Below, one piece after another: positions 1-64,000 of a DNA stretch of 64,000 bases. Position 1 is the first letter of the stretch, and the number at the start of each line of letters is the position of its first letter. The notes below the pieces were generated by a model that was not told where the DNA came from, made no database searches, and saw nothing but the letters and a program-made list of their open reading frames with translations. The DNA lies in assembly GCF_010119975.1 (NCBI RefSeq), contig NZ_CP048222.1:1-64000 (forward strand), read 5' to 3'. The stretch is from Rhodocytophaga rosea. Its GTDB lineage: Bacteria > Bacteroidota > Bacteroidia > Cytophagales > 172606-1. A program made the translations under genes and the position numbers.

Positions 1-941
1 AGAAACGACCGGTACAGGCACGAATATAGCATCTGCTCTTGCTTTTCTGTGCCGCCTTTTACCCTTATGGATGATAATAAGCTCTCCCAGGTCTGTGTGG
101 CGGCCTGACGAATGGCATCAAATGATTTGTTGCCTATTTCTTTTTCAAGGTTTTGTTTTGCGTTTGCTACGCTCACAAATGAGAGTCCAATTTTAAGTTC
201 AACAGGATTTTTGCCCCCATTCGCCAGATGAACGATGGCATGACCGGTACGTGCCCCTTCTTCTTTTTCCTCCATCCGGTCAATATCTGTGTTCAGGGCA
301 GCATAAAAGTATATTCGCTCTCCTGTTTGCTGATACCCCTGTACCGCTCTGCTGCCAACCTGCTCTATCATCCAGTCTGATACTTTGTTATTGGCTTTGG
401 CCAGATCAAAAAGTATCTGCCTGCCTATGTTGTTTTTGAACGCATACTGGTGATAGCCACACCGTAACGTCGAGGTTAGCTTTACATTGATATTATACTC
501 ATCCAGATACACCTGGTAAAAGCCTGGTGAGGAACTTTCCTTTTGATGACTGAAAGTTGAACCAAACGTACTACCCGGATTAGAAAGCGGCAGGATGGGA
601 ATGTTACACAGGTTCCAATGGCCCTTGTTGGTGTGCGTAAATCCATAGATAAGCGAATCTTCATACTCATAGCCTGCCCCAGACCCGTATTCAGTCATCG
701 GGCTTAGTTGCACCATGGCATTGGGAAGTGAACTACCCGGAAAGGTAAGCCCGGCCCATGAACGCCAACCTTCAGGATACTTATACCCGATAATTTTAGG
801 TTCGTATAGTGGGGCGGTGCCAATAAACGTGTTTACATAGCCTGTATATACGGACTTAGTCTGGCTTTTACCCGTAATGGAGGCTAGAAGAACGACTAGC
901 AGGAAGAGGCTATTTTTAATCTGGTTTGTCATTGTCATCAT
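1..941 (-). CDS. GH92 family glycosidase (alpha-mannosidase type), N-terminal part
   Basis: The reading frame is open from an ATG at 941 to the left edge of the window, so about 313 N-terminal residues are visible and the C-terminus is missing. Residues 8-27 form a signal peptide ending near GKSQ, so the enzyme is exported. The mature start VNTFIGT (residues 36-42), the LTFPGSSLPNAMVQLSPMT block and GFTHTNKGHW are typical of the N-terminal domain of glycoside hydrolase family 92. That family consists of calcium-dependent exo-mannosidases, mostly alpha-1,2, acting on mannan or N-glycan. The catalytic acids lie in the missing half. Three ATGs (941, 938, 932) are in frame and the choice among them is arbitrary. 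The oxidoreductase and hybrid regulator upstream on the same strand fit a glycan-use block. The family is secure; the linkage is not. Confidence 0.88.
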   Translation of the reverse strand, partial: MMTMTNQIKNSLFLLVVLLASITGKSQTKSVYTGYVNTFIGTAPLYEPKIIGYKYPEGWRSWAGLTFPGSSLPNAMVQLSPMTEYGSGAGYEYEDSLIYGFTHTNKGHWNLCNIPILPLSNPGSTFGSTFSHQKESSSPGFYQVYLDEYNINVKLTSTLRCGYHQYAFKNNIGRQILFDLAKANNKVSDWMIEQVGSRAVQGYQQTGERIYFYAALNTDIDRMEEKEEGARTGHAIVHLANGGKNPVELKIGLSFVSVANAKQNLEKEIGNKSFDAIRQAATQTWESLLSSIRVKGGTEKQEQMLYSCLYRSF

Positions 942-1061
942 GTGTTAACGGAGGATAAGCTATGGTGATTACCTGGCTCGCCCTAAGTTAGTGTTAAGCA
1001 TCGTTTGCGCATTGTAGTCACAAGTTGAGATTGTTTGACAGAGATACTAGCCATCTTCCCC

Positions 1062-2441
1062 TTATACTTTGCCTGGATGGGGATGCGTATATGGCTGTCG
1101 ATAAGGACGTTCTAGCAATTTGCTGGTTTCCCGGTCACCTACAATTTCACGTTTTTGCGGATCATATACGACGGGCCGGCCTGTCTGCATAGAAAGGTTA
1201 GCCAGAATGCAACTGGCCGTAGAAATGTGTCCCTCTTCGATGTCGGCAATGGGACGGCTTTCTTTGTCAATGGCGTCTAAGAAGTTGAGCATGTGCAGCC
1301 GCGTGGCTGGCGCAGCGTTCAACTCAATTTTTGGATTCGTCGGCTCAGTCAGATCCTCCGGATATTTCTCTTTTTCGTACACCACATCTAAATGAATTTT
1401 TTTGCCATTTTTGTCCTCCGGAATAAAATCACATTGCATGGTACTGGCCCAGAGGGTGCCTTTGTCTCCATAGAGAGTGAATGACCAGGGATAGTCCGGA
1501 TTAGTGGGCGTACCCCAGGTTCGGTGCTGCCAGACACAGTTCAGGCCATCATATTCAAAAACAGCCGATTGCGTATCAGATATATTGGACTTGCCTTCTT
1601 TCTGAACGTAAATACCCCCCTCTGAACTAATGCGCTTCGGCCATCCGAGTTTAAGCATCCAGCGCACCGTATCGAACATGTGAATGCACATATCACCCAT
1701 GATGCCGTTACCATATTCCGTAAACGTCCGCCACCAGCGCACGTGCGGCAGGCCATCGTAGGGACGCAGTGGAGCCGGTCCGGTCCACCGCTCATAGTCC
1801 AGAAAATCAGGGACGGGCTGAAGGGCCGGGTTGCCGTTGGCACGCATGTGGATATAGCAGCACATCTCTACGTGCGATATGTTACCCAGCAGACCAGCGT
1901 CAACAATATCCCGCTTGGCGGTAATCAGGTGGGGTGTACTTTTGCGCTGCGTTCCAACTTGTACTACTTTCTTATACTTACGGGCAGCCGCAACCATCGC
2001 TTCTCCTTCCATCACATCGACACTAATGGGTTTTTGAACGTAAACGTTGGCCCCGGCTTTCACCGCATCGATCATTTGCAGGGCGTGCCAGTGGTCTGGA
2101 GTGCCAATGAGGACAATGTCCAGTTGGTTCTCGGCAAGCATTTTTTGATAATCGCCATAGAGTTTTGGCGTTTTACCCGATTTCTGGCGTTGACTAACAA
2201 TCTGGGCCGCACCATTCAACATGTTTTTGTCCACATCACACAGGGCCACCACTTCTACAGGCGCGACCTGAATCAGGCGGAACAAGTCACTTTTGCCGTA
2301 CCAGCCTGTACCAATAAGCGCGACACGGAGGGTCTTGGCCGGGTGAATCAAATCCAAACCTCGTGCACCAAATGTGGAAAGAGCCAGGGCTGCACCGGTG
2401 CTTTTCATAAAACGGCGACGATTAATGTTAAAGGTTTCCAT
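1062..2441 (-). CDS. Gfo/Idh/MocA family oxidoreductase, Tat-exported
   Basis: This 459-aa protein opens with a twin-arginine signal (NRRRFMKSTGA, residues 7-17), which implies folded export with its cofactor bound. A Rossmann fold follows, with the dinucleotide loop GTGWYGKSD (44-52), TPDHWH (114-119) and QKP (136-138), the usual EKP motif with Gln in place of Glu. The C-terminal half has the GDMCIHMFDTVRW block of the alpha/beta substrate domain. Exported members of this family oxidise or epimerise sugars, or act on glycosidic bonds through NAD-dependent redox steps; the exact substrate cannot be read from sequence. It lies upstream of the GH92 gene on the same strand with about 120 bp between them, so co-transcription is possible. 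Confidence 0.9.
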   Translation of the reverse strand: METFNINRRRFMKSTGAALALSTFGARGLDLIHPAKTLRVALIGTGWYGKSDLFRLIQVAPVEVVALCDVDKNMLNGAAQIVSQRQKSGKTPKLYGDYQKMLAENQLDIVLIGTPDHWHALQMIDAVKAGANVYVQKPISVDVMEGEAMVAAARKYKKVVQVGTQRKSTPHLITAKRDIVDAGLLGNISHVEMCCYIHMRANGNPALQPVPDFLDYERWTGPAPLRPYDGLPHVRWWRTFTEYGNGIMGDMCIHMFDTVRWMLKLGWPKRISSEGGIYVQKEGKSNISDTQSAVFEYDGLNCVWQHRTWGTPTNPDYPWSFTLYGDKGTLWASTMQCDFIPEDKNGKKIHLDVVYEKEKYPEDLTEPTNPKIELNAAPATRLHMLNFLDAIDKESRPIADIEEGHISTASCILANLSMQTGRPVVYDPQKREIVGDRETSKLLERPYRQPYTHPHPGKV

Positions 2442-3085
2442 ACAATTTAAGTTTTTGTCAGGTAAAATTATGTCAGGTAAAAGAGTATTTATAGATGGAG
2501 TAAGCGATGCCCAACTGCGGTAACCCTTTCGACTGCTAGTGACAGGCAGCGCAATGAATAAGGCCAGTAATTAGTTAAATAGTGCAAAATAAGCCAGGAG
2601 AATGATTTTGTTACTGTAATTTTTCGTCAAAAAGCGGGGGTAATTTCGGCTAAAATCTTTACAATGCCATTTGAGTACATATTTTACGCTTCAGTTTACT
2701 TTACAGCACCCCGTTTACGGTATCGACAGATCAGTCCGACCCTTAAATAATTAATAGCAGGTAGGCTAAGCATAAGAATTAGACCTGCTCACTAGTTGAA
2801 CATTTCGGAAGGTGGTTCTGGAAAAGTAATGAGATTTGGGTCGGTGATTAGAAAGGGATGCTGTCGTGTTTACATTAACATAGATGCGTATCCAAAAAAG
2901 AGCGCACATCCAGCAGGGTTGTTAATATTAATACTACGAAGGCGTGCAATCAATAAAGTGGAAACCAATCATATTAAGACATTCTGCTTGATAAAAAATA
3001 GGGCTTCTCTTTCTGAAATAAACCAGGTCCGCGCTTGCTGTAAAATATAAAATTGAAGATAGAGTTAATTCAACTATGATGAATT
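2442..3085. other. Intergenic stretch with no supported gene
   Basis: These 644 bases separate the oxidoreductase from the hybrid regulator. The only plus-strand frame (2796-3050) has a composition unlike the neighbouring proteins and no recognisable domain. The stretch should hold the promoter of the oxidoreductase gene on the minus strand, but I could not identify a convincing -7 element. Confidence 0.5.
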
Positions 3086-6000
3086 TTACTCAACGCTGGT
3101 CAAATTCTGGTGTTGCCTGGCATACTCTGACGGGGACATGTTAAACACACTTTGAAAGGTTTTGCGAAAATAATTTAAGTCGTTCATCCCTACCTGTTCG
3201 GCCACTTCCGATATGCGCATCTTACCGGTAGAAAGTAACTGGGCTGCCCGTTTCATCCGGACATCCTTGATGAACTCGACTACTGATTGTCCGGTGATGG
3301 CTTTAATCTGCCTGTAAAAAGCAGACTGGCTCATCCCCATTTCCCGAACCAGCGCCGGTACATTGAATTCCGGTTCCTGCAGATTGGCTTCTATGATACT
3401 CATCGCTTTTTCCAACAGTTGTCGTTCAGAATCAGGAATAACTATGTTGGTTGGTTCCAACAAAATCTGGCGATGGTAATACTCTTTAAGCTGATGCCGT
3501 ACATGAAGAATAGCAGCTATTTTAGCATGCAGAATTTTCATGTTAAAGGGTTTGGTCATGTACTCATCGGCACCCATTTCCAGCCCTTCCAGTTCATGAA
3601 CTGCCGCCACCCGAGCCGTCAGCAAGATGACCGGAATATGTTCCGTTTTAGGATGCTGCTTTATTTTGCGGCATAAAGTCAATCCATCGCTGCGGGGCAT
3701 CATTATATCACTAATTACTAAATTAGGCTGAATACTCAATGTTTTTTCCCATCCTTCTTCCCCATCTCCGGCAGTAAAAACGGTATAGGCAGGACTAAGA
3801 AGCTGCTGTAAATAATGCCGTAATTCGTCGTTATCCTCAACCACCAGAATGCTGGCCGATCCTGCGTTAGCTACCACTTTATCCGAACCCTCCGTTTGAC
3901 TTATGGCAACCGGCTCTTCAGCCATTTGAACGAGAGGTGTATCTACGGGTGGTTTGTTTATAATATTTGTTGGTGATAAATGCGCCTGACCAAAAGGCAG
4001 ACGCAGGGTGAATTCAGTTCCATTCCCGGGTTCACTTTGTACCATTACTTCCCCGAAGTGAACCTCCATAAACTGTTTCACCAGCGACAAGCCAATACCG
4101 GTTCCCATGATGTGCATAGTTTCAATAGTTGATGCCTGATAATAGGAATCAAAAATCCGCTCAACTTCCGCAGGTTTCATGCCAATTCCCCAGTCACGCA
4201 CGATAATCTGAAGATAATTATCAAGCAGCTTTCTGTCCTGAAATACTGCCGGTTCCCCAGGCGAACCAACCATTGAGAGGATCAGCCTTATTTTGCCTCC
4301 TTGGGGAGTATATTTTAATGCGTTGGCCATTAGATTGGTCAGTATAATTTCCAGTTTGTCCCGGTCAAAATACATTTGTACCGGCACGGCTGGTGCTTCG
4401 AAGGCATAATCAATCCGTAATTCTTCAGATTTAAACCTGAAAATCATAAATAATTCGTTCACAAATGAAACGATGTCATCCTTGCTGGCACGGAGAGATA
4501 TATGCCCCGATTCTACCTTCCGGAATTCCATGAGTTGATTGACCAGATGCAAGAGCTTACGGGTCTGGTGCTGCACCAGGCTCATTTTCTCCCTGAACCC
4601 GGAAGAGGGACCTTTTGCTGTAGCAAGTTCCTCAACGGGACCCATAATCAAGGTAAGTGGGGTACGTAATTCGTGCGAGATATTGGTAAAGAAACGAAGT
4701 TTAAGGTTAGTCAATTCTTTTTCTTTATCAGCCTTAAATTTTTCAAGGCTAAGGTTATTTTTTAAGGTTTGCTGGGTCAGGGTAATATGTCGATAGGCTA
4801 GCATCACGCCAATCAGCACCAGGGTATACAGCAGGTAAGCCATCCATGTCCGGTACCAGGGAGGCAGTATGGTAATCTGTAGCCTGGCGGGTTTATCCGA
4901 CCATTTTCCTTCGCCATTGCTTGCTTTCACCAGCAACGTATACTCCCCGGCGGGCAGGTTGGCAAAACCGGCTGACCGCTGCCCGGGAGCAGCCATAATC
5001 CAGCTATCATTATAGCCAACAAGCTGATAGGCATAGGTATGTTTGCGGGTATTGGCATAATTCAGTCCCACAAAATCAAGTGAAAAGTCATTCTCGGAAG
5101 CCAGGAGGGTAATGGCCTTTGTCTGTTGAATGCCTTTTGTTAAAATAACATGCCCGTTGATGGGTTTATCCGTCTCCACCAGCTTATTGAAGATGCGTAG
5201 CCCGGTTAAGCGAACAACAGGGGCATCAGGATTGGGTTGAATGAGCCGGGGCTGAAAGTAAGTAACTCCGTTAATGCCACCAAAGAAGAGCGTACCATCA
5301 GTAGCCCTCCAGGCGGCACCCACCTTAAAAGAATTGCTTTGGATGCCGTCTTGGACGTGATAAGGCACCCACTGGTTAGTTTCCGGGTTGAAACGAAGCA
5401 AACCAGTTCCTGCCAGCCAAAGCTGACCGGTTTCGTCTTCAAGCAAGCTTTCTATATCGGAAAGGGGTAATTGCCCATCCAAACGAGTGACCACCTCCTC
5501 TCCTTTTGCATCAGTAGTTAATACATTTAATCCTCCGCCAATAGTGCCTATCCAAAGCCGTCCCTGATGATCCTTGACCAGTGGCCAGGCATAGTTAACA
5601 CTCAAACTTGTGCTGTCGCCGGGTTTGTAGCAAAACTGTTTTTGTACCCGGAGTGAAGTAGCCCTTACCTCTAGCTTTAGCACGCCTGCATTCTTGGTAG
5701 AGGCCCACAGAAGATCTTTTTCTTGGTCATACAATAAGAACGTAAATTGATTGCTGGGCAGGTCGCTGTTGCCCATGTGAAAGCGCTGCAACAGTTGCCC
5801 CTGCTGATTAAATCGCAGCAAGCCCAGTTCAAAAGAAGCTACCCAGATACTCTTATACCGGTCTTCTACCATACTTTCCAATCGGCTGGACTGCAGTGAC
5901 AAACCACCAGCAAGCCCTGTTTGTGTGTGAAGTTGGTTACCTTTCAACCTTATCAGGCCGCTGAACCGCGTACTCACCCACAGCGTACCATCTGAGGCTT

Positions 6001-7327
6001 TGCAGAACGCTGATACATCGACTCCGTTCGCATATCCAGCCAGCGGCTGACTGAGATAATTATGATACGTTTTGGTAGCAAAGTCGTAACGGGAGAAGCC
6101 ATTACGCGTACCAATCCACAGCCAGTTACGGGTTTCGTCCTTCAGAATGGCATTAACCGAATTATCAGCCAGCGTCGGATGCTCATTAGCCATTCGCTGC
6201 AGATTTGTAAATGGTTTATCACGCAGGTTTACTTTATTAAGACCACCAGAAGGAGTGGATAGCCAGAGTACCTGATTACGGTCTTCAAAAATTTGTTCAA
6301 CGCGTACAGAGTTAATATTTTGTACATCAAAATCTTTTGGCAAAAATCTCCTGTAATTATCAGATAAGCCGGGAAGCTGAGTGGAGGAATCAGGCACTGA
6401 CTGGGGGTCCCATACAAACAAACCGAAATTAGAACCAACCCACAAATGACCAAACGAATCGAGATAGATGCATTCGACCTCCTTAACAGGTTGGGACAAG
6501 GGATGCATTGAAAAGGACTGGTGTGCGTGACGTTCTGCCTGACTTACCCAGAGAATATGCCCGTCGGCCCCAATCCAGAGATTACCTTTGTAATCAAGGT
6601 GTAAAGCCCGGATAGAACAGGCCGTAAGCGGGGCTGCCTTAGCCAAAGATAGCAATGCTTCTGTTTGTGACATACTGACCGACCACAACCCATGGGTAAG
6701 CGTACCAACCCAAATCGTTCCATCTGAATCGGTAACCAGGGCTGATACACCATATAAAACATCAGTGGCATTCAACAAGCCGATCTGCTCAATATGGGTT
6801 AGCTGGTTGGCGGCGTTAAAGGTCAGCATAAAAAGCCCATGCGAGCGCGTACCTACCCAGATACGTCCTTTTAGATCAGCAGTGATAACTTCAACATCGG
6901 CCAGTTGAAGTCGTTTAATCAAAGCTTGATTTACTGAGGCATGTACCAGTTGGTTAACATTGATAAAACGGTCGTGATTGGCGTCAAACAGGCTTAAACC
7001 GGCACTCTCTGCCCCTACCCATAAGCGATTTTGATCATCGGTATATATATCCCGGATCCGGTTACCGGATAAGCCGCTAAAAGTGTTTATTGGTAAGGAA
7101 TATTTTTTTAATTCATAACCATCATAACGATTGATTCCCTCGTTTGTACCAATCCAGATAAAGCCCTCAGCATCCTGCTCGACACACATCGCATCGCTAT
7201 GCGCCAGACCATCGTTTACCGTGATATGCTCAAACCTGAACCGATCTGAAGATTGCTGTGCCCAGCCGGTTAAGGCCATTAGAATAAAGGCCGTAAGAAA
7301 AAAAAGATATCTAAAAAAACAATTCAT
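3086..7327 (-). CDS. Hybrid two-component system: sensor kinase, receiver and AraC regulator in one protein
   Basis: From the ATG at 7327 the protein has 1,413 aa and starts with a signal peptide (FFRYLFFLTAFILMALTGWAQQ region). A longer frame starts at 7366 but would bury that signal. Order of parts: about 700 residues of Reg_prop beta-propeller repeats (many WIGT/LWVGT strands), a Y_Y_Y domain (about 735-820), a membrane segment near 829, HisKA with phospho-acceptor His in NISHELRTP (about 887), HATPase with DWGIGM (about 1045), a receiver starting ILVVEDND (about 1159) with phospho-acceptor Asp in ISDIMMP and Lys in TKPF, and an AraC HTH at the C-terminus (about 1302-1412). Such proteins sense oligosaccharides in the periplasm and directly switch on nearby polysaccharide-use genes. 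The GH92 and Gfo/Idh/MocA genes next door are probable targets. Confidence 0.95.
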   Translation of the reverse strand: MNCFFRYLFFLTAFILMALTGWAQQSSDRFRFEHITVNDGLAHSDAMCVEQDAEGFIWIGTNEGINRYDGYELKKYSLPINTFSGLSGNRIRDIYTDDQNRLWVGAESAGLSLFDANHDRFINVNQLVHASVNQALIKRLQLADVEVITADLKGRIWVGTRSHGLFMLTFNAANQLTHIEQIGLLNATDVLYGVSALVTDSDGTIWVGTLTHGLWSVSMSQTEALLSLAKAAPLTACSIRALHLDYKGNLWIGADGHILWVSQAERHAHQSFSMHPLSQPVKEVECIYLDSFGHLWVGSNFGLFVWDPQSVPDSSTQLPGLSDNYRRFLPKDFDVQNINSVRVEQIFEDRNQVLWLSTPSGGLNKVNLRDKPFTNLQRMANEHPTLADNSVNAILKDETRNWLWIGTRNGFSRYDFATKTYHNYLSQPLAGYANGVDVSAFCKASDGTLWVSTRFSGLIRLKGNQLHTQTGLAGGLSLQSSRLESMVEDRYKSIWVASFELGLLRFNQQGQLLQRFHMGNSDLPSNQFTFLLYDQEKDLLWASTKNAGVLKLEVRATSLRVQKQFCYKPGDSTSLSVNYAWPLVKDHQGRLWIGTIGGGLNVLTTDAKGEEVVTRLDGQLPLSDIESLLEDETGQLWLAGTGLLRFNPETNQWVPYHVQDGIQSNSFKVGAAWRATDGTLFFGGINGVTYFQPRLIQPNPDAPVVRLTGLRIFNKLVETDKPINGHVILTKGIQQTKAITLLASENDFSLDFVGLNYANTRKHTYAYQLVGYNDSWIMAAPGQRSAGFANLPAGEYTLLVKASNGEGKWSDKPARLQITILPPWYRTWMAYLLYTLVLIGVMLAYRHITLTQQTLKNNLSLEKFKADKEKELTNLKLRFFTNISHELRTPLTLIMGPVEELATAKGPSSGFREKMSLVQHQTRKLLHLVNQLMEFRKVESGHISLRASKDDIVSFVNELFMIFRFKSEELRIDYAFEAPAVPVQMYFDRDKLEIILTNLMANALKYTPQGGKIRLILSMVGSPGEPAVFQDRKLLDNYLQIIVRDWGIGMKPAEVERIFDSYYQASTIETMHIMGTGIGLSLVKQFMEVHFGEVMVQSEPGNGTEFTLRLPFGQAHLSPTNIINKPPVDTPLVQMAEEPVAISQTEGSDKVVANAGSASILVVEDNDELRHYLQQLLSPAYTVFTAGDGEEGWEKTLSIQPNLVISDIMMPRSDGLTLCRKIKQHPKTEHIPVILLTARVAAVHELEGLEMGADEYMTKPFNMKILHAKIAAILHVRHQLKEYYHRQILLEPTNIVIPDSERQLLEKAMSIIEANLQEPEFNVPALVREMGMSQSAFYRQIKAITGQSVVEFIKDVRMKRAAQLLSTGKMRISEVAEQVGMNDLNYFRKTFQSVFNMSPSEYARQHQNLTSVE

Positions 7328-7741
7328 GATAAGGGAGAAATCTACCCTAAACATTTTATATGTCAATCATACAAGGGATAACTAATATAGTAAAATTGCA
7401 TCATTTGCAGCAACTATTGAAGATTTTTGGATTTTAAATGCATGTCATCACTAGTAGATTTACCAATACACCGGAACAAAATCATCCCTGAATAAAATTT
7501 TTGATAGAAGGCCAATCTGCTCATATAAGGACAGTGTGCCGTCCTAAAAAAAGTTGACCGATTTTTATTAGGAGGACACAGAGTGATGAAGCAGTTTCAG
7601 GAAAGGGGAGTTATTTTAACACACCCTCTCTGAACAATCAAAGAGCTTTATGTTACAATAAGGAGAAATAAATATTGTAAAAACGGCTTATCTTTTGTAA
7701 CACATTTACGTAGAGTTTGATAATAGAAATCTCCTAACTCA
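7328..7741. other. Intergenic, possible insertion-sequence end
   Basis: No gene is supported here. At about 7535-7582 an imperfect inverted repeat (GTCCTAAAAAAAG facing ATTAGGAGGAC) is followed by GTGATGAAGCAG and a reading frame that closes after 16 codons. This resembles the left end and start codon of a lost transposase gene, but the match is by eye only. Confidence 0.25.
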
Positions 7742-7960
7742 ATGCGCTTAGAAAAACAACTCATTATTAAATATTGGTCCAAAACCAATGCTTTCTACCA
7801 GGCCAAACTTGTTGAGAAAAATCAAGTCATCACCCTTTCCCAAGAAGAGGCCAATAAACTCATTGGGGCTACCTCCTGGACAGATATCGCTAATAAGGCA
7901 ATTTCTGTCAAATCCAGAGATATGATTGAGAAAACCTATGTTTTTACTCCTCAGCATTAA
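7742..7960 (+). CDS. Small hypothetical protein (72 aa)
   Basis: A 72-aa frame with an acidic/basic soluble composition (LSQEEANKLIGATSW, ISVKSRDMIEK) that looks more protein-like than the antisense frame. I do not recognise a domain. It stands alone between the hybrid regulator and the esterase, which face away from it. It may be spurious. Confidence 0.35.
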   Translation: MRLEKQLIIKYWSKTNAFYQAKLVEKNQVITLSQEEANKLIGATSWTDIANKAISVKSRDMIEKTYVFTPQH

Positions 7961-8211
7961 AAGTAGAAGAGAAACAATAGTTTTTATAGACTGCCTTGGC
8001 TCAGGGGTAAACACGATTACCAACAATCTTTTTTGGGAGAGATAATGATATATAATCTATTTTATAGAGAATATTAATACTTTTGATTGTTTTTTTGTTA
8101 ATCGATTTTCGAAAAGACCATCGCTTGCATATGCAGCGTGCCGGCGTGATTGATATGAATTGTTGATGGCAGTTTTTTTGAGTGATTTAATTCCTATTTA
8201 CTGCAAGTATA

Positions 8212-9048
8212 TCACTTGGTTGTATCGGGTTTCCAATCCTTGTAAACAAATCGTAGTGCATCATAATAGGCAGGAATTGGTTCGCTCATGTGGTCCTCCA
8301 AAGGATAATGTTTAAATTTGTGTTCAACTGTTTTCAAACCAGCATCTTTAAACAGTTTATCAAATTTGGACAAGTCATCTCCAAAAGTACCCTCTTCATT
8401 GCCTACGCTGTAAAAAACTTTTTTATCCCTCATGGATAGAGTTGGTAGTTTTCGTTCTGCTAATCGTAAAACATATTTATTGCCAAACCATAGGGAAGGG
8501 CTTATGGCAATATAGGCATCAAACATATGGGAACGCAAAAGCATGCAATGAATGGTGGTAAGACCACCAAAGGAATGTCCGGCAAATATCTTAAAAGGAG
8601 AGGTTTTATAAGTAGTCTCTATGTAAGGCATCAATTCCTGTTGAATAAAGTTAAAAAACGGCTCATTACCCCCTGATGTCTTATATCTAGCATCAACTTT
8701 ACCATCAAAGTTGATTAAGCTATTGGTAGGCGTGAGGTCTTTTATCCGGTCCATACTAACAATGCCTACTACTATCATGGGAGGAATAACCTGCCAATGC
8801 CTTAAATATTCTATATAGGCAGAAAGGATGTGAAAATGATTTTCCCCATCTAAGAGATATAACACGGGCAAGGGCTTGTTTATATCCAAAGAATCGAGTT
8901 TTGGTACATGAATGTATACCTGGCGGTCTTGATTGAGCACCCGGGAATGTATTATATGTACATCGTTGGCGATATGATTATATAACTTTGGCACTTGGGC
9001 GGTTGCCTGTGAAGTGAGAAATAGAAAGAATACTATCAAATGCTTCAT
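8212..9048 (-). CDS. Exported esterase, alpha/beta hydrolase of the esterase D / IroE type
   Basis: The start is placed at the ATG at 9048 because it opens a signal peptide (MKHLIVFFLFLTSQATAQ); the longer frame to 9192 has 48 unrelated residues ahead of it. The 278-aa product has the nucleophile elbow GHSFGG with Ser159, a likely acid around NEEGTFGDD (217-225) and His253 in LEDHMSEP. The order and spacing fit the putative esterase family that includes ferri-siderophore esterases (IroE, Fes) and acyl-ester hydrolases. The enzyme would act in the periplasm or outside the cell. There is no siderophore gene nearby, so the substrate stays open. Confidence 0.85.
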   Translation of the reverse strand: MKHLIVFFLFLTSQATAQVPKLYNHIANDVHIIHSRVLNQDRQVYIHVPKLDSLDINKPLPVLYLLDGENHFHILSAYIEYLRHWQVIPPMIVVGIVSMDRIKDLTPTNSLINFDGKVDARYKTSGGNEPFFNFIQQELMPYIETTYKTSPFKIFAGHSFGGLTTIHCMLLRSHMFDAYIAISPSLWFGNKYVLRLAERKLPTLSMRDKKVFYSVGNEEGTFGDDLSKFDKLFKDAGLKTVEHKFKHYPLEDHMSEPIPAYYDALRFVYKDWKPDTTK

Positions 9049-9692
9049 ATAATTAACGAATAGTCGCTTATAGCCTACAAATGTCAAAATGCCTCCTTGG
9101 AAATTGCCACTAACATCTGTACTTACGTTATATGGGGGATATTTATAGCGCGTATATGACAATATAGAGAAATATAGGCTATTGATGCTCAAAACAACTT
9201 GGTTAAATAAATAGCTTTGTGTAAAGTAAGGGATAAGAGTGGAAAATAATATTCCTGATACTTCACTTTCTCCTTTTGCCCATTTCTATTAATAGACCAT
9301 AAACAGTTACAAATTCCACCCCTTTGGTATTCCTGTAAAATCTTAACGTAGGTAAAAGGAAAACAAACTATTCGCTTATAATTTCAAATGAATCTTCTTT
9401 CTTTCCGACCCTTACATGCTGGTAGCTGAAGAGGTAAAGAGGTAAATTCGCTGATCTTCCTTTGCCTTTTTCCTCCCATTGATTGCAAGCCGGTCAACAG
9501 CTGCCCTTGTGGATAAAGGTCTTCGAGCTAGTACGGACTCTTTTTCTAGAAAATCCTAAGCGGTTTTCTTAGGTGGATAGGTGGTCAATGACGCAAAAGT
9601 CATCTAAAATGTCGTTTTTACACCCTGCCTCTTTGAATAACTCTCTCCACCTTTGTAAGGTAAACAGTCTCACAACCTAATCTAGAAAGACT
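9049..9692. other. Intergenic stretch with a small hairpin
   Basis: No gene is supported in these 644 bases. A 6-bp stem CCTAAG (9555-9560) / CTTAGG (9568-9573) with a 7-nt T-rich loop is present. CACCTTTG at 9649-9656 may act as a -7 element for the DoxX gene at 9693. Confidence 0.4.
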
Positions 9693-10103
9693 ATGACAAC
9701 GATCAGTATTATTCAACCGCTGCAACTGAAAGGGAAAATTACCTTTATTCTTTGCTTACTATCCGGACTGCTGTTCCTAAATGCAGGACTCAACAAGTTC
9801 TTTAACTATATGCCAGTGCCTGAGGACTTACCGCAAGAAATGATAAAAATGAGCACAGCCATGATGCAGATAGGCTGGTTACTGCCACTAGTTGCTGTGG
9901 CTGAAATTCTTGGAGGAATACTGCTGATCATACCAAAATATAGAGCACTTGGAGCAATTATCCTCCTACCGGTAATACTGGGAATCCTGTTGACACACCT
10001 CACAGTCGCACCTCAAGGGCTACCTATGGCTTTTATTCTGTTAATCATTATCCTATGGGTTATTATTGACAACAGAGCAAAATATCTTCAACTGATTAAT
10101 TAA
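9693..10103 (+). CDS. DoxX-family membrane protein
   Basis: The 136-aa protein has four predicted membrane helices: FILCLLSGLLFLNAGLNKFF, IGWLLPLVAVAEILGGILLI, ALGAIILLPVILGILLTHL and PMAFILLIIILWVII. The early GLNKF followed by a helix with AEILGG is the usual signature of DoxX-like proteins, small inner-membrane proteins linked to thiol and redox stress or to quinone reduction. The gene stands alone with nearly 300 bp on the 3' side before the SRPBCC gene. Confidence 0.75.
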   Translation: MTTISIIQPLQLKGKITFILCLLSGLLFLNAGLNKFFNYMPVPEDLPQEMIKMSTAMMQIGWLLPLVAVAEILGGILLIIPKYRALGAIILLPVILGILLTHLTVAPQGLPMAFILLIIILWVIIDNRAKYLQLIN

Positions 10104-10321
10104 CAACACATCGGGTGTTTAATTTAATCGCCCCTTTCGAGTTACTTAACTTACCGCCTGAATGATCACCTAAATAATTTTGTTGGTACTTAACTCCTTA
10201 TTAGGCTATAGTGCACTGGCTGCCTGTTTATTGATAAGATGGATAACTCTGCTTATCCTAAAGCAGTACAAGATTTACCCACTTACCCACAAATATTACG
10301 ATAAAAGTTTTATTGTATCAA

Positions 10322-10352
10322 TAGATTAGAATTATTATATTGATCTAATCTA
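10322..10352. promoter_or_regulatory. Inverted repeat upstream of the SRPBCC gene, candidate operator
   Basis: TAGATTAG (10322-10329) is repeated as a perfect inverted copy CTAATCTA (10345-10352) with 15 bp between. It ends 50 bp before the start codon at 10403. The position suits an operator or a 5' leader hairpin. No regulator gene is adjacent. Confidence 0.35.
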
Positions 10353-10402
10353 AAGGTTAATGCCATGTCGATAAGAATCATAACTAAGGTAGAAAGACAA
10401 CG

Positions 10403-10807
10403 ATGAAACTTACCTTTATCATAAATAAGCCTGCTCATATCATTTTTGACTACTTAACCGATATGCAAAAATTTGTTTCTGTCCATCCTGTTATTACTAA
10501 GATTAACCCCATTGAAAAGAGCACCTATTTAATTTATGAAACTTTAAAAGTTGGTTTTATACCTATTTCCTTTACCTATCCTGTCACGGTTGAAAGCAAC
10601 CGGGCGGAGAAAACTATAACCATTCGTGCAACCGTTATGAGGATGACCAAAATTGAAATGAACTTTATTATAAAAGAGGATAAAGCCTTTTCTATTGTTG
10701 AAGAGACCATTCACTTTCAATCACCTTTGCCCCTTCAATCGATTATGGAAAGTATTTTCAAAAAGCAGCATAGACTCTTATTTAACAATATTGAACTACT
10801 CCAATAA
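10403..10807 (+). CDS. SRPBCC-fold protein
   Basis: This 134-aa protein starts with the pattern of the START/Bet v1 (SRPBCC) fold: a first strand MKLTFIINKPAHIIFDYLTD, then a VHPVITKI block and a long C-terminal helix. Proteins of this fold bind hydrophobic ligands in a deep cavity, and the short bacterial ones often belong to polyketide cyclase or lipid-binding groups. Neither ligand nor partner can be seen. It is flanked by AT-rich intergenic DNA and then an IS200/IS605 element. Confidence 0.7.
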   Translation: MKLTFIINKPAHIIFDYLTDMQKFVSVHPVITKINPIEKSTYLIYETLKVGFIPISFTYPVTVESNRAEKTITIRATVMRMTKIEMNFIIKEDKAFSIVEETIHFQSPLPLQSIMESIFKKQHRLLFNNIELLQ

Positions 10808-11002
10808 CATAGGCATTAACTTCGATCTTGAATAGAAAAGACTACTAACCGATTAGTGTATAAAGTCAGATATAAATGTACAAATAACACAGAGAATAAA
10901 TATATACATTTGATTAACTTCCCCTTTGGCTTTATTTCTAGTGTGTCTGAATTGATCAAATTGACTCAATAAAATAGCTGTCATAGGCATATTACTAAAC
11001 TA

Positions 11003-11545
11003 CCATCGGCTAGAAGCCGATGCGTTTATAATCGGCTGAAGCTAACTGAAGCTACTCGGCAATGGTAAAGTCATCATCAGTTTCTTTATTTTCTTGGTTT
11101 TGTATGTATTCAATGATTACTTCGTCTGTCACATTACCCAAAGTTGCCACAAAGTACCCCCGGCCCCAGAGATGCCGCCCCAAAAAGCTTTTGACAAATC
11201 TTTATTTTCTGACAATAACTTGTAAGAACTCTTACCCTTCAAATATTGCACTAATTTGCTTATGGCCAAATGTGGCGGCACCGACACAAACAGATGCACA
11301 TGATCCTTCGACACATGACCTTTTAGTATCTCTACCTCGTGCTCTTTACATATACTCCGGAGCAGCTCTCGGACCCGCTCTGCAACAATGCTGGTTAGGA
11401 CTTTCTTCCGATATTTGGTTATCCAGACAAGATGGTACTTGCAATCATATGTCGTATGACTTGTTTTTCGGTAATTTTGCATACCTGTTTATTTTGTATG
11501 CAAAGATAGTTAAACTAAAGTCTTCACCTGAAGGTGAGGGATTTT
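11003..11545 (-). mobile_element. IS200/IS605-family element
   Basis: The element carries a single Y1-transposase gene flanked by the subterminal hairpins expected of this family. On the 3' side of tnpA there is a perfect 8-bp stem CATCGGCT / AGCCGATG with a 3-nt loop at 11004-11022. On the 5' side there is TCACCT / AGGTGA at 11524-11537 followed by a C-rich run. IS200/IS605 elements have no terminal inverted repeats and make no target duplication, so the outer limits are approximate. The transposase is frameshifted (see next entry), so the copy is probably immobile as written. Confidence 0.8.
11052..11482 (-). pseudogene. tnpA: IS200/IS605 transposase TnpA, frameshifted
   Basis: The N-terminal 100 residues are a clear Y1 HUH transposase: YHLVWITKYRKKVL, the HUH pair in KDHVHLFVSVPP, and KGKSSYKLL. 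After AFWG the frame slips: one extra base near the C4 run at 11178-11181 (plus-strand view) restores RHLWGRGYFVATLGNVTDEV and a frame to TAG at 11052-11054. The uncorrected frame ends at 11129 after about 117 residues. The catalytic Tyr usually lies in the helix after the shift, so the product as written would be inactive. This could be decay or a homopolymer sequencing error. Confidence 0.85.
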
Positions 11546-11576
11546 CCCCCAGAGTGATACATTAATGCTTTGTAGA

Positions 11577-11810
11577 CTATGCAGGGTTAGCAGGTGGTTG
11601 ATTTGCCGCAAGGGCTATCTGCATAGCCTTTTCAAGCAGTTCTACATTTTCTTGGGTGAGATAAATAGTATCCTCTGCGCCTAGAATTAACTCTAATTGA
11701 TGAACGCTAAGGGGAGAATCTATATAGGATAATAGCTTTTGGTTATCTATCCTTAATCTTTTCTTGAGTTGATTGAGCTTACTAATCCTACTGCTAAAAG
11801 GTTTTGCCAT
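11577..11810 (-). CDS. Small hypothetical protein (77 aa)
   Basis: Starting at the ATG at 11810, the frame gives a 77-aa basic protein with probable helices (SRISKLNQLKKRLRI and TQENVELLEKAMQIALAANQ). A longer version to 11900 adds 30 residues of poor composition. I do not recognise it. It sits between two insertion sequences and could be an IS passenger or chance. Confidence 0.4.
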   Translation of the reverse strand: MAKPFSSRISKLNQLKKRLRIDNQKLLSYIDSPLSVHQLELILGAEDTIYLTQENVELLEKAMQIALAANQPPANPA

Positions 11811-12032
11811 GCAAACAAGTGGTTGATTTACTAGAAATATACGTTTCAAAGCAGAACCAGGATGAGTTATTAACCATAGAGCAGGAATGGCTCCTTGCAA
11901 TCATGAAATAGATTCTTGGCAGAATAGCCTATATCTCCTCCCCTATTGCCCATTGCTATCGTATCATAAAAGGGGATATAGATTAACCACTCTTTTATTT
12001 TTTACAAAAAAGATAATAAAGGGTTAGATCTC

Positions 12033-12966
12033 CTTAGAAACTGTTTTAAAACTATTTAAGGCGATTTAACAAGATTGGAATCATGGCTACATACACCATT
12101 GATTGGCTATTTCTCTGGTTCTTTTCATAGTCTTTGTTTAACCTGCGGGCATTTAACAGCCAAGCAAAAGTACGTTCCACCCCCCTTCTCGGTAAAAGCT
12201 TAAAGCCTTTCTCCTCCTCCGTTCTCAGTACTAGTTGCCAGGTCCAGTTCCAAAGTTTTTGAATATACTTAAGTAGATCTTCTCCCCGGTATCCACCATC
12301 TACCCACACTAGCTGGATACAGCTACACAACTCCTGCAAGCAAGGTACTAATTTGATATAGCGTAAAAGCTGTTTAGCGCCTTGCTTTTCCGACACACTC
12401 GCTGCACAAATCCAAACGGCTACTAGTAAGCCTTGTGTAGGGGTAAGAATGAAGCGTTTTCGGCCTTTAACAAGCTTGCCCGCATCAAATCCCCGATGCT
12501 CTCCTCCACAAGCAGTCGTCTTTACACTTTGAGAATCTAAACTGCTTGCACTAGGCATGGGTTTTCTTTTCATTTGCCGACGCACTTTCCGGACTAAGAA
12601 CGAGTGAATCTGCTGCCATAACCCGCTTTTACTCCAAGGGTCAAAATAGCCATAGACTGTTGACCAATGAGGCAGGTCATGGGCATACTGCGCCACCTAC
12701 AACCGGTTTTCACTACATACATGATTCCATCCATTACCTCTTTCAAGGCTACGGATGCGCGCCCCCCTTTTGGGAGTCCGACTTGCTCTCCGGTAGATAC
12801 GGAGTTAACTTTTTCCAGCCATTTTTAGTGATGTCACTTGGATGTTTCTTTCGTTTTACCTTGCTTTGAGTAGTACTCATGGGAATTTGTCTGTTAGTTG
12901 GCACTACAAACTTAATTTACTTTGAGTACTGCTTCCTCCTCTTACCCTTTTTATACAGCTTCTTAG
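12033..12966 (-). mobile_element. IS5-family element with imperfect terminal repeats
   Basis: The outer 19 bp match in inverted orientation at 15 of 19 positions: 12033-12051 (CTTAGAAACTGTTTTAAAA) against the complement of 12948-12966. The interior holds one transposase gene on the minus strand. No clear target duplication is visible outside the repeats, and the transposase is disrupted twice, so this looks like an old copy. Confidence 0.7.
12052..12880 (-). pseudogene. IS5-family DDE transposase, two frame breaks
   Basis: The start is the ATG at 12878-12880 (MSTTQSKVKRKK). The frame breaks after SQKGG at the C6 run 12762-12767 and again near 12680 in the codons for RSMP-HDLPHW. Adding one base at each place yields a continuous 276-aa transposase. 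The downstream part shows SLDSQSVKTT with the first catalytic Asp, VWVDGGYRGED with the second, and RRGVERTFAWL with the Glu. In the first break the mRNA reads G GGG GGC, which could also support -1 ribosomal frameshifting, as known for some IS5-family groups. The second break has no slippery sequence, so the gene is most likely dead. Confidence 0.8.
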
Positions 12967-13028
12967 AAGCCATACGGGTAAAAGTTTAGGTGGATATTAT
13001 TTACTTGGCTATGTTAGGATAGTCATTG

Positions 13029-13604
13029 CTACAAGGTTTTAACCACCTTAGCTGGAACACCAGCTACAATGCTGTTTGCAGGAACATCCCGGCTCACGAC
13101 TGCTCCGGCTGCCACTACTGCGTTTTCCCCAATAGTTACGCCAGGCAAAATGGTAGCAGCTGCACCGATCCAGGCATTCCGTTTTACCACAATTGGTTTG
13201 AGAAGAACTGTTTTCCGGTCATTTGGATCTAAGGGATGGTTCTCGGTAATCAGGTTGACTTTGGGGCCGATCATCACCTCATCTTCGATGGTAATGTTGC
13301 ACAAATCCAGAAAGGAACAGCCGTGGTTGATAAACACGTTTTTACCTAGCTTAATAAAGCGGCCAAAGTTTGTGTAAAAGGGAGGAAAAATAGTGGTGGA
13401 AGCATCTATCTCCCTGCCGGTGATCTCACTTAGTTGCTTCCGGACCTGGTGTACATCCTCAGCGGAAGCATTCATTTGGGTAACCAGCCGGATGGTACGA
13501 GCAACAACCTCCGCAAACCTGGGGTACTCCGGATCATCGTTTCGCAAGGGCTCGCCAGCTTGCATCCGCTGAAAAATATCTTGATGGTCTGCTTGATTGC
13601 TCAT
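13029..13604 (-). CDS. Sugar O-acetyltransferase, left-handed beta-helix (maltose/galactoside acetyltransferase type)
   Basis: The 191-aa protein has the hexapeptide-repeat pattern of LbH acyltransferases: FINHGCSFLDLCNITIEDEVMIGPKVNLIT, the catalytic-His segment ENHP, IGAAATILPGVTIGENAVVAAGAVVSRDVPANSIVAGVPAKVVKTL. These trimeric enzymes transfer acetyl from acetyl-CoA to hydroxyls on sugars or other small molecules. It is the first of a minus-strand run with two cupin genes. A decayed copy of its C-terminal end lies at 18859-18969, which suggests that this neighbourhood was once duplicated or that a second paralogue was lost. Confidence 0.9.
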   Translation of the reverse strand: MSNQADHQDIFQRMQAGEPLRNDDPEYPRFAEVVARTIRLVTQMNASAEDVHQVRKQLSEITGREIDASTTIFPPFYTNFGRFIKLGKNVFINHGCSFLDLCNITIEDEVMIGPKVNLITENHPLDPNDRKTVLLKPIVVKRNAWIGAAATILPGVTIGENAVVAAGAVVSRDVPANSIVAGVPAKVVKTL

Positions 13605-13658
13605 TTTATTTGGGATTTGGGCATAAATCGCTCGCTAGGTTTTACCAATGATAAAATC

Positions 13659-14060
13659 TTATCTATAGCTCTTATAATCTTCATCGGTAACCTTTTCCAT
13701 CCAGTCTACCATTTTTCCGTTTAGTTGCTCTTGCATGGCAATATGAGTCATGGCTATTGTGGGAGATGCACCGTGCCAATGCTTTTCATTGGGTTCAAAC
13801 CAAACAATATCACCTGGATGAATCTCTTCTATTGAGCCGCCTTCCCGTTGCGCTAAACCGACTCCCGCCTTTACGATGAGTGTCTGACCTAGCGGATGCG
13901 TATGCCAGGCCGTTCTTGCTCCCGGCTCAAATGTTACCGTTGCTGCCGCTGTTCGTCTGTGCTCGTTGGGCTGACATATATAATCAATCCGGACTGAGCC
14001 GGTAAACCAGTCTTCGGGGCCTTTAATGGAAGGCTGAGAACCTATTCTGATAATATCCAT
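13659..14060 (-). CDS. Cupin-domain protein (133 aa)
   Basis: This is a single-domain cupin with motif 1 [22 protein letters not shown] and motif 2 [17 protein letters not shown]. His residues at WHTH and at KHWHG are the expected metal ligands. There is no signal peptide, so it is cytoplasmic. Similar cupins stand beside carboxymuconolactone decarboxylase-like and alcohol dehydrogenase genes in bacterial carbonyl-response clusters, and the next genes here follow that pattern. The catalysed reaction is unknown. Confidence 0.85.
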
Positions 14061-14109
14061 TTTGTGTTTTTGTTTAAGTAAGCAGGCTCCATTTTGCAGT
14101 TCATTGCCA

Positions 14110-14625
14110 TCAGTTATTCATGGATGTATATTGTTCATCGGTGACGGGCTCCAACCATGTCACAATTCCCTTCTCAGTATTAGGCAATATATACATTTGT
14201 GTAAGGCTACCCTTTTCACTTGCTCCATGCCAATGCTTTACATTCGGTGGGCATTTCACTACATCCCCCTTTTTCATCAATTGCCTTGGCTCTCCTTCCA
14301 TCTGGTGATACCCTTCCCCATCAATAACAATCAGGATCTGTCCAGCCGGATGTACATGCCAGTTTGATCTGGCTCCCTTTTCGAAGTAGACATTGCCCAC
14401 CAGTGTATGGTAGGTGGAGTCATTAGGCAGAAGAGCAGTATTGTAGGCATTACCGGTAAAGTTTGATGCCGGGCCTTTTTCACCTCTGGGAAATAGGGGT
14501 TCCTGGGCTGAATCGGTTGCTGTTGATTCGCTAATTGGTGTCTTGTCGCCACTGCAGCCAAGAAGGGTACTAATCAGTAAAAGAAGAACTGTATAGGAAA
14601 GGGCAATTTTGGTTTTCTTCTGCAT
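14110..14625 (-). CDS. Cupin-domain lipoprotein (171 aa)
   Basis: The protein begins with a lipoprotein signal ending LISTLLGC, so Cys24 would be lipidated. A linker follows, then a cupin with [17 protein letters not shown] and [20 protein letters not shown]. The fold is the same as that of the 133-aa cupin downstream and the two share the W-H-HP-GQ-L-V and KHWHGAS cores, so they are probably duplicates, one kept in the cytoplasm and one sent to the envelope. The last residues [15 protein letters not shown] mirror [15 protein letters not shown] of the neighbour. Confidence 0.85.
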
Positions 14626-14770
14626 GGCTTTTGGTGTTAGTTAATATTTTTGATTCACTTAGATAGTGCTTTTACCCCTCCGAATTTTATGCATCCAACA
14701 GTCTCGGTCGTTTTCGTTGGATCAATATGTTGGAATCGTAAAACCTTGATCACGTTCCTGCATCTGTTTT

Positions 14771-14809
14771 CCAATTAAAGAAGGTGCAGGACACACCTTC
14801 TTTAATTGG
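14771..14809. terminator. Perfect 16-bp hairpin between the alcohol dehydrogenase and the cupin lipoprotein
   Basis: The arms at 14771-14786 and 14794-14809 are perfect inverted copies (CCAATTAAAGAAGGTG and its complement) around a 7-nt loop. The A/T-rich outer stem gives a U-rich run in either direction, so this can terminate transcription coming from the alcohol dehydrogenase gene, which ends at 14829. Confidence 0.75.
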
Positions 14810-14828
14810 GATATTGCTTTTAACAACC

Positions 14829-15922
14829 TTACTTTTTCAAGGATGCCATATCAATCACAAAGCGGTACTTTACATCGCCTTTCAGCAAGCGTTCATAGGC
14901 TTCATTGATCTGCCCGATGTTGATCATTTCTATATCTGAAACAATATTGTGCTTGCCACAGAAGTCAAGCATTTCCTGCGTTTCGGCAATACCTCCAATC
15001 ATCGAACCAGCGAAGCTTCTCCGGAAAGGGATCAGGCTGAATGCTGCTACCGGAAGCGGAAGTTCTGGCGCACCGACCAAAGCCAATGAACCATCTACCC
15101 GTAACAAATTTAAGTACGCATTGATGTCGTGCTGTGCCGAAACGGCATCCAATACAAAATGAAGCTTGCCTGCATACTTTGCCATTTGCGCTTCATCTTT
15201 GGATAGTACAACATCATCAGCCCCAAGGCGTTTGGCATCTTCCACTTTCGAAGCAGAAGTGGTAAATACGATCACTTCTGCCCCCATGGCCTTAGCAATT
15301 TTAACTCCCATATGTCCCAAACCACCCAGGCCAACGACTCCTACTTTTTTGCCGGGGCCTACGTTCCAATGCTTAAGGGGAGAATAAGTAGTGATGCCTG
15401 CACATAGCAGTGGTGCAGTAGCGGCTAAATCAAGATTTTCTGGTACCCGTAAAACAAAGCTTTCATCCACCACAATGCTTTCTGAATACCCGCCATAGGT
15501 TTGGGTACCCAGGTATTTATCTGGTGAATTATAGGTTTGAATATTCCCTTTTTCGCAATATTGTTCCAGGTCCTCTTGACAATATTGGCATTCCCGGCAG
15601 GAATCTACCAAACAACCTACCGCTGCCACATCGCCTACTTTGAATTTGCTGACATGATCTCCGACACGTACAATTCTGCCGACTATTTCATGACCTGGGA
15701 CGCATGGATAAATAGTACCATGCCATTCATTTCTGGCCGTATGCAGGTCGGAATGACAAACACCACAATACAAAATGTCAATTTCTACATCATGGGATGT
15801 AGTATGTCTGCGGTTAATGGTTAACCCTTTTAAGGGTGCCTTTGCCGCTTCGGTTCCAAATGCTTTTATACTTTTTGTCTTAAGAGTGGTGGCTCCTTTT
15901 CTGTTGTTTTTACATTTTCCAT
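14829..15922 (-). pseudogene. Zinc-dependent alcohol dehydrogenase (cinnamyl-alcohol/YahK type), N-terminal frameshift
   Basis: The frame from 15773 onward encodes the bulk of a medium-chain alcohol dehydrogenase: catalytic-zinc motif CGVCHSD and PGHEIVG, structural-zinc cysteines in SCRECQYCQEDLEQYC, and the dinucleotide loop GLGGLGHMG. It has no ATG there, only TTG. The same frame continues upstream with the expected IKAFGTEAAKAPLKGLTINRR but reaches no start codon. One extra base in the T5 run at 15872-15876 (A5 on the coding strand) joins it to an ATG at 15922 giving MENVKTTEKEPPLLRQK. I conclude that the intact gene is 14829-15922 with one base missing, by mutation or by sequencing error. 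Family enzymes reduce aldehydes with NADPH. Confidence 0.85.
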
Positions 15923-16147
15923 ATATAGTTGTTTTTAGATTTTTTATGTTTTTCTACGCTTATTTTAGTAAAGTATGGATGTACGGGAAGGATCACTGGA
16001 CAGTTTTCGTACACCTTTTAAGTGACAAGTATTCATTACTTATATGGTAGTGGTTTCAATGAAGAACCAGTAAAGAGCTTCTTTTCAATAGTAAAAGGAT
16101 GGCATACGCCTTTAATTGTTTAAACCACTTGCTCGGTATCTTAACTT

Positions 16148-16633
16148 CTACTCCAATTCAAACGTAACCAGCACATTTCCAGAGCCAAGGGCGGCAGCAA
16201 GCCCGGAGGTATCATTGATCCGTCCAAGCTTAGTATAACGGTAAGAGGTAGAAAAGGATTTATAGAAAAGCACCAGCGTGTTGGAACCATACAGCATTAA
16301 ATCACCGTTTTGAATTGTTCCGGGGTTCGTTGCAGTGGCAGGTAGATTGTCTGCTAAATCAAAATACTTCTCATTTCCATTTAACTCACTCATTGTAATA
16401 GTCATCGGCAACAAGGCTTTAAATGCAGTTGCAGTAGCATTGTCATACAACGTTGCCGTGAACGTACTACTTCCGATCTTAATTCTCATTTGACTTCCGG
16501 TAGGGTTTAGAGTATTGTTACTGTTTGTATCTTCCGTATCCGGGTTACTGGGCAGAGAGGCTTCTTTCTTACAAGAGGCTAAACTCGTGAATAAGGAGGA
16601 TAGGAAAAATACGATGAACAGTGAATATTTCAT
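16148..16633 (-). CDS. Cyclophilin-like fold lipoprotein (161 aa)
   Basis: A lipoprotein signal (FIVFFLSSLFTSLASC) is followed by an Asn/Thr-rich linker and a domain starting MRIKIGSSTFTATLYDNATATAFKALLP, with a NGNEKYFDL block and GDLMLYGSNTLVLFYKSF. This is the pattern of the cyclophilin-like domain (Cyclophil_like2), whose members commonly lie with carbonyl reductases and cupins. It is probably anchored to a membrane facing the periplasm. Its promoter carries operator module A, 77-144 bp upstream, so it should be under the same control as the hydrolase operon. Confidence 0.8.
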   Translation of the reverse strand: MKYSLFIVFFLSSLFTSLASCKKEASLPSNPDTEDTNSNNTLNPTGSQMRIKIGSSTFTATLYDNATATAFKALLPMTITMSELNGNEKYFDLADNLPATATNPGTIQNGDLMLYGSNTLVLFYKSFSTSYRYTKLGRINDTSGLAAALGSGNVLVTFELE

Positions 16634-16709
16634 GGCTTGTGGTTTTAGGAAAGTCTACATGCGCGTGTGTCCACCTAGAGGATTTTAGCATTAAGCTTTA
16701 AGAGTTATG

Positions 16710-16777
16710 CAAAGATAACTTAGGGGATAGACCTGCTGGTAAAGGAAATCAAACCAATACTTAAGAATTTCAAACCA
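16710..16777 (-). promoter_or_regulatory. Module A: AraC-type operator plus -7 element
   Basis: Read on the minus strand: two GGTTTGA half-sites 21 bp apart (within 16744-16777), the shared CTTTACC end at 16738-16744, a 20-bp spacer, then TATCTTTG (complement of 16710-16717) followed by GC. TATCTTTG fits the Bacteroidota -7 consensus. It faces the lipoprotein gene at 16148-16633. The same layout recurs at 19046, 21333 and 22038. Confidence 0.75.
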
Positions 16778-16923
16778 AGTATGACACAAAAAGGAAAGAA
16801 AAGACCTATTCAAACTTTCGTAGAAGCAGGTTGGGTCTTTAGATTTAAGATCGTAAAGCTGTAAGGGCATGAAATACAGGTGCTGTCAAGACTACTCTGG
16901 CTTTGCCGCACTTATTGGTTATC

Positions 16924-17709
16924 TTATACGAAGATTTGTTCGTCATCGAAGCGTACACCTGTAATCTGTTCGCACAAGGCAAAGAATTTTTCCTGTATGG
17001 TTATATCGTTAGCTGCTGGCAGATAATGTGCTTGTCTTTTATGGTGGAAATACTGACCGCTTACCCTTGCTCCTGGATCATTGCTTACAGCAAGCCATAC
17101 CTGCGTTTCAAAACCTTTCTCTAGGTTATCAGGCGCCCCTGCTCCACCCATTTTGGTGGGCACCCAGCCGGGATCTATTGCATTGGCATACACATCCTTC
17201 CATTTCCGTGCAACAGCCATAGCCAGGATTACATCATGCAACTTCGTGTCAGCATAACTTACATGACTGTTTCCCATGTGTGTGCCAACGGGTAGATTTT
17301 TTAAGCTTGAATCACCCTGGAGATGCATACCCGAACTTAGGTAGATAAGCCGTTTTGGTTTTTGTAGTAAACAGGTTAGGATATAGGGAGCAATACTGTT
17401 TACAGTAAACAATAGGGGTAACCCCTCGGTACCCTTGCTATTCTTTGGCACCTGATACACACCCGCATTGTGAATAACCGCATCAAAAACGCCCAAAGCA
17501 TTGGCTTCAAAAGCCAATGCTTTAGTTTCCTCCATACTGGAAAGATCAGCTATCAGTACATCCTCGGCACCGGGTAATTTATTCAAAGCCTGCACTCCCC
17601 TCTCCCGGTTACGTGCATGAAGTACCACCTGATGTCCCTCACGAAGCAGCGCCTTTGCTGCCAACTGTCCAAGGCCGTCTGCTGAGCCTGTGATAAATAT
17701 TCTAGCCAT
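16924..17709 (-). CDS. Short-chain dehydrogenase/reductase
   Basis: This 261-aa SDR has the N-terminal cofactor loop TGSADGLG (residues 7-14), an Arg after the second strand (HARNRERG) consistent with NADP preference, NAG in VIHNAGVY, the serine of LIYLSSGMH, and the Tyr-X3-Lys pair as SYADTK. It is therefore expected to be catalytically competent, with unknown substrate. It starts 14 bp after the hydrolase stop on the same strand, so the two form an operon that should be read from module B. Confidence 0.9.
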   Translation of the reverse strand: MARIFITGSADGLGQLAAKALLREGHQVVLHARNRERGVQALNKLPGAEDVLIADLSSMEETKALAFEANALGVFDAVIHNAGVYQVPKNSKGTEGLPLLFTVNSIAPYILTCLLQKPKRLIYLSSGMHLQGDSSLKNLPVGTHMGNSHVSYADTKLHDVILAMAVARKWKDVYANAIDPGWVPTKMGGAGAPDNLEKGFETQVWLAVSNDPGARVSGQYFHHKRQAHYLPAANDITIQEKFFALCEQITGVRFDDEQIFV

Positions 17710-17723
17710 ATTGTGTTGATGGA

Positions 17724-18833
17724 TTAGTTGCCGGCTGCTGAAACAGCACTCTTTCCGGTTGAAACATCCTGACGCTTGCCCTTGTTCAAATTCTCGTTGA
17801 AAAATGATCTCAGCTTATCAAAAGGAATAACATCTAACTTATCATACAAATCAACATGCGTGGCATTAGGGATAATTAGTAACTCTTTCTGCCCGGCTGC
17901 TGATTTGTAAGCATCTGCGCTAAAATAACGGGAGTGTGCATTTTCACCGGCAATCAGCAAAACCGGACGTGGGGCTATTTCTTTGATGTAAGTCAGCAGC
18001 GGCATATTCATGAACGAAAGCGGACTTGTTGCCGTCCATGCACCGTTTGAATTAATCGAATTAGGGTGAAACCCACGTGGCGTTTTATAATAATTGAAAT
18101 AATCTACTACAAACTGGGGTTCGTTGCCTTGCAACTTTTCTGGTAGGTTATTGGTGGATGGAGCAGGTGTACCCTTTTCAGCATCTGTCCAACGTTGCCC
18201 GTTCAGTTGATCAAGCAGTTGAGTTCGCTCATCAAGAGTAAGCTTGTCAAAATAGCCTTTTGCCATCACCCGTGACATATCATACATACTGGTGGTAGCA
18301 ACAGCTTTGACGTGTTTGTCTACGGCAGTAGCATTCAGCGCCATGCCAGCAAACCCACAAATACCAATGATGCCAATACGGGACCTGTCTACATAAGACT
18401 GCAAACTAAGAAAGTCTACGGCTGCACTAAAATCTTCCGTATTGATGTCTGGTGAAGCCACATTACGGGGTTCTCCTCCGCTCTCGCCGGTATATGATGG
18501 GTCAAAGGCAAGGGCCACAAAGCCTCTCTCTGCCATATTTTGTGCATACAGTCCGGACGACTGTTCTTTCACGGCACCAAACGGACCACTAATGGCAAGT
18601 GCTGACAAAGCCTCACTGCCACGATTTTTAGGTATGTATAAATCGGCAGCAAGGGTGATACCATACCGGTTTTTAAACGTTACTGCCTGGCGGGTCACTT
18701 TATCGCTTAGCTTAAAGGTGTAATATTCTTTATTTTCTGTGTTATTCAAGGTTTCTTTATTTTGTTTTGTTTGCGAATAAGCCTGTCCAAAAAGTAGAAT
18801 GGACAAAACGGTTATAAGGGCTATCTTTTTCAT
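17724..18833 (-). CDS. Exported alpha/beta hydrolase, YcjY/dienelactone-hydrolase type with Cys nucleophile
   Basis: A signal peptide (residues 1-20, ending GQAYS) is followed by an alpha/beta hydrolase with the elbow GICGFAG, where Cys159 replaces the usual Ser as in dienelactone hydrolases. His is in NATHVDLYD (about 325) and a likely acid follows IAGENAHS. The mature domain begins TRQAVTFKNRYGITLAADLYIP, typical of YcjY-like proteins next to aldehyde reductases. It would hydrolyse a small ester or lactone in the periplasm. The C-terminal 25 residues (KGKRQDVSTGKSAVSAAGN) are low in complexity. The SDR follows in the same operon. Confidence 0.88.
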   Translation of the reverse strand: MKKIALITVLSILLFGQAYSQTKQNKETLNNTENKEYYTFKLSDKVTRQAVTFKNRYGITLAADLYIPKNRGSEALSALAISGPFGAVKEQSSGLYAQNMAERGFVALAFDPSYTGESGGEPRNVASPDINTEDFSAAVDFLSLQSYVDRSRIGIIGICGFAGMALNATAVDKHVKAVATTSMYDMSRVMAKGYFDKLTLDERTQLLDQLNGQRWTDAEKGTPAPSTNNLPEKLQGNEPQFVVDYFNYYKTPRGFHPNSINSNGAWTATSPLSFMNMPLLTYIKEIAPRPVLLIAGENAHSRYFSADAYKSAAGQKELLIIPNATHVDLYDKLDVIPFDKLRSFFNENLNKGKRQDVSTGKSAVSAAGN

Positions 18834-18858
18834 AGTTTTTCATTTTTAATAAGTACTG

Positions 18859-18969
18859 AATTGTTTTAAAAATATTTGAAGGCACACTGCCTATAACTGT
18901 GTTTGCTGTGACATCCCGGCTGACTATTGTTTGGGCAGTAGCCATGGCACTTTCCCCAATGGTTACTCC
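18859..18969 (-). pseudogene. Remnant of a sugar O-acetyltransferase C-terminus
   Basis: The minus-strand frame reads GVTIGESAMATAQTIVSRDV then TANTVIGSVPSNIFKTI. This aligns residue for residue with the C-terminal coil of the acetyltransferase at 13029-13604 (GVTIGENAVVAAGAVVSRDV and on). Nothing upstream is recognisable. It lies between module B and the hydrolase gene, so the hydrolase promoter now reads through a gene scar. Confidence 0.75.
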
Positions 18970-19045
18970 TTATGTCTATGGTAGTGTAATTGGAGATATT
19001 TTCTCTTTCTACTTTCCTATTGTTACTGAGTTTAAAAATATACTG

Positions 19046-19112
19046 CAAAGATAACTCTACCTTTACCCTTAGTGGTAAAGAGAATCAAACCAATACCTAA
19101 GAATTTCAAACC
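19046..19112 (-). promoter_or_regulatory. Module B: AraC-type operator plus -7 element
   Basis: Minus-strand order: GGTTTGA half-sites 21 bp apart, ending CTTTACC at 19074, a 20-bp spacer, TATCTTTG (complement of 19046-19053) and GC. It begins 3 bp after the stop codon of the AraC gene and faces the acetyltransferase remnant and the hydrolase/SDR operon. Half-site sequence and spacing are the same as in module A. Confidence 0.78.
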
Positions 19113-19114
19113 AA

Positions 19115-19984
19115 TCAAGGTCGGAAAGAGGTAGGTGTATTACCGGTTATTCGTTTGAAGTAGTTATTGAAGTAAGTAGGATACTCAAAGCCCAGACTGT
19201 AGGCAATCTCTGCAATACTCCAGTCGGTATGTTGCAGTAGTGCTTTTGCTTCAGAGATGATCCGTTCGGTGATATGAGCAGTGGTCGGTTTACCGGTCAC
19301 TTCTTTTACTGCCCGGTTTAGATAATTGACATGAATAGACAAGTGGCTGGCATAATCCTGAGCCGTTTTTAATTGTAAAGGCTGATCCGGGCTCTCAATG
19401 GGAAACTGCCTTTCCAGGAGTTCCATGAATACCGAAGTAATTCTGGAAGAGGCGTTTTTGTGTTGATCATAGTTTTCTGAAGGCTGCAGTTTCAACGCCT
19501 CATGAATGATTAGATTGATATAGTTGCGCATCAGGTCGTCTTTATAAGCATAATCGGCCTTCTGCTCCTCAATCATTTTACGAAAGATGGTATTTAAAAA
19601 CTCCCGCTGCCCCTCTGTTATCTTTAAAATGGGCGTTCCGCCAATTTTAAATAAAGGAGAATGCTGCAGACTTTCGGAACGGTCAGATGCGCCAAAAAAA
19701 CCTTCCGAAAAAAGACAGGTATACCCTACATAGATCGTTGAAAGGGTTTCCCAGGAGTAAGGAATGTGTGGATTACCAAAAAACAAAACGGTGCCTTCGG
19801 CTTCAAAGCTCCGGTCGGCATAGTGAATGATACTTTTGCCCGTGGTCAGACAAATCTTATAAAAGTCCTTTCTGCTGTACATACGTACAGCATTGCCGTC
19901 AGCCTCGATTTGGAATACATTAAATCCCTTCAGTTTTAGTTCATTATTAAAGTCCGAAACGGAACGTATTGCTTGGTTTTTCAT
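19115..19984 (-). CDS. AraC-family transcriptional regulator
   Basis: The 289-aa protein has an N-terminal cupin-like effector domain (about 1-150, with SFEAEGTVLFFGNPHIPYSWE) and a C-terminal double HTH (about 185-289). The latter includes SIHVNYLNRAVKEVTGKPTTAHITERIISEAKALL and the conserved IAEIAYSLGFEYPTYFNNYFKRITGNTPTSFR. It belongs to the group that controls SDR, hydrolase and reductase genes in carbonyl-response clusters. Because four identical operator modules surround it and all face the minus strand, it is the likely binder. A truncated paralogue lies at 21528-22033. Its own 5' region (19985-20217) shows no clear module. Confidence 0.93.
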   Translation of the reverse strand: MKNQAIRSVSDFNNELKLKGFNVFQIEADGNAVRMYSRKDFYKICLTTGKSIIHYADRSFEAEGTVLFFGNPHIPYSWETLSTIYVGYTCLFSEGFFGASDRSESLQHSPLFKIGGTPILKITEGQREFLNTIFRKMIEEQKADYAYKDDLMRNYINLIIHEALKLQPSENYDQHKNASSRITSVFMELLERQFPIESPDQPLQLKTAQDYASHLSIHVNYLNRAVKEVTGKPTTAHITERIISEAKALLQHTDWSIAEIAYSLGFEYPTYFNNYFKRITGNTPTSFRP

Positions 19985-20226
19985 CTGAAAAGCTTTAAAA
20001 ATTAACTAAGATGCTAAAGACTTTTATGATTTGAATTGTTGCAGGCCGGAAGGTACAGGTATGGATAACCCATTATTGGGCAGACATTAAACTACCTAAG
20101 TGTAACTTGTTTCTAAAACAATTCGTTGCAAATTTCTCCTCTACCATTAAGATAAGCGTCCGGTGGCAGGAAGGCTTGTACTTCTTCCTGAAGGGATTAT
20201 TTCATATTTAATGGTTAATTAAGTAA

Positions 20227-21269
20227 TTAAACACAATTAAGTATAATATTTTCATCTACTTCAAGTTTTTTAAAATCAAGTTTAAAGTAAGTACCCAATC
20301 CTGAAAAGATGGTATAAAGTGCCTCCTTAAGCGCTTCTACAGACAGATAGTCTTCGGCTTTGAGCCAATGATATTTCACCTGCTTCCAAAATCGTTCGAT
20401 CCTGTTAAGATGAGGACTATACTTAGGCAGCAAAAAGATGTATAATCCTTTCTGTTCCCATTCTTCTTTTTTGACTTCCCATAGGCCACATGTATGCCAG
20501 GAGGCGTTGTCTAAGACTATGACAGTAAACTTGGAAATAGATGTTGAGAAGGCCTCTACACATTCAATGATAAAGTCAGCGTTTAGACTCCCACTTTTCT
20601 GATAAGTAAGCAACTCATTATTTGTACTTAACAAGCCAAATACATTTATCCTTGTACTTCTTTGGGATAAAATAGGGGCGTGTTCGCCTTTTTTGATCCA
20701 TCCATAAGGTACACAAGGGGTAAGGCAAAACCCTGATTCGTCTCCAAAATATAAATCTATACTGCCTGTCTGTGCCAAATAAAGCAAAGCATGTAATCGC
20801 TTGACTTTCTGCTCATATGCTTCTTTGTTTTGCAATGGCTTTATCCATTTACGGAAACGTTTCCATCGGTAGTCAATTTTTTTAAAAACCGCTTCAAGGT
20901 CATCTCACTCATAGCCGTGCCTAATTTAGCTTCTATCTCTCGCTTAGCTAATTTAAGTTGTTGTTTTTCTTTCTCTATGCTATTTTCCACTACTTCAACA
21001 TGGGTAGCATTACTGGTAGTAAGGATGGGTTTTCTGCCTTTCCCTTTTTGGTTCTTTAACCCTACCACACCTGTTTTCTCAAAGCGATCAAACCACTTAT
21101 AAATACTTAACTGACTTACTTGAAAAATGCTTGCTAACTTCTGTACTTGATAGCCTTGATTGGATAACAGTATACATTGGCAACGGTTACGTTCCTGATA
21201 ACTTTTACTATCTTTATGAATCTTCTCTAAGTCTTGTTTTTGCTTGTCTGTAATCTTCTTGATATAACG
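20227..21269 (-). CDS. IS630 transposase, made by -1 frameshifting of orfA and orfB
   Basis: OrfA (ATG at 21269, stop at 20841) holds the HTH part: SYQERNRCQCILLSNQGYQV, LASIFQVSQLSIYKWFDRF, then a helix-rich linker. OrfB (frame open from about 20883, stop at 20227) carries the DDE core with FGDESGF, IVLDNASWH and LPKYSPHLNRIERFW. OrfB has no good start of its own. The two frames overlap at a run of seven A on the coding strand; a -1 step there gives the fused sequence KKIDYRWKRFRKWIKPLQNK, which is the natural join. The longer orfA frame to 21335 uses TTG inside the promoter and is not preferred. The catalytic residues are all present, so the element may still be active. Confidence 0.85.
20877..20883 (-). 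promoter_or_regulatory. Slippery heptamer A AAA AAA for -1 frameshifting
   Basis: On the coding strand orfA reads TTA AAA AAA TTG. The heptamer is phased exactly as X XXY YYZ, and slipping back one base continues as ATT GAC TAC CGA TGG in the orfB frame, giving IDYRW. Confidence 0.75.
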
Positions 21270-21332
21270 CATAAGCAAAGATACAATTTGCCAAAATCTT
21301 ATACTTAATTGTGTACTCTTACTTAGTTTATG

Positions 21333-21399
21333 CAAAGGTATACATTTGAATAGGGGAAGTGGTAAAGAAAATCAAACGAATAAGTATGAATTTCAAACA
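21333..21399 (-). promoter_or_regulatory. Module C: AraC-type operator plus -7 element, cut by IS630
   Basis: Minus-strand order: GTTTGA half-sites 21 bp apart, CTTTACC ending at 21361, a 20-bp spacer, TACCTTTG (complement of 21333-21340), then GCA and the TA into which IS630 has inserted. The gene originally served is now beyond the element; the AraC gene at 19984 is the nearest candidate. The IS630 transposase start lies 64 bp downstream of the -7 element. Confidence 0.75.
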
Positions 21400-21527
21400 T
21401 TTATATCTGAAATAGGTAAGAAAGCAATGGACAAATCTTGGAGCAGTAGTGTGCTGCCTAGTAAAAGGTAAGACATAAACAAAATGGAAAATACGTATCA
21501 GGTTTTCTAACAGTTGGAGCTATTCTC

Positions 21528-22033
21528 CTAAGGTTGCATTTTTAATGCTTCATGGATAAGCACATGCAGCCCATTATTAATAAGCTCATGCTTAAAGAAG
21601 TAGTCTGAATCTTGAGCGGAGTATATCTGCCCAAAAATAGCAGTCATATGTTTTTTTTGCTCTTGGTTTAAAGGGCAAAGAGCTATATCTCCCAGGCCAA
21701 ATATGGGTGAGTGCAAAAAGGCTCCTAAATGAGGATGCCTTCTCAAGAACGCTTCCGTAAAAGTGCAACTATATCCACTCTGCGCTAGAGAAGTATTTTC
21801 CCATCTGTAAGTAGCATTAGGACTGGCATAAAACAAGACACTTCCATCAATTTCTATTTCTTCCTCCCCATAATAAATTCTACTTTTTGCAGTAATCAAA
21901 TAGAGTTTATAAAAATCTCTGCGCTTGTAAGAGGGGCAGTTGTTAGGCCAAGCTCTATTTTATAGGCTTTAAAACCTTTGAGTTGTAGACAAGGATGAAA
22001 TTGAGAGATAGATATAACACCAGAATGCGACAT
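21528..22033 (-). pseudogene. Truncated AraC-family paralogue (effector domain only)
   Basis: From the ATG at 22033 the protein reads MSHSGVISISQFHPCLQLKG and then loses frame near 21943. One extra base restores NCPSYKRRDFYKLYLITAKS and the rest down to HEALKMQP, where a TAG ends it. Over this length it parallels residues 1 to about 165 of the AraC protein at 19115 (for example RKDFYKICLTTGKS and HEALKLQP). The whole DNA-binding domain is absent. It retains module D directly at its start codon. Confidence 0.85.
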
Positions 22034-22037
22034 GCTG

Positions 22038-22103
22038 CAAAGTTATTGCTTTGCATACTCTCATCGGTAAAGAAAATCAAACCAATTAGTAAGGGTTTCA
22101 AAC
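22038..22103 (-). promoter_or_regulatory. Module D: AraC-type operator plus -7 element
   Basis: Minus-strand order: GTTTGA half-sites 21 bp apart, CTTTACC ending at 22066, a 20-bp spacer, then TAACTTTG (complement of 22038-22045). The ATG of the truncated AraC gene follows the -7 element after only 4 bases, so the transcript would be leaderless or nearly so. Confidence 0.75.
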
Positions 22104-22231
22104 TTCTATGTTCAAAAAGACTTCAATACTGAATTCACTAAGATTATTACTTTTAAGCGTATTGATTTTTTACACTTATTAAGTCAAAGGTAGAATGTTC
22201 AAATACAGTTGAAAGGGCAGCCTGTAAACCC

Positions 22232-22491
22232 TTACTTTAAATGGATAGGATTTTCTTCCGTTAAAGTGCGGATAGCACCTACCACGGCGGAGATCACTTT
22301 CCAGACGTACTTGAGGCATCATTGTCAAAATCCTTATTTCCATCCAATAGAAGATGGGCTTCGAAAGGAACTGCACCCCTCCCTCTTTTAGAGGTCGCTA
22401 CCTGGATAAGGGGTTTGCAATTGCCGCCTTTGTACTCAATGCGCACTAGGCGGGCGGGGTCATTTTGACTATGTCAACCGCTGCCATTATC
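22232..22491 (-). pseudogene. Fragment of a glucose/sorbosone dehydrogenase with PKD domain
   Basis: The minus strand reads DNGSG, then a TGA where Trp is expected, HSQNDPARLVRIEYKGGN, KPLIQVATSKRG and AVPFEAHLLLDGNKDFDND. A missing C in GCCTC would continue as ALKYVWKVISAVVGAIRTL to a TAA at 22232. The RIEY-GN-KP to KDFDND-KY-W series is the usual join of a sorbosone dehydrogenase propeller to a PKD domain in Bacteroidota ThuA-type proteins. Both ends of the gene are lost. Confidence 0.65.
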
Positions 22492-23377
22492 TTACTTACT
22501 ACCGATTTTTCCTCCTCCGCAGGCTATGACTACGTACTGTCGGCCATCGATAGTATAGATTGCAGGAGTAGCATATGTACAGGTAACTGTGCTTCCCAGA
22601 GTACCTTCCCAGTTTTTTTATCAAAAGCTCTAATCTTTGCATCCTTGGTAGCTGCAATAAACACAAGTCCTCCTTTAGTGACCAAGGGTCCTGCATAGTT
22701 TTCTGTACCAGTAGGTGGAATGCCTTATTTGGTTAACTCCGTATATTCGCCTAAAGGCACTTTCCACAACAATTTACCACTATTCAGGTCTACTGCATTC
22801 AATGGTCCCCAAGGAGGCTTGATTCCGGGATAGCCATCTTTATCTAAAAAGCGGTTGTAGCCGGTCATAGTATAGGGTACCTTATCGAGAATTGTTTTCT
22901 TTCCGGCAATGTTATCCGCTTCGGCTCCACCAGCTTTTTTGGCCACTTCTCCTTTTTTTGCCTCTAAAGTAGGTCCTTTCTCCTCTAAGTCCAGCAGAAA
23001 GGTTAACAAGGCTTGAATTTCACCTTCTGGTATCTGCTTAAAGGCAGGCAGCATATTCCGGCCATTCTCTATGATCTGCTTTACTTGAGTTTGATTATAC
23101 TTCTCCTTGATATTTACTAGCGAAGGATAAGCCGTACCATTACCTTTCAATTCGGGACCGTGACAGGCAGAACTTATTGTATACGCCTTTGCCTACACCT
23201 TTCAGCGAACGATTAGCTGTGTTTTTCTTAGGCACATCAATCATAGTCAGTGACCAGGGTAACTCTGAAATATTCACATACATAATTCCGTAAAGGGGAT
23301 CTACCACCGCTCCTCCCCATTCTCATCCGCCATCAAAGCCCGGGAAGATCTATTCGCCTTCTTTACTAGGAGGTGTG
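22492..23377 (-). pseudogene. PQQ-dependent dehydrogenase (quinoprotein), decayed
   Basis: Readable blocks on the minus strand, in order: PPSKEGE-stop-IFPGFDGG-stop-EWGGAVVDP, [112 protein letters not shown] and [14 protein letters not shown]. This is the C-terminal half of a pyrroloquinoline-quinone glucose or alcohol dehydrogenase with an inserted cytochrome c domain. At least two in-frame stops, a deletion that destroys the CxxCH spacing near 23165, and loss of both termini show real decay. Confidence 0.85.
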
Positions 23378-23384
23378 AATTCTC

Positions 23385-24875
23385 ATTACAGCTCAGGCAG
23401 TAAAAGGGGCCAAAGAGGTGGGTGTACGGAAAGTGCTTGGGGGCACACGTATTGAACTCATGAAGCAATTCCTGGCTGAAACCATGCTGATTGCCACTCT
23501 GGCAGCAGTTGTGTCTCTACTGCTGGCCAATCTGGCCTTAAGTGCTTTCGAAGAATTTATACCTAAAAGAGTAACCTTACATCTCTCAGCCCCCTTTACA
23601 CTTGCTTTCTTACTCCTTATCGTTGTAGTAGTAAGTGTAGACTGTATCCGGCATTTGTGCTTTCTTCCTTTGCACCTGCCCTAGCCCTCAAAAATAAGGC
23701 TTTTATATCCTCAGGCAAAACCAGGAGTGCTTATCTTCGCAAGGCACTCATTGTGTTCCAGTTTTCGTTTGCACAAATATTAATTGTAGGCACCCTGATT
23801 ATGGGCAGGCAAATTGATTATATGCTCAATAAAGATATGGGCTTCAGTCAGGATGCCATTATTAATTTTCTCTGCCCTGGGATTTCTGGAATGATCAAAA
23901 TGTGAACAAGCATTTCATATTGAAGCAGGAGCTGAGTAAAATTCCTCAGATAAAAGCCTTAAGCATGCATACCCAGCCACCAGCATCTGATGGATACATC
24001 ACCAATATTTTTGAGTTTGATAATGGCAAAGAGATCCTTAAACACAATGTCTACCGCAAAGACGGGGACACTACTTTTATACATTTGTACAATATTGCTC
24101 TGTTGGCTGGCCGCAACCTGCATCCGAGTGATACAGTACGTGAATTTTTAATTAACCAAACGTATGCCCGCCAGTTGGGTTTTACCCAGCCAGCAGAAGC
24201 GATAGGCAAAATCCTCAATTATGAGGGGAAATATTTACCTATTGTAGGGGCGGTAAAAGATTTTCATATTCAATCTCTGCACAAAGCTATTGAGCCGGTA
24301 GCCATAGCCACCCATACAAATAATTTCTACGATTTCAGTCTCAAGCTATCTACCCAAGGAAAGCAAGCAGGGGATTTTAAGGTCCTCATCCGCCAGATTG
24401 AAAGAATATGGAAAAGTTGTATCCGGAAGAAGAATTTACCTATACATTTTTGGACGAATCCATAGCCAAATTTTATGAGGCTGAAGGGCTGTCTGCCAAG
24501 CTGGTGTCCACAGCTACCGGAATTGCAATTCTTATTTCCTGTCTAGGCTTATTTGGCCTGGCTGCTTATACCCCCCAAACACGCACCAAAGAGATAGGCA
24601 TTCGCAAAGTATTGGGGGCCTCGCTGTCTGGTATTGTAGCTTTATTGTCTAAAGACTTTCTCAGGCTGGTGTTATTAGCCACTATCATTGCCTGGCCTCT
24701 TGCCTGCTGGGGAGCAAACAAGTGGCTGGAGGGGTTTGCTTACCAGATTGATATTAGCCCCTGGCTATTTATGGGTTCAGGTCTAGTAACTCTGTTTATA
24801 GCTTTGCTCACGGTAAGCTATCAATCTATGAAAGCAGCCCTGGCTAATCCGGTAAATAGTTTACGAAGTGAGTAG
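23385..24875 (+). pseudogene. FtsX/MacB-type ABC transporter permease, N-terminally truncated with three frame breaks
   Basis: The readable product starts abruptly as ITAQAVKGAKEVGVRKVLGGTR, the loop after the first FtsX helix, immediately after the PQQ remnant. It continues with FLAETMLIATLAAVVSLLLA, the YPAFVLSSFAPA block, a periplasmic domain (DGYITNIFEF to IEPVAIATHTNNF) and a second FtsX domain (LISCLGLFGLAAYTPQTRTKEIGIRKVLGAS) ending LANPVNSLRSE. Frames change near 23640, 23870 and 24413; the last two need one extra base in T4 and A4 runs. About the first 300 residues of a usual 790-aa protein are missing, so the gene is dead even if the frame breaks are errors. Confidence 0.85.
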
Positions 24876-25296
24876 TGTCAGGAACTTGGGTTTACCTTTA
24901 TTTCCGTCGTTTATAGAGGCTTTCGCATTTGATCCCTTCTAAATCTTTAAAGATAAAGTGCATATGGGATTTCCCTTAAAAGTGGAAGATAACTTAAGCA
25001 CTAGTGTATAATCTTCATCTTAGAATCGGTGTTACTCAAAAGAGGTAATTAAATTAACTACCCTTTTGCTTTACTTTTTTTGTGTATAATTTCATGGCAG
25101 GAGATCATCCTAATATGGCTATCATACAATCACACTTAACTTATCGTCCAATTTTTTGGAGAAAGTCCACTATTTACTTGGCGAAATGCTTTGTGTTTAA
25201 ATTATAACTTTATAATGTTATGTATTTTATATTTTTTCTTATATTGGCTTTGCTTAAGAGTAATTTCATACATATAAGGTGTTACACTTGTAATAA
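24876..25296. other. Intergenic, upstream of the sigma factor
   Basis: AT-rich DNA with no supported gene. It should contain the promoter of the sigma factor gene. TTACACTTG at about 25282-25290 is close to a -7 element but the match is weak. Confidence 0.4.
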
Positions 25297-25929
25297 ATGG
25301 ATAATTTATTCTCTTCCTTTAATGATACAGATTTGTGGAACCAATTCAGAAATGGAAGTGAAGAAGCCTACTCTTTCATCTATGAAAAGTATGTACCAGT
25401 CTTGTATAGTTATGGATATAGAGTTTATCCAAATGAAGAAATCGTAAAAGATTGCCTGCAAGATTTATTTGTAACACTCTGGCTTAGCCGGAAAAATCTG
25501 GGACCCACCGATTCCATTAAATATTATCTGTTCCGGTCACTACGGAGAGAAATTGCTCAGAAAGTGAATGCTGACCTTAATTTCACCAACGAATTCGCCA
25601 ATCCTGTCTTCAAAAATACAGAAGCTTCTTTTGAAAATCGATTAATGGAGCTAGAAGAACATCATATAAGATGTAAAGAACTGGATGTAGCGCTTACTTA
25701 CCTCTCCGACCGTCAGAGAGAAGCTATTTATCTCCGGTTTTACCAGAATATAGATTTCGCAGAAATTGCCACTATTATGGGAATCACTCCACGGGCGGTA
25801 TATAAATTAATTTACCGGGCTGTAGATATTCTTAAGAAAATGTATACGCCAAAGTCTCTCTCTTCTTCTGCTTTACCTGTTATTTCCCGTATTGCAACAA
25901 CCATTATTCTGCAACTACTCCTGCTTTAA
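25297..25929 (+). CDS. RNA polymerase sigma-70 factor, ECF subfamily
   Basis: The 210-aa protein has region 2 (AYSFIYEKYVPVLYSYGYR, then DCLQDLFVTLWLSRKNLG) and region 4 (LDVALTYLSDRQREAIYLRFYQNIDFAEIATIMGITPRAVYKLIYRAVDIL). It ends in a hydrophobic tail (ISRIATTIILQLLLL). This is the ECF group that in Bacteroidota pairs with FecR-like anti-sigma factors and SusC-type receptors, and the next genes are exactly those. The start at 25297 places MDNLFSSFNDTDLW before region 2 in the usual way; the overlapping frame from 25220 is a shadow. Confidence 0.93.
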   Translation: MDNLFSSFNDTDLWNQFRNGSEEAYSFIYEKYVPVLYSYGYRVYPNEEIVKDCLQDLFVTLWLSRKNLGPTDSIKYYLFRSLRREIAQKVNADLNFTNEFANPVFKNTEASFENRLMELEEHHIRCKELDVALTYLSDRQREAIYLRFYQNIDFAEIATIMGITPRAVYKLIYRAVDILKKMYTPKSLSSSALPVISRIATTIILQLLLL

Positions 25930-26090
25930 TAGCTACATTTCTGAATGTTCTTATCGGGGTTTAAAAATATTTATAAATTTTTTTCCCTATGTGTGGGTCA
26001 TTTTGTTCCATTTTCCTCTTTATACATTTAAAGAAGAAAAAATAGGATAATATCCTGCTTTACTCTCTTCTCCACAGCATTTTTTATCAC

Positions 26091-27140
26091 ATGAACTACG
26101 ACCAATATCAGTTAAACGATTTTCTAGTGGATGACTATTTCATTCAGTGGGTTAAATCACCTGATCCGCAGACAAATAGTTTCTGGAAACAGTGGCTGGA
26201 GAACCATCCGGAGAAAAAAACACTGGTAGCAGAAGCAAGGCAACTGATCATAGATTTAAGTATTCCGGGCAAGCTGCTTAGCGAAAAAGATAAATTACAA
26301 CTCTGGGAGAGTATTAACCAACGTAGAAAGGCACACCCGTTTTCAGGGACAAATAAATCAAAGATAAGAACAAGTAAGCACCTCTATATTAATTGGTTGT
26401 ATAAAGGTGCTGTTGCTGCATCAGTTACTGTACTGCTGGTGCTGGCTACCTGGCTAATCTGGGGAAAGCTCTATGATCATTCCCCCCTGGCACACATACA
26501 TCGTACCCCATACAGCCAGATTAAAAATATTACTTTACCAGATGGTTCGCAGGTAGTGCTGAATGCCAATTCTTCGCTTCAATATTCCTCCGATTGGACA
26601 GACCAGAAAGACCGGGAAGTTCAGTTAACCGGGGAAGCATTTTTTGATGTAGTGAAAAAGCCTGGAATGGCCAATGCTCGTTTTGTTGTGCATACCAATG
26701 GCCTAATGGTGGTGGTACTAGGTACTCAATTTAATGTCAATAACCGACGCAATAAGGTAGAGGTAGTATTACAGGAAGGAAAAGTAAGCTTGTCTAAATC
26801 TGGCGAGATTCAAACGCCTGTTCTCATGGCACCAGGTGATTTTATAGAATATACACAAGGTACAAATCAGATGCATCGCAAAAAGGTAAATCCGCTGCTG
26901 TATTCTTCCTGGAAAGAAGACGAAATGATATTTGAGGCCAAACCTTTAATTGAAATTGCACAGATTCTGGAAGATACCAAAGGTATTCGGGTGGTTTTTG
27001 AGAATGATTCACTGAAGAAGCTTTCATTTACTGGTACATTACCCCATCAAGACATGGATAATTTTTTTTTAGTACTGTCTAAGTCGTTTGGGATAGAGGT
27101 TATAAAGCAAGGAAACCAAATTATGTTTCGAAATAAATAA
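26091..27140 (+). CDS. FecR-family anti-sigma factor
   Basis: This 349-aa protein has a cytoplasmic N-terminal part (with FWKQWLENHPEKK and the helix before the membrane), one membrane helix (GAVAASVTVLLVLATWLIWG, about 104-123), a periplasmic FecR domain (IKNITLPDGSQVVLNANSSL, REVQLTGEAFFDVVKK, FVVHTNGLMVVVLGTQFNV, EVVLQEGKVSL) and a C-terminal STN-like DUF4974 region (FEAKPLIEIAQILEDTKGI). It should hold the sigma factor until the SusC receptor signals through TonB. It lies 161 bp after the sigma gene and 24 bp before SusC. Confidence 0.93.
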   Translation: MNYDQYQLNDFLVDDYFIQWVKSPDPQTNSFWKQWLENHPEKKTLVAEARQLIIDLSIPGKLLSEKDKLQLWESINQRRKAHPFSGTNKSKIRTSKHLYINWLYKGAVAASVTVLLVLATWLIWGKLYDHSPLAHIHRTPYSQIKNITLPDGSQVVLNANSSLQYSSDWTDQKDREVQLTGEAFFDVVKKPGMANARFVVHTNGLMVVVLGTQFNVNNRRNKVEVVLQEGKVSLSKSGEIQTPVLMAPGDFIEYTQGTNQMHRKKVNPLLYSSWKEDEMIFEAKPLIEIAQILEDTKGIRVVFENDSLKKLSFTGTLPHQDMDNFFLVLSKSFGIEVIKQGNQIMFRNK

Positions 27141-27164
27141 TCCACCAAGTTAATCTTTACCACT

Positions 27165-30100
27165 ATGAGAAAACAAGTACGTCCAAAAGGACGGTGGGTA
27201 CTCCTTTTTCTAATAAGTATAGGATTTACCCCGACCTTTGCCCAACAAGTGGCATTTGCACCACCAACGCCTCCCCATCAGCCCACGACAATACAACTGC
27301 AGGCTAAGCCATTAAAGGCTGTTTTAAATCAGATTCAAAAGGAGCAAAAGGTACGATTCAATTATAACAGCGACTTAATTAAAGATAAAACAATTTCATT
27401 AGACCTCTCCAAAGTTTATTTAAACAACATGGAGCAACTGCTGAATGTGGTTTTAAAACCTTATGGGCTAACTGTTGAAAAAATAGGAAATAAACGGTAT
27501 GTGATTTTTCCCTTGCAAGCGCCTGCTAATAAAACAAGCCAGATTCAACCGCAAGAGCTTACACCAATCAATGTTTCCGGAAAAGTTACCGATCAGCAAG
27601 GAAGTCCACTGCCTGGTGTAACCATACTCATCAAAGGCACAAATACAGGAACGGTCACAAACACAGAAGGAGATTTTACCTTACAGGCAGATGAAAAAGA
27701 TATCCTGCTCTTATCCTACATAGGTTTTGCCACGAAAGAAGTATCTGTAAATGGCCAGTCGAAGATCAATGTTCAAATGGAAGAAGATACCAAAGCCTTA
27801 GAGGAAGTGGTAGTAACCGGGTACATGACTCAGAAAAAGGCTGACCTGACAGGTTCTGTTGCCGTGATAACACCTGCTGTAATCGAGAAGAACAATTATT
27901 CCAATGTGATACAGGGCTTACAAGGCCGGGTGCCAGGTATGTTCATTACTACCGATGGAAACCCAGTTGGAAACGCAACTGTTCAAATCCGTGGCCTTAC
28001 CTCTATGAGATCGGCCCCACCGCTGATCGTGGTAGATGGCTTGCCTACAAACATGAATCTGAGAGATATCAACCCAAATGATATCGCTTCTATGCAGGTG
28101 TTGAAAGATGCAGCTTCCGCAAGTATTTATGGGTCAAGGGCAGCCAGCGGAGTAATTCTTATTCAGACCAAGAACGGTAAAGCAGGAGAAACCAAAGTAA
28201 CCTACGATGGATATGTGGGTGTTTCCAGCTTCATGAACAGGATTAAAATGATGAATACCCAGCAATATGGACAGGCCTTATGGCAGGCCGCTATTAACGA
28301 TGGACGGGACCCCAACGAAGTGACGCAGATATATGATTTTGAATGGCACCGGGGTGATGACGGAATTGCTTTATTGGATAAAGTAAGCCCCATTGAGTGG
28401 CTGAATGCAGAAAAAACAATGCCCTCGGCTGATACGGATTGGTTTGACGCCGGCTCACAACTCGGATTGCAGAATAACCATAATCTTACCATCTCAAATG
28501 GAACAGATAAGGCCAGAACCATGCTTTCGCTCAATTACCACGAAAACCGGGGAACACAAATTCATACTGGCTTCCGCAGGTATGCCCTGCGGTTAAATTC
28601 TGATTATACTTTACTTAAAGACCGGCTGATGATTGGAGAGAATCTATCTGTTTCACATCTAAAGCTTAACGACCAGAACCATAGCCATTCTTTTCTCACA
28701 ATGCCCCCCATTATACCGGTGTATACAACTGATGGAGGCTGGGGTGGAACAGCCTATAATCTGGGCATGGATGATTATAATAACCCAGTCAGGATGTTAA
28801 CCCAGGGAAAAGATAATGGCACCAACTACACCAGAATATTAGGAAGCATTTATGCCGATTTGCGGCTATTTAAAGGATTACAGTTAAAATCATTGTTTGG
28901 AGCTGATTATACCTCAGGCTATTTCAGGCATATAGATTTTACCTGGAAAGAAGGTGGTGGAAAACAGGATATCATCAATGGGGTTAGAAACCGACAGACG
29001 CATGCCCTGACCTCTACCTGGACCAATACTTTAAACTATAATGTAAATGTAGGTAAACACAACCTTGATTTTCTGGCGGGAATTGAAGCCGTGAAATTTA
29101 CAGCACAAGAAATGGAAGGCTACCGCCGGGATATTGAATTTGAGGATTACGACTATGCTTACTTAAATTCCGCCACCGGCAATCAGGAGGTGTACGGAAC
29201 CGGCGATGAATGGGGGCTGCTCTCCTACTTTTCAAAGTTTAATTATGTATTTAACCAAAAGTATTTGCTATCTGCCACCATGCGTTATGACGGCTCCTCT
29301 AAGTTTGGCGTCAACAACCGGTTTGGCTTCTTTCCGGCTGTATCTGCAGGATGGCGGTTAAGTGAAGAGAACTTTTTAAAGGATAATGTTGGCTTTATAT
29401 CTGACTTAAAACTGAGAGCCAGCTGGGGTAAAAATGGTAATTCCAATATCCCTACCAATGCCTTAGTAAATTACTATGTAGCTGATTACCGGGGCACAGG
29501 ATATGGCCTGGCAGGTAATGAAACCGGTACCATCTACTCAGGATACAGAAGGGCGCATATTGGAAACCCGGATTTAAAATGGGAGGCAACCGCTCAAACC
29601 GATATAGGACTTGATTTTGGACTCTTCAATGGGTCGGTCTCCGGCTCTTTTGACTACTTCTATAAGGTAACCGATGGGATGCTTTATGAGCCGCCTTATA
29701 TTGGTGCCATCGGAGAAGGGGATACCGCTGGATAAACGCCGCCAACATGACCAATAAAGGTGTTGAATTTATTCTGACGTATGCATCCAATCCATCCAAT
29801 AAACTCTCCTACTCTATCAGCGGTAATATCAGTTCTTACCGCAACAGAATCGATGATTTGCCTGAAGAGGTGAAATACACCTATGGCGGCAATGGCTTGG
29901 ATGATAACATTCTGGGCAGACCTTTGAACTCATTCTACGGATTTATTGCCGATGGGCTCTTTAAAACACAGGAAGAAGTGGATAATTCACCTGAACAACA
30001 AGGAAAAGGGCTGGGTAGAATCAGATATAAGGATTTAGACAACGATGGCCGTATTACATGGGAACATGACCGGACCTGGCTGGGCGTAAGTGACCCCGAT

Positions 30101-30607
30101 TTTATGTATGGTGTTAATGTTACTGCCAAATATGGAAATTTTGATTTTTCTATGTTCTGGCAAGGATTGGCAGGGAACACAGTAAGAAATGATTGGAAAA
30201 CATACAGTGACTTCTGGAATGTCTGGACGCAGAGCGGATTTAATCACCCCACCCGCCTTCTTGGCGCATGGTCTCCTTCCAATCCTGATTCAGATATACC
30301 GGCCCTTTCATTAATCAATCCAAACGACGAACGCAGGGTATCTACTTACTTCATGGAGTCAGGTTCATATTTAAAGCTCAGGCAAATTGAATTAGGTTAT
30401 ACCCTTCCGGTTCCTATCATATCCAAAATAGGCATGAAAGAATGCCGCATTTACGCCAATGCCCAAAACATTGTGAATATAAAAAAATGGTGGGGTAGAG
30501 ATAAATACACTGGCATTGACCCTGAAAACCCAACGAAGGACGCCGAATATTCCAGCCCATATGTAAGACCCCAGATGTTCATTACTGGCGTACGTGTATC
30601 TTTTTAA
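27165..30607 (+). CDS. SusC/RagA TonB-dependent receptor with STN domain, one frameshift
   Basis: The two frames 27165-29735 and 29747-30607 are one gene. Parts: signal peptide (ending TFAQQ), STN domain (about 45-110, LKAVLNQIQKEQKVRFNYN), carboxypeptidase-like domain (about 140-215, ISGKV type with TGTVTNTEGDF), plug (ITPAVIEKNNYSNVIQGLQGRVPGM, IRGLTS, VVDG, VLKDAASASIYGSRAASGVILI) and beta-barrel ending MFITGVRVSF. At 29718-29721 a G4 run should be G5: the extra base gives GEGGYRWINAANMTNKGVEF. As written the protein stops after 856 residues without the last barrel strands. The STN domain means it signals to the FecR/sigma pair. Transport partner: the SusD next to it. Confidence 0.92.
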
Positions 30608-30637
30608 GTATAAGTTTTATGAAAGCCTAAACAAATT

Positions 30638-32395
30638 ATGAAAAGCATCAGGAATTATATCATACAAACAAAATTAGCGAGCTATTTACTATACGGGTTA
30701 TTGATAGTTTCAGCAACTGGCTGTAAAGATTACTTAGAGGTGAATCCGAAGGGGATCATTACAGAAGAAAAGCTTGCCGCTCCGGAGTATACCGATGGTC
30801 TGGTTACAGCAGCGTATGCACACGGCCCCAGGGTACATACCTTTAGTACCATGAACCCCTGGATTTCCAGCCTTCGTTCGGATGATGCCTATAAAGGAGG
30901 GGGTGGTTTAGATGACCAGCCTGCCTGGTATCAGATGGAGGTGTTTTCATTGGTCAACCCGAATGTTGGTAATAATGATGGGGTGTGGTTCGCAGCTTAT
31001 AGCGGTTTATCAAGGATCAATACAGCGATTAATGCCATCAATAAAATGGAGGAAGCTACTTATCCTGTAAAAACACAACGCCTGGCAGAAATGCGTTTTT
31101 TGAGGGGATGGACATATTTCAAATTAAAGCAACGGTATAAATGGGTACCGTTTTTCAGAGAAGAGGCGACCGGTAATGATATAAAGCTTATTTCTAACCG
31201 GCCTGATGGTGCCGTAAATGATCTGGAACTTTGGCAGAACATCTATGACGAGTTTAAGTTCGCTGCTGATAATCTGCCGGAATCTCAGGTAGAAGTAGGC
31301 CGGCCAACAAAATATGCGGCAGAAGCCTATCTGGTTAAAACCTTGCTGTGGATGGCCTATCCGCAGGATGATAATCACCAGGTTACCGGAATTAATACCC
31401 AGAAACTTACTGAAGCGCTTGACTATGCCAACAGCATCATTAACAGTGGCAAGTATAGCTTATCCCCTGATATTGGCCAGAATTTCATGCTGGAATACGA
31501 CAATAAATCGCCGGAATCAGTCTGGGAATTACAGTTTACCATTGACGATGGTACGCCACGGGGTAACTTAAACGAAGGAAACGGACTCACTGCCCCCTGG
31601 TGGAACCCGTATTTCAGCTGCTGTGATTTTCATAAAGCATCCTATAACATGGTAAATGCCTTCCGGGTAGATGCCAATGGTTTACCACTATTTAAGACTT
31701 TTAATGAGGAAGAGATCACCAACAAACAAGTGTACTTTGCTAATAATAATTGGGACCCCAGATTAGGACATACAGTGGCTATTCCAGGCTTTCCATGGAA
31801 ATACCAGAAGGTATTATTCGATAGTGCCGGATCAAGGCAACCTTCCACCTATGGATACTTTCATTCCATGAAAGAGAATGTGACTACAGATAGCCCTGGC
31901 CTGCATGATGAATTCTGGATGTTTAACTCCAAAAATCAGCAGGAAGTACGTTTTGCGGAAGTGCTGTTATGGAAAGCCGAAATATTGATTCAGCTCGACA
32001 AACATCAGGAGGCTCTTCCCATCATCAATCAGTTAAGGGAAAGGGCTGCAAATAGCATAAGTATGATAAAGTTACCTAATGGTAACCATCCGGTTAAGTA
32101 TTCGGTAGCACCCTATGTGGATGGCGTGAATGTAGTATGGGATAAGAATAATGCATGGGAGGCATTGATGTGGGAAAACAGGCTTGAAATGGCCATGGAG
32201 GGCCGACGGTTCTATGACCTTGTCCGCTGGGGAATCGCTGCTGAGGTGATGAATGCGTATTTTGAGAAAGAAAGGCAACGGCGTTCATGGCTGAATGTTG
32301 CTTTTTTCACCAAGGGGCGTGATGAATACTTGCCCATTCCACAAGCGCAAATCAACTGGTCACAAGGCCTGTATAAACAGAATCCCGGCTATTAA
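30638..32395 (+). CDS. SusD/RagB-family outer-membrane lipoprotein
   Basis: The 585-aa protein starts with a lipoprotein signal ending LIVSATGC, followed by KDYLEVNPKG, the usual SusD start. TPR-like segments (RINTAINAINKMEEA, RLAEMRFLRGWTYFKL) and the late RRFYDLVRWG and EYLPIPQAQINWSQGLYKQNPGY match the C-terminal half of the family. SusD acts as the substrate-binding lid over SusC. It is intact, starts 30 bp after the SusC stop, and should be co-transcribed. Ligand not predictable from sequence. Confidence 0.95.
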   Translation: MKSIRNYIIQTKLASYLLYGLLIVSATGCKDYLEVNPKGIITEEKLAAPEYTDGLVTAAYAHGPRVHTFSTMNPWISSLRSDDAYKGGGGLDDQPAWYQMEVFSLVNPNVGNNDGVWFAAYSGLSRINTAINAINKMEEATYPVKTQRLAEMRFLRGWTYFKLKQRYKWVPFFREEATGNDIKLISNRPDGAVNDLELWQNIYDEFKFAADNLPESQVEVGRPTKYAAEAYLVKTLLWMAYPQDDNHQVTGINTQKLTEALDYANSIINSGKYSLSPDIGQNFMLEYDNKSPESVWELQFTIDDGTPRGNLNEGNGLTAPWWNPYFSCCDFHKASYNMVNAFRVDANGLPLFKTFNEEEITNKQVYFANNNWDPRLGHTVAIPGFPWKYQKVLFDSAGSRQPSTYGYFHSMKENVTTDSPGLHDEFWMFNSKNQQEVRFAEVLLWKAEILIQLDKHQEALPIINQLRERAANSISMIKLPNGNHPVKYSVAPYVDGVNVVWDKNNAWEALMWENRLEMAMEGRRFYDLVRWGIAAEVMNAYFEKERQRRSWLNVAFFTKGRDEYLPIPQAQINWSQGLYKQNPGY

Positions 32396-32421
32396 AAATT
32401 AATAATTTTATTCTTTGTCTT

Positions 32422-32820
32422 ATGAAAAAATCCCTCTATTATATTTTAATCCTATGTGTGTTATTCTGTGCCAGTTGCCGGGATGAAGACATAATTCTTT
32501 CAAAACCAGGTGAGCCGATAGCGCCAGTTACCAATATGCAATACTCTGTCGCTGAGGACAAAGTTACCCTTACATGGGATCTTCCTACCACCATACCTGA
32601 GGATATAGTTAAACCTATTGCTGTGCTGGTAAAGGTTTCGGTAGATGGAAGAAATGCTGGCACCTATGTAATAACAGATGCGCCTGTAAGCTATACGTAT
32701 TCACCTTATGATCCCTCAAAACAATACCGCTTTACGGTTAAAGCCCAGGGAGATGTTAACACAACAGATCCTCATCGTTCCAAGTTGCGCATATCTCCTG
32801 GCCATACAATAGCTTTCTAA
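32422..32820 (+). CDS. Small surface lipoprotein with fibronectin III-like domain
   Basis: A lipoprotein signal (LILCVLFCASC) is followed by one immunoglobulin-like domain starting PVTNMQYSVAEDKVTLTWDLP and ending YRFTVKAQGDV, the strand pattern of FN3 modules. It follows SusD after 26 bp. Small lipoproteins in this place of a Sus-like operon often bind the substrate at the cell surface. There is no family name I can give with confidence. Confidence 0.75.
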   Translation: MKKSLYYILILCVLFCASCRDEDIILSKPGEPIAPVTNMQYSVAEDKVTLTWDLPTTIPEDIVKPIAVLVKVSVDGRNAGTYVITDAPVSYTYSPYDPSKQYRFTVKAQGDVNTTDPHRSKLRISPGHTIAF

Positions 32821-32870
32821 CATACATCTGTTTGTCACCATATGGTGTGGTGGCAAACAGATGTATGTTA
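32818..32870. terminator. 17-bp perfect inverted repeat after the Sus operon
   Basis: Arms at 32818-32834 and 32854-32870 are exact inverted copies (TAACATACATCTGTTTG). The left arm includes the TAA stop of the lipoprotein gene. The 19-nt interior itself contains CACCATATGGTG. This can fold into a long hairpin that ends the operon, although there is no T run after it. Confidence 0.65.
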
Positions 32871-33017
32871 GTAGAAAAGAATGGTATCCATGCTTGAGAT
32901 GCAGCATTTCAAACACCATACCAGCAGAAATTTACATATACAATTCACATTACAATTTATCTCCTGGCGAATATTGTAACACCATAATACTAACAACCTA
33001 AACTTAGTAAATAGATT

Positions 33018-35894
33018 ATGACTTTACCCCGTTTGCTTATTTTGACGCTGCTACCTCTTTTGCTAAATCAAAATTCGTATAGTTTTACCCCTGATCCCAG
33101 CCATACAAAAAGTAGAAAGATGGCTTCTGTTACCAGAGAATACACCTTGCAGGCAACCATGCTTGGCTACTTTGGCCCAGATGGCAAACGAAATCCGGTG
33201 CTGCAGGCCAATAAGGGCGATATGGTACGCATCCAGATTGTGAATGGTGAAAACATGACCCACGATATCGCCCTGGAAAAAATGGGACTGAAAAGCAAAA
33301 CGCTGGCACAGAAAGGAGACACCACCAGCATTGTATTCAAAGCCGATCAGAGCGATACCTATTTCTGTTCCATTCCCGGACACAGAGCTGCCGGGATGGT
33401 AGGCAAATTTGAAATAGTAGAAGGAGCCATTAATACAGAAGTTGTGATCGCCGGGTTTATCCCCAAAAAGAATAACAAAGCCTTAAATCTTGGTTTTGAA
33501 AATGGGACAACTAATGACTGGACAGCCACAGGTGATGCCTTTACGGATGCGCTGATATCCCAGGACCCTTCTCCGGTACATGAAAACGACCAGCGGATCA
33601 ATATGTCCGGGAAGTATTTTATTACCAGCGGCGGTACGAAAAATTACAAAAGAACCGGTACACTCTCTTCCGTTCCCTTTACAGTTACTCATCCTTTTGC
33701 TGCTTTCAAAGTTTCCGGAGGTGCTTTGCAGGATACCAGGGTAGAACTGGTAAGAACAGATAATAATGAAGTTTTCTTCCAGATCACTGGTTCCGGACGG
33801 GCTACCTTGCAGCCGGTAGTGGTGGATTTATCTGACTTGCAAAACAAGGAAATTTTCATCCGGCTGGTAGATAATGAAACCGGCATTTCGCAGATTCCTT
33901 ATATTGGGGATGATAAATTTGCGCACATCAATTTCGATGATTTTCAGTTTTATTCCACCCGCCCCAATTTCCCGAACGAACTTAAGCAGACAGATATTAT
34001 TATTCTTCCTCCCCTTGATCCTATTGTGCATTCCGGGCTTTCCGGAACAGAAGCCGCCAAAAGTATGACCACGCAACAAGGCTTTTCTGTGAAGCTGGCA
34101 GCTGCCGAACCAGATGTGATCCGGCCGATTAGTTTTACCATAGATGCCAGGGGAAGGCTTTGGGTGGTTGAGGCGCATACCTATCCCATCCGCGCTGCAG
34201 AAGGGAAAGGCAAAGACCGCATCCTGATCTTTGAAGATACCAATGGGGATGGCAGCTTAGACAAGCGGATTGTTTTTACAGAAGGCCTCAACCTGATCAG
34301 TGCCATCGAAGTAGGTATGGGAGGCGTGTGGCTGGGTTCGGCACCCCATCTGCTGTTTATTCCCATAGATAAATCCGGCGATAAACCAGCTGGTCCGCCG
34401 CAGATCCTGCTGGATGGATGGGGCTATGAAGACACCCATGAAATGCTTAATAATTTCCGCTGGGGACCAGATGGCTGGCTGTATGGCACACATGGGGTAT
34501 TTACACACTCGAATGTAGGCAAACCAGGAGCACCAGACTCGGAGCGTACCAAACTCAATGCCGGTGTATGGCGCTTTCATCCCACCACCAAAAAGTTTGA
34601 ATTGTTTGCCGAAGGAACCAGCAATCCGTGGGGCATTGATTTTAATGACTATGGCCATCCCTTTATCACCGTGTGTGTGATTCCGCATATGTTCCATGTG
34701 ATTCAGGGAGCCAGGTACCATCGTCAGGCAGGCAAGCATTTTAACCCCTATACCTATGATGATATCAAACAATCGGGTGACCATGTACACTGGATCGGCG
34801 ACAGAGGTCCACATGCCGGTAATTTCCGGTCTAATTCCAAAGGCGGTGGCCATGCCCATGCCGGTGCGATGATCTATCTGGGCAGCGAAAACTGGCCTAA
34901 GGAGTACCGCAATCATATTTTTATGAACAATATCCACGGAAGCCGGGTAAATTTAGATCTGCCCAACCGCAAAGGTTCCGGCTATTTAGTGAGCCATGGG
35001 GAGGATTTCCTATTGACCAATGATACCTGGTCGCAGTGGCTTAACTTCCGTTATGATGGCAGTGGCTCTGTATTTGCCATCGACTGGTACGATAAAAACC
35101 AGTGCCATAGTCCTAATCCGGATGTGCACCAGAAAACCATGGGACGTATTTTCAAGATCAGCCATGAAACGGATAAATGGGTACAGGTGGATCTGACCAA
35201 AGCCTCTGATATGGAACTGGTCAATTATCAGTTGCATCCCAATGAGTGGTATGTACGCAACGCCCGTGTCATTCTGCAGGAAAGAGGCGGAAATAAAAAA
35301 GTCCACAAAGCACTCAAGAAGATATTGAACGAAAATCCGGATGTAACCAGACAACTCCGGGCGCTGTGGACATTGCATGTTACCAAAGGATTGACTGAGA
35401 AAGACTTGCTTCCTTTATTATCTCACCAAAATGAATACATGCGCAGCTGGGCGGTTCAACTTTTATCCGAAGACAACAATGCTTCGGATGCAGCCCTTAC
35501 CCGTTTTGCAGAGTTGGCTAAAACTGATAACTCAGCCCTGGTACGTTTATATCTGAGTTCTGCCATCCAGCGGACGGCACCGGAAAAAAGATGGCCTACC
35601 CTGGAAGCACTTCTTCAGCGTACCGAAGACAAAGACGATCATAACCTGCCTTTAATGCTCTGGTATGCTTTTGAGCCCACAGTGCCTACAGATATAAACC
35701 GGGCAGTTGAACTGGCTATGAAGGCAAAAGTGCCGCAGGTATTGCCCTTTACCATTCAGCGGGTAGCGGCTCTCAACAATGCGGAATCTGTTAAAACCCT
35801 GCAAAGCCTGCAACAACGCTTGGAAAAAATGGAGCACTCCGACCAGAATCATGAAGTGCAAGCACTGATTAAGAAGGTATTGGAGCCGAAATAA
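33018..35894 (+). CDS. Cupredoxin fused to a PVC-type dehydrogenase propeller, without haem domain
   Basis: The 958-aa exported protein begins with a signal peptide and a type-1 copper domain with ligands His82, Cys117, His122 and Met127 (C-x4-H-x4-M in FCSIPGHRAAGM). About 140-320 is a jelly-roll-like region (FENGTTNDWTATGDAF). About 355-700 is the propeller of the PVC-type family (GFSVKLAAAEPDVIRPISF, RGRLWVVEAHTYP, DTNGDGSLDK, NFRWGPDGWLYGTHG, MNNIHGSRVNLD). HEAT-like repeats follow (LTEKDLLPLLSHQNEYMRSWAVQLL). Family members usually end in a cytochrome c with CxxCH; this one has none, so the copper site may take its electron role. It lies 197 bp after the Sus operon, beyond a hairpin, so it may be separately expressed. 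Confidence 0.85.
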   Translation: MTLPRLLILTLLPLLLNQNSYSFTPDPSHTKSRKMASVTREYTLQATMLGYFGPDGKRNPVLQANKGDMVRIQIVNGENMTHDIALEKMGLKSKTLAQKGDTTSIVFKADQSDTYFCSIPGHRAAGMVGKFEIVEGAINTEVVIAGFIPKKNNKALNLGFENGTTNDWTATGDAFTDALISQDPSPVHENDQRINMSGKYFITSGGTKNYKRTGTLSSVPFTVTHPFAAFKVSGGALQDTRVELVRTDNNEVFFQITGSGRATLQPVVVDLSDLQNKEIFIRLVDNETGISQIPYIGDDKFAHINFDDFQFYSTRPNFPNELKQTDIIILPPLDPIVHSGLSGTEAAKSMTTQQGFSVKLAAAEPDVIRPISFTIDARGRLWVVEAHTYPIRAAEGKGKDRILIFEDTNGDGSLDKRIVFTEGLNLISAIEVGMGGVWLGSAPHLLFIPIDKSGDKPAGPPQILLDGWGYEDTHEMLNNFRWGPDGWLYGTHGVFTHSNVGKPGAPDSERTKLNAGVWRFHPTTKKFELFAEGTSNPWGIDFNDYGHPFITVCVIPHMFHVIQGARYHRQAGKHFNPYTYDDIKQSGDHVHWIGDRGPHAGNFRSNSKGGGHAHAGAMIYLGSENWPKEYRNHIFMNNIHGSRVNLDLPNRKGSGYLVSHGEDFLLTNDTWSQWLNFRYDGSGSVFAIDWYDKNQCHSPNPDVHQKTMGRIFKISHETDKWVQVDLTKASDMELVNYQLHPNEWYVRNARVILQERGGNKKVHKALKKILNENPDVTRQLRALWTLHVTKGLTEKDLLPLLSHQNEYMRSWAVQLLSEDNNASDAALTRFAELAKTDNSALVRLYLSSAIQRTAPEKRWPTLEALLQRTEDKDDHNLPLMLWYAFEPTVPTDINRAVELAMKAKVPQVLPFTIQRVAALNNAESVKTLQSLQQRLEKMEHSDQNHEVQALIKKVLEPK

Positions 35895-35951
35895 ATGTTC
35901 ATCTGCTGATAGTTAGCAATAATAGTTCTGAAATTCAATACAGATCTTATA

Positions 35952-35995
35952 ACTACAAAAAGACCTTGAATAATAATTTAAGGTCTTTTTGTAGT
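35952..35995. terminator. 16-bp perfect hairpin terminator
   Basis: Arms at 35952-35967 and 35980-35995 (ACTACAAAAAGACCTT and its inverted copy) surround a 12-nt AT-rich loop. The T5 run in the right arm and A5 in the left make it usable in both directions. It ends the cupredoxin gene 58 bp after its stop. Confidence 0.8.
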
Positions 35996-36316
35996 CAAGT
36001 TATATTAAAATGAGTCATCAATTAGAAAATTGATAAATATAAGTCCCCCAAATTTTCAAACAGCAATACAATAGAAAAATCAATTTGCTGAAGTTTCAAG
36101 AAATAAGAAGTTAATTTACCCCCCCTTTAGTGATACAGGAAATAATTCATTTATAGGGAAATTTGGCTGGTAAACTGTCAAGCTATATTAGGAGAAGACC
36201 CTTGTATAAAACCTTCTTTGCATTCCTTTGCTGAACTCCTACACACTTGACTCTATGGTCACCGTTAAAAAGTATTTTCTTATAGTAATTTATTTTGCTC
36301 CAAATACCTAAAAATA

Positions 36317-37326
36317 ACGTGAGATCGGAGATAGTTAAGCGACCATAGCATTTTGAGCAATCATCCACTGCTGGGGATAAATACTGACAGCCGGTTTTGT
36401 AGGATAAAAACAGTAAGCCACCAAAGCGGCCATCCTATGGGCAAAGGCATTCACCGGCGAGCGATGCCTGCTATGTTCAATGTTGGCTACTTGTTTGTGA
36501 AGGGCGATCACCGATGCAATCATGCCCCTTTTTGCCAGATAATCTTTTTGATAAATGTCCATAGAAGGGGGCTGTTTGCTGTTTTTTCTTGCTTTTGTGA
36601 TCAATTGTAAGCCTTCCTGTTCAACAAAGGCTTTCTTTTCAGCATTGACTATATAGCCTTTATCAGCAAAGATACTACCCTGCAAACCTTTGGTGAGAAA
36701 AAACAATACTTTGGGTCTGGTGTCTGAAACCGATGCCTTACTAAAGTAAAAGCGCAGCAGTTCTCCTTGGTGGTTGAGCAGGATATGGTATTTGAAACCG
36801 TAGAACCAGCCTACAGAAGTCTTGCCCCAATCAGCTAAGCCCTTGAAGGTGCGATGCTGATGCACCCGTTTGGGATGGCAGACTTGCAGAGGGGAAGAAT
36901 CCATGTAGTAAATGCCTGTGTGGGAAGCCTGCCCACAGCGGCTTTTCAGCAACAAACTCATAGGCAACATCGCTCTGGGGATGAGTTCTAAAAAACGGTG
37001 GTAAGCCACCAGATCGGGAAAATCCCTGCGTAATTGTTTGCTTACCATTTGTATATAGTAGCTTTTAAAGGTTTTATAGCCTGAATAGTGATAGTAAATC
37101 AGGATGGTCATCACTTCACTCAAGGTTAATTGACAAGGGTAAGGCTTTGTGTAGTAGCCTTGCTCTTTGAGGAGTTGCAGCAGAAAAAGAGAATTTTGTT
37201 TGCAGAATTCATCCACTTCAAAGTATATTTCTGTAAGCATAGCAGCAAGGCTTAGAGTGATTAACATCTTAAGACAATGCTAATTTACTCTTTCTCTCTG
37301 CTATGGCATATCTCCGATCTCACGTT
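36317..37326 (-). mobile_element. IS982-family element, intact, with target duplication
   Basis: Perfect 18-bp terminal inverted repeats lie at 36317-36334 (AACGTGAGATCGGAGATA) and 37309-37326. The element is flanked by direct copies of AAAAAT (36311-36316 and 37327-37332), which is the target duplication. The transposase is uninterrupted. Perfect ends and duplication indicate recent insertion. Confidence 0.93.
36335..37267 (-). CDS. IS982 transposase
   Basis: The 310-aa DDE transposase fills the element. The core shows IYYMDSSPLQVCHPKR with the first Asp, YGFKYHILLNHQGE, IFADKGYIVNAEKK with the second, and a C-terminal EHSRHRSPVNAFAHRMAALVAYC with the Glu region of IS982. The frame from 37267 starts MLITLSLAAMLTEIYFEVDEF; the inner Met at residue 10 is an equally good start. 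No defect is seen. Confidence 0.93.
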   Translation of the reverse strand: MLITLSLAAMLTEIYFEVDEFCKQNSLFLLQLLKEQGYYTKPYPCQLTLSEVMTILIYYHYSGYKTFKSYYIQMVSKQLRRDFPDLVAYHRFLELIPRAMLPMSLLLKSRCGQASHTGIYYMDSSPLQVCHPKRVHQHRTFKGLADWGKTSVGWFYGFKYHILLNHQGELLRFYFSKASVSDTRPKVLFFLTKGLQGSIFADKGYIVNAEKKAFVEQEGLQLITKARKNSKQPPSMDIYQKDYLAKRGMIASVIALHKQVANIEHSRHRSPVNAFAHRMAALVAYCFYPTKPAVSIYPQQWMIAQNAMVA

Positions 37327-37497
37327 AAAAATAGGTATTGTGTATAATAAATGCTTTTGCGATATTGAAAGTAATAAGGTTCAACTATATCAGCTATATT
37401 CTAAAAGCAGATCCAATACATAGTTCTGCCTACTGCCCACCAGCAAACATGGATAGATATTTTTTTAAACTGTAGTTAATTTTTTCTATCACGCTTA

Positions 37498-38360
37498 GAG
37501 AACGTTTTGGAAGAATAAAAATAGGGTAAAAGAAAGAATCAGTGAGTAAACTTGAGGTGTCTAATCATCAAGTTTATGCAAGAAAAATTCTCTGCGCTCA
37601 CTGACCCTGAATGGGAAGTTATCAAGGAAATAATTGATAACCAAAGAAAGATTAAACATGAAAAACGGGTGATAATCAATGCACTGCTTTGGCTGCTAAC
37701 TACGGGCAGCCAATGGCGCAATATGGAAAGTAAGTACCCACCCTGGCAAACCATTTACTATTATTTCAGGCAGTGGAAAAAGCGGGGCATTATTGAAGAG
37801 TTGTTAGCTTTTTTAGCAGGCAGAGAAAGAAAAAAAGCAGGCAGACAAGCCCTGCCAAGCGTGTTAGCTATTGATAGCCAAAGTGTTAAGATTATACAAT
37901 TTACCAGTCAGGATAAAGGCATAGATGGCAATAAAAAAGTGAATGGCAGAAAAAGACATCTGGCTGTGGACTGTTTAGGTATCCCCTGGGCGGTGCATAT
38001 TACAGCTGCTAATATATCAGACACCACAGCAGGATATGAGTTAGCAGCTAAGTTGAAGGGCAAGTCCGCCCGCCTGCATACCCTGAAAGCAGATAATGGC
38101 TACACAGAGACTTTTGTGGAAGAAGTGAAAAAACAATATGGATGGAGTGTAGAAATTGTACAAAAGCCTGAAAGCGTGAAAGGCTTTGTCCCGGCAGGGG
38201 GCCGTTGGGTAGTGGAACGTAGCTACGGATGGCTCAATTTTAAGCGTAGGTTGAGCCGTGATTTTGAAAAAAGCACAGAAAGTTCGGAAGCCATGCTACA
38301 ATTAGCCTTTATTGATACTCTGCTCAAAAGAAAAACCGAATAATATTTCAAAACATTCTC
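37498..38360 (+). mobile_element. IS5-family (IS1031-like) element with TTA target duplication
   Basis: The ends GAGAACGTTTTGGAA (37498-37512) and TTTCAAAACATTCTC (38346-38360) are inverted copies with two mismatches. TTA lies directly outside both (37495-37497 and 38361-38363), matching the TNA duplication of the IS1031 group. It sits about 170 bp after the IS982 copy and 15 bp before a cupin gene. Confidence 0.85.
37576..38343 (+). CDS. IS5-family transposase
   Basis: The 255-aa product (ATG at 37576; an upstream in-frame ATG at 37552 is less likely) has the N-terminal LTDPEWEVIKEII and TGSQWRNMESKYPPWQTIYYYFRQWKKRGI of IS5/IS1031 transposases. The catalytic core is VLAIDSQSVKI, TLKADNGYTETFVEEV and GGRWVVERSYGWLNFKRRLSRDFE, with both Asp and the Glu. 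It is uninterrupted and probably functional. Confidence 0.93.
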   Translation: MQEKFSALTDPEWEVIKEIIDNQRKIKHEKRVIINALLWLLTTGSQWRNMESKYPPWQTIYYYFRQWKKRGIIEELLAFLAGRERKKAGRQALPSVLAIDSQSVKIIQFTSQDKGIDGNKKVNGRKRHLAVDCLGIPWAVHITAANISDTTAGYELAAKLKGKSARLHTLKADNGYTETFVEEVKKQYGWSVEIVQKPESVKGFVPAGGRWVVERSYGWLNFKRRLSRDFEKSTESSEAMLQLAFIDTLLKRKTE

Positions 38361-38375
38361 TTAAAACAGACCCTT

Positions 38376-38786
38376 ATGAAACTCAACAAAGAAGCCATTC
38401 CGGTAGCTATGCAAGCACCAGGAACCATCATGAGAAACCTGCCCGGTTATGGAGGGATGACAGTTGCCTTTAATCAAATGCCGGCAGGCACAGACCTTGG
38501 TCCCCTATTGCAAGGATTACAAAATAATAGTTGCCAATGCCCACATTGGGGATATGTCTTGGAGGAGGAGATAGTGATGAAATATGATGATGGGACAGAA
38601 GAGACCTTAATGACCGGCGATGTTTTTTACATGCAGCCAGGACATATGGCTGTGGTTAAAAAGGATCCAAAATTAATTGATTTCAGTCCTGAGAAACAAC
38701 TCAAGGAAGTATTAGACCATGTTGCTAAAAAGTCCACTTTTTGGGGGAGGTCCACTTTTAGGCGTCAATCATTTCCTGTAAACTGA
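38376..38786 (+). CDS. Cupin-domain protein with altered C-terminal tail
   Basis: The 136-aa protein carries a cupin-like domain (CQCPHWGYVLEEEIVMKY, ETLMTGDVFYMQPGHMAVV) and reads normally to EVLDHVAKK. The last 19 residues (STFWGRSTFRRQSFPVN) come from a DNA stretch with two direct copies of GTCCACTTTT (38732-38741, 38750-38759), a sequence also found at insertion-sequence ends in this window. The natural C-terminus was probably replaced. It lies directly after the IS5 right end, so its promoter may have been displaced too. Confidence 0.75.
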   Translation: MKLNKEAIPVAMQAPGTIMRNLPGYGGMTVAFNQMPAGTDLGPLLQGLQNNSCQCPHWGYVLEEEIVMKYDDGTEETLMTGDVFYMQPGHMAVVKKDPKLIDFSPEKQLKEVLDHVAKKSTFWGRSTFRRQSFPVN

Positions 38787-38853
38787 TAAAATAATAAGAT
38801 CATTCTTTCTATATTCTGTCAAATATCTTTTATGTTTTTACTTCCCTATAGCA

Positions 38854-39432
38854 ATGGATGCCAAAGAAATACTCAAACAGTATATCGCTAAAACTATTTC
38901 CTTATCAGATGAACAGTTCGATTACTTCTTTTCGCATTTTAAGCCGCAGGTATTCAAAAAAGGCCAAACGATCATTGGCGCTGGTGATAAGTTAGATTCG
39001 GAATATTTCGTAATTAATGGATGTTTAAAGACATTTTACATCAATGATGAGTTGAAAATGTATATTCTTCAATTCGCCATGCCTACCTGGTGGGCTTCCG
39101 ATTATCATGCGCTCTATACAGGCAACAGATCAACGGTGAGTGTAGATTGTATCACAGATGCAGAGGTTCTTTGTTTGAAGACGGAGGACCGGGAAAAGCT
39201 TTGCCGTGAGATACATGCCATTGAACATTTTTTCCGGTGGCGCACCAATATGGGGTACGTAGCTTCTCAAAAACGATTATTATCTTTAATGAATAATGAT
39301 GCCAGACACCGCTATGAGGAACTGTTGAAACAATATCCACAGCTCTATAACCTCGTCCCCAAGAATTTAATTGCTGCCTATTTAGGTGTATCCCGCGAGA
39401 CCCTCAGCCGCCTGTATCACTCCCAAAAGTGA
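38854..39432 (+). CDS. Crp/Fnr-family transcriptional regulator
   Basis: The 192-aa protein has an N-terminal cyclic-nucleotide-binding fold (VFKKGQTIIGAGDKLDSEYFVINGCLKTFYI) and a short C-terminal HTH (NLVPKNLIAAYLGVSRETLSRLYHSQK). There are no cysteine clusters for an iron-sulphur centre, so it is closer to the Bacteroidota Crp-like regulators with unknown ligand. Two Crp-like palindromes lie at and after its stop codon, ahead of YceI, which suggests that it activates the YceI-tautomerase-SDR run. Confidence 0.9.
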   Translation: MDAKEILKQYIAKTISLSDEQFDYFFSHFKPQVFKKGQTIIGAGDKLDSEYFVINGCLKTFYINDELKMYILQFAMPTWWASDYHALYTGNRSTVSVDCITDAEVLCLKTEDREKLCREIHAIEHFFRWRTNMGYVASQKRLLSLMNNDARHRYEELLKQYPQLYNLVPKNLIAAYLGVSRETLSRLYHSQK

Positions 39433-39480
39433 TCTATATCACATACTGTTACACTTTTTACGAATGTGACATAGGTCACG
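39429..39480 (+). promoter_or_regulatory. Two Crp/Fnr-like palindromes before YceI
   Basis: GTGATCTATATCAC (39429-39442) is a perfect 14-bp palindrome that overlaps the stop codon of the regulator. TGTGACATAGGTCACG (39465-39480) fits TGTGA-N6-TCAC. They are centred 37 bp apart and the YceI start is at 39536. CACCTTTG at about 39504 may be the -7 element. Confidence 0.6.
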
Positions 39481-39535
39481 CAATCCTTTTCTTTTCATCC
39501 TGCACCTTTGTGTTGTTCATTTAAACATCAAGAAA

Positions 39536-40105
39536 ATGGAAACACAACAATTTAACATTATCGGCTCCCAAAGCTTGGTTGAATGGGTGGGCCGCAAAGT
39601 AACAGGCGCCCATAATGGCACGATTGCTATCAAAGAAGGAACCCTGACTTTCAAAGATAATCATCTTTTAAGTGGGAGATTCGTAATTGACACAAGGTCA
39701 ATTAAAATTCTAGACATCACCGATCCTGTAACAAATGCACAATTTGCCGGGCACTTAGCCTCTGATGACTTTTTTAGTTCAGAGCAATATCCCGAAGCTA
39801 TTTTTGAAATTAGCTATGCCGAGCCCATTAACAAGGGAGCTTATCATGTTACCGGTAACCTAACGATCAAAGGTATTACTCAACTAATCAGTTTTAATGC
39901 GCAGGTAGACCGTTCTGGCAATACGGTTACTGCTTCCGGCAAAATCACAGTAGATCGTACCAAATTCGGCATTAAGTTTCGTTCTGGTAACTTTTTCCAG
40001 AACCTGGGCGATACTTTGATCTATAACAATTTTGATCTCGGTACACACCTTACTGCACAAGCGGCTACGCAACCTGAAGTAACTGCTCAACCTATTCACG
40101 CTTAA
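39536..40105 (+). CDS. YceI-family protein
   Basis: This 189-aa protein is a lipocalin-like YceI domain: SQSLVEWVGRKVTGAHNGTIAIKEGTL, IDTRSIKILDITD, LASDDFFSSEQYPEAIFEIS, TGNLTIKGIT and KITVDRTKFGIKFRSG. There is no signal peptide, so unlike E. coli YceI it should stay in the cytoplasm. The family binds isoprenoid or other lipophilic ligands. It starts a tightly packed run with the tautomerase (12 bp) and SDR (13 bp). Confidence 0.92.
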   Translation: METQQFNIIGSQSLVEWVGRKVTGAHNGTIAIKEGTLTFKDNHLLSGRFVIDTRSIKILDITDPVTNAQFAGHLASDDFFSSEQYPEAIFEISYAEPINKGAYHVTGNLTIKGITQLISFNAQVDRSGNTVTASGKITVDRTKFGIKFRSGNFFQNLGDTLIYNNFDLGTHLTAQAATQPEVTAQPIHA

Positions 40106-40116
40106 ACATTACTGCC

Positions 40117-40335
40117 ATGCCTTATATTAAAATTGAAGTAACCCGTGAAGGTGTTTCCAGGGAAAAGAAACAAGCCCTCATTAAAGGAGTAACCGAGGTG
40201 ATTACCACTGTACTCAATAAAGATCCATATCTAACACATGTAGTCATTCAGGAAGTGGATTTAGATGATTGGGGATATGGAGGCGAACAAACATCTGTCC
40301 TGAGGGAAAAAGGAATCACTGCCAACAAAAAGTAA
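40117..40335 (+). CDS. 4-oxalocrotonate tautomerase family protein
   Basis: The 72-aa protein starts MPYIKIEV, which places the catalytic Pro at position 2 after Met removal. It continues with EKKQALIKGVTEVITTVLNKDP and HVVIQEVDLDDWGYGGE. The length fits the family, whose members isomerise dienols or act on halogenated acrylates as hexamers. It is the middle gene of a probable YceI-tautomerase-SDR operon. Confidence 0.92.
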   Translation: MPYIKIEVTREGVSREKKQALIKGVTEVITTVLNKDPYLTHVVIQEVDLDDWGYGGEQTSVLREKGITANKK

Positions 40336-40347
40336 ATCGTATCCATC

Positions 40348-41082
40348 ATGAAAAAGCAAACAGTTATCGTTACCGGTGCATCTTCCGGTATCGGGAAAGA
40401 AGTAGCCCGCTACTTCTTAGCAAAAGGCGACAACGTCGTTATCAACTCAGCAACTGCCTCTAAACTCGAAGAAACCTTTCATGAGCTGGGTGCAGGACCC
40501 AATCTTGCCTTCGTAGCCGGAAATATCAGCGACAAAGCCACCGGTGAACTGCTGGTAAAAACAGCAGTAGATAAGTTTGGCTCGGCAGATGTACTGATTA
40601 ACAATGCAGGCATCTATGAAAACAAACCTTTTCTGGAAGTAGACGAGGCCTACCTGGACCGGTTTCTAAGTACCAATCTGAAAGGAACGTTTTTCACTAC
40701 ACAGGCAGTAATTCCACAAATGTTAAAACAACACGACGGCGTGGTAATTAACATTGGCTCACCCCTGGTAGAACATGCCTTAGGCGGCGGTCCATCCACA
40801 GCCCCCATCGCAAGCAAAGGAGCCATTCATGCCCTTACCATTCAACTGGCCGCTGAATTCGGAAAATACAATATCCGCGTAAATACCATTGCAGCAGGTA
40901 TTATCCGTACGCCTATGCATGGCGAAAATGCCGATAAGGCTGCAAGTTTGCATTTGATTAACCGCATTGGTGAAGTAGAAGAAGTAGCACAAATGGTATA
41001 CGCCATCGCAACAAACAAATATGTGACTGGTGCGATCATCCATGTAGATGGCGGTATGGGCGCAGGACATCATCTAAACTAA
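40348..41082 (+). CDS. SDR-family oxidoreductase
   Basis: The 244-aa SDR has the cofactor loop TGASSGIG (residues 9-16), NNAG (INNAGIYE), and a C-terminal GAIIHVDGGMGAGHH typical of classical SDRs. The catalytic region is unusual: after the serine of INIGSPLVEHALGG the place of Tyr-X3-Lys reads STAPIASKGA, so the Lys is present but Tyr is replaced by Ile or Pro. Activity through a normal Tyr is therefore doubtful, or the active site is modified. It follows the tautomerase by 13 bp. Confidence 0.85.
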   Translation: MKKQTVIVTGASSGIGKEVARYFLAKGDNVVINSATASKLEETFHELGAGPNLAFVAGNISDKATGELLVKTAVDKFGSADVLINNAGIYENKPFLEVDEAYLDRFLSTNLKGTFFTTQAVIPQMLKQHDGVVINIGSPLVEHALGGGPSTAPIASKGAIHALTIQLAAEFGKYNIRVNTIAAGIIRTPMHGENADKAASLHLINRIGEVEEVAQMVYAIATNKYVTGAIIHVDGGMGAGHHLN

Positions 41083-41152
41083 TAAAATCTTTCTTTACCG
41101 GCTTTTACAGCCATAGAATCGCAGAGCATAAACATATAACCTAATCCTACAG

Positions 41153-41533
41153 ATGAAAACCATTGACGAAGAAACAGCGGCTATCAAGCAAGTGCTGCAA
41201 GCGTATTATTTTCAGGGAATATATGAAGGCAATGTGGAATTACTCAGGGAGGCTTTCCATCCGGGAACATTACTCTTTGGAGATATAAACGGTCAACCCT
41301 ATGCCAAAACCCTTGATCAATATCTTACCGGAGTGGCTCACCGAACCAGCCCCAAAGATTCTGGCAAGCCCTACCAAACTGAGATTATTTCAATTGACGT
41401 TATTCAATCAATCGCCATAGCAAAAGCGCAGGTAAAAATGTATGAGTTTAATTATTATGATTTCCTATCTTTTCATAAAATTGATAGAAACTGGGTAATC
41501 GTGAATAAAATGCTCACTCATATAGAAGCCTAA
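41153..41533 (+). CDS. NTF2-like protein (putative lumazine-binding type)
   Basis: The 126-aa protein shows the cone-shaped NTF2 fold pattern: an N-terminal helix AIKQVLQAYYFQGIYEGNVELLREAFHP, then TLLFGDINGQPY, and strands SIDVIQSIAIAKAQVKMYEF and DFLSFHKIDRNWVIVNKML. Such proteins stand beside SDR and monooxygenase genes and may act as small isomerases or ligand binders. No catalytic residues can be assigned. Confidence 0.8.
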   Translation: MKTIDEETAAIKQVLQAYYFQGIYEGNVELLREAFHPGTLLFGDINGQPYAKTLDQYLTGVAHRTSPKDSGKPYQTEIISIDVIQSIAIAKAQVKMYEFNYYDFLSFHKIDRNWVIVNKMLTHIEA

Positions 41534-41567
41534 CTCTGCATATAAGCCATCAGTTAACACTAAAACC

Positions 41568-42656
41568 ATGTGGTATAAAACAAAAGTAACAGAACTGCTT
41601 GGAATCCAGTATCCGATTTTGCAAGGCCCATTTGGTGGCGGACTATCGACTGTCGAACTTACGGCAACCGTTTCAAAAATGGGTGGTTTAGGCGGATATG
41701 GTGCTTACACTATGTCTGCTCAGGAAATCTACGAGATGGATAAGCAGATCAAAGCAGCAACAGATAAACCCTATAATCTAAACCTTTGGGTTTCAGATAC
41801 CGATGCAGTCAATGGCACAGTCAGTGATGAACTCTATGAAGGGGTTAAAGCACAATTTAAGCCTTATTTTGACGAGGCAGGAATTGAGCTACCTTCGAAA
41901 CCGCCTCCATTTAAATCCCGGTTTGAAAATCAGCTGCAAGTAGTACTGGATATACGCCCCAAGGTGTTCAGCTTTATGTTTGGTATTCCTTCAGCAGATG
42001 TGTTAGAGCAATGCCGCAGGCGCAGTATTAAACTGATGGGTGCGGCTACTACCCTGGATGAAGCCCTGGCAGTCCAGAATGCTGGGGTAGATATGATCAT
42101 TGCCTCAGGTTTCGAGGCTGGCGGTCATCGCCCCTCTTTCCTGGCTCCAGCTGAGCAGTCGATAACCGGTACTTTTGTGTTAGTCCAGCTGATCAAGGAA
42201 AAAGTGAACCTGCCTATTATTGCCGCAGGTGGTATTGCCAGTGGAAGAGGTATAGCAGCAGCACTTACTCTGGGAGCAGATGCAGCACAAATTGGCACTG
42301 CCTTTCTGGCTTGTGATGAATCAGGTGCGCTTCCAGTTCATAAAGAGGCTCTGTTCTCTGAGGCTGCCAGGTATACCATGTTATCACGCGCTTTTACCGG
42401 ACGGTTAGGCAGAGGATTAAGTACGCCACTTGCCAAAGATTTGGCTGGCAAAGAGAGCAGTATTCTTCCGTTTCCCCTGCAAACCACCTTCATGTCTTCG
42501 TTAAGAAAGGCCGCACTCGAAAAGCAAAAATTTGATATGGTGCTGTTTTGGGGAGGCCAGATAGCGCCTATTCTTAAACATCGGAAAGCCGCAAACCTGA
42601 TGAAATCGCTTGTAGAAGAAACAACCCAACTCCTGAGCATCAGAAATCCTGCATAA
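41568..42656 (+). CDS. Nitronate monooxygenase family protein
   Basis: The 362-aa protein is an FMN-binding TIM barrel: IQYPILQGPFGGGLSTVELTATVSKMGGLGGYGA, VDMIIASGFEAGGHR, PIIAAGGIASGRGIAAALTLGADAAQIGTAFLACDES. The GGH motif supplies the catalytic His of class I nitronate monooxygenases, which oxidise propionate-3-nitronate and other nitronates. It lies 34 bp after the NTF2-like gene and ahead of a self-contained TetR unit. Confidence 0.9.
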   Translation: MWYKTKVTELLGIQYPILQGPFGGGLSTVELTATVSKMGGLGGYGAYTMSAQEIYEMDKQIKAATDKPYNLNLWVSDTDAVNGTVSDELYEGVKAQFKPYFDEAGIELPSKPPPFKSRFENQLQVVLDIRPKVFSFMFGIPSADVLEQCRRRSIKLMGAATTLDEALAVQNAGVDMIIASGFEAGGHRPSFLAPAEQSITGTFVLVQLIKEKVNLPIIAAGGIASGRGIAAALTLGADAAQIGTAFLACDESGALPVHKEALFSEAARYTMLSRAFTGRLGRGLSTPLAKDLAGKESSILPFPLQTTFMSSLRKAALEKQKFDMVLFWGGQIAPILKHRKAANLMKSLVEETTQLLSIRNPA

Positions 42657-42732
42657 TGCCACCCGGTTGGGCACTCTGGTCCATATTCTGCCGATGAAAA
42701 GATGGATAAAAATAATTCATCCAAAACTTTTA

Positions 42733-42758
42733 AATGACCGATCGGTCATTTATATTTG
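42733..42758 (+). promoter_or_regulatory. TetR operator overlapping a promoter
   Basis: AATGACCGATCGGTCATT (42733-42750) is a perfect 18-bp palindrome. It runs straight into TATATTTG (42751-42758), a perfect -7 element. The TetR start is at 42778. TetR bound here would block its own promoter. Confidence 0.8.
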
Positions 42759-42777
42759 TATCATCTATTACAAGAAT

Positions 42778-43365
42778 ATGACAAAGGCCGAACGAACCAA
42801 ACAATTAATCATTGAAAAAGCTGCCCCACTTTTCAATACCAAAGGAGTGGCAGGTACTTCCTTAAGTGATATTCTGGAGGTGACTAAACTGGCAAAAGGA
42901 AGCCTATACGTACACTTTGAAAACAAGGAAGAACTGGCGCATGAAGTAGTCAATTATCAGTTGAAGAAGTTGTCTGAAAAGGTAGAGGCAGCCATGAGCA
43001 GACAAAAAACAGCTAAAGAAAAATTATTCTCCTATATCGATCTCCATCTAGACCCTTTAAATCCTCCTATCTTAGGAGGCTGCCCTTTGCTCAACTTCGG
43101 TATGGAAGCCGATGATACAGATGAAGTTATTTGTAAGAAAGTACATATGCTCATTGAAACCGCTCAACAAAACATACGCACTGTTATCGAGAAGGGAATT
43201 GCCTCCGGAGAATTTAAACCAGACTGGGATGCACAGGAGTTCGCTACGCAAATGTTCGCTATGGTAGAAGGTGGAATTATGATGTCGAGGATAGCAGGAA
43301 ACAAAAAAGCAATGCAATCAATTGCCCGCTCTTTAAAAAAGGAAATTGAAGAAAAAACAGCATAA
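42778..43365 (+). CDS. TetR/AcrR-family regulator
   Basis: The start at 42778 gives a 195-aa protein beginning MTKAERTKQLIIEKAAPLFNTKG, with the HTH in GTSLSDILEVTKLAKGSLYVHFENKEELAHEVV. A longer frame from 42667 runs across the operator and is wrong. The C-terminal part is of the group that includes TetR_C_6-like regulators (GGCPLLNFGMEADDTDEVI). The same 16-bp palindrome occurs before this gene and before the next, so it should repress both itself and the DUF2798/Ohr genes. Confidence 0.93.
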   Translation: MTKAERTKQLIIEKAAPLFNTKGVAGTSLSDILEVTKLAKGSLYVHFENKEELAHEVVNYQLKKLSEKVEAAMSRQKTAKEKLFSYIDLHLDPLNPPILGGCPLLNFGMEADDTDEVICKKVHMLIETAQQNIRTVIEKGIASGEFKPDWDAQEFATQMFAMVEGGIMMSRIAGNKKAMQSIARSLKKEIEEKTA

Positions 43366-43382
43366 AAATTTTTAATCAAAAC

Positions 43383-43398
43383 ATGACCGATCGGTCAT
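43383..43398 (+). promoter_or_regulatory. Second TetR operator, before DUF2798
   Basis: ATGACCGATCGGTCAT is identical to the central 16 bp of the operator at 42733. It starts 18 bp after the TetR stop and ends 23 bp before the start of the DUF2798 gene. Confidence 0.8.
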
Positions 43399-43421
43399 AA
43401 AAGTAAATCAAACTAAAAATT

Positions 43422-43667
43422 ATGAAAGCAATGAAACAAAAAATTGTCTTTGCCATGCTGATGGGGATCATCACGACTGGTATTGTGTCCTTTACACTCA
43501 TAGGAGTAAATAGAGGATATGATCCCGGGTTTGCCTCGATCTGGATGAAGTCCTGGGTTATCTCTTACTTGATTGTAATCCCCATTATTCTGCTTGTTTC
43601 ACCCAGCATTCAACGTGTAGCAAGTTATTTATGTAAGGAGCGGACGTATGCCACACAAAACGAATAA
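43422..43667 (+). CDS. DUF2798 small membrane protein
   Basis: The 81-aa protein has two membrane helices: KIVFAMLMGIITTGIVSFTLIGV and SWVISYLIVIPIILLVSPSIQRV, with the FASIWMKSW link. This is the DUF2798 pattern. Its role is unknown; in many bacteria it lies next to a TetR gene, as here. An inner Met at 43431 is another possible start. Confidence 0.85.
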   Translation: MKAMKQKIVFAMLMGIITTGIVSFTLIGVNRGYDPGFASIWMKSWVISYLIVIPIILLVSPSIQRVASYLCKERTYATQNE

Positions 43668-43716
43668 GGCATTTTAATATACATTTTTATCTAGTAAACA
43701 ATTAACCAATACAACC

Positions 43717-44190
43717 ATGGAAACTTATCAAGTAAATTCCGCCATTACGAGTAAAACGCCTGAAGCCACCTCTCAGACTCCATTTAAAAAAGCTATTTAT
43801 ACCGCTAAAACCCATACCATAGGAGGCCGCGAAGGCGCATCCCGCAGTTCAGATGGTCGCCTGGATATTAAACTTTCAACGCCCGGCTCAGCCCGTGTAG
43901 GTACCAATCCCGAGCAATTGTTCGCCGCCGGCTGGTCTGCCTGTTTCGAAGGAGCTATAGGCAAGGCCGCAGCAAATAGAAAGATAAAACTTCCGGCTGA
44001 TACAGCGATCGATGCGGAAGTAGATTTATGTTTAGTTGATGGCGAGTATTCGCTACAGGCACGCCTCAATGTTAGTTTGCCGGGTTTGGATCATGAAGTA
44101 GCACGCATTCTTGTAGATGCTGCACACCAGATCTGTCCCTATTCTAAAGCCACCCGTGGGAATATTCCGGTTGCCATTAACCTGGTTTAA
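43717..44190 (+). CDS. Organic hydroperoxide resistance protein (Ohr/OsmC family)
   Basis: The 157-aa protein has both catalytic cysteines of Ohr: Cys76 in FAAGWSACFEGAI and Cys140 in AAHQICPYSKATRGNIPV. LDIKLSTPGSARVGTNPEQL is the Ohr-specific stretch. It reduces organic peroxides through lipoyl-dependent thiols in the cytoplasm. It follows DUF2798 by 49 bp, so it is probably released together with it when TetR lets go of the second operator. The IS3 element begins 19 bp after the stop. Confidence 0.92.
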   Translation: METYQVNSAITSKTPEATSQTPFKKAIYTAKTHTIGGREGASRSSDGRLDIKLSTPGSARVGTNPEQLFAAGWSACFEGAIGKAAANRKIKLPADTAIDAEVDLCLVDGEYSLQARLNVSLPGLDHEVARILVDAAHQICPYSKATRGNIPVAINLV

Positions 44191-44221
44191 GTGGACTTGC
44201 AACAAAATTGTGGACAATAAA

Positions 44222-45082
44222 TTAAGCAACTAACACATATTGATTTAAAAGTTGCTCCATCTGGGCTGGTGTTCTATATCCCAGAGAGGAATGCAGTCTT
44301 TTCCTGTTGTACCAGATTTCTATATATTCAAAAACAGTGGTAGCCGCTTGCTGCTGATGGGCAAACTTATAATCATATACACATTCCACTTTCAGGGTCT
44401 TAAAGAAGCTTTCTGCGACAGCATTATCCCAACAATTCCCTTTTCGACTCATGCTTGGCTTAATAAGAGGATATGTACCTAATTCTTGCCTAAATTCATC
44501 ACAGGCATACTGTATACCCCTGTCTGAATGAAATATTAGAGGTTGGATCACGGGCCTGTTTTTTATAGCCATTTTTAATGCTGCTATTGTCGTCTCTTTG
44601 GCCTTCATGGTTTTACTCAAGGCGAGAGCCAATAATCTTTCTGTCTGCCAAATCCAGTACCACCGTAAGATATAGCCAACCTGTAATGGTTCTGATATAA
44701 GTGGACCCGATGCTGACATCGTCTGCAGGTCCATGTCTGATACCCAGGCCTGACCTGTTGCATTAGCTGTAAAATTTCGATCCAGTAGATTTTCACTCAC
44801 CGGATAGCTATGCTTTGAATCCGTAGTGACCTTATACCTTTTAATTCTTTTTGCCCTAAGCTCAGCCTGCTTCATTAAGCGGGCAACCCTGGGTCTGGAA
44901 ACTGAAATGTTATTCGCTTTCAAGGCTTTACTGATTCTTGGGCTACCATAGGTCTGGCCACTCTCCTTATGGATCACTCTGATCTGTTGAAGAATTTCCC
45001 GGTTCTCTGTAGCTCGTTTAGATGGCTCACTGTTTATCCATCCATAATATCCACTTTTACTTACTTGAAAGGCTTTGCACAT
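44222..45082 (-). pseudogene. IS3 transposase OrfB, internal wrong-frame segment
   Basis: The frame is open for 286 aa and has the IS3 rve core: MCKAFQVSKSGYYGW, YGSPRISKALKAN, NATGQAWVSD with the first Asp, FHSDRGIQYA with the second, and SMSRKGNCWDNAVAESFFKTLK with the Glu. Between WVSD and ALSKTMKA it reads nonsense (MDLQTMSASGPLISEP and on). The expected TYIRTITGWLYLTVVLDLADRKIIG is present in another frame there. A 29-bp insert (inside 44703-44732) shifts the frame and a one-base change near 44626 shifts it back. The element's core strand next to the first Asp is thus destroyed although no stop shows it. Confidence 0.85.
44703..44732 (-). repeat. 30-bp semi-palindromic insert, copy 1
   Basis: The minus strand starts GGACCTGC and ends GCATCGGGTCC. 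It sits exactly after GACATG in orfB; removing 29 bp restores DMTYIRT. Its outer 5 bp (GGACC / GGTCC) and inner CGATG / CATCG are inverted repeats, so it can fold. It matches copy 2 in inverted orientation at 25 of 30 positions. Confidence 0.8.
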
Positions 45083-45169
45083 CTTCTCAATGGGGTATAC
45101 AGTGTGATTATCCTTTATGAATTGGAATATCTCCCATCGTTCCTGGAAAAGATGCTGACCGCCTTTTTT

Positions 45170-45199
45170 GGACCTGCCTACGTTGTGAGCATCGGCTCC
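45170..45199 (+). repeat. 30-bp semi-palindromic insert, copy 2 (inverted)
   Basis: The plus strand starts GGACCTGC and ends GCATCGGCTCC. It lies after ERD in orfA. It matches copy 1 read on the opposite strand, 25 of 30 positions, with the first eight and positions 19-26 identical. Confidence 0.8.
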
Positions 45200-45459
45200 A
45201 TATCCCTTTCCATTTCTGCATCCTTTAATGCCTTCTTTAGACGGGCTATTTCTGCTTCTTCAGGGGTTTGTTTTGGTTTTCCATGGCCAGGAAAACTTCC
45301 CTCCCTCTTGTCTAAAAACTCACGGCGCCAGCGATAAATCAATCCAATTTTGATATCCAATTCTTTAGCCAGATCTACTAAATTTTTTCTGCTCTTACTA
45401 AGTTCAACAGTCATTAGTTTGAACTCCTTGTCGAATTTTCTTCTTTGTCCCATTTTCAT
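45178..45459 (-). pseudogene. IS3 OrfA, truncated by a small insert
   Basis: OrfA reads normally from MGQRRKFDKEFKLMTVELS through the HTH and the leucine-zipper part IARLKKALKDAEMERD. It then enters the 30-bp repeat at 45170-45199 and stops. After the repeat the expected KKAVSIFS continues in another frame. The usual orfA/orfB frameshift zone is thus disconnected. Confidence 0.8.
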
Positions 45460-45493
45460 TAAGTTAAGTATTTTCTCTTAACTTAATGTCCAC

Positions 45494-45955
45494 CCAAATG
45501 TAGCAAGATCACATAATAGATACTCTCTTTATTGCACAGCTAAAAAGAAAAAAACAATCAGGAGAATAAAAAAGTAATGATACGGATTTTGTAACAATTA
45601 AATCGCAGGTTTATATACACAACTTTACCGAGGGAAAGTAAAATAGATAACTCTTTTTGTTTTTGAAAAATCTGCAAGTAAACAGATTATAGTGAATGAG
45701 TAGTCAGAAATTAGTTAAGTTAAAATAACACACTCTTTTTTCTTTACTTATAAAATATCCTATTTCATGAGGGGAGGTCAAATGTTTGAAATGGTTTTAC
45801 ATTAACCCTCAAAAGCTAATTCATAACTAGACCGTAAGATATATCTTATATTTGCATTATTCATTAGAATTATTTGAGCGAAATTGTGCACCTGCCCTAT
45901 GTGCCCAGAGTATGTGACTGTAAACATGATCGTATTTTCTAATGAATAAAATTGC
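45494..45955 (+). other. Intergenic with a candidate promoter
   Basis: No gene is supported. TATATTTG at 45847-45854 is a perfect -7 element and lies 102 bp before the lipoprotein start at 45956. No clear -33 TTTG was found at the usual distance. Confidence 0.5.
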
Positions 45956-46936
45956 ATGAAAAAAACTTTCCTTACACTCTACTTACAACTTGCATTATTT
46001 ATCCCACTGTATTTTGTTACCGCTTGCACCTCCAATCAACAGACGAGTAACCAGCAATCAACCGGGCAGCAAAACCTGCCTGCCAATCATACGCCTATAC
46101 TTCCTATACGGTCACCTGAAGACCGGGAAAATTACGAGGCTTCCAGGCTGAGAAAGACAGAAAAACGCTTACAAACTATGCAAACACAAGCTTTATCAAT
46201 AGAGGAGGTAGAACAGTTTTGCAAAGAGTATTATTTGCCAACCGTTTTCTCAGGGTATGAAAGTATGCAGGATGAATCGGATTCACCTTTTTATGGGATA
46301 ACTAACTGGAATCATGTCCGGATAGAATGGCATATCAGCGAAGTAAAACAAGATCCAGTATTGCCCAGAAAATTCTACATCAGCGGAAAAAGACGCCTGG
46401 ATGACCAGATTGTGCCCTTTGAAGGTTCATTTAGCATAGATTCTATGTATAAGGTTTCCGATGAAAACATAGACGAAGCCATGCTGGAACAAGAAGGTTT
46501 TAAAGCCCTTTATACCGCCAAAGGAAATTTTTCCTGTGACGAACCCTCAGAAGGAGAAGAAAACGGCAGCAACTGGGGAACGCTCACCATCGATTTAGCC
46601 GTACGACGGCAAGCGTATCCCTACGAAGAAAATGAACTCGACACCTGGCAAATATTGTACAAGCCAGGTACCTATCCTGAAGGGCTAGGTTTTGTGGGCA
46701 TATGCAAAGGTGCAGGTTTCCAGATAAAGGGCTTATTTACCTATTATCACATCAAAAGAAGCAGGGAAATTCTGATTGCAGAAAACCTATTTATGATTAT
46801 GGACGACTTTCTTCCGGATTTTATGTCTGGCAATCCTAATCCCCGCATCAATTCCAAATATCATGTCCTGGGCTGGGATGAATCTGTGCTGGAAGGCTCA
46901 GATAACTGGTGGGAAGAAGCAGAAGGTAGTGAATAG
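45956..46936 (+). CDS. Lipoprotein of unknown function (326 aa)
   Basis: A lipoprotein signal (LALFIPLYFVTAC) precedes a Gln/Ser/Asn-rich linker. A coiled-coil-like stretch follows (NYEASRLRKTEKRLQTMQTQ, about 60-80), then a domain with VRIEWHISEVKQDPVLPRKFYISGKRRLDDQIVPFEGSFSIDS and an acidic C-terminus (DNWWEEAEGSE). I do not recognise the family. The ankyrin gene follows 73 bp downstream in the same direction, so they may be expressed together. Confidence 0.75.
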   Translation: MKKTFLTLYLQLALFIPLYFVTACTSNQQTSNQQSTGQQNLPANHTPILPIRSPEDRENYEASRLRKTEKRLQTMQTQALSIEEVEQFCKEYYLPTVFSGYESMQDESDSPFYGITNWNHVRIEWHISEVKQDPVLPRKFYISGKRRLDDQIVPFEGSFSIDSMYKVSDENIDEAMLEQEGFKALYTAKGNFSCDEPSEGEENGSNWGTLTIDLAVRRQAYPYEENELDTWQILYKPGTYPEGLGFVGICKGAGFQIKGLFTYYHIKRSREILIAENLFMIMDDFLPDFMSGNPNPRINSKYHVLGWDESVLEGSDNWWEEAEGSE

Positions 46937-47009
46937 CAAGCTCAATAGTTTGACATAAAACCAATAATTTCTTGAAGCATACAAGCAATGAAAACAGAAA
47001 GATGGAAGT

Positions 47010-48404
47010 ATGTATAAATCAGGCAAACGTATGTGGCTAATTCTGGCTGTTGGACTAGTTGTACTTGTACTATCCTTGATGCATATGTTGGTCATCCATT
47101 CATCGGTGCAAGGCAAACTGGTTAATCATACATCTTTACCAACTGATCAATTCAGCTGGCAGGGCGAATGCGAATGTAGCGGACGCAATCCTGTGGACTT
47201 GAATGTATTTCGTTCTTCTTACAAAACTTGTGGCAGCAAAGCTTTTGTAAGGGTAATAAACGCAGATGGAACCTATGCACTTCCTGGTGCTACCTTCTTT
47301 TCGGCTTTGTTTAATAAAAAAGTCACCTGGAATACTTATTTGTATGAAAAAGAACATATCCTGGCTTCTCATATTTTTGAAACCAGCAAAAATAATACTC
47401 TTCCGCCAGTGCATGTATATGAGCAAATAATATGTTTGTCTGTAAGTGGGGAGGATAAGGCATTTTTTCAACTACTCAGCCAAACCTTGCCAAGGAAAAT
47501 TGAACTTGAAGCAGAAGTTGGTTCTAAACAACACTTTTCTTTGCAACAAGTATTACAGCAAGGAACAATAACATTTTCCAGACTGGAAACTTCCTTCGCT
47601 TATCCGGATACAGCATATACTCATATACAGATCACCTGTACACAACGCAATAGCGGGCTTTTTTTAAGCAGTTTGCTGGATACAACTGTTTCTTACCAAA
47701 CCGGAAATATTTTAAACCTAGAATTACCCAGAGATGAATTTATCAAGGAATTGCTACGTATCGCTGTGCATTACAGGCTTATGGAATGTATAAAAATGCT
47801 TCTGTCGCAGCCAGGATACCAGGCATTGGTAACTGCCGATATATGGGAGGAGGTATGTAAGGGAAATACTTCCATAGCTGATGAGAATGAATCAGAGAAA
47901 ATAGCCAGCTTGCTGATTGAAAGTGGGGTAAATCCTACTTTGAAAAACCGGCATAATTATACACTGCTACATGAGGCTGTTGAGCATAATTCTTTGGCAA
48001 TTGTACGTCTGGCGCTAAATCATCAATCAGAAATCAATACACCTGCTGGTCAGGAAACGCCCTTGTATAAAGCGGTAGAGAATATGAGTTTACCCATGGT
48101 ACAGTTACTTGTAGAACATGGCGCTTTTCTGGAAAAAGGATATGTTCCTGACTATGCCTACGAGTTACCGATTTCTCCTTTGTACAAGGCAGTGGAGAAT
48201 ATAGCTTATAGTACTTCTGTACAGGAACAGGAAAAACTGTTGTCTATTATACAATATCTGGTAACCAAAGGAGCCGATGTGCAGGCTAAGCCAAGTCCAG
48301 AAGCTAAAGGAATGCCAGAAGTGATCAAAGAAGGATTTTCATACCAGCTTGCGCCTTCCCAATCCCAATTGCAGAAATCGCTTGAATACCTATTACAGCC
48401 TTAA
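47010..48404 (+). CDS. Ankyrin-repeat protein with N-terminal membrane anchor (464 aa)
   Basis: One membrane helix (MWLILAVGLVVLVLSLMHMLV, about 8-28) is followed by about 240 residues without a known domain, with CECSG and KTCG cysteines. At least three ankyrin repeats come from about 290 on (KIASLLIESGVNPTLKNRHNYTLLHEAVEHNSLAIVRLALNH, ETPLYKAVENMSLPMVQLLVEHGAFL, KLLSIIQYLVTKGADV). As anchored, the ankyrin part would be periplasmic, where it would serve binding. It converges with the minus-strand ankyrin genes that begin 34 bp downstream of its stop. Confidence 0.82.
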   Translation: MYKSGKRMWLILAVGLVVLVLSLMHMLVIHSSVQGKLVNHTSLPTDQFSWQGECECSGRNPVDLNVFRSSYKTCGSKAFVRVINADGTYALPGATFFSALFNKKVTWNTYLYEKEHILASHIFETSKNNTLPPVHVYEQIICLSVSGEDKAFFQLLSQTLPRKIELEAEVGSKQHFSLQQVLQQGTITFSRLETSFAYPDTAYTHIQITCTQRNSGLFLSSLLDTTVSYQTGNILNLELPRDEFIKELLRIAVHYRLMECIKMLLSQPGYQALVTADIWEEVCKGNTSIADENESEKIASLLIESGVNPTLKNRHNYTLLHEAVEHNSLAIVRLALNHQSEINTPAGQETPLYKAVENMSLPMVQLLVEHGAFLEKGYVPDYAYELPISPLYKAVENIAYSTSVQEQEKLLSIIQYLVTKGADVQAKPSPEAKGMPEVIKEGFSYQLAPSQSQLQKSLEYLLQP

Positions 48405-48438
48405 CTAAATATCCAACAGGAGCTTGATAGAAGTAATG

Positions 48439-48897
48439 CTACTTCCGTTTCAGGCTATTGTTGTATTGATTCAGTAAAGAGATAATCTCCTGGTTATTAG
48501 CGCTTTTTGCCATCTCGAGAGCTGTTTTGTTCTCTTTATCTCTTAAAGAAATATTCGCTTTATGTGAGAGCAAAAGTTCTATCATTGGCTTATTGGTATG
48601 AAAAACAGCATCCATTAAAGGTGTCCAACCATCCCCATCCTGTATATCCGGGTTTGCCTGATGAGCCAGCAACACTTTTGTCATTTCATAATTATCCGCA
48701 CAAACGGCAATATAAAGAGCCGTTCTTTGATCTTCTGATCGCTGGTAATTGATATGGCTATTTTTCTCAAGCAGCCAACTGGTAAGGGTCAAATTATCTT
48801 TTGAAACGGCTGTTAACAAAGCCTCGCTCGCCTCCAGGTCAGGATGTTTCTCTAAGAGAGCCTGTACTTGCGAAGCCTGTTCTAAAGAAACCAGCAC
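48439..48897 (-). CDS. Ankyrin-repeat protein, probably the C-terminal part of the next gene
   Basis: This 152-aa frame holds three or four ankyrin repeats (ASEALLTAVSKDNLTLTSWLLEKNSHI, DQRTALYIAVCADNYEMTKVLLAHQANPDI, GWTPLMDAVFHTNKPMIELLLSHKANISL, NKTALEMAKSANNQEIISLL). It has only a GTG start two bases after the stop of the longer ankyrin gene. One added base near 48902 would fuse the two frames (LRLTLLSVLVSLEQASQ). Either it is translated by coupling at TGAGTGTG or the pair is a single frameshifted gene; I favour the latter. Confidence 0.7.
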   Translation of the reverse strand: MLVSLEQASQVQALLEKHPDLEASEALLTAVSKDNLTLTSWLLEKNSHINYQRSEDQRTALYIAVCADNYEMTKVLLAHQANPDIQDGDGWTPLMDAVFHTNKPMIELLLSHKANISLRDKENKTALEMAKSANNQEIISLLNQYNNSLKRK

Positions 48898-48899
48898 AC

Positions 48900-50195
48900 T
48901 CAGTAAGTAAGGCGTAGGCTGAATCCGTATTTCAGAAGCAAATCTATTATCTCAGGACTCTTAATATTGCTCAGATTCGCCAGTATTTTTTCATTTATTT
49001 TCGCCCCTTTTTTCAGTAAAAAAGCTGCCATTTCTGTTTTACTTTGTAAAAGTGCTTTGTGCAACGCAGTATATCCTCCTTCATCTGTCGCATCTACTAT
49101 GACTCCTTGTTCCAGCACTAATTGAAGGATACCAACCTGGTTGCTTTCCAGGGCAGCCATTATATCTTCTGCTTTTTCTACTTTGGCACCTTTTTCCAGT
49201 AAGAACAGGCAAATATCTTTCTTTCCATACCTGGCCGCCTGGCGGAAGGGTGTATTGCCATCTCCGTCTTCTGCATTTATGTTTGCTCCTTGCTCTACTA
49301 AATATTTTACCACTGTGAGGGTATCCTGGCTGGCTTGCATCAGGGGGGTATAGCCTGCATAATTTTCTGCATTCAGGTTAGCACCTTTCGATTGAAGCAG
49401 TTGTAGCAGGGATAAAACTTTTTCTCCGGGCGCATAGGCAACTACCTGGTGTAAAGCTGAAATTTGTAGCTCATCGGCTGTATTTACATCAACTCCTTGT
49501 TCCAATAAGTACGATATCAATTCAGCATTTCCAGCAGCCGCCGCTTCCAGAAACAGGGCTTCATTGGTCTTCTTAGTATGTCCTAATGCCTGTTGCAGAT
49601 ATAAGAACGGAAAAACCTGTTTAGCATTTCCTTCCTGAATTACTTGAGCTACCAGTTGAGAGGAACCCAAATATATGATGAATGGAAAGACGGGGAGAAT
49701 GATACAAAGAATCAACAGCCACTTACGCACCGCCACCACAGGAGGCTTTTGCTTTTCCCATAAAAGAAAAGGTATCAGCAGAAACTCTATACTCAATACT
49801 AAGAAAGTAGTTCCCAGAAACAAAGTATTATCTGCCTCCAATACTGCCCCCTGCACAACCATACTAGCCAGATAAGCCACCAAAATAGTAAGTATTCTAA
49901 AAGTGAATTTATTCACCCAATCCAGTTGCAGGATGGTTTTATGTTGATAGATGCGCCTGTGAATTAATAATGAACTGATCAGCAGTAAAATGAGCGCCGT
50001 AAAGCCACCCAGCCAGAATAGATAATATAAAGAAGCAGCCAGCAGTAGTAAGCCCAGGGCTACTCCCAGTAAAATGGCAGGAGCGAACTGAGAATACCTG
50101 GAAAGTCCATAAGCAACCGCTGTTACCAGCAAGGCTATCAGAATAGCTATAAATATCATATTCAGCGCATGAATATATACTTCATACCAGCTCAT
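48900..50195 (-). CDS. Polytopic membrane protein with ankyrin repeats (431 aa)
   Basis: The first 190 residues contain about six membrane helices (IFIAILIALLVTAVAYGL, FAPAILLGVALGLLLLAASLYYLFW, ALILLLISSLLI, ILTILVAYLASMVVQG, FLVLSIEFLLIPFLLW, WLLILCIILPVFPFIIYLG). From about 215 on are seven ankyrin repeats with the TPL(M/R)QA and LL.GA spacing (NAELISYLLEQGVDVNTADELQISALHQV and others). It ends KYGFSLRLTY in the middle of a repeat, which supports loss of frame into the next open frame. No family name beyond ankyrin can be given. Confidence 0.85.
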   Translation of the reverse strand: MSWYEVYIHALNMIFIAILIALLVTAVAYGLSRYSQFAPAILLGVALGLLLLAASLYYLFWLGGFTALILLLISSLLIHRRIYQHKTILQLDWVNKFTFRILTILVAYLASMVVQGAVLEADNTLFLGTTFLVLSIEFLLIPFLLWEKQKPPVVAVRKWLLILCIILPVFPFIIYLGSSQLVAQVIQEGNAKQVFPFLYLQQALGHTKKTNEALFLEAAAAGNAELISYLLEQGVDVNTADELQISALHQVVAYAPGEKVLSLLQLLQSKGANLNAENYAGYTPLMQASQDTLTVVKYLVEQGANINAEDGDGNTPFRQAARYGKKDICLFLLEKGAKVEKAEDIMAALESNQVGILQLVLEQGVIVDATDEGGYTALHKALLQSKTEMAAFLLKKGAKINEKILANLSNIKSPEIIDLLLKYGFSLRLTY

Positions 50196-50315
50196 TTACT
50201 GGCAACTTAGGAAGTTGATAATTTTAATAGTTGATTCAATAAGTTTGGCTGTAACCCAATTGAAAATATATCAACAGCAAGCCTGTTACCTGGCTTGCTG
50301 TTGATTTTAAAGTCG

Positions 50316-53012
50316 CTACTTAGATTGAATCTGGGAAGTAATGGTTGTATCGGTTATTTTGGTATCCTCGGCAAGCAAGAATGCTTTGCTTAGTACCAGT
50401 GACAATACCCTGTCTCCTTCAAAAGGAAGAAATAATTTATCTGCTTCTTTGGGATTTCGGCTGGGTACAATGCATAAATACTGGTCATTGGGTTCCATAA
50501 GGATATTGCCGCTCCCGAGGTGAATTTTGTAGGTACGTAAACTACCTTTCACTTTCAAAAACTTACCCTCAATACTGCACTTAGAAGCAATCTTTAACTT
50601 GGGTAATAAGTTTTCCAGTACCTCTTTCCGCACTTTAGCCGACTCATTCAGGTTTCCGAAGGAATAACTTTGCCAGTAGGCCTGGTGCTCCCGGTGGGTT
50701 CCGCCATCTGTCCAGTTGGGATCATTGCCAATGCTGGAAACACCCACAAACAGGTCCACATCCCGAAGAATTTCCGATAATACCAAAGGAGGTACTTCAT
50801 GTAAAGGCAGGGCTTCTTCATTTTTCGTAAAGCGAACCTGATCAGTACCAACATACAGAAATGATCCACCATCGGAGTACGCACTTGGGTGATCTGTGAT
50901 GTCCAGTTGATTGATCCAGAATTCAGCAACCAAACCCCAGGGAGCTAATTTTCTTTCTGCCACAGAATCTCCGCTTCCTCCATCATACCCCAATATCAAG
51001 GTGTACTTCCAATCCCGGAGCCGGGCAAGGGTAGTAAACTGGTTTTGTTTCAGAATATGGCTGGCAAAACGGTTGGAATACATATTTGTATTTACTTCTG
51101 CAGCAGTGAGCAAATATACCTCCCGGTAAGCCTGTTTCATGGGCTGCTGAATTTTGTGCGTCTCCATAAAATTACGCCAGCACGTTATTTGTTCTACAGT
51201 AGCCTCAATCGGATGCCATAACCTAACCACTGTATCATCAGACAATCCCTCTAAGGCTTTTCCGTGTACATCTACCAGCTTTCCGCTTAACCAGATCCCA
51301 GTCTGAATGTGGCCATTTTTCTCGAAAGTCCATATGAGTCTTCGGCATAAAAACTGCATCAATCCATGGTCGAGGTAAAACTCTTGCCATTTGGGGAAAG
51401 TAAAGCTGCGGTTTTCCAGGTAAAAGCGGTCCATGCGCTCTTTTTGGGTAGACAAGGTTTCTTCGATCTGTTTTACAGTCTCTTTCAGTTGTTTCAGCTC
51501 AGCAGCAAAATTATTTTTCACTTCCGCAGGAACAGATTTTTGTTCTTTACCGTCTGGATTAAACCAATGCACCAATGCTTTAGCCGGAATTTCCAGGATA
51601 ATATGTGCCTGGTGATCTCCTAAAATCTGAACTAGTTTTCCTTCCGAAAGACCAAATCCGGATACCGAAAGGTCTTCTACCTCTCCTTTTGATAAGCCCA
51701 GACGTTTGGCTGCTTTTTCGATAATGCCATCAATAGATTTACGGGTACCTGTTTTCTTGACCTTATAGCGGATCCGGATCAGATGGGATATACCACAAGC
51801 ACCTTCCGCCATACCTAGCGATTTGCAGGAACCGGTTCCTAGCCTTTCCAGTAAACTCCCCTTAAAGCATTCTTTCAGCGCAAAATTAGCCAGGGTGCGG
51901 CAAAGCTCATTATCAAGGATGGGTGTGGCTATAAATACAAGTCCTTTGAGTATATCTGTGTTGTAATCATTAATTCGATAATAATAGTAGTAATAGTCTT
52001 CTTCTATATCTTCCGTAGCCTTTGAGGCAGCCGCCCATTCCAGCCATTGCAAGAAGTATTTCCGGTAGTTTTCTTTGCCTACTTTTTCGAGAAATTCCAG
52101 GGTTTCTTTGGCTTTAGCCGGAGGATCGGAACGGCCTGCCAGTTTGGAAGCATACACAAATAACTCATTCCAGGCAGGCTGCTCTGCTTTTGGTAAGTTT
52201 TGCAAAAATGTATTAATCTATTTACCAAAGGTGTCGGTTTCATGTAATTGAAATAATTCTAGGGTTTCCTCACCCAGCAGTTCGTCAATAGAATTTTTGA
52301 TTTCCTGTAAAAACCTGGCCTTATAGTCTTGTGAACCAAAAGCAGAATTCAAAGCTGTTTTCAAATCCCGTAAATATTGTTTCAGCATTTCATTAAGCGG
52401 CTCTTTACCACTATACCATTTCACATTCCGCAAGAATAGCTTAAACGGAAAATTCCAGGTCATCCGGTGGCGGGGGAAATCAGTCGAATAATCGCTGTGG
52501 GTAGCCATCAGAATCAGGTTGTAGAGCATCTGCTCCATGTCACTTTGCGTGAATGGCAACTTGGATTTTAATACTTTCTCGGCTATATACTGGGTGATAC
52601 TTACCAATCTGGCCTGCTGGTTATGCAGCGATTCAACATAGGTAAGCAAGTTAATCCGGGTCAAAAGCGCATGGAGATGGCGCACCGTTTCTTCAGGAGT
52701 GGCTTCTTTGTAGGTAAGCGGTAACTCATGATAAAAGTACTTCTTTTCATTGAAGACATCTGCTTTTTTAACGGCTTGCTGCTCATTCAAGTACGGGTCA
52801 TCTATATAGAGTTCATACCCATCCGGATGTTTGGTTATAGGTTTTCCGGAACCATACCAGTGACAGGCTGCTTTAAACGCTGCTAAACTGTATTCATGTG
52901 GCGTAGCTGTTGTTTTAGGTTCCAGTAGCAAAGTTGAGCCAGATTCGCTGATGCCATTATTATAATTATATGTATTGGTTATAATCGTTTTTAATGCAGG
53001 AGTTTTTTCCAT
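50316..53012 (-). pseudogene. DUF4132-domain protein split by a single in-frame amber codon
   Basis: Two frames, 52218-53012 and 50316-52217, are in the same phase and separated by one TAG at 52218-52220: HETDTFGK, stop, INTFLQNLPKAEQPAWNELF. The second half has no ATG, only TTG. The joined protein would be about 898 aa; CAG to TAG is a likely change. The C-terminal part (GKLVDVHGKALEGLSDDTVVRLWHPIEA, FMETHKIQQPMKQAYREVYLLT, GLVAEFWIN, PPLVLSEILRDVDLFVGV) is the DUF4132 core found in large bacterial proteins such as E. coli YehI, often with WGR modules. Function unknown. The small gene at 53141 lies just upstream. Confidence 0.85.
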
Positions 53013-53140
53013 AGCTATATTGTGCAGATAAATGGATAGTTAAAAATGAGAAATGGATAATTTGAACAATCGAAAGATTAAATAATAGCAGACTTGAATT
53101 TTGATATAGTCTTATAAGTTGCTTATAGATTGCCTTTCGA

Positions 53141-53536
53141 TCAGCCACCAACCAGGGACATGATTTTTATAAAACTTACTTTGGTAAAAGATGCTACCAG
53201 AATTTCTTCTTCCAGGCTTTCAGCTTGCCTGTCATTTACAATCACAAAAAAGCCATTTTTAGTAAATGCTTCCAGCGCCCGGTAACATTGTGCTTCGGCA
53301 TCTATCTGCTTGTGTTTTTTTAGTTTATGCTGATAATTATTGAGCGTTACTTCAGCGGCCTCCGGCTGTACCAGGCCATTGTATACGGCTTCGCTCCGGC
53401 TGTTAAACTGTTGTACTTCATGCGTAACTCTTTTTACAATTAAGTCTTTCACGGTAAGGCTTTCTTGTTGCAGTTCCAGCAAAACTTTGTTAAGCACCTG
53501 GCCTGAAAAGTTTTCATCAGTAATGGTAAGGATCAT
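53141..53536 (-). CDS. Small hypothetical protein upstream of DUF4132 (131 aa)
   Basis: A soluble helical protein starting MILTITDENFSGQVLNKVLLELQQESLTVKDLIVKRV. It includes ALEAFTKNGFFVIVNDRQAESLEEEI. I do not recognise a family with certainty. Its position directly ahead of a DUF4132 gene on the same strand, 128 bp apart, suggests a shared role, for example as partner or chaperone; this is inference only. Confidence 0.7.
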   Translation of the reverse strand: MILTITDENFSGQVLNKVLLELQQESLTVKDLIVKRVTHEVQQFNSRSEAVYNGLVQPEAAEVTLNNYQHKLKKHKQIDAEAQCYRALEAFTKNGFFVIVNDRQAESLEEEILVASFTKVSFIKIMSLVGG

Positions 53537-53585
53537 AGGAATGAATTAGTTAAGCTTGAAAAATAGTTGAAATAATACAGATGAT

Positions 53586-54644
53586 TTATTCTCTGGTGAT
53601 GTAATAAGCAGGATTTTTCAGATCGATGAGTACAGTTATAGGCTGGACTTCATAGGTGATTTTAAGTTTGCCGTCATCTGAAAAGCTGATCTTCTTTTCG
53701 CAGCCATGATTACAGCCTTCCAGCCATACCATATAGTACATACCCGAAGTCTTTGATTCTGCAAACACACTGCCTCTGAAAAAATCAGCTACTGTATAAT
53801 CGTCATTCTCAATGATATTGGAAGCTTCAGAGAAAGGAATAGGAGCCTCAATATAGGAAGGAAAAGCTAGTGATCCTTCTTCCCCACCTCTGGCATCAAA
53901 CACATCCACGACACCTGGATTTTCGGCTTTCCATTTTTTGGCATACTCCGCTGGAGACTCTATATTTACTTCTTCCGGTTTACGGATGTAGCTACAGGTA
54001 TCAGCTCTTTTGAGCAGGTAGAGTAATTCCTCTTTCGTGCCGGTAAACGCATCTATATTTACAAAATCTCCTTCTACCCTACCCTCTGCTACATCTTCCC
54101 CATCGAAAACGAGGCTATAGATTTCATTGGTCACAGGTGAATACAGATTAAAGCGTAAGGTAGAAAGTCCGGCGGCACCTGAGCCATATTCATTATCCTT
54201 TGAGGCAAAATACAGGTAATGTTTGTTGCCGGGCAGAAAAGCGAGTTTGAAGGGATGAATGATCTCAATACTGGTAAATTCCTGTCCATAACTGATGCTA
54301 TCCATACGCTGCACCCGGTTGCTTAAGGAATAATCCACATCCAGGCTAAAAATAGCATAACGGCTGTACATGGGTTTTGAAAGATCGGTTACACCCATGA
54401 TAGTTTCCCGCTGCGTACTATGCCGGATGGCTGTTACCATAACCGGATTCGTCTCATTGGTAGCCGATATAAAAGTGGAAGTAGTGGGATCATTGGAAGG
54501 CGTTTCTCCACTATTCTCCGGCCGGATCACCAAAGGAGTAGCAGGCTGGGAAATGATTGAATCAGCTTGTTGCCTGGCTTCCGGGTCCTGCTTGCAGGAA
54601 GTCCATATTAGTAAGGATAAAATAAATGGTATATATTGTTTCAT
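53586..54644 (-). CDS. Lipoprotein of unknown function (352 aa)
   Basis: A lipoprotein signal (YIPFILSLLIWTSC) is followed by a Thr/Ser/Pro-rich linker (residues 20-60). A beta-rich domain comes next (MYSRYAIFSLDVDYSLSNRVQRMDSI, IIHPFKLAFLPGNKHYLYFASKDN, STLRFNLYSPVTNEIYSLVFDG). Two cysteines near the end (LEGCNHGCEKKISFS) could pair. No family is recognised. It lies upstream of the 131-aa gene on the same strand, so the DUF4132 set may be a three-gene operon. Confidence 0.75.
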   Translation of the reverse strand: MKQYIPFILSLLIWTSCKQDPEARQQADSIISQPATPLVIRPENSGETPSNDPTTSTFISATNETNPVMVTAIRHSTQRETIMGVTDLSKPMYSRYAIFSLDVDYSLSNRVQRMDSISYGQEFTSIEIIHPFKLAFLPGNKHYLYFASKDNEYGSGAAGLSTLRFNLYSPVTNEIYSLVFDGEDVAEGRVEGDFVNIDAFTGTKEELLYLLKRADTCSYIRKPEEVNIESPAEYAKKWKAENPGVVDVFDARGGEEGSLAFPSYIEAPIPFSEASNIIENDDYTVADFFRGSVFAESKTSGMYYMVWLEGCNHGCEKKISFSDDGKLKITYEVQPITVLIDLKNPAYYITRE

Positions 54645-54827
54645 AGGCTACTCTTTTTGTTGTGCCCTCCGCTTAAATATTTCCTGTACCTTCATTTTAC
54701 AAGTCACTTAAAATAGTGGAACGACAGGGCTTACTACAACTAACAATTATAGGTAATATTCCTAGAGTAAGGTTTAGTTAAGGTTCATTTAGCATTTTCT
54801 AAGTAAAATGTATATTGAAAACGAATG

Positions 54828-55198
54828 TTATCGTTCGGATAAAACTTTCAATTCTTCTATCCGGTGCAAGGTTAATTCTTTCCGGCAAACAGCTAACATC
54901 ATCACCATGCCAGGGCTGCCATGATACATTTTTCCATATACTTTGCAATGGTTATCGCGGAAAGTAAGCCAACTTTTCTGGGCTGTCTTCAACAAAGTTT
55001 GCTCTTCTACTGAAAGCTGTGAAAGCGCATATTTGTATATTCTATTCAGTTTCTGATCTGCTTTTCCTCTTCCTTAAAAGCACACATATTTTTCTCATAC
55101 TGGCTTTGTGGTGCATGGCAATCTATGGGTAATTCCTGCGCCAGCCCATAGTTGAAAGCCAATAGCACCAGCAGAAGTATCGAATAAATTATATTCAT
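54828..55198 (-). pseudogene. LprI-like (DUF1311) exported protein, frameshifted
   Basis: From the ATG at 55198 the protein starts with a signal peptide (IIYSILLLVLLAFNYGLAQ) and IDCHAPQSQYEKNMCAFKEEE. The frame then slips. One extra A in the coding-strand A4 run near 55063 restores KADQKLNRIYKYALSQL, QTLLKTAQKSWLTFRDNHCKVYG and LAVCRKELTLHRIEELK to a TAA at 54828-54830. The four cysteines and the QK-W-FRD-C pattern mark the lysozyme inhibitor LprI-like domain. The frame as written ends at 55046 after 51 residues. Confidence 0.85.
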
Positions 55199-55297
55199 AT
55201 AGAGTTTTAACCAATGGGTTAAATGTATTTTGGCCAGAATATTCATAGAACAGATAGCTTCATTCACAAAAATCCGTTTCATCCGAATCATTTTTTA

Positions 55298-55618
55298 TCA
55301 CATGCCAGCCATTAATAACAAACTCATCAGTACACCCACAATAATTAGTAATAACAGGGCATGTAAAAAAAGCACTACACCCTTCATAAATTTCCTTCGC
55401 CATAATATTATCATAGAATAGAAACATAAACCCAAGCTATGTAAAACGACTAGGACAATTACTCCCTGAAATTGATTTACTCTTACGACTGTATCCCAGC
55501 TCTTATCAGTCAAAAAATGATAAGCAAACCAGGCAGCCGTAATAATCAATATTAAATCAACAACGATATGCCACTTCCAACTCTTTTTCAAGAACTGTCC
55601 GGATGAATATGAATTCAA
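55298..55618 (-). CDS. Small membrane protein (106 aa)
   Basis: Three predicted helices: WHIVVDLILIITAAWFAYHFL, FQGVIVLVVLHSLGLCFYSMIILW and GVVLFLHALLLLIIVGVLMSLLLM. No motif is recognised. It precedes the LprI-like gene on the same strand by about 100 bp. Confidence 0.65.
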   Translation of the reverse strand: MNSYSSGQFLKKSWKWHIVVDLILIITAAWFAYHFLTDKSWDTVVRVNQFQGVIVLVVLHSLGLCFYSMIILWRRKFMKGVVLFLHALLLLIIVGVLMSLLLMAGM

Positions 55619-56250
55619 ATGTATAGCAGGCTGGCTGAATTATAATTGTATTAGTTTCAGAGGTTATACAGATGTAAAAGGAAAAGAGAAGATTTACCTT
55701 CTGGTATGGTCAATTATGTGAATGTTGTTACCAGAATGATGCACATCTTATGCTGTCGTTATTTCCAGTTAAATATCTGATCAGGCACTTTAAATAATAA
55801 ATCTTCTACCTCCAATAATGAGACACAAACATTATTACCCCAATACTCTTATTTGTAATAAACTTGGGTGTAAAGTGTAAAATAAAAGTAAAGCAGAAGA
55901 TAGCATCAGCCAGCATGGCAGGCAGGTGCATATATAAATACCAGCTATGAATGAAACAGATAAAGTGTTGCATTACCTGCCATTGGTGATTGAAGGCTTA
56001 AAAAGTGTTTTAACAGAAGTAGAAGCTATACCAGTAGCATTTGCTGTCAGAACAGTTGCTCAGTCAAAAATTTTCTTTTTTCTGTCGATAGATCCTCTCT
56101 GTTCAAATATTCTATTGCCTCTGCTTTTTCAGCTCCAAGTGATTACATCCATTACCATAACAGAAGCACAATTCCTTCAATGCTAAACATCAATCAATGC
56201 CAGGCTTATGGCAAATTATCTAATGAAATAGTTAACCAGTACAATAACTA
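55619..56250. other. Intergenic, no convincing gene
   Basis: A plus-strand frame at 55947-56186 begins plausibly (MNETDKVLHYLPLVIEGLKSVL) but its second half is a low-quality hydrophobic sequence. It may be the start of a broken gene; I do not annotate it as CDS. Confidence 0.4.
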
Positions 56251-58428
56251 ATGAAGCGAATATTCAACACATATATACTCTCTTTCCTTGCCATCTGCCT
56301 GCTCCTGAGTTGTATGCTGACCTTTCTCAACAGCTGCAAGAAAGACGATGAATCCTCTGTCATTGACTCAGGCAAAGATCCTTTGCAACCTGCCAGTGAT
56401 ATAACCACTACAATTGCCGGAATAGTTTTGGATGAAAATGGTATTCCCCTGACAAATGTACAGGTGGAAATACATGGAAAAACTATTACTACTAATACAG
56501 ACGGAAATTTTATATTACCCAACATTAGTGTACCGGGTAACCGCTGTGTCATTTCCTGTACTAAAGCCGGATATTTTACAAGCCTACGGGCTGAACTACC
56601 TATCAAAGACAAAGTCACTTCTACCAGAATCCGGATGATGAGCAGCACTACCACTCATACCATTAATGCGGCTACTGGTGGCAAAGCCAGTCTGGCTAAT
56701 GGTTCTGTGGTAGATATTCCGGCTAATAGTCTCGTTACACCATCAGGAAGTAGTTATAGTGGGCAAGTCAGTATGTCTGTTCGCTACATGGACCCTACAG
56801 TTCCTGGTTTTGGGGAATTTGTACCTGGTGGCGATTTGCTTGCCAGGCGCACGGATGAAAGCACTACTATGCTCTACTCCTATGGTATTTTACGGGTGAA
56901 ACTCACGGGCAGCAGCGGTGAAAACTTGCAAATTACTCCTGGCAAAAATGCTTTGCTTACCATGGATATTGCAGATGAACAACTCTCTACGGCACCCACT
57001 ACCATTCCCCTGTGGTATTTCGATGAAGAAACAGGTGCCTGGCAGGAAGACGGCGTAGCTACTAAACAAGGTGATACATACATAGGTACCGTTTCCCACT
57101 TTACGGACTGGAACTGCGATGATCCCAAAGAAACGGCTACTATAATCGGACAGTTGGTTGATTGCCAGAATAAGCCAATGTATGGCAATGTACAATTTGG
57201 CCAAACCTCCAGCGAAATTGAAGCAAGCACGCAATCAGATGGTTCCAAACAAGGAAATTTTTCACAACGAGTGCCGGCAGATATACCCACCATGGTAATT
57301 ATCTACCGTCCTTTCCTGGTAAATCCAAATCCTGCTGACATAAAAGGCAGTGCCATGCTGCTGGTACCGGTGCCCCCTTTAAAACCAGGACAAGTATATG
57401 ATGTGGGTACTTTACAGCCTTTCCCTTGTCCGAATACTGCTGAGGGTACATTCAAAACCAAGTCAGGCGATCAGGTAGAACAGGTATCTTTTAAAGTAGT
57501 GGATGGCGGTCCCAATGAAGGAATTTCAGGTGGTATACAAAATGTATATAATCTGGGTCAGATTTTCAGCATCAGTGCTTTTCCTGCCAAAGCTACATTC
57601 TCGATGACGGCCCGTACCACTTCAGGCATTACAACTACTAAATTATTTCAGACTACCGCTGCCGGAGAAACCGTAGACCTGGGGGAAATCGATTTGACTG
57701 GTAATGTATCTCTAATTACGGTGTCAGGTATAATATCTTGTCAGGATACGCCAGTATCTGGGGCATCGGTAAAAGCTGAATGGGCAAGTGGAAGCACTAC
57801 TGTAGCTACCAATACATCCGGAGTATATGGATTTTCTGTGCCAGCCAACCAGGCTGTTGTACTTACTATTACTCATACGCAGGGAATAATCACGAAAAAT
57901 TTTCAAACACCAGCTGGTGGTTCTCATCAGGTGGGTGTAACAGATATTTGTGCGCCAACTGCTACAGCTGGTGAAAACAGTTTTACGATCAATGGTGATA
58001 TTTACTCCAATGCCCTGAAAGTAATTACCGTTCAGCCTTTCCCCACAAGTTACGCCTCTTTCGACCGGGATAAAAACCTAACAACTGTTGCGGTAATTAG
58101 CAATCCTGATACACTTGGATTTTCCTTAGTTTTCCAAGGCAAACCTATTGGTCAAACTACCCAAACCACTGCTACCGGTGGCCGTATCTGGCGCAAGTCA
58201 GGCAACAAAACCATCAATTATTATGCTGGGATGGGAATTGGTGATGCCAGTACAACTGCCCATATTACTGTAACCAAATATGATACTGTGAATGGATTAG
58301 TAGTGGGTACATTTTCAGGCACCTATATAGGTGATAATGGAAAAACCATTACGATCACCAATGGCAAGTTTTCAGTGATCCGCAATAAAGATTTCAGTAT
58401 CAATGAATGCCAGGGTGTATGCTTATAA
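56251..58428 (+). CDS. Large lipoprotein with carboxypeptidase-regulatory-like domains (725 aa)
   Basis: A lipoprotein signal (LAICLLLSCMLTFLNSC) leads into a first carboxypeptidase regulatory-like domain (TIAGIVLDENGIPLTNVQVEIHG, TNTDGNFILPNI). A central region (GGKASLANGSVVDIPANSLV, VPGGDLLARRTDESTTMLYSYG, PLWYFDEETGAWQEDG) looks like a GAIN/ZU5-like sandwich. Two further Ig-like repeats (TIIGQLVDCQNKPMYGNVQFG; VSGIISCQDTPVSGASVKAEW) and a C-terminal domain follow. Such proteins are surface-exposed in Bacteroidota and probably adhesive. The gene is monocistronic. Confidence 0.85.
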   Translation: MKRIFNTYILSFLAICLLLSCMLTFLNSCKKDDESSVIDSGKDPLQPASDITTTIAGIVLDENGIPLTNVQVEIHGKTITTNTDGNFILPNISVPGNRCVISCTKAGYFTSLRAELPIKDKVTSTRIRMMSSTTTHTINAATGGKASLANGSVVDIPANSLVTPSGSSYSGQVSMSVRYMDPTVPGFGEFVPGGDLLARRTDESTTMLYSYGILRVKLTGSSGENLQITPGKNALLTMDIADEQLSTAPTTIPLWYFDEETGAWQEDGVATKQGDTYIGTVSHFTDWNCDDPKETATIIGQLVDCQNKPMYGNVQFGQTSSEIEASTQSDGSKQGNFSQRVPADIPTMVIIYRPFLVNPNPADIKGSAMLLVPVPPLKPGQVYDVGTLQPFPCPNTAEGTFKTKSGDQVEQVSFKVVDGGPNEGISGGIQNVYNLGQIFSISAFPAKATFSMTARTTSGITTTKLFQTTAAGETVDLGEIDLTGNVSLITVSGIISCQDTPVSGASVKAEWASGSTTVATNTSGVYGFSVPANQAVVLTITHTQGIITKNFQTPAGGSHQVGVTDICAPTATAGENSFTINGDIYSNALKVITVQPFPTSYASFDRDKNLTTVAVISNPDTLGFSLVFQGKPIGQTTQTTATGGRIWRKSGNKTINYYAGMGIGDASTTAHITVTKYDTVNGLVVGTFSGTYIGDNGKTITITNGKFSVIRNKDFSINECQGVCL

Positions 58429-58947
58429 AAGAAAATTACTCATACACAATTTTTAGAAAATGTGGAAAATTGTTAAGGGTTTAAATAAGAATAAGGGATA
58501 ATTATCCAAATACTTCTTTATGGCTAATAGTCAATGATTATTAGCCAATTACTTAAATATTTGAAAGTGTATGACAAACAGGAAATTCTTGAAAATATCA
58601 GCATGAAACATGAGGGAATCGCTGCTTCCATTTACAAAGATAGAATACTCAAAAGGATATATCATCGAAACAAATTAGGATATTCTCAGTTTGATCTTTG
58701 TCTGAGGGATGCATGAATGAAACAATGCGAAGGTACTTTAAGCATTCGAGCTATGGACATGGAAAAATTTATGGCAAGGACAAAGAATTTTAGACAGAAC
58801 AAAAGATAAAGTATTCTCTTGATTTAGTGAAGTTAGACTGCCCTCGAAAATATAGATACTGATTTAAGAACGATTGTACGATAGCAATAATAAAACTGAC
58901 ATCACCGCATAAAATCAGCCATATGATAAGTTGATACAAAGGGGAAG
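58429..58947. other. Intergenic with a hairpin
   Basis: GGCTAATA (58522-58529) and TATTAGCC (58539-58546) form an 8-bp stem with a 9-nt loop about 95 bp after the lipoprotein stop. A 60-aa frame at 58534-58716 overlaps this hairpin and has no recognisable features, so it is not called. Confidence 0.45.
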
Positions 58948-59550
58948 TTAATTTAACCATCTTTTACTCTTCACTTTGCTAGAGAAATAAGGGTCAAAAA
59001 GTTCTAAGGTAATTCTACTGTAATGGGCAATATCTTGCTTAGTAAAAGCCTTGTTTTGCAGATGGCCAAATCTAATCCAGCCTTCTGAAACAATAAAAAA
59101 AAGCTCGAACAATGTATTTAACTCTTCTTCAGTTACCTCTGCTTTAAAAATATTATTTTGCTTAAAGCCTGTAAACACCTCTTTGAGCATTACTTTCCTT
59201 TCATTTACCAAGGTAGTATAGGCAGCAAATAATAAGGGGTATTGTTGTAAAGATTGTAGTGATTCAACAAAGAAAAAGCTGTATTGGTACATGGTTACAT
59301 AAGCGTTTTCTAGACTAATCTGCAGATTTTCCAATACGGATTGTTTAGGGTCCATCACTTTACTCCACTTGAGAATCTGAGCATTTAGTTGCTTGAAAAC
59401 CGCTAGCAACAATATCTCTTTAGTTTTGAAATAATACCTGACATGTCCATCACTCAATGATAGTGTGGAGGCAATATCTCGTATGGTTGTGTTTTGTATG
59501 CCCTTCTGATTGAATAGCTCTCTGGCTGTTTCAAGAATTTTTTGCTGCAT
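58948..59550 (-). CDS. TetR/AcrR-family regulator of the divergent monooxygenase
   Basis: From MQQKILETARELFNQKG the 200-aa protein shows the TetR HTH (TTIRDIASTLSLSDGHVRYYFKTKEILLLAVF). A start four residues earlier (59562) is possible, but that codon lies inside the operator palindrome, so I prefer 59550. The C-terminal ligand domain contains FFFVESLQSLQQYPLLFAAYTTLV and FFIVSEGWIRFGHL. It is divergent from the FAD monooxygenase at 59692 and two matching palindromes lie between the genes, so it most likely represses both. Confidence 0.9.
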   Translation of the reverse strand: MQQKILETARELFNQKGIQNTTIRDIASTLSLSDGHVRYYFKTKEILLLAVFKQLNAQILKWSKVMDPKQSVLENLQISLENAYVTMYQYSFFFVESLQSLQQYPLLFAAYTTLVNERKVMLKEVFTGFKQNNIFKAEVTEEELNTLFELFFIVSEGWIRFGHLQNKAFTKQDIAHYSRITLELFDPYFSSKVKSKRWLN

Positions 59551-59551
59551 A

Positions 59552-59614
59552 TTTAGCTCCATTGAGCAAAGTTAAAAATAATTCTTATCTTTGCTTTAGC
59601 TCAACGGAGCTAAA
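59552..59614. promoter_or_regulatory. Divergent promoters and paired TetR operators
   Basis: TTTAGCTC-AACG-GAGCTAAA (59595-59614) is a perfect palindrome with 4-bp centre. A second copy at 59552-59571 has the same left arm and GAGC, with the last bases diverged. Between them are two back-to-back -7 elements: TATCTTTG (59586-59593, plus strand) for the monooxygenase and TAACTTTG (complement of 59567-59574) for the regulator. Each operator touches the start region of one gene. Confidence 0.75.
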
Positions 59615-59691
59615 TTATATATTTCTATCTCTATTAAGGCATAAAACCGCTGCTACAGGTAGGAGATGGTCATACAATCACTCATTCAACT

Positions 59692-60828
59692 ATGAAAAGA
59701 AAAGAAATTGCCATTATAGGAGGAGGCATAGCCGGGCTCACTTTCTCTATCTGTCTTCAACAAGAGGGCTATCAATGTCACGTATTTGAGAAGCAGCCGC
59801 AGTTTAATGAAGTAGGAGCTGCGATAAGTGTATTTCCCAATGCCCTCCATGTTTTTGAGCAAGCAGGCATAATGGATCAGATCATAGCTGCTAGTGGAGA
59901 AATCACCAAAGTATTTATTAAAACTCATACTGGACAGATACTGACCAACTCTGAACCCAAATATCAACTTCCGGCAATTTGTATGCATAGAAAAGAGTTG
60001 CATAGCATCCTGTTAAGAAATTCCCCTGCCTTACTCTATGCTAACCACCAGCTACAGTCTTTAAAAAATTTACCTAATGGACAGGTAGAGATTGGTTTTA
60101 CCAATGGCCAGATTAAGGTGTTTGATGCAGTGATTGGTGCCGATGGGATTCATTCTGTGGTAAGAGAGCATATCATAGGGGATGGAAAGTCTATTTTCAG
60201 GGGGTATAATATCTGGCGAGGCATTGTTGACACAAGTTTTGATATAGGGTATGGCTCTGAAACCTACGGCCATGGAAAAAGGGTAGGAATTGTACCTATT
60301 AAAAAAGGGCAATATGGATGGTGGGCAACCCACAATGAGCAATATTTACAAGATGATAAGCCGGAAGGAACAAAGGAAAAGTTGCTTCGGCTTTTTGGAG
60401 ATTGGCACCATCCCATTCCCGAATTGATTGCTGGCACAAAGACGATTCTGAAAAACGGAATACAAGACAGAGCTCCGGTAAGGGGATGGACAAAAGGCAA
60501 TATTACTTTACTGGGGGATGCTGCACATCCTACTACACCGAATCTGGGGCAAGGAGGATGTATGGCCATTGAAGGTGCTTATATATTAGCCAAGGCGATA
60601 GAAAAATATGGCATCACTCAAACTGCATTTAATAGATATGAGCAACTACAATTCCCCAGATCCAAATCAATTACAGAAGATAGTTTGAGAATAGGCACCA
60701 TGGGGCAACTGGAAAACAAACTTGCGGTGTTGATCAGAAATAGTTTTTTCAAACTTACGCCTTCATCGATGGCCATGAAAATGCTTGACAAATATTTTTC
60801 TTACCAGGTTGCGGAGTTAAATATATAA
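59692..60828 (+). CDS. FAD-dependent monooxygenase (aromatic hydroxylase / zeaxanthin epoxidase-like)
   Basis: The 378-aa flavoprotein has the Rossmann motif IIGGGIAGLTFSICLQ (8-23), the DG motif (AVIGADGIHSVVREHI, about 148-163) and the GD motif (ITLLGDAAHPTTPNLGQGGCMAIEGAYILAKAI, about 275-307). This is group A of the flavin monooxygenases, which hydroxylate or epoxidise small molecules with NAD(P)H and oxygen. The group includes antibiotic-modifying enzymes such as TetX, but sequence alone does not decide. It is controlled by the divergent TetR. Confidence 0.9.
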   Translation: MKRKEIAIIGGGIAGLTFSICLQQEGYQCHVFEKQPQFNEVGAAISVFPNALHVFEQAGIMDQIIAASGEITKVFIKTHTGQILTNSEPKYQLPAICMHRKELHSILLRNSPALLYANHQLQSLKNLPNGQVEIGFTNGQIKVFDAVIGADGIHSVVREHIIGDGKSIFRGYNIWRGIVDTSFDIGYGSETYGHGKRVGIVPIKKGQYGWWATHNEQYLQDDKPEGTKEKLLRLFGDWHHPIPELIAGTKTILKNGIQDRAPVRGWTKGNITLLGDAAHPTTPNLGQGGCMAIEGAYILAKAIEKYGITQTAFNRYEQLQFPRSKSITEDSLRIGTMGQLENKLAVLIRNSFFKLTPSSMAMKMLDKYFSYQVAELNI

Positions 60829-61024
60829 TGGTTTTTCCAACACGAAAACTCTTATTCAAAAGTCAGATACTGCTGCATACCGGCAGTTATTTATCCAATG
60901 GCGCTTGTTGTATGTTGTCACTTCTAGCTGCGAGGCTGCTTCCTTACCTTTGTGACAGTACTTTTCAATTTGTATCACTTAGTATATCTATGAGTTAAAA
61001 TAAGGCTCAGTTACATGTAAACCA

Positions 61025-62002
61025 ATGGATGTTAAAAAGCAATTCTTCGTCGGCCTGGTGGTGCTGGCGCTGGAAATTGCGGTCAGTTTCTACCTGGTGC
61101 AGGCCAGTCGGAATAGTGATCCCGCCGGAAAAGCTATGGGACAGGGCCTGGGCTATCTAGGTCTAACCTTAGGAGTAGTGCTTACCATCTTGCTGCTGAC
61201 AGGATTTTTTACGGGCATTAAAAGCCTGGTCACCGGTATCACCCTGCTAGCCTGCCTCACGGTAGCCTTTCTGGTGCTTTCCCAGGTGAAGGACACTTTT
61301 GATGCCAGCCTGGATGGCTTACTGGGGAAAGGATTCCAATCGGGTAGCTTGGTATTTCCTCCGGGAAAGCCTACCAGCATGGCCCGTGCCATTGCTGCTG
61401 GTGACACGATCCGCATCCGTACCCTTGCGGCCGAAGGACTGGATCTGGGGCAGGAAGGCTACGAGGTGAAATCCTATTTGCACTACGCCATCCAACTAGC
61501 CATCGACCACGGCCATTCTATATCTTCCCTCCGGGCCCTGTTAGAAGCAGGAGCTGACCCCAACCTTCGGGCTCCCCTGGTTGAACCTGTTACGGCGTAC
61601 GGAAAAACCGGTCTGGAGGCAATGGAAATGCTGCTGCAAAAAGGAGCCGATCCCAACCAGCGGGATATCTACCGGGTTCCGGTTCTTCATCATGGCGTAG
61701 TCCCGGAAAAGCTAAAACTTCTGGTGGCTTACCGGGCCGACATCAACGCCACTAGCGCCTACGAGCCTTTGGCTGGCTACACGCCCTTGATGAGTCTGCT
61801 AGACGATGAGGCATGGAAATCAGTCTTGTTCCTGATGGAAAAGGGTGCGGATACGGAGCGCAGGGCTGAGGATGGAACTACATTTCGGGAAATGATGCGC
61901 AGGAGACGCAACGCTTTCAACGGATCACAGATTCCCATTCCACCCGAATTTAAACAAGTGGAGCAACGGCTTGGTTTAGGGCTGGACCACCCTTCCCAGT
62001 AA
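61025..62002 (+). CDS. GC-rich membrane-anchored ankyrin protein (325 aa)
   Basis: Three membrane helices (FFVGLVVLALEIAVSFYLVQ, GLGYLGLTLGVVLTILLLTGFF, LVTGITLLACLTVAFLVLSQV) are followed by ankyrin repeats from about 120 on (SMARAIAAGDTIRIRTLAAEGLDL, ISSLRALLEAGADPNLRAPL, GLEAMEMLLQKGADPNQRD, YTPLMSLLDDEAWKSVLFLMEKGADTE). The plan is the same as in the 48.9-kb gene but codon use is much richer in G and C than that of its neighbours, which suggests separate acquisition. Function unknown. Confidence 0.85.
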   Translation: MDVKKQFFVGLVVLALEIAVSFYLVQASRNSDPAGKAMGQGLGYLGLTLGVVLTILLLTGFFTGIKSLVTGITLLACLTVAFLVLSQVKDTFDASLDGLLGKGFQSGSLVFPPGKPTSMARAIAAGDTIRIRTLAAEGLDLGQEGYEVKSYLHYAIQLAIDHGHSISSLRALLEAGADPNLRAPLVEPVTAYGKTGLEAMEMLLQKGADPNQRDIYRVPVLHHGVVPEKLKLLVAYRADINATSAYEPLAGYTPLMSLLDDEAWKSVLFLMEKGADTERRAEDGTTFREMMRRRRNAFNGSQIPIPPEFKQVEQRLGLGLDHPSQ

Positions 62003-62957
62003 CCGGTCCCCTGAAAACTTACTCATTCTGTAACCATCAGTAATTTCCTAAGGGGATAGAGGATGTCAATTGGAATTGGGGATTTCCAGCAGCACACAAA
62101 GAAGTGAATTCTGGTTGCTTGATGTCTCTTTATCTACTATTGAGCCATCGGTAGATTGTGAAAACTCCTAGCCTAGGTGAACTTAAATCCTTTATTCTTA
62201 TGTCCTGTACGCTGAAAATTATTTCCTGGCCCTCCCTCTAAAAAGTGGACATTAAGTAAAGAGCTAGGATTTGAAATTTAAAATTGTAAGTTTCTCGAAA
62301 GGGGCGAATCTTTTAACTGCATTTACTTCAAAGGATTGATTGGTAGATTATAGAGTATATTAATCAATGTTAGCCTCTTCAAGCTAACTTCTTCAAACTA
62401 GCTTTTTGTAGCTACTATCCTGAGCCATATTTCCCATTTGGTTGAAGAATCTATTCTAAGATATAATTCAGCCAATCTATACATTCTTCTACATTGTTAA
62501 TTGTCCAGGCAGGTGGAAATCGCCTACCATCTCCAAAAAAGAGTGTGAGCGTCCCTTAGTTGCGTTTAGCTATAGGCAGCTTTGTCTAATTTAGGAATGA
62601 CAATAAAAGTAGCCTAATAAGAATTATTAAATAGTATCTTCCTGCTTTCTTATTGTATGAAGGAGAAATAATCCTGATATTTCTTTAAGCGGCTCCCATT
62701 ATCATACTGTTAAAAGCAGTTAATCAACCTTCTTTCTGGTAAAACAACAATGTACTTATTATTCGCCGGCTCAGCTTGGTAATTTTCTTTATACAACTAA
62801 CATGTAGATGAATACTCTACCCGGTTACAGTAAGCGAGTGTTTAAATAAGATTGGCAAAAATGGCAACAGTATTACAGAGAAATCATTTAAATGAAATAA
62901 AAAAAATGACGATAAATTTGTAAAATAAATAATCGCTCACTTATATTTGAGTGTATC
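62003..62957. other. Long intergenic stretch with insertion-sequence and gene scars
   Basis: At 62245-62263 GTGGACATTAAGT-AAAGAG is almost the IS3 right end seen at 45475-45493, without an element attached. On the minus strand at 62451-62555 a 35-codon open piece reads TLTLFFGDGRRFPPAWTINN and VEECIDWLNYILE before a stop, which looks like the C-terminus of a lost gene I cannot name. Nothing else is supported. Confidence 0.4.
62936..62957 (+). promoter_or_regulatory. Promoter and imperfect palindrome before the third TetR gene
   Basis: TATATTTG (62942-62949) is a perfect -7 element only 8 bases before the ATG at 62958. It is embedded in CTCAC...GAGTG (62936-62953), an imperfect inverted repeat suited to autoregulation. 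Confidence 0.55.
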
Positions 62958-63548
62958 ATGAGAACAAGAGACGAACAAAAGGAAGAGGCAATCCGCCGGC
63001 AGGCTATTGAGATAATTGCCAAAGAAGGGTTGGACGGATTTAGTGTCAATAAACTAGCTAAAGCTGCAGGCGTTTCAGTAGCTACTCTCTACATCTATTA
63101 CAAAGACCGTGAAGACCTTATTGTGGAACTATGCAGGCAAGTAAGTACGCACATGCTGGAATGCAGTCTGAAAAATTTTAATCCTGACATGAATTTTGAA
63201 GAAGGGCTGCGAATTCAATGGATAAATCGGGCTGCCTATTTTATGGAGTATCCATTGGAAGTAGAGTTTATTGAGCATGTAAGATATTCTCATTACTACG
63301 GCAAGATATCTATGAGCATTCATAGCATGTTTGGAGAAGTACTGGGAAAATTTGTACATAATGCCATACAGCGAAACGAATTGATAAAATTGCCTTTTGA
63401 AGTATACTGGTCTGTAGCTTTTGCCCCACTCTACCAGTTAATTAAGTTTCATACCCAAGGTTTCAGCATGGCAAACGAACAGTTTCTTTTAACCGACCAA
63501 GTAATGATGCAGGCACTGCAATTGGTACTAAAGGCACTTAAACCCTAA
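62958..63548 (+). CDS. TetR/AcrR-family regulator of the efflux unit
   Basis: The 196-aa protein starts MRTRDEQKEEAIRRQAIEIIAKEG with the HTH in GFSVNKLAKAAGVSVATLYIYYKDREDLIVELC. The ligand domain contains YPLEVEFIEHVRYSHYY. It is followed after 16 bp by the HMA-like gene and then the MFS transporter, the common layout of a repressor leading its drug-efflux operon. Confidence 0.92.
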   Translation: MRTRDEQKEEAIRRQAIEIIAKEGLDGFSVNKLAKAAGVSVATLYIYYKDREDLIVELCRQVSTHMLECSLKNFNPDMNFEEGLRIQWINRAAYFMEYPLEVEFIEHVRYSHYYGKISMSIHSMFGEVLGKFVHNAIQRNELIKLPFEVYWSVAFAPLYQLIKFHTQGFSMANEQFLLTDQVMMQALQLVLKALKP

Positions 63549-63564
63549 AAAATATACTCTTTAA

Positions 63565-63840
63565 ATGAATGAGTACTCATTTACTATAGCTGGTGATACA
63601 GAGGCTTCACCAACAAATTCGGCCTTACACATACTGGTATTCAAAACCAACATTCCCTCTAAAAAAGATGCAAAGAAGCTTGAACTAGCGCTGCAGAGGC
63701 TGAAAGGCGTATGCCGATGGAATCTAGACTTACTGGACATAGACAAGGTTTTGCGCATAGTAACCAGAGACTTAAAAGCACAGGAAATTATAGACTTAGT
63801 AACAAAATGCGGGTATTTCTGCGAGGAGCTTCCCGACTAA
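63565..63840 (+). CDS. Small ferredoxin-fold (HMA-like) protein
   Basis: The 91-aa protein has a beta-alpha-beta-beta-alpha-beta pattern: ALHILVFKTNI, SKKDAKKLELALQRL, CRWNLDLLDIDKVLRIVT and AQEIIDLVTKCGYFCEEL. This resembles heavy-metal-associated domains without the CxxC metal site. The first 22 residues are extra and begin within a 14-bp palindrome. It is seated between a TetR and an MFS gene. Confidence 0.7.
   Translation: MNEYSFTIAGDTEASPTNSALHILVFKTNIPSKKDAKKLELALQRLKGVCRWNLDLLDIDKVLRIVTRDLKAQEIIDLVTKCGYFCEELPD
63568..63581 (+). promoter_or_regulatory. 14-bp palindrome at the start of the HMA-like gene
   Basis: AATGAGTACTCATT is perfectly palindromic and codes for residues 2-6 of the HMA-like protein. 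It could be a second operator of the TetR at 62958. Confidence 0.45.
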
Positions 63841-63861
63841 CACTTATTGATTATTTTATTT

Positions 63862-64000
63862 ATGCAAGACATAACCGGGCAAAACCCACCCAAAGAAACC
63901 TTTTCCAGGTATCAGGTTTTTGTTATCGCCATTCTGGCTATTTTACAATTCACTGTAATTCTCGATTTTATGGTACTCTCCCCACTGGGTGCCATTCTAC
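63862..64000 (+). CDS. MFS transporter, N-terminal part
   Basis: The frame starts MQDITGQNPPKETFSRYQ, then the first membrane helix VFVIAILAILQFTVILDFMVL and SPLGAIL, and runs off the window. The LDFMVLSPLG end of helix 1 is usual in major facilitator drug or sugar exporters of Bacteroidota. It starts 21 bp after the HMA-like gene. Twelve- versus fourteen-helix type cannot be decided. Confidence 0.8.
   Translation, partial: MQDITGQNPPKETFSRYQVFVIAILAILQFTVILDFMVLSPLGAIL

Follow-up and report, generated by a model that had tools for sequence, protein, structure and literature searches.

At E. coli araI1-I2, AraC occupies tandem direct half-sites placed 21 bp apart, with two HTH units to each, beside the −35 region. 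Beyond YqhD, DkgA is a further member of the E. coli YqhC regulon. In that regulon the regulator is paired with the aldehyde reductase YqhD (PMC8262776). The HTCS and RhaR regulons of Bacteroides are described, in the accessible parts of two papers (PMC3878776, PMC3870299), as relying on direct repeats with a period of ~21 bp that bring both subunits of a dimer to the same helix face; they serve the use of sugars and polysaccharides, the HTCSs are membrane-bound hybrids, and the same parts do not mention an overlap with the regulator’s stop codon.

Here we describe four modules in a 64,000-nucleotide stretch of the Rhodocytophaga rosea genome (GCF_010119975.1, contig NZ_CP048222.1, positions 1 to 64,000; ‘the window’), which share direct repeats of ~21-bp period and the phylum with the Bacteroides HTCS and RhaR regulons but carry other motifs. 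Like araI1-I2, they consist of tandem direct half-sites 21 bp apart, the downstream one at the −35 position (here −33); unlike araI1-I2, they have another sequence and a Bacteroidota-type core promoter, and the operator lies at the 3′ end of the regulator’s own gene. From the sequence, geometry, conservation, co-occurrence and covariation documented below we infer, with a probability of about 85%, that the modules are the binding site and core promoter for the product of araC (19115..19984), which would switch on the genes behind them; the sequence is best read as a system in which AraC is an activator working through I1-I2-like tandem operators.

Four modules around an araC gene

The four 67-bp modules of fixed geometry recognised in the earlier note are present, at coordinates that differ from its own by 1–2 bases; they and all genes below lie on the minus strand. 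Common to them is the order GTTTGA, 15 bp, GTTTGATT, 2 bp, CTTTACC, 20 bp, TAnnTTTGC, and 40 of the 71 columns of their alignment are invariant. Module m1 (16709..16775; predicted +1 at 16705; 56.2 bits with profile R2), a tandem operator with a −7 element, precedes CYC, a cyclophilin-like lipoprotein gene (16148..16633; PF18050, E 5e-35). Module m2 (19045..19111; +1 at 19041; 55.4 bits) lies 3 nt beyond the stop codon of araC, leaving that codon just outside the operator, and faces the alpha/beta hydrolase gene HYD (17724..18833) followed by an SDR oxidoreductase (16924..17709). Module m3 (21332..21398; +1 at 21328; 46.2 bits) is the equivalent site behind a truncated second araC (21474..22033), a gene with an interrupted frame and no HTH-coding part, of which 21474–21944 matches araC residues 31–187 at 35%. 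An IS630-type insertion sequence (20231..21314; 16-bp inverted ends, DDE_3 transposase encoded by two ORFs) lies ~14 nt downstream of the predicted +1 of m3 and separates it from araC. Finally, m4 (22037..22103; +1 at 22033; 48.6 bits) would be the operator-promoter of the second araC remnant, whose upper limit we set at the ATG lying exactly on the predicted +1.

Further genes follow CYC: ADH, a zinc alcohol dehydrogenase (14829..15773) that resembles the aldehyde reductase Ahr at a score under that model’s cut-off and whose 5′ end is seemingly out of frame; the cupin genes CUP1 (14110..14625; NF049940 score 130.5, under the cut-off of 140) and CUP2 (13659..14060; 198.9 with the same (R)-mandelonitrile lyase model, passing it); and HEX, coding for a hexapeptide O-acetyltransferase-like protein (13029..13604), in relatives the most frequent first gene behind the operator. 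The genes downstream of the operator look like a reshuffled, detoxification-like set. As in the YqhC regulon, a regulator is paired with a putative aldehyde reductase; the present set is broader, with acetyltransferase, cupins, cyclophilin-like protein, hydrolase, SDR and ADH. Our guess is that the inducer is a reactive carbonyl or aromatic compound.

The whole-genome motif search suggested in the earlier note gave four matches in the complete 8,983,451-bp genome, all on the minus strand within 16709–22103, with a spacer of 18–22 allowed; a reversed control pattern gave none. When the search was reduced to the pair of half-sites and 2 mismatches were tolerated, the window gave 6 matches where 1.03 would be expected; those without mismatch are m1–m4. 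By itself, the −7-like GCAAANNTA occurs 28 times in the window, the expectation being 17.6 (a count reached by 1 of 100 shuffles), and because this exceeds chance only modestly, the evidence is the complete geometry. The next-best sites of the genome with profile R1 lie directly 3′ of the two closest AraC paralogues (19.8 and 19.2 bits; 24.9 and 37.5 bits with R2). Marginal profile matches of 19.4 and 19.3 bits were also seen at 1780933 and 5974456.

Four copies inside 5.4 kb, next to a duplicated araC and an IS630 element, might suggest that duplication has spread a mobile element or local repeat devoid of a regulatory role. We consider this explanation barely credible: the spacer sequences vary from copy to copy, the two boxes and the −7 element being kept, and the site occupies the same place and is constrained in relatives from other families and other orders.

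Half-sites, promoter spacing and the direction of control

For comparison we fetched 80 araC orthologues from Bacteroidota, together with a set of 132 homologues. The half-site is longer than first read: 15 bp, GTTTGAnnnTCnTWA, composed of box A (GTTTGA) and box B (TCnTWA). CTTTACC is no element of its own: most of it is the box B that belongs to the second half-site and covers −33, and its C (operator position 37) is conserved in the promoter-side copy only. The earlier interpretation holds in part: CTTTACC as an independent element falls away, and an operator for a dimeric AraC-type protein, made of direct repeats separated by two turns of the helix, is supported. Across spacings of 8–39, 21 bp stands out as the maximum (75/80 orthologues, 80/132 homologues), followed by 20 and 22.

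The proposed Bacteroidota −7 element is borne out as well: m1–m4 carry TAnnTTTG, and TTTG is in place, 61–63 nt from the operator start, in 74 of 75 loci, many of which have GA instead of TA. Given that the −7 box spans −12 to −5 (PMC9723704, in the part accessible), this distance puts the computed operator end near −34 and its span at about −70 to −34, consistent with the suggested overlap with the −33 position. Across 71 loci the information content is 1.47 bits in the operator, 0.16 in the spacer and 1.14 in the −7 element, and in 19 of 74 loci a start codon lies exactly on the predicted +1, placed 8 nt beyond the first T of the −7 TTTG, so that their transcripts would be leaderless.

In the mechanism that we propose, two AraC monomers would sit head-to-tail on the two 15-bp half-sites 21 bp apart, HTH1 reading box A and HTH2 box B, so that the downstream monomer would cover −33 and most likely recruit RNA polymerase directly. 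An operator reaching −33 could serve a repressor, with bound AraC excluding RNA polymerase until an inducer releases it. This alternative is unlikely: a repressor would have no need of a distance to the −7 element that is constant within one base in 74/75 loci across a nearly unconstrained spacer, and the consensus has no TTTG at −33. Activation by AraC, for which the argument is this fixed spacing, is the most likely direction of control. Furthermore, m4, and m3 prior to the arrival of IS630, would place the araC genes themselves under control of the site.

The link between the modules and AraC

The araC product is an AraC/XylS-family regulator of 289 aa (HTH_18, E 2e-20) that passes PF12833 (73.3 bits, cut-off 33.6) and PF00165 (39.3, cut-off 26.6); among NCBIfam models only HpaA, AraC and PocR matched, every one under its cut-off. 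Its C-terminal domain has two HTH motifs, with recognition helices at 219–230 and 269–280 in the structural model. The Foldseek matches listed for this model are AraC-family proteins, with whole-chain TM of no more than 0.26–0.38; comparing just the DNA-binding domains raises this to at most 0.83 of the target. In 2k9s, a solved AraC DNA-binding domain chain, the positions aligned with R224 and Y268 are residues 39 and 83; these we take to be H212 and D256 of AraC, which contact DNA.

The same residues change together with the operator. R224 goes with G at op0 in 120/126 cases and K224 with A in 18/21; Y268 goes with T or A at op11 in 105/105 and E268 with G in 37/37. In a branch-weighted co-change test, with a tree built from the N-terminal domain only, R224-op0 ranks 1, Y268-op11 3, T270-op34 4 and Y221-op-1 5 among 9204 residue-base pairs, rank 2 being taken by Y36-op35, a residue beyond the DNA-binding domain; this test was devised with the result of an independent-pairs test known, the mutual-information ranking having been made earlier. 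In the independent-pairs Fisher test, which is uncorrected for pair divergence, the four pairs rank 179, 1151, 41 and 16 of 8087, and its list is headed by columns beyond the DNA-binding domain. The covarying residues lie within the model recognition helices, Y268 just before; R224 (HTH1) pairs with box A, Y268 and T270 (HTH2) with box B.

Co-occurrence points the same way. In a phylum sample of 296 genomes, all 11 with a strong module have AraC, as against 0 strong modules in the 277 genomes without it (Fisher 2.4e-15); among the 19 AraC-bearing genomes, 8 lack a module at E<=1e-6. With the limit set at E<=0.01 for the order sample, 35 genomes have both, above chance (Fisher 7e-10), while 26 of the 61 module genomes have no AraC (E<=1e-60) and 18 of the 53 AraC genomes no module. 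Modules without AraC, which the earlier note would have held against the link, are seen in weak form (E 3.4e-5 to 0.01; 26 of the 194 order genomes lacking AraC), whereas the strong ones of the phylum sample keep to AraC genomes. Strong sites also stand on two contigs that have no araC match, and there they precede the same gene families: HYD (71%) in G138 and ADH (93%)-SDR-CUP2 in G004.

Direct repeats of 21 bp are also used by HTCS and other Bacteroides AraC-type regulators (PMC3878776), so that a different DNA-binding protein might read the modules, with AraC merely adjoining. The covariation of operator bases with recognition-helix residues and the confinement of strong modules in the phylum sample to AraC genomes make this very improbable; both support the earlier link of the modules to the AraC at 19115, and the covariation favours AraC itself as the operator binder.

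A proposed operator at the end of its regulator’s gene

The earlier note overlooked that, in most relatives, the site is tied to the araC 3′ end and usually contains the stop codon. It is found there in 75 of the 80 orthologues and absent there in 5; R2 matches at all 80 loci, 75 of which had trained it. In 72/80 the araC stop codon is bases 4–6 of the first GTTTGA. An operator lies within −3..+12 of the stop in 74/80 orthologues and 77/132 homologues, compared with 2 of 819 other called ORFs from the same loci; by the criteria used here it is missing in 33 of the 132 homologues, or in 47 under stricter ones. Since 21 bp are seven codons, both half-site TGAs and the box-B TAA share one frame: stops stand at operator positions 3, 12 and 24 in 69/72 loci, and homologue genes end at each of the three. 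Homologues are seen on a Spirosoma plasmid and in Acinetobacter; among three plasmid homologues examined, one (L304) has no operator behind it. Reading the module as an RNA element was dropped, as RNAalifold predicted 0 pairs over 75 modules.

In most relatives, regulator, operator and promoter would be inherited as a single block, with a changing assortment of detoxification-type genes behind it; the window would contain two blocks of this kind, one made of araC and m2, the other of the broken second araC and m3, plus m1 and m4 before further genes. As for the overlap itself, we lean towards neutral compaction, a promoter abutting the upstream gene in an arrangement preserved by ancestry: the stop has moved among homologues (−24, −12, −3, 2 to 11) with the operator remaining close, and the window’s own copy has no overlap, although neutrality sits less easily with an overlap kept in 72/80 orthologues despite a poorly conserved C-terminal tail. 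More tentatively, and with some doubt, selection may maintain the operator of this AraC lineage as the terminal part of the regulator gene, with a triple stop in frame: regulator, stop, operator and promoter would make up a self-contained plug moving between replicons, perhaps phyla, and AraC bound there might in addition influence how araC is transcribed or terminated.

The 21-bp geometry was already known; what is new is an operator that ends its own regulator’s gene. Neither this regulon nor an operator containing its regulator’s stop codon was found in the titles and opening abstract lines of open PubMed Central papers. On this reading an anonymous repeat becomes a readable regulon present in many Bacteroidota, and a candidate residue-to-base code emerges from the covariation for a large AraC lineage, in which box A goes with position 224 and box B with positions 268 and 270. 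The last bases of a regulator gene would often reveal its operator and hence its first target. If the plug reading is true, anything landing downstream would become inducible, and, if selected, the joining of the operator to the end of the gene would allow compact joint inheritance and transfer of a regulator with its promoter.

Modules in the R. rosea genome and the company they keep

The four minus-strand operator-promoter modules, m1 to m4 (16709-16775, 19045-19111, 21332-21398 and 22037-22103), share the pattern GTTTGA-N15-GTTTGATT-N2-CTTTACC-N20-TAnnTTTGC. A single contig of 8,983,451 bp begins with the 64 kb of the window, and a whole-genome search for the complete pattern, with spacers of 18-22 permitted, returned four matches versus none for the reversed control. 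Along the minus strand the order is m4, a broken second araC, m3, an IS630-type element, araC (19115-19984), m2, an alpha/beta hydrolase (HYD), an SDR oxidoreductase, m1, a cyclophilin-like lipoprotein (CYC), a zinc alcohol dehydrogenase (ADH), two cupins (CUP1 and CUP2) and an acetyltransferase-like protein (HEX). The IS630-type element (20231-21314; 16-bp inverted ends, transposase in two ORFs) is inserted ~14 nt downstream of the predicted m3 transcription start and separates m3 from araC. The N-terminal part of ADH (14829-15950) that is seen in the relative L178 is absent from its frame, the upstream part lying in another frame, so that a frameshift close to the start of the gene seems likely.

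R1, the profile built from the four modules, scores them at 66-72 bits in their own genome. The next two matches (19.8 and 19.2 bits) lie directly 3' of the AraC's two nearest paralogues (57% and 65% identity), and R2, a wider profile, assigns these sites 24.9 and 37.5 bits. Of the 194 genomes of the order that were searched, 61 give an R2 match (E<=0.01) and 53 an AraC match (E<=1e-60); 35 contain both, 26 the module only and 18 AraC only (Fisher test, 7e-10). The matches in the 26 module-only genomes are weak (best E 3.4e-5), and some of them are probably due to chance. Of 25 R2 matches of at least 30 bits, five of them in R. rosea itself, 14 directly adjoin an AraC homologue at its 3' end, eight are within 10 kb of one and three are on contigs without a homologue. 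One of these three fronts a hydrolase 71% like HYD and another a row of hydrolase remnant, ADH (93%), SDR and cupin, the target families of the window; the third, in G175, fronts a transporter-like gene.

The earlier note had tied the modules to the AraC, and named modules in unrelated genomes without AraC neighbours as what would undo the tie. Across 296 genomes of the phylum the tie held for strong modules: R2 at E<=1e-6 was found in 11, all among the 19 carriers of AraC at E<=1e-100, and in none of the other 277 (Fisher test, 2.4e-15). Eight of the 19 carriers have no R2 match at this threshold; in the ten strong-module genomes other than R. rosea the best module is at most ~13 nt from the araC end.

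A probable operator that contains the stop codon of its regulator

Of 329 araC orthologues found, we collected the best 80 (74-85% identity) with their flanks; they come from MAGs and from named genomes of Bacteroidota type. R2 matches in all 80 loci, and 75 of these have the operator where araC ends, on its 3' side. The first half-site (GTTTGAnnnTCnTWA, comprising box A, GTTTGA, and box B, TCnTWA) has the araC stop codon as its bases 4-6 in 72 loci, and this codon is TGA except in L052, where it is TAA; a slightly different detector places the stop inside the operator in 71. In L039, L049 and L066 the operator begins 1-3 nt past the stop, as does the window copy (3 nt). Five loci (L045, L078, L107, L112 and L114) have no operator at the araC end, and R2 locates one elsewhere in each. 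Six loci (L051, L064, L067, L069, L087 and L107; five of six Dyadobacter) contain a second operator upstream of araC, on the opposite strand and pointing away.

Over 71 loci, mean information is 1.47 bits at operator positions 0-36, 0.16 in the spacer, 1.14 at the -7 box and 0.17 downstream. Since operator information is high and the final coding positions ahead of the operator are poorly conserved, the constraint acts on the DNA site rather than on the AraC tail. TCnTTA of the second half-site (positions 30-35) corresponds to TCTTAA of the first (9-14). Only the second copy keeps the C of position 37 (-33; 1.09 bits vs 0.19 at position 16), which is therefore probably part of the promoter.

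Among 132 AraC homologues (132 of 134 entries; 40-100% identity), the stop lies inside the first half-site in 44, the repeat is 0-60 nt past the stop in 47 and elsewhere in eight, and 33 have none under this criterion. An operator lies within -3 to +12 of the stop in 77/132 homologues and 74/80 orthologues, as against 2/819 other called ORFs at the same loci. When repeat spacings of 8-39 were scanned, 21 was outstanding (80/132 homologues, 75/80 orthologues), followed by 22 and 20. A third detector, based on the second half-site and the -7 box, puts the stop at operator position 3 in 36 of the 132 genes, 12 in five and 24 in one, with 47 undetected. These positions are the in-frame stops that arise from a 21-bp, seven-codon repeat, and all three stops are present in 69 of the 72 orthologues with a stop inside the operator. 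In L209, L220, L221, L237 and L272 the stop is the box-B TAA, and in L262 it is the TGA of the second half-site.

Bacteroides AraC-type regulators with the same 21-bp direct-repeat geometry are already described (PMC3878776, PMC3870299), so neither the geometry nor the putative binding mode is new. Our searches of the open literature turned up no paper on this regulon, and none on an operator containing its own regulator's stop codon.

Probable reading of the operator by AraC and possible contact with polymerase

Covariation was examined in 156 AraC-operator pairs from 212 genes, after dropping those with no operator by our detector, short proteins and duplicates. Corrected mutual information is highest for Y268 and box-B position 11, and second for R224 and box-A position 0. 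Y268 is paired with T or A in 105/105 cases, E268 with G in 37/37 and Q268 with G in 6/6, D and N at this residue mostly with A (6/8); R224 is paired with G in 120/126 and K224 with A in 18/21. In a branch-weighted co-change test on a tree from AraC residues 1-190 only, R224-op0, Y268-op11, T270-op34 and Y221-op-1 rank 1, 3, 4 and 5 among 9204 pairs; the second-ranked pair, Y36-op35, involves a residue that is not in the DNA-binding domain. Recognition-helix pairs number five in the top 20 (1.4 expected), all five with the expected box. An unweighted independent-pairs test did not reproduce the signal (the same four pairs at ranks 179, 1151, 41 and 16 of 8087). In the AlphaFold2 model the recognition helices are 219-230 and 269-280, with the covarying residues inside and Y268 just before. 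The near-constant TTTGA of box A is matched by constancy in the first helix-turn-helix, HTH1 (N220 and L222, 156/156; N223, 154/156). Together these results support the AraC itself as the reader of the operator and assign box A to HTH1 and box B to HTH2, towards the promoter.

The -7 TTTG begins 62 nt after the operator start in 62 of 75 loci, 61 in 11 and 63 in one, and is absent in L061. That the spacing is fixed to one base although the spacer sequence is free suggests direct contact with polymerase, and hence activation. Placing the -7 box at -12 to -5, following PMC9723704, puts the computed +1 70 nt past the operator start, and the operator would extend from -70 to about -34. Exactly at this +1, 19/74 loci (L043, L048, L052, L053, L070 and 14 others) have a start codon that opens a frame of at least 70 codons, and at m4 too an ATG coincides with the predicted +1; a second peak of start codons is at +20 (10 loci) and +21 (17), all other offsets having at most four. 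A leaderless share of about a quarter is high beside the 5.5% given for the organism of PMC9723704, which supports the +1 placement.

Plasmids, target genes and a possible signal

AraC homologues (E<=1e-60) occur in 19 plasmid records, four labelled Acinetobacter, and we inspected three. The homologue on a Spirosoma plasmid (75.7%) likewise terminates in the operator, with TTTA replacing the -7 TTTG. The Acinetobacter homologue (52.6%; L302 3818-3960) has both half-sites 9 nt past the stop and an aldo/keto reductase downstream; there is no clear -7 box of the Bacteroidota type at the expected place, which reads TATAGT, and the case, one sequence family, is only a lead. No operator was found behind the Hymenobacter plasmid homologue (54.9%).

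The same target families return across the 80 loci in varying order. The operator is followed first by HEX in 40, ADH in eight, CUP1 in six, CYC in five, HYD in four, CUP2 in one and another gene in seven (four transporter-like by sequence, that of L046 being MFS_1), with none within 420 nt in nine. ADH resembles the aldehyde reductase Ahr with a score below the cut-off, and CUP2 scores above the cut-off of the mandelonitrile lyase model. Residue 90, in the N-terminal domain of the AraC, is Cys in 141/155 homologues. Our guess is that the target genes act against reactive carbonyl or aromatic compounds, and C90 might be a sensor, possibly of electrophiles.
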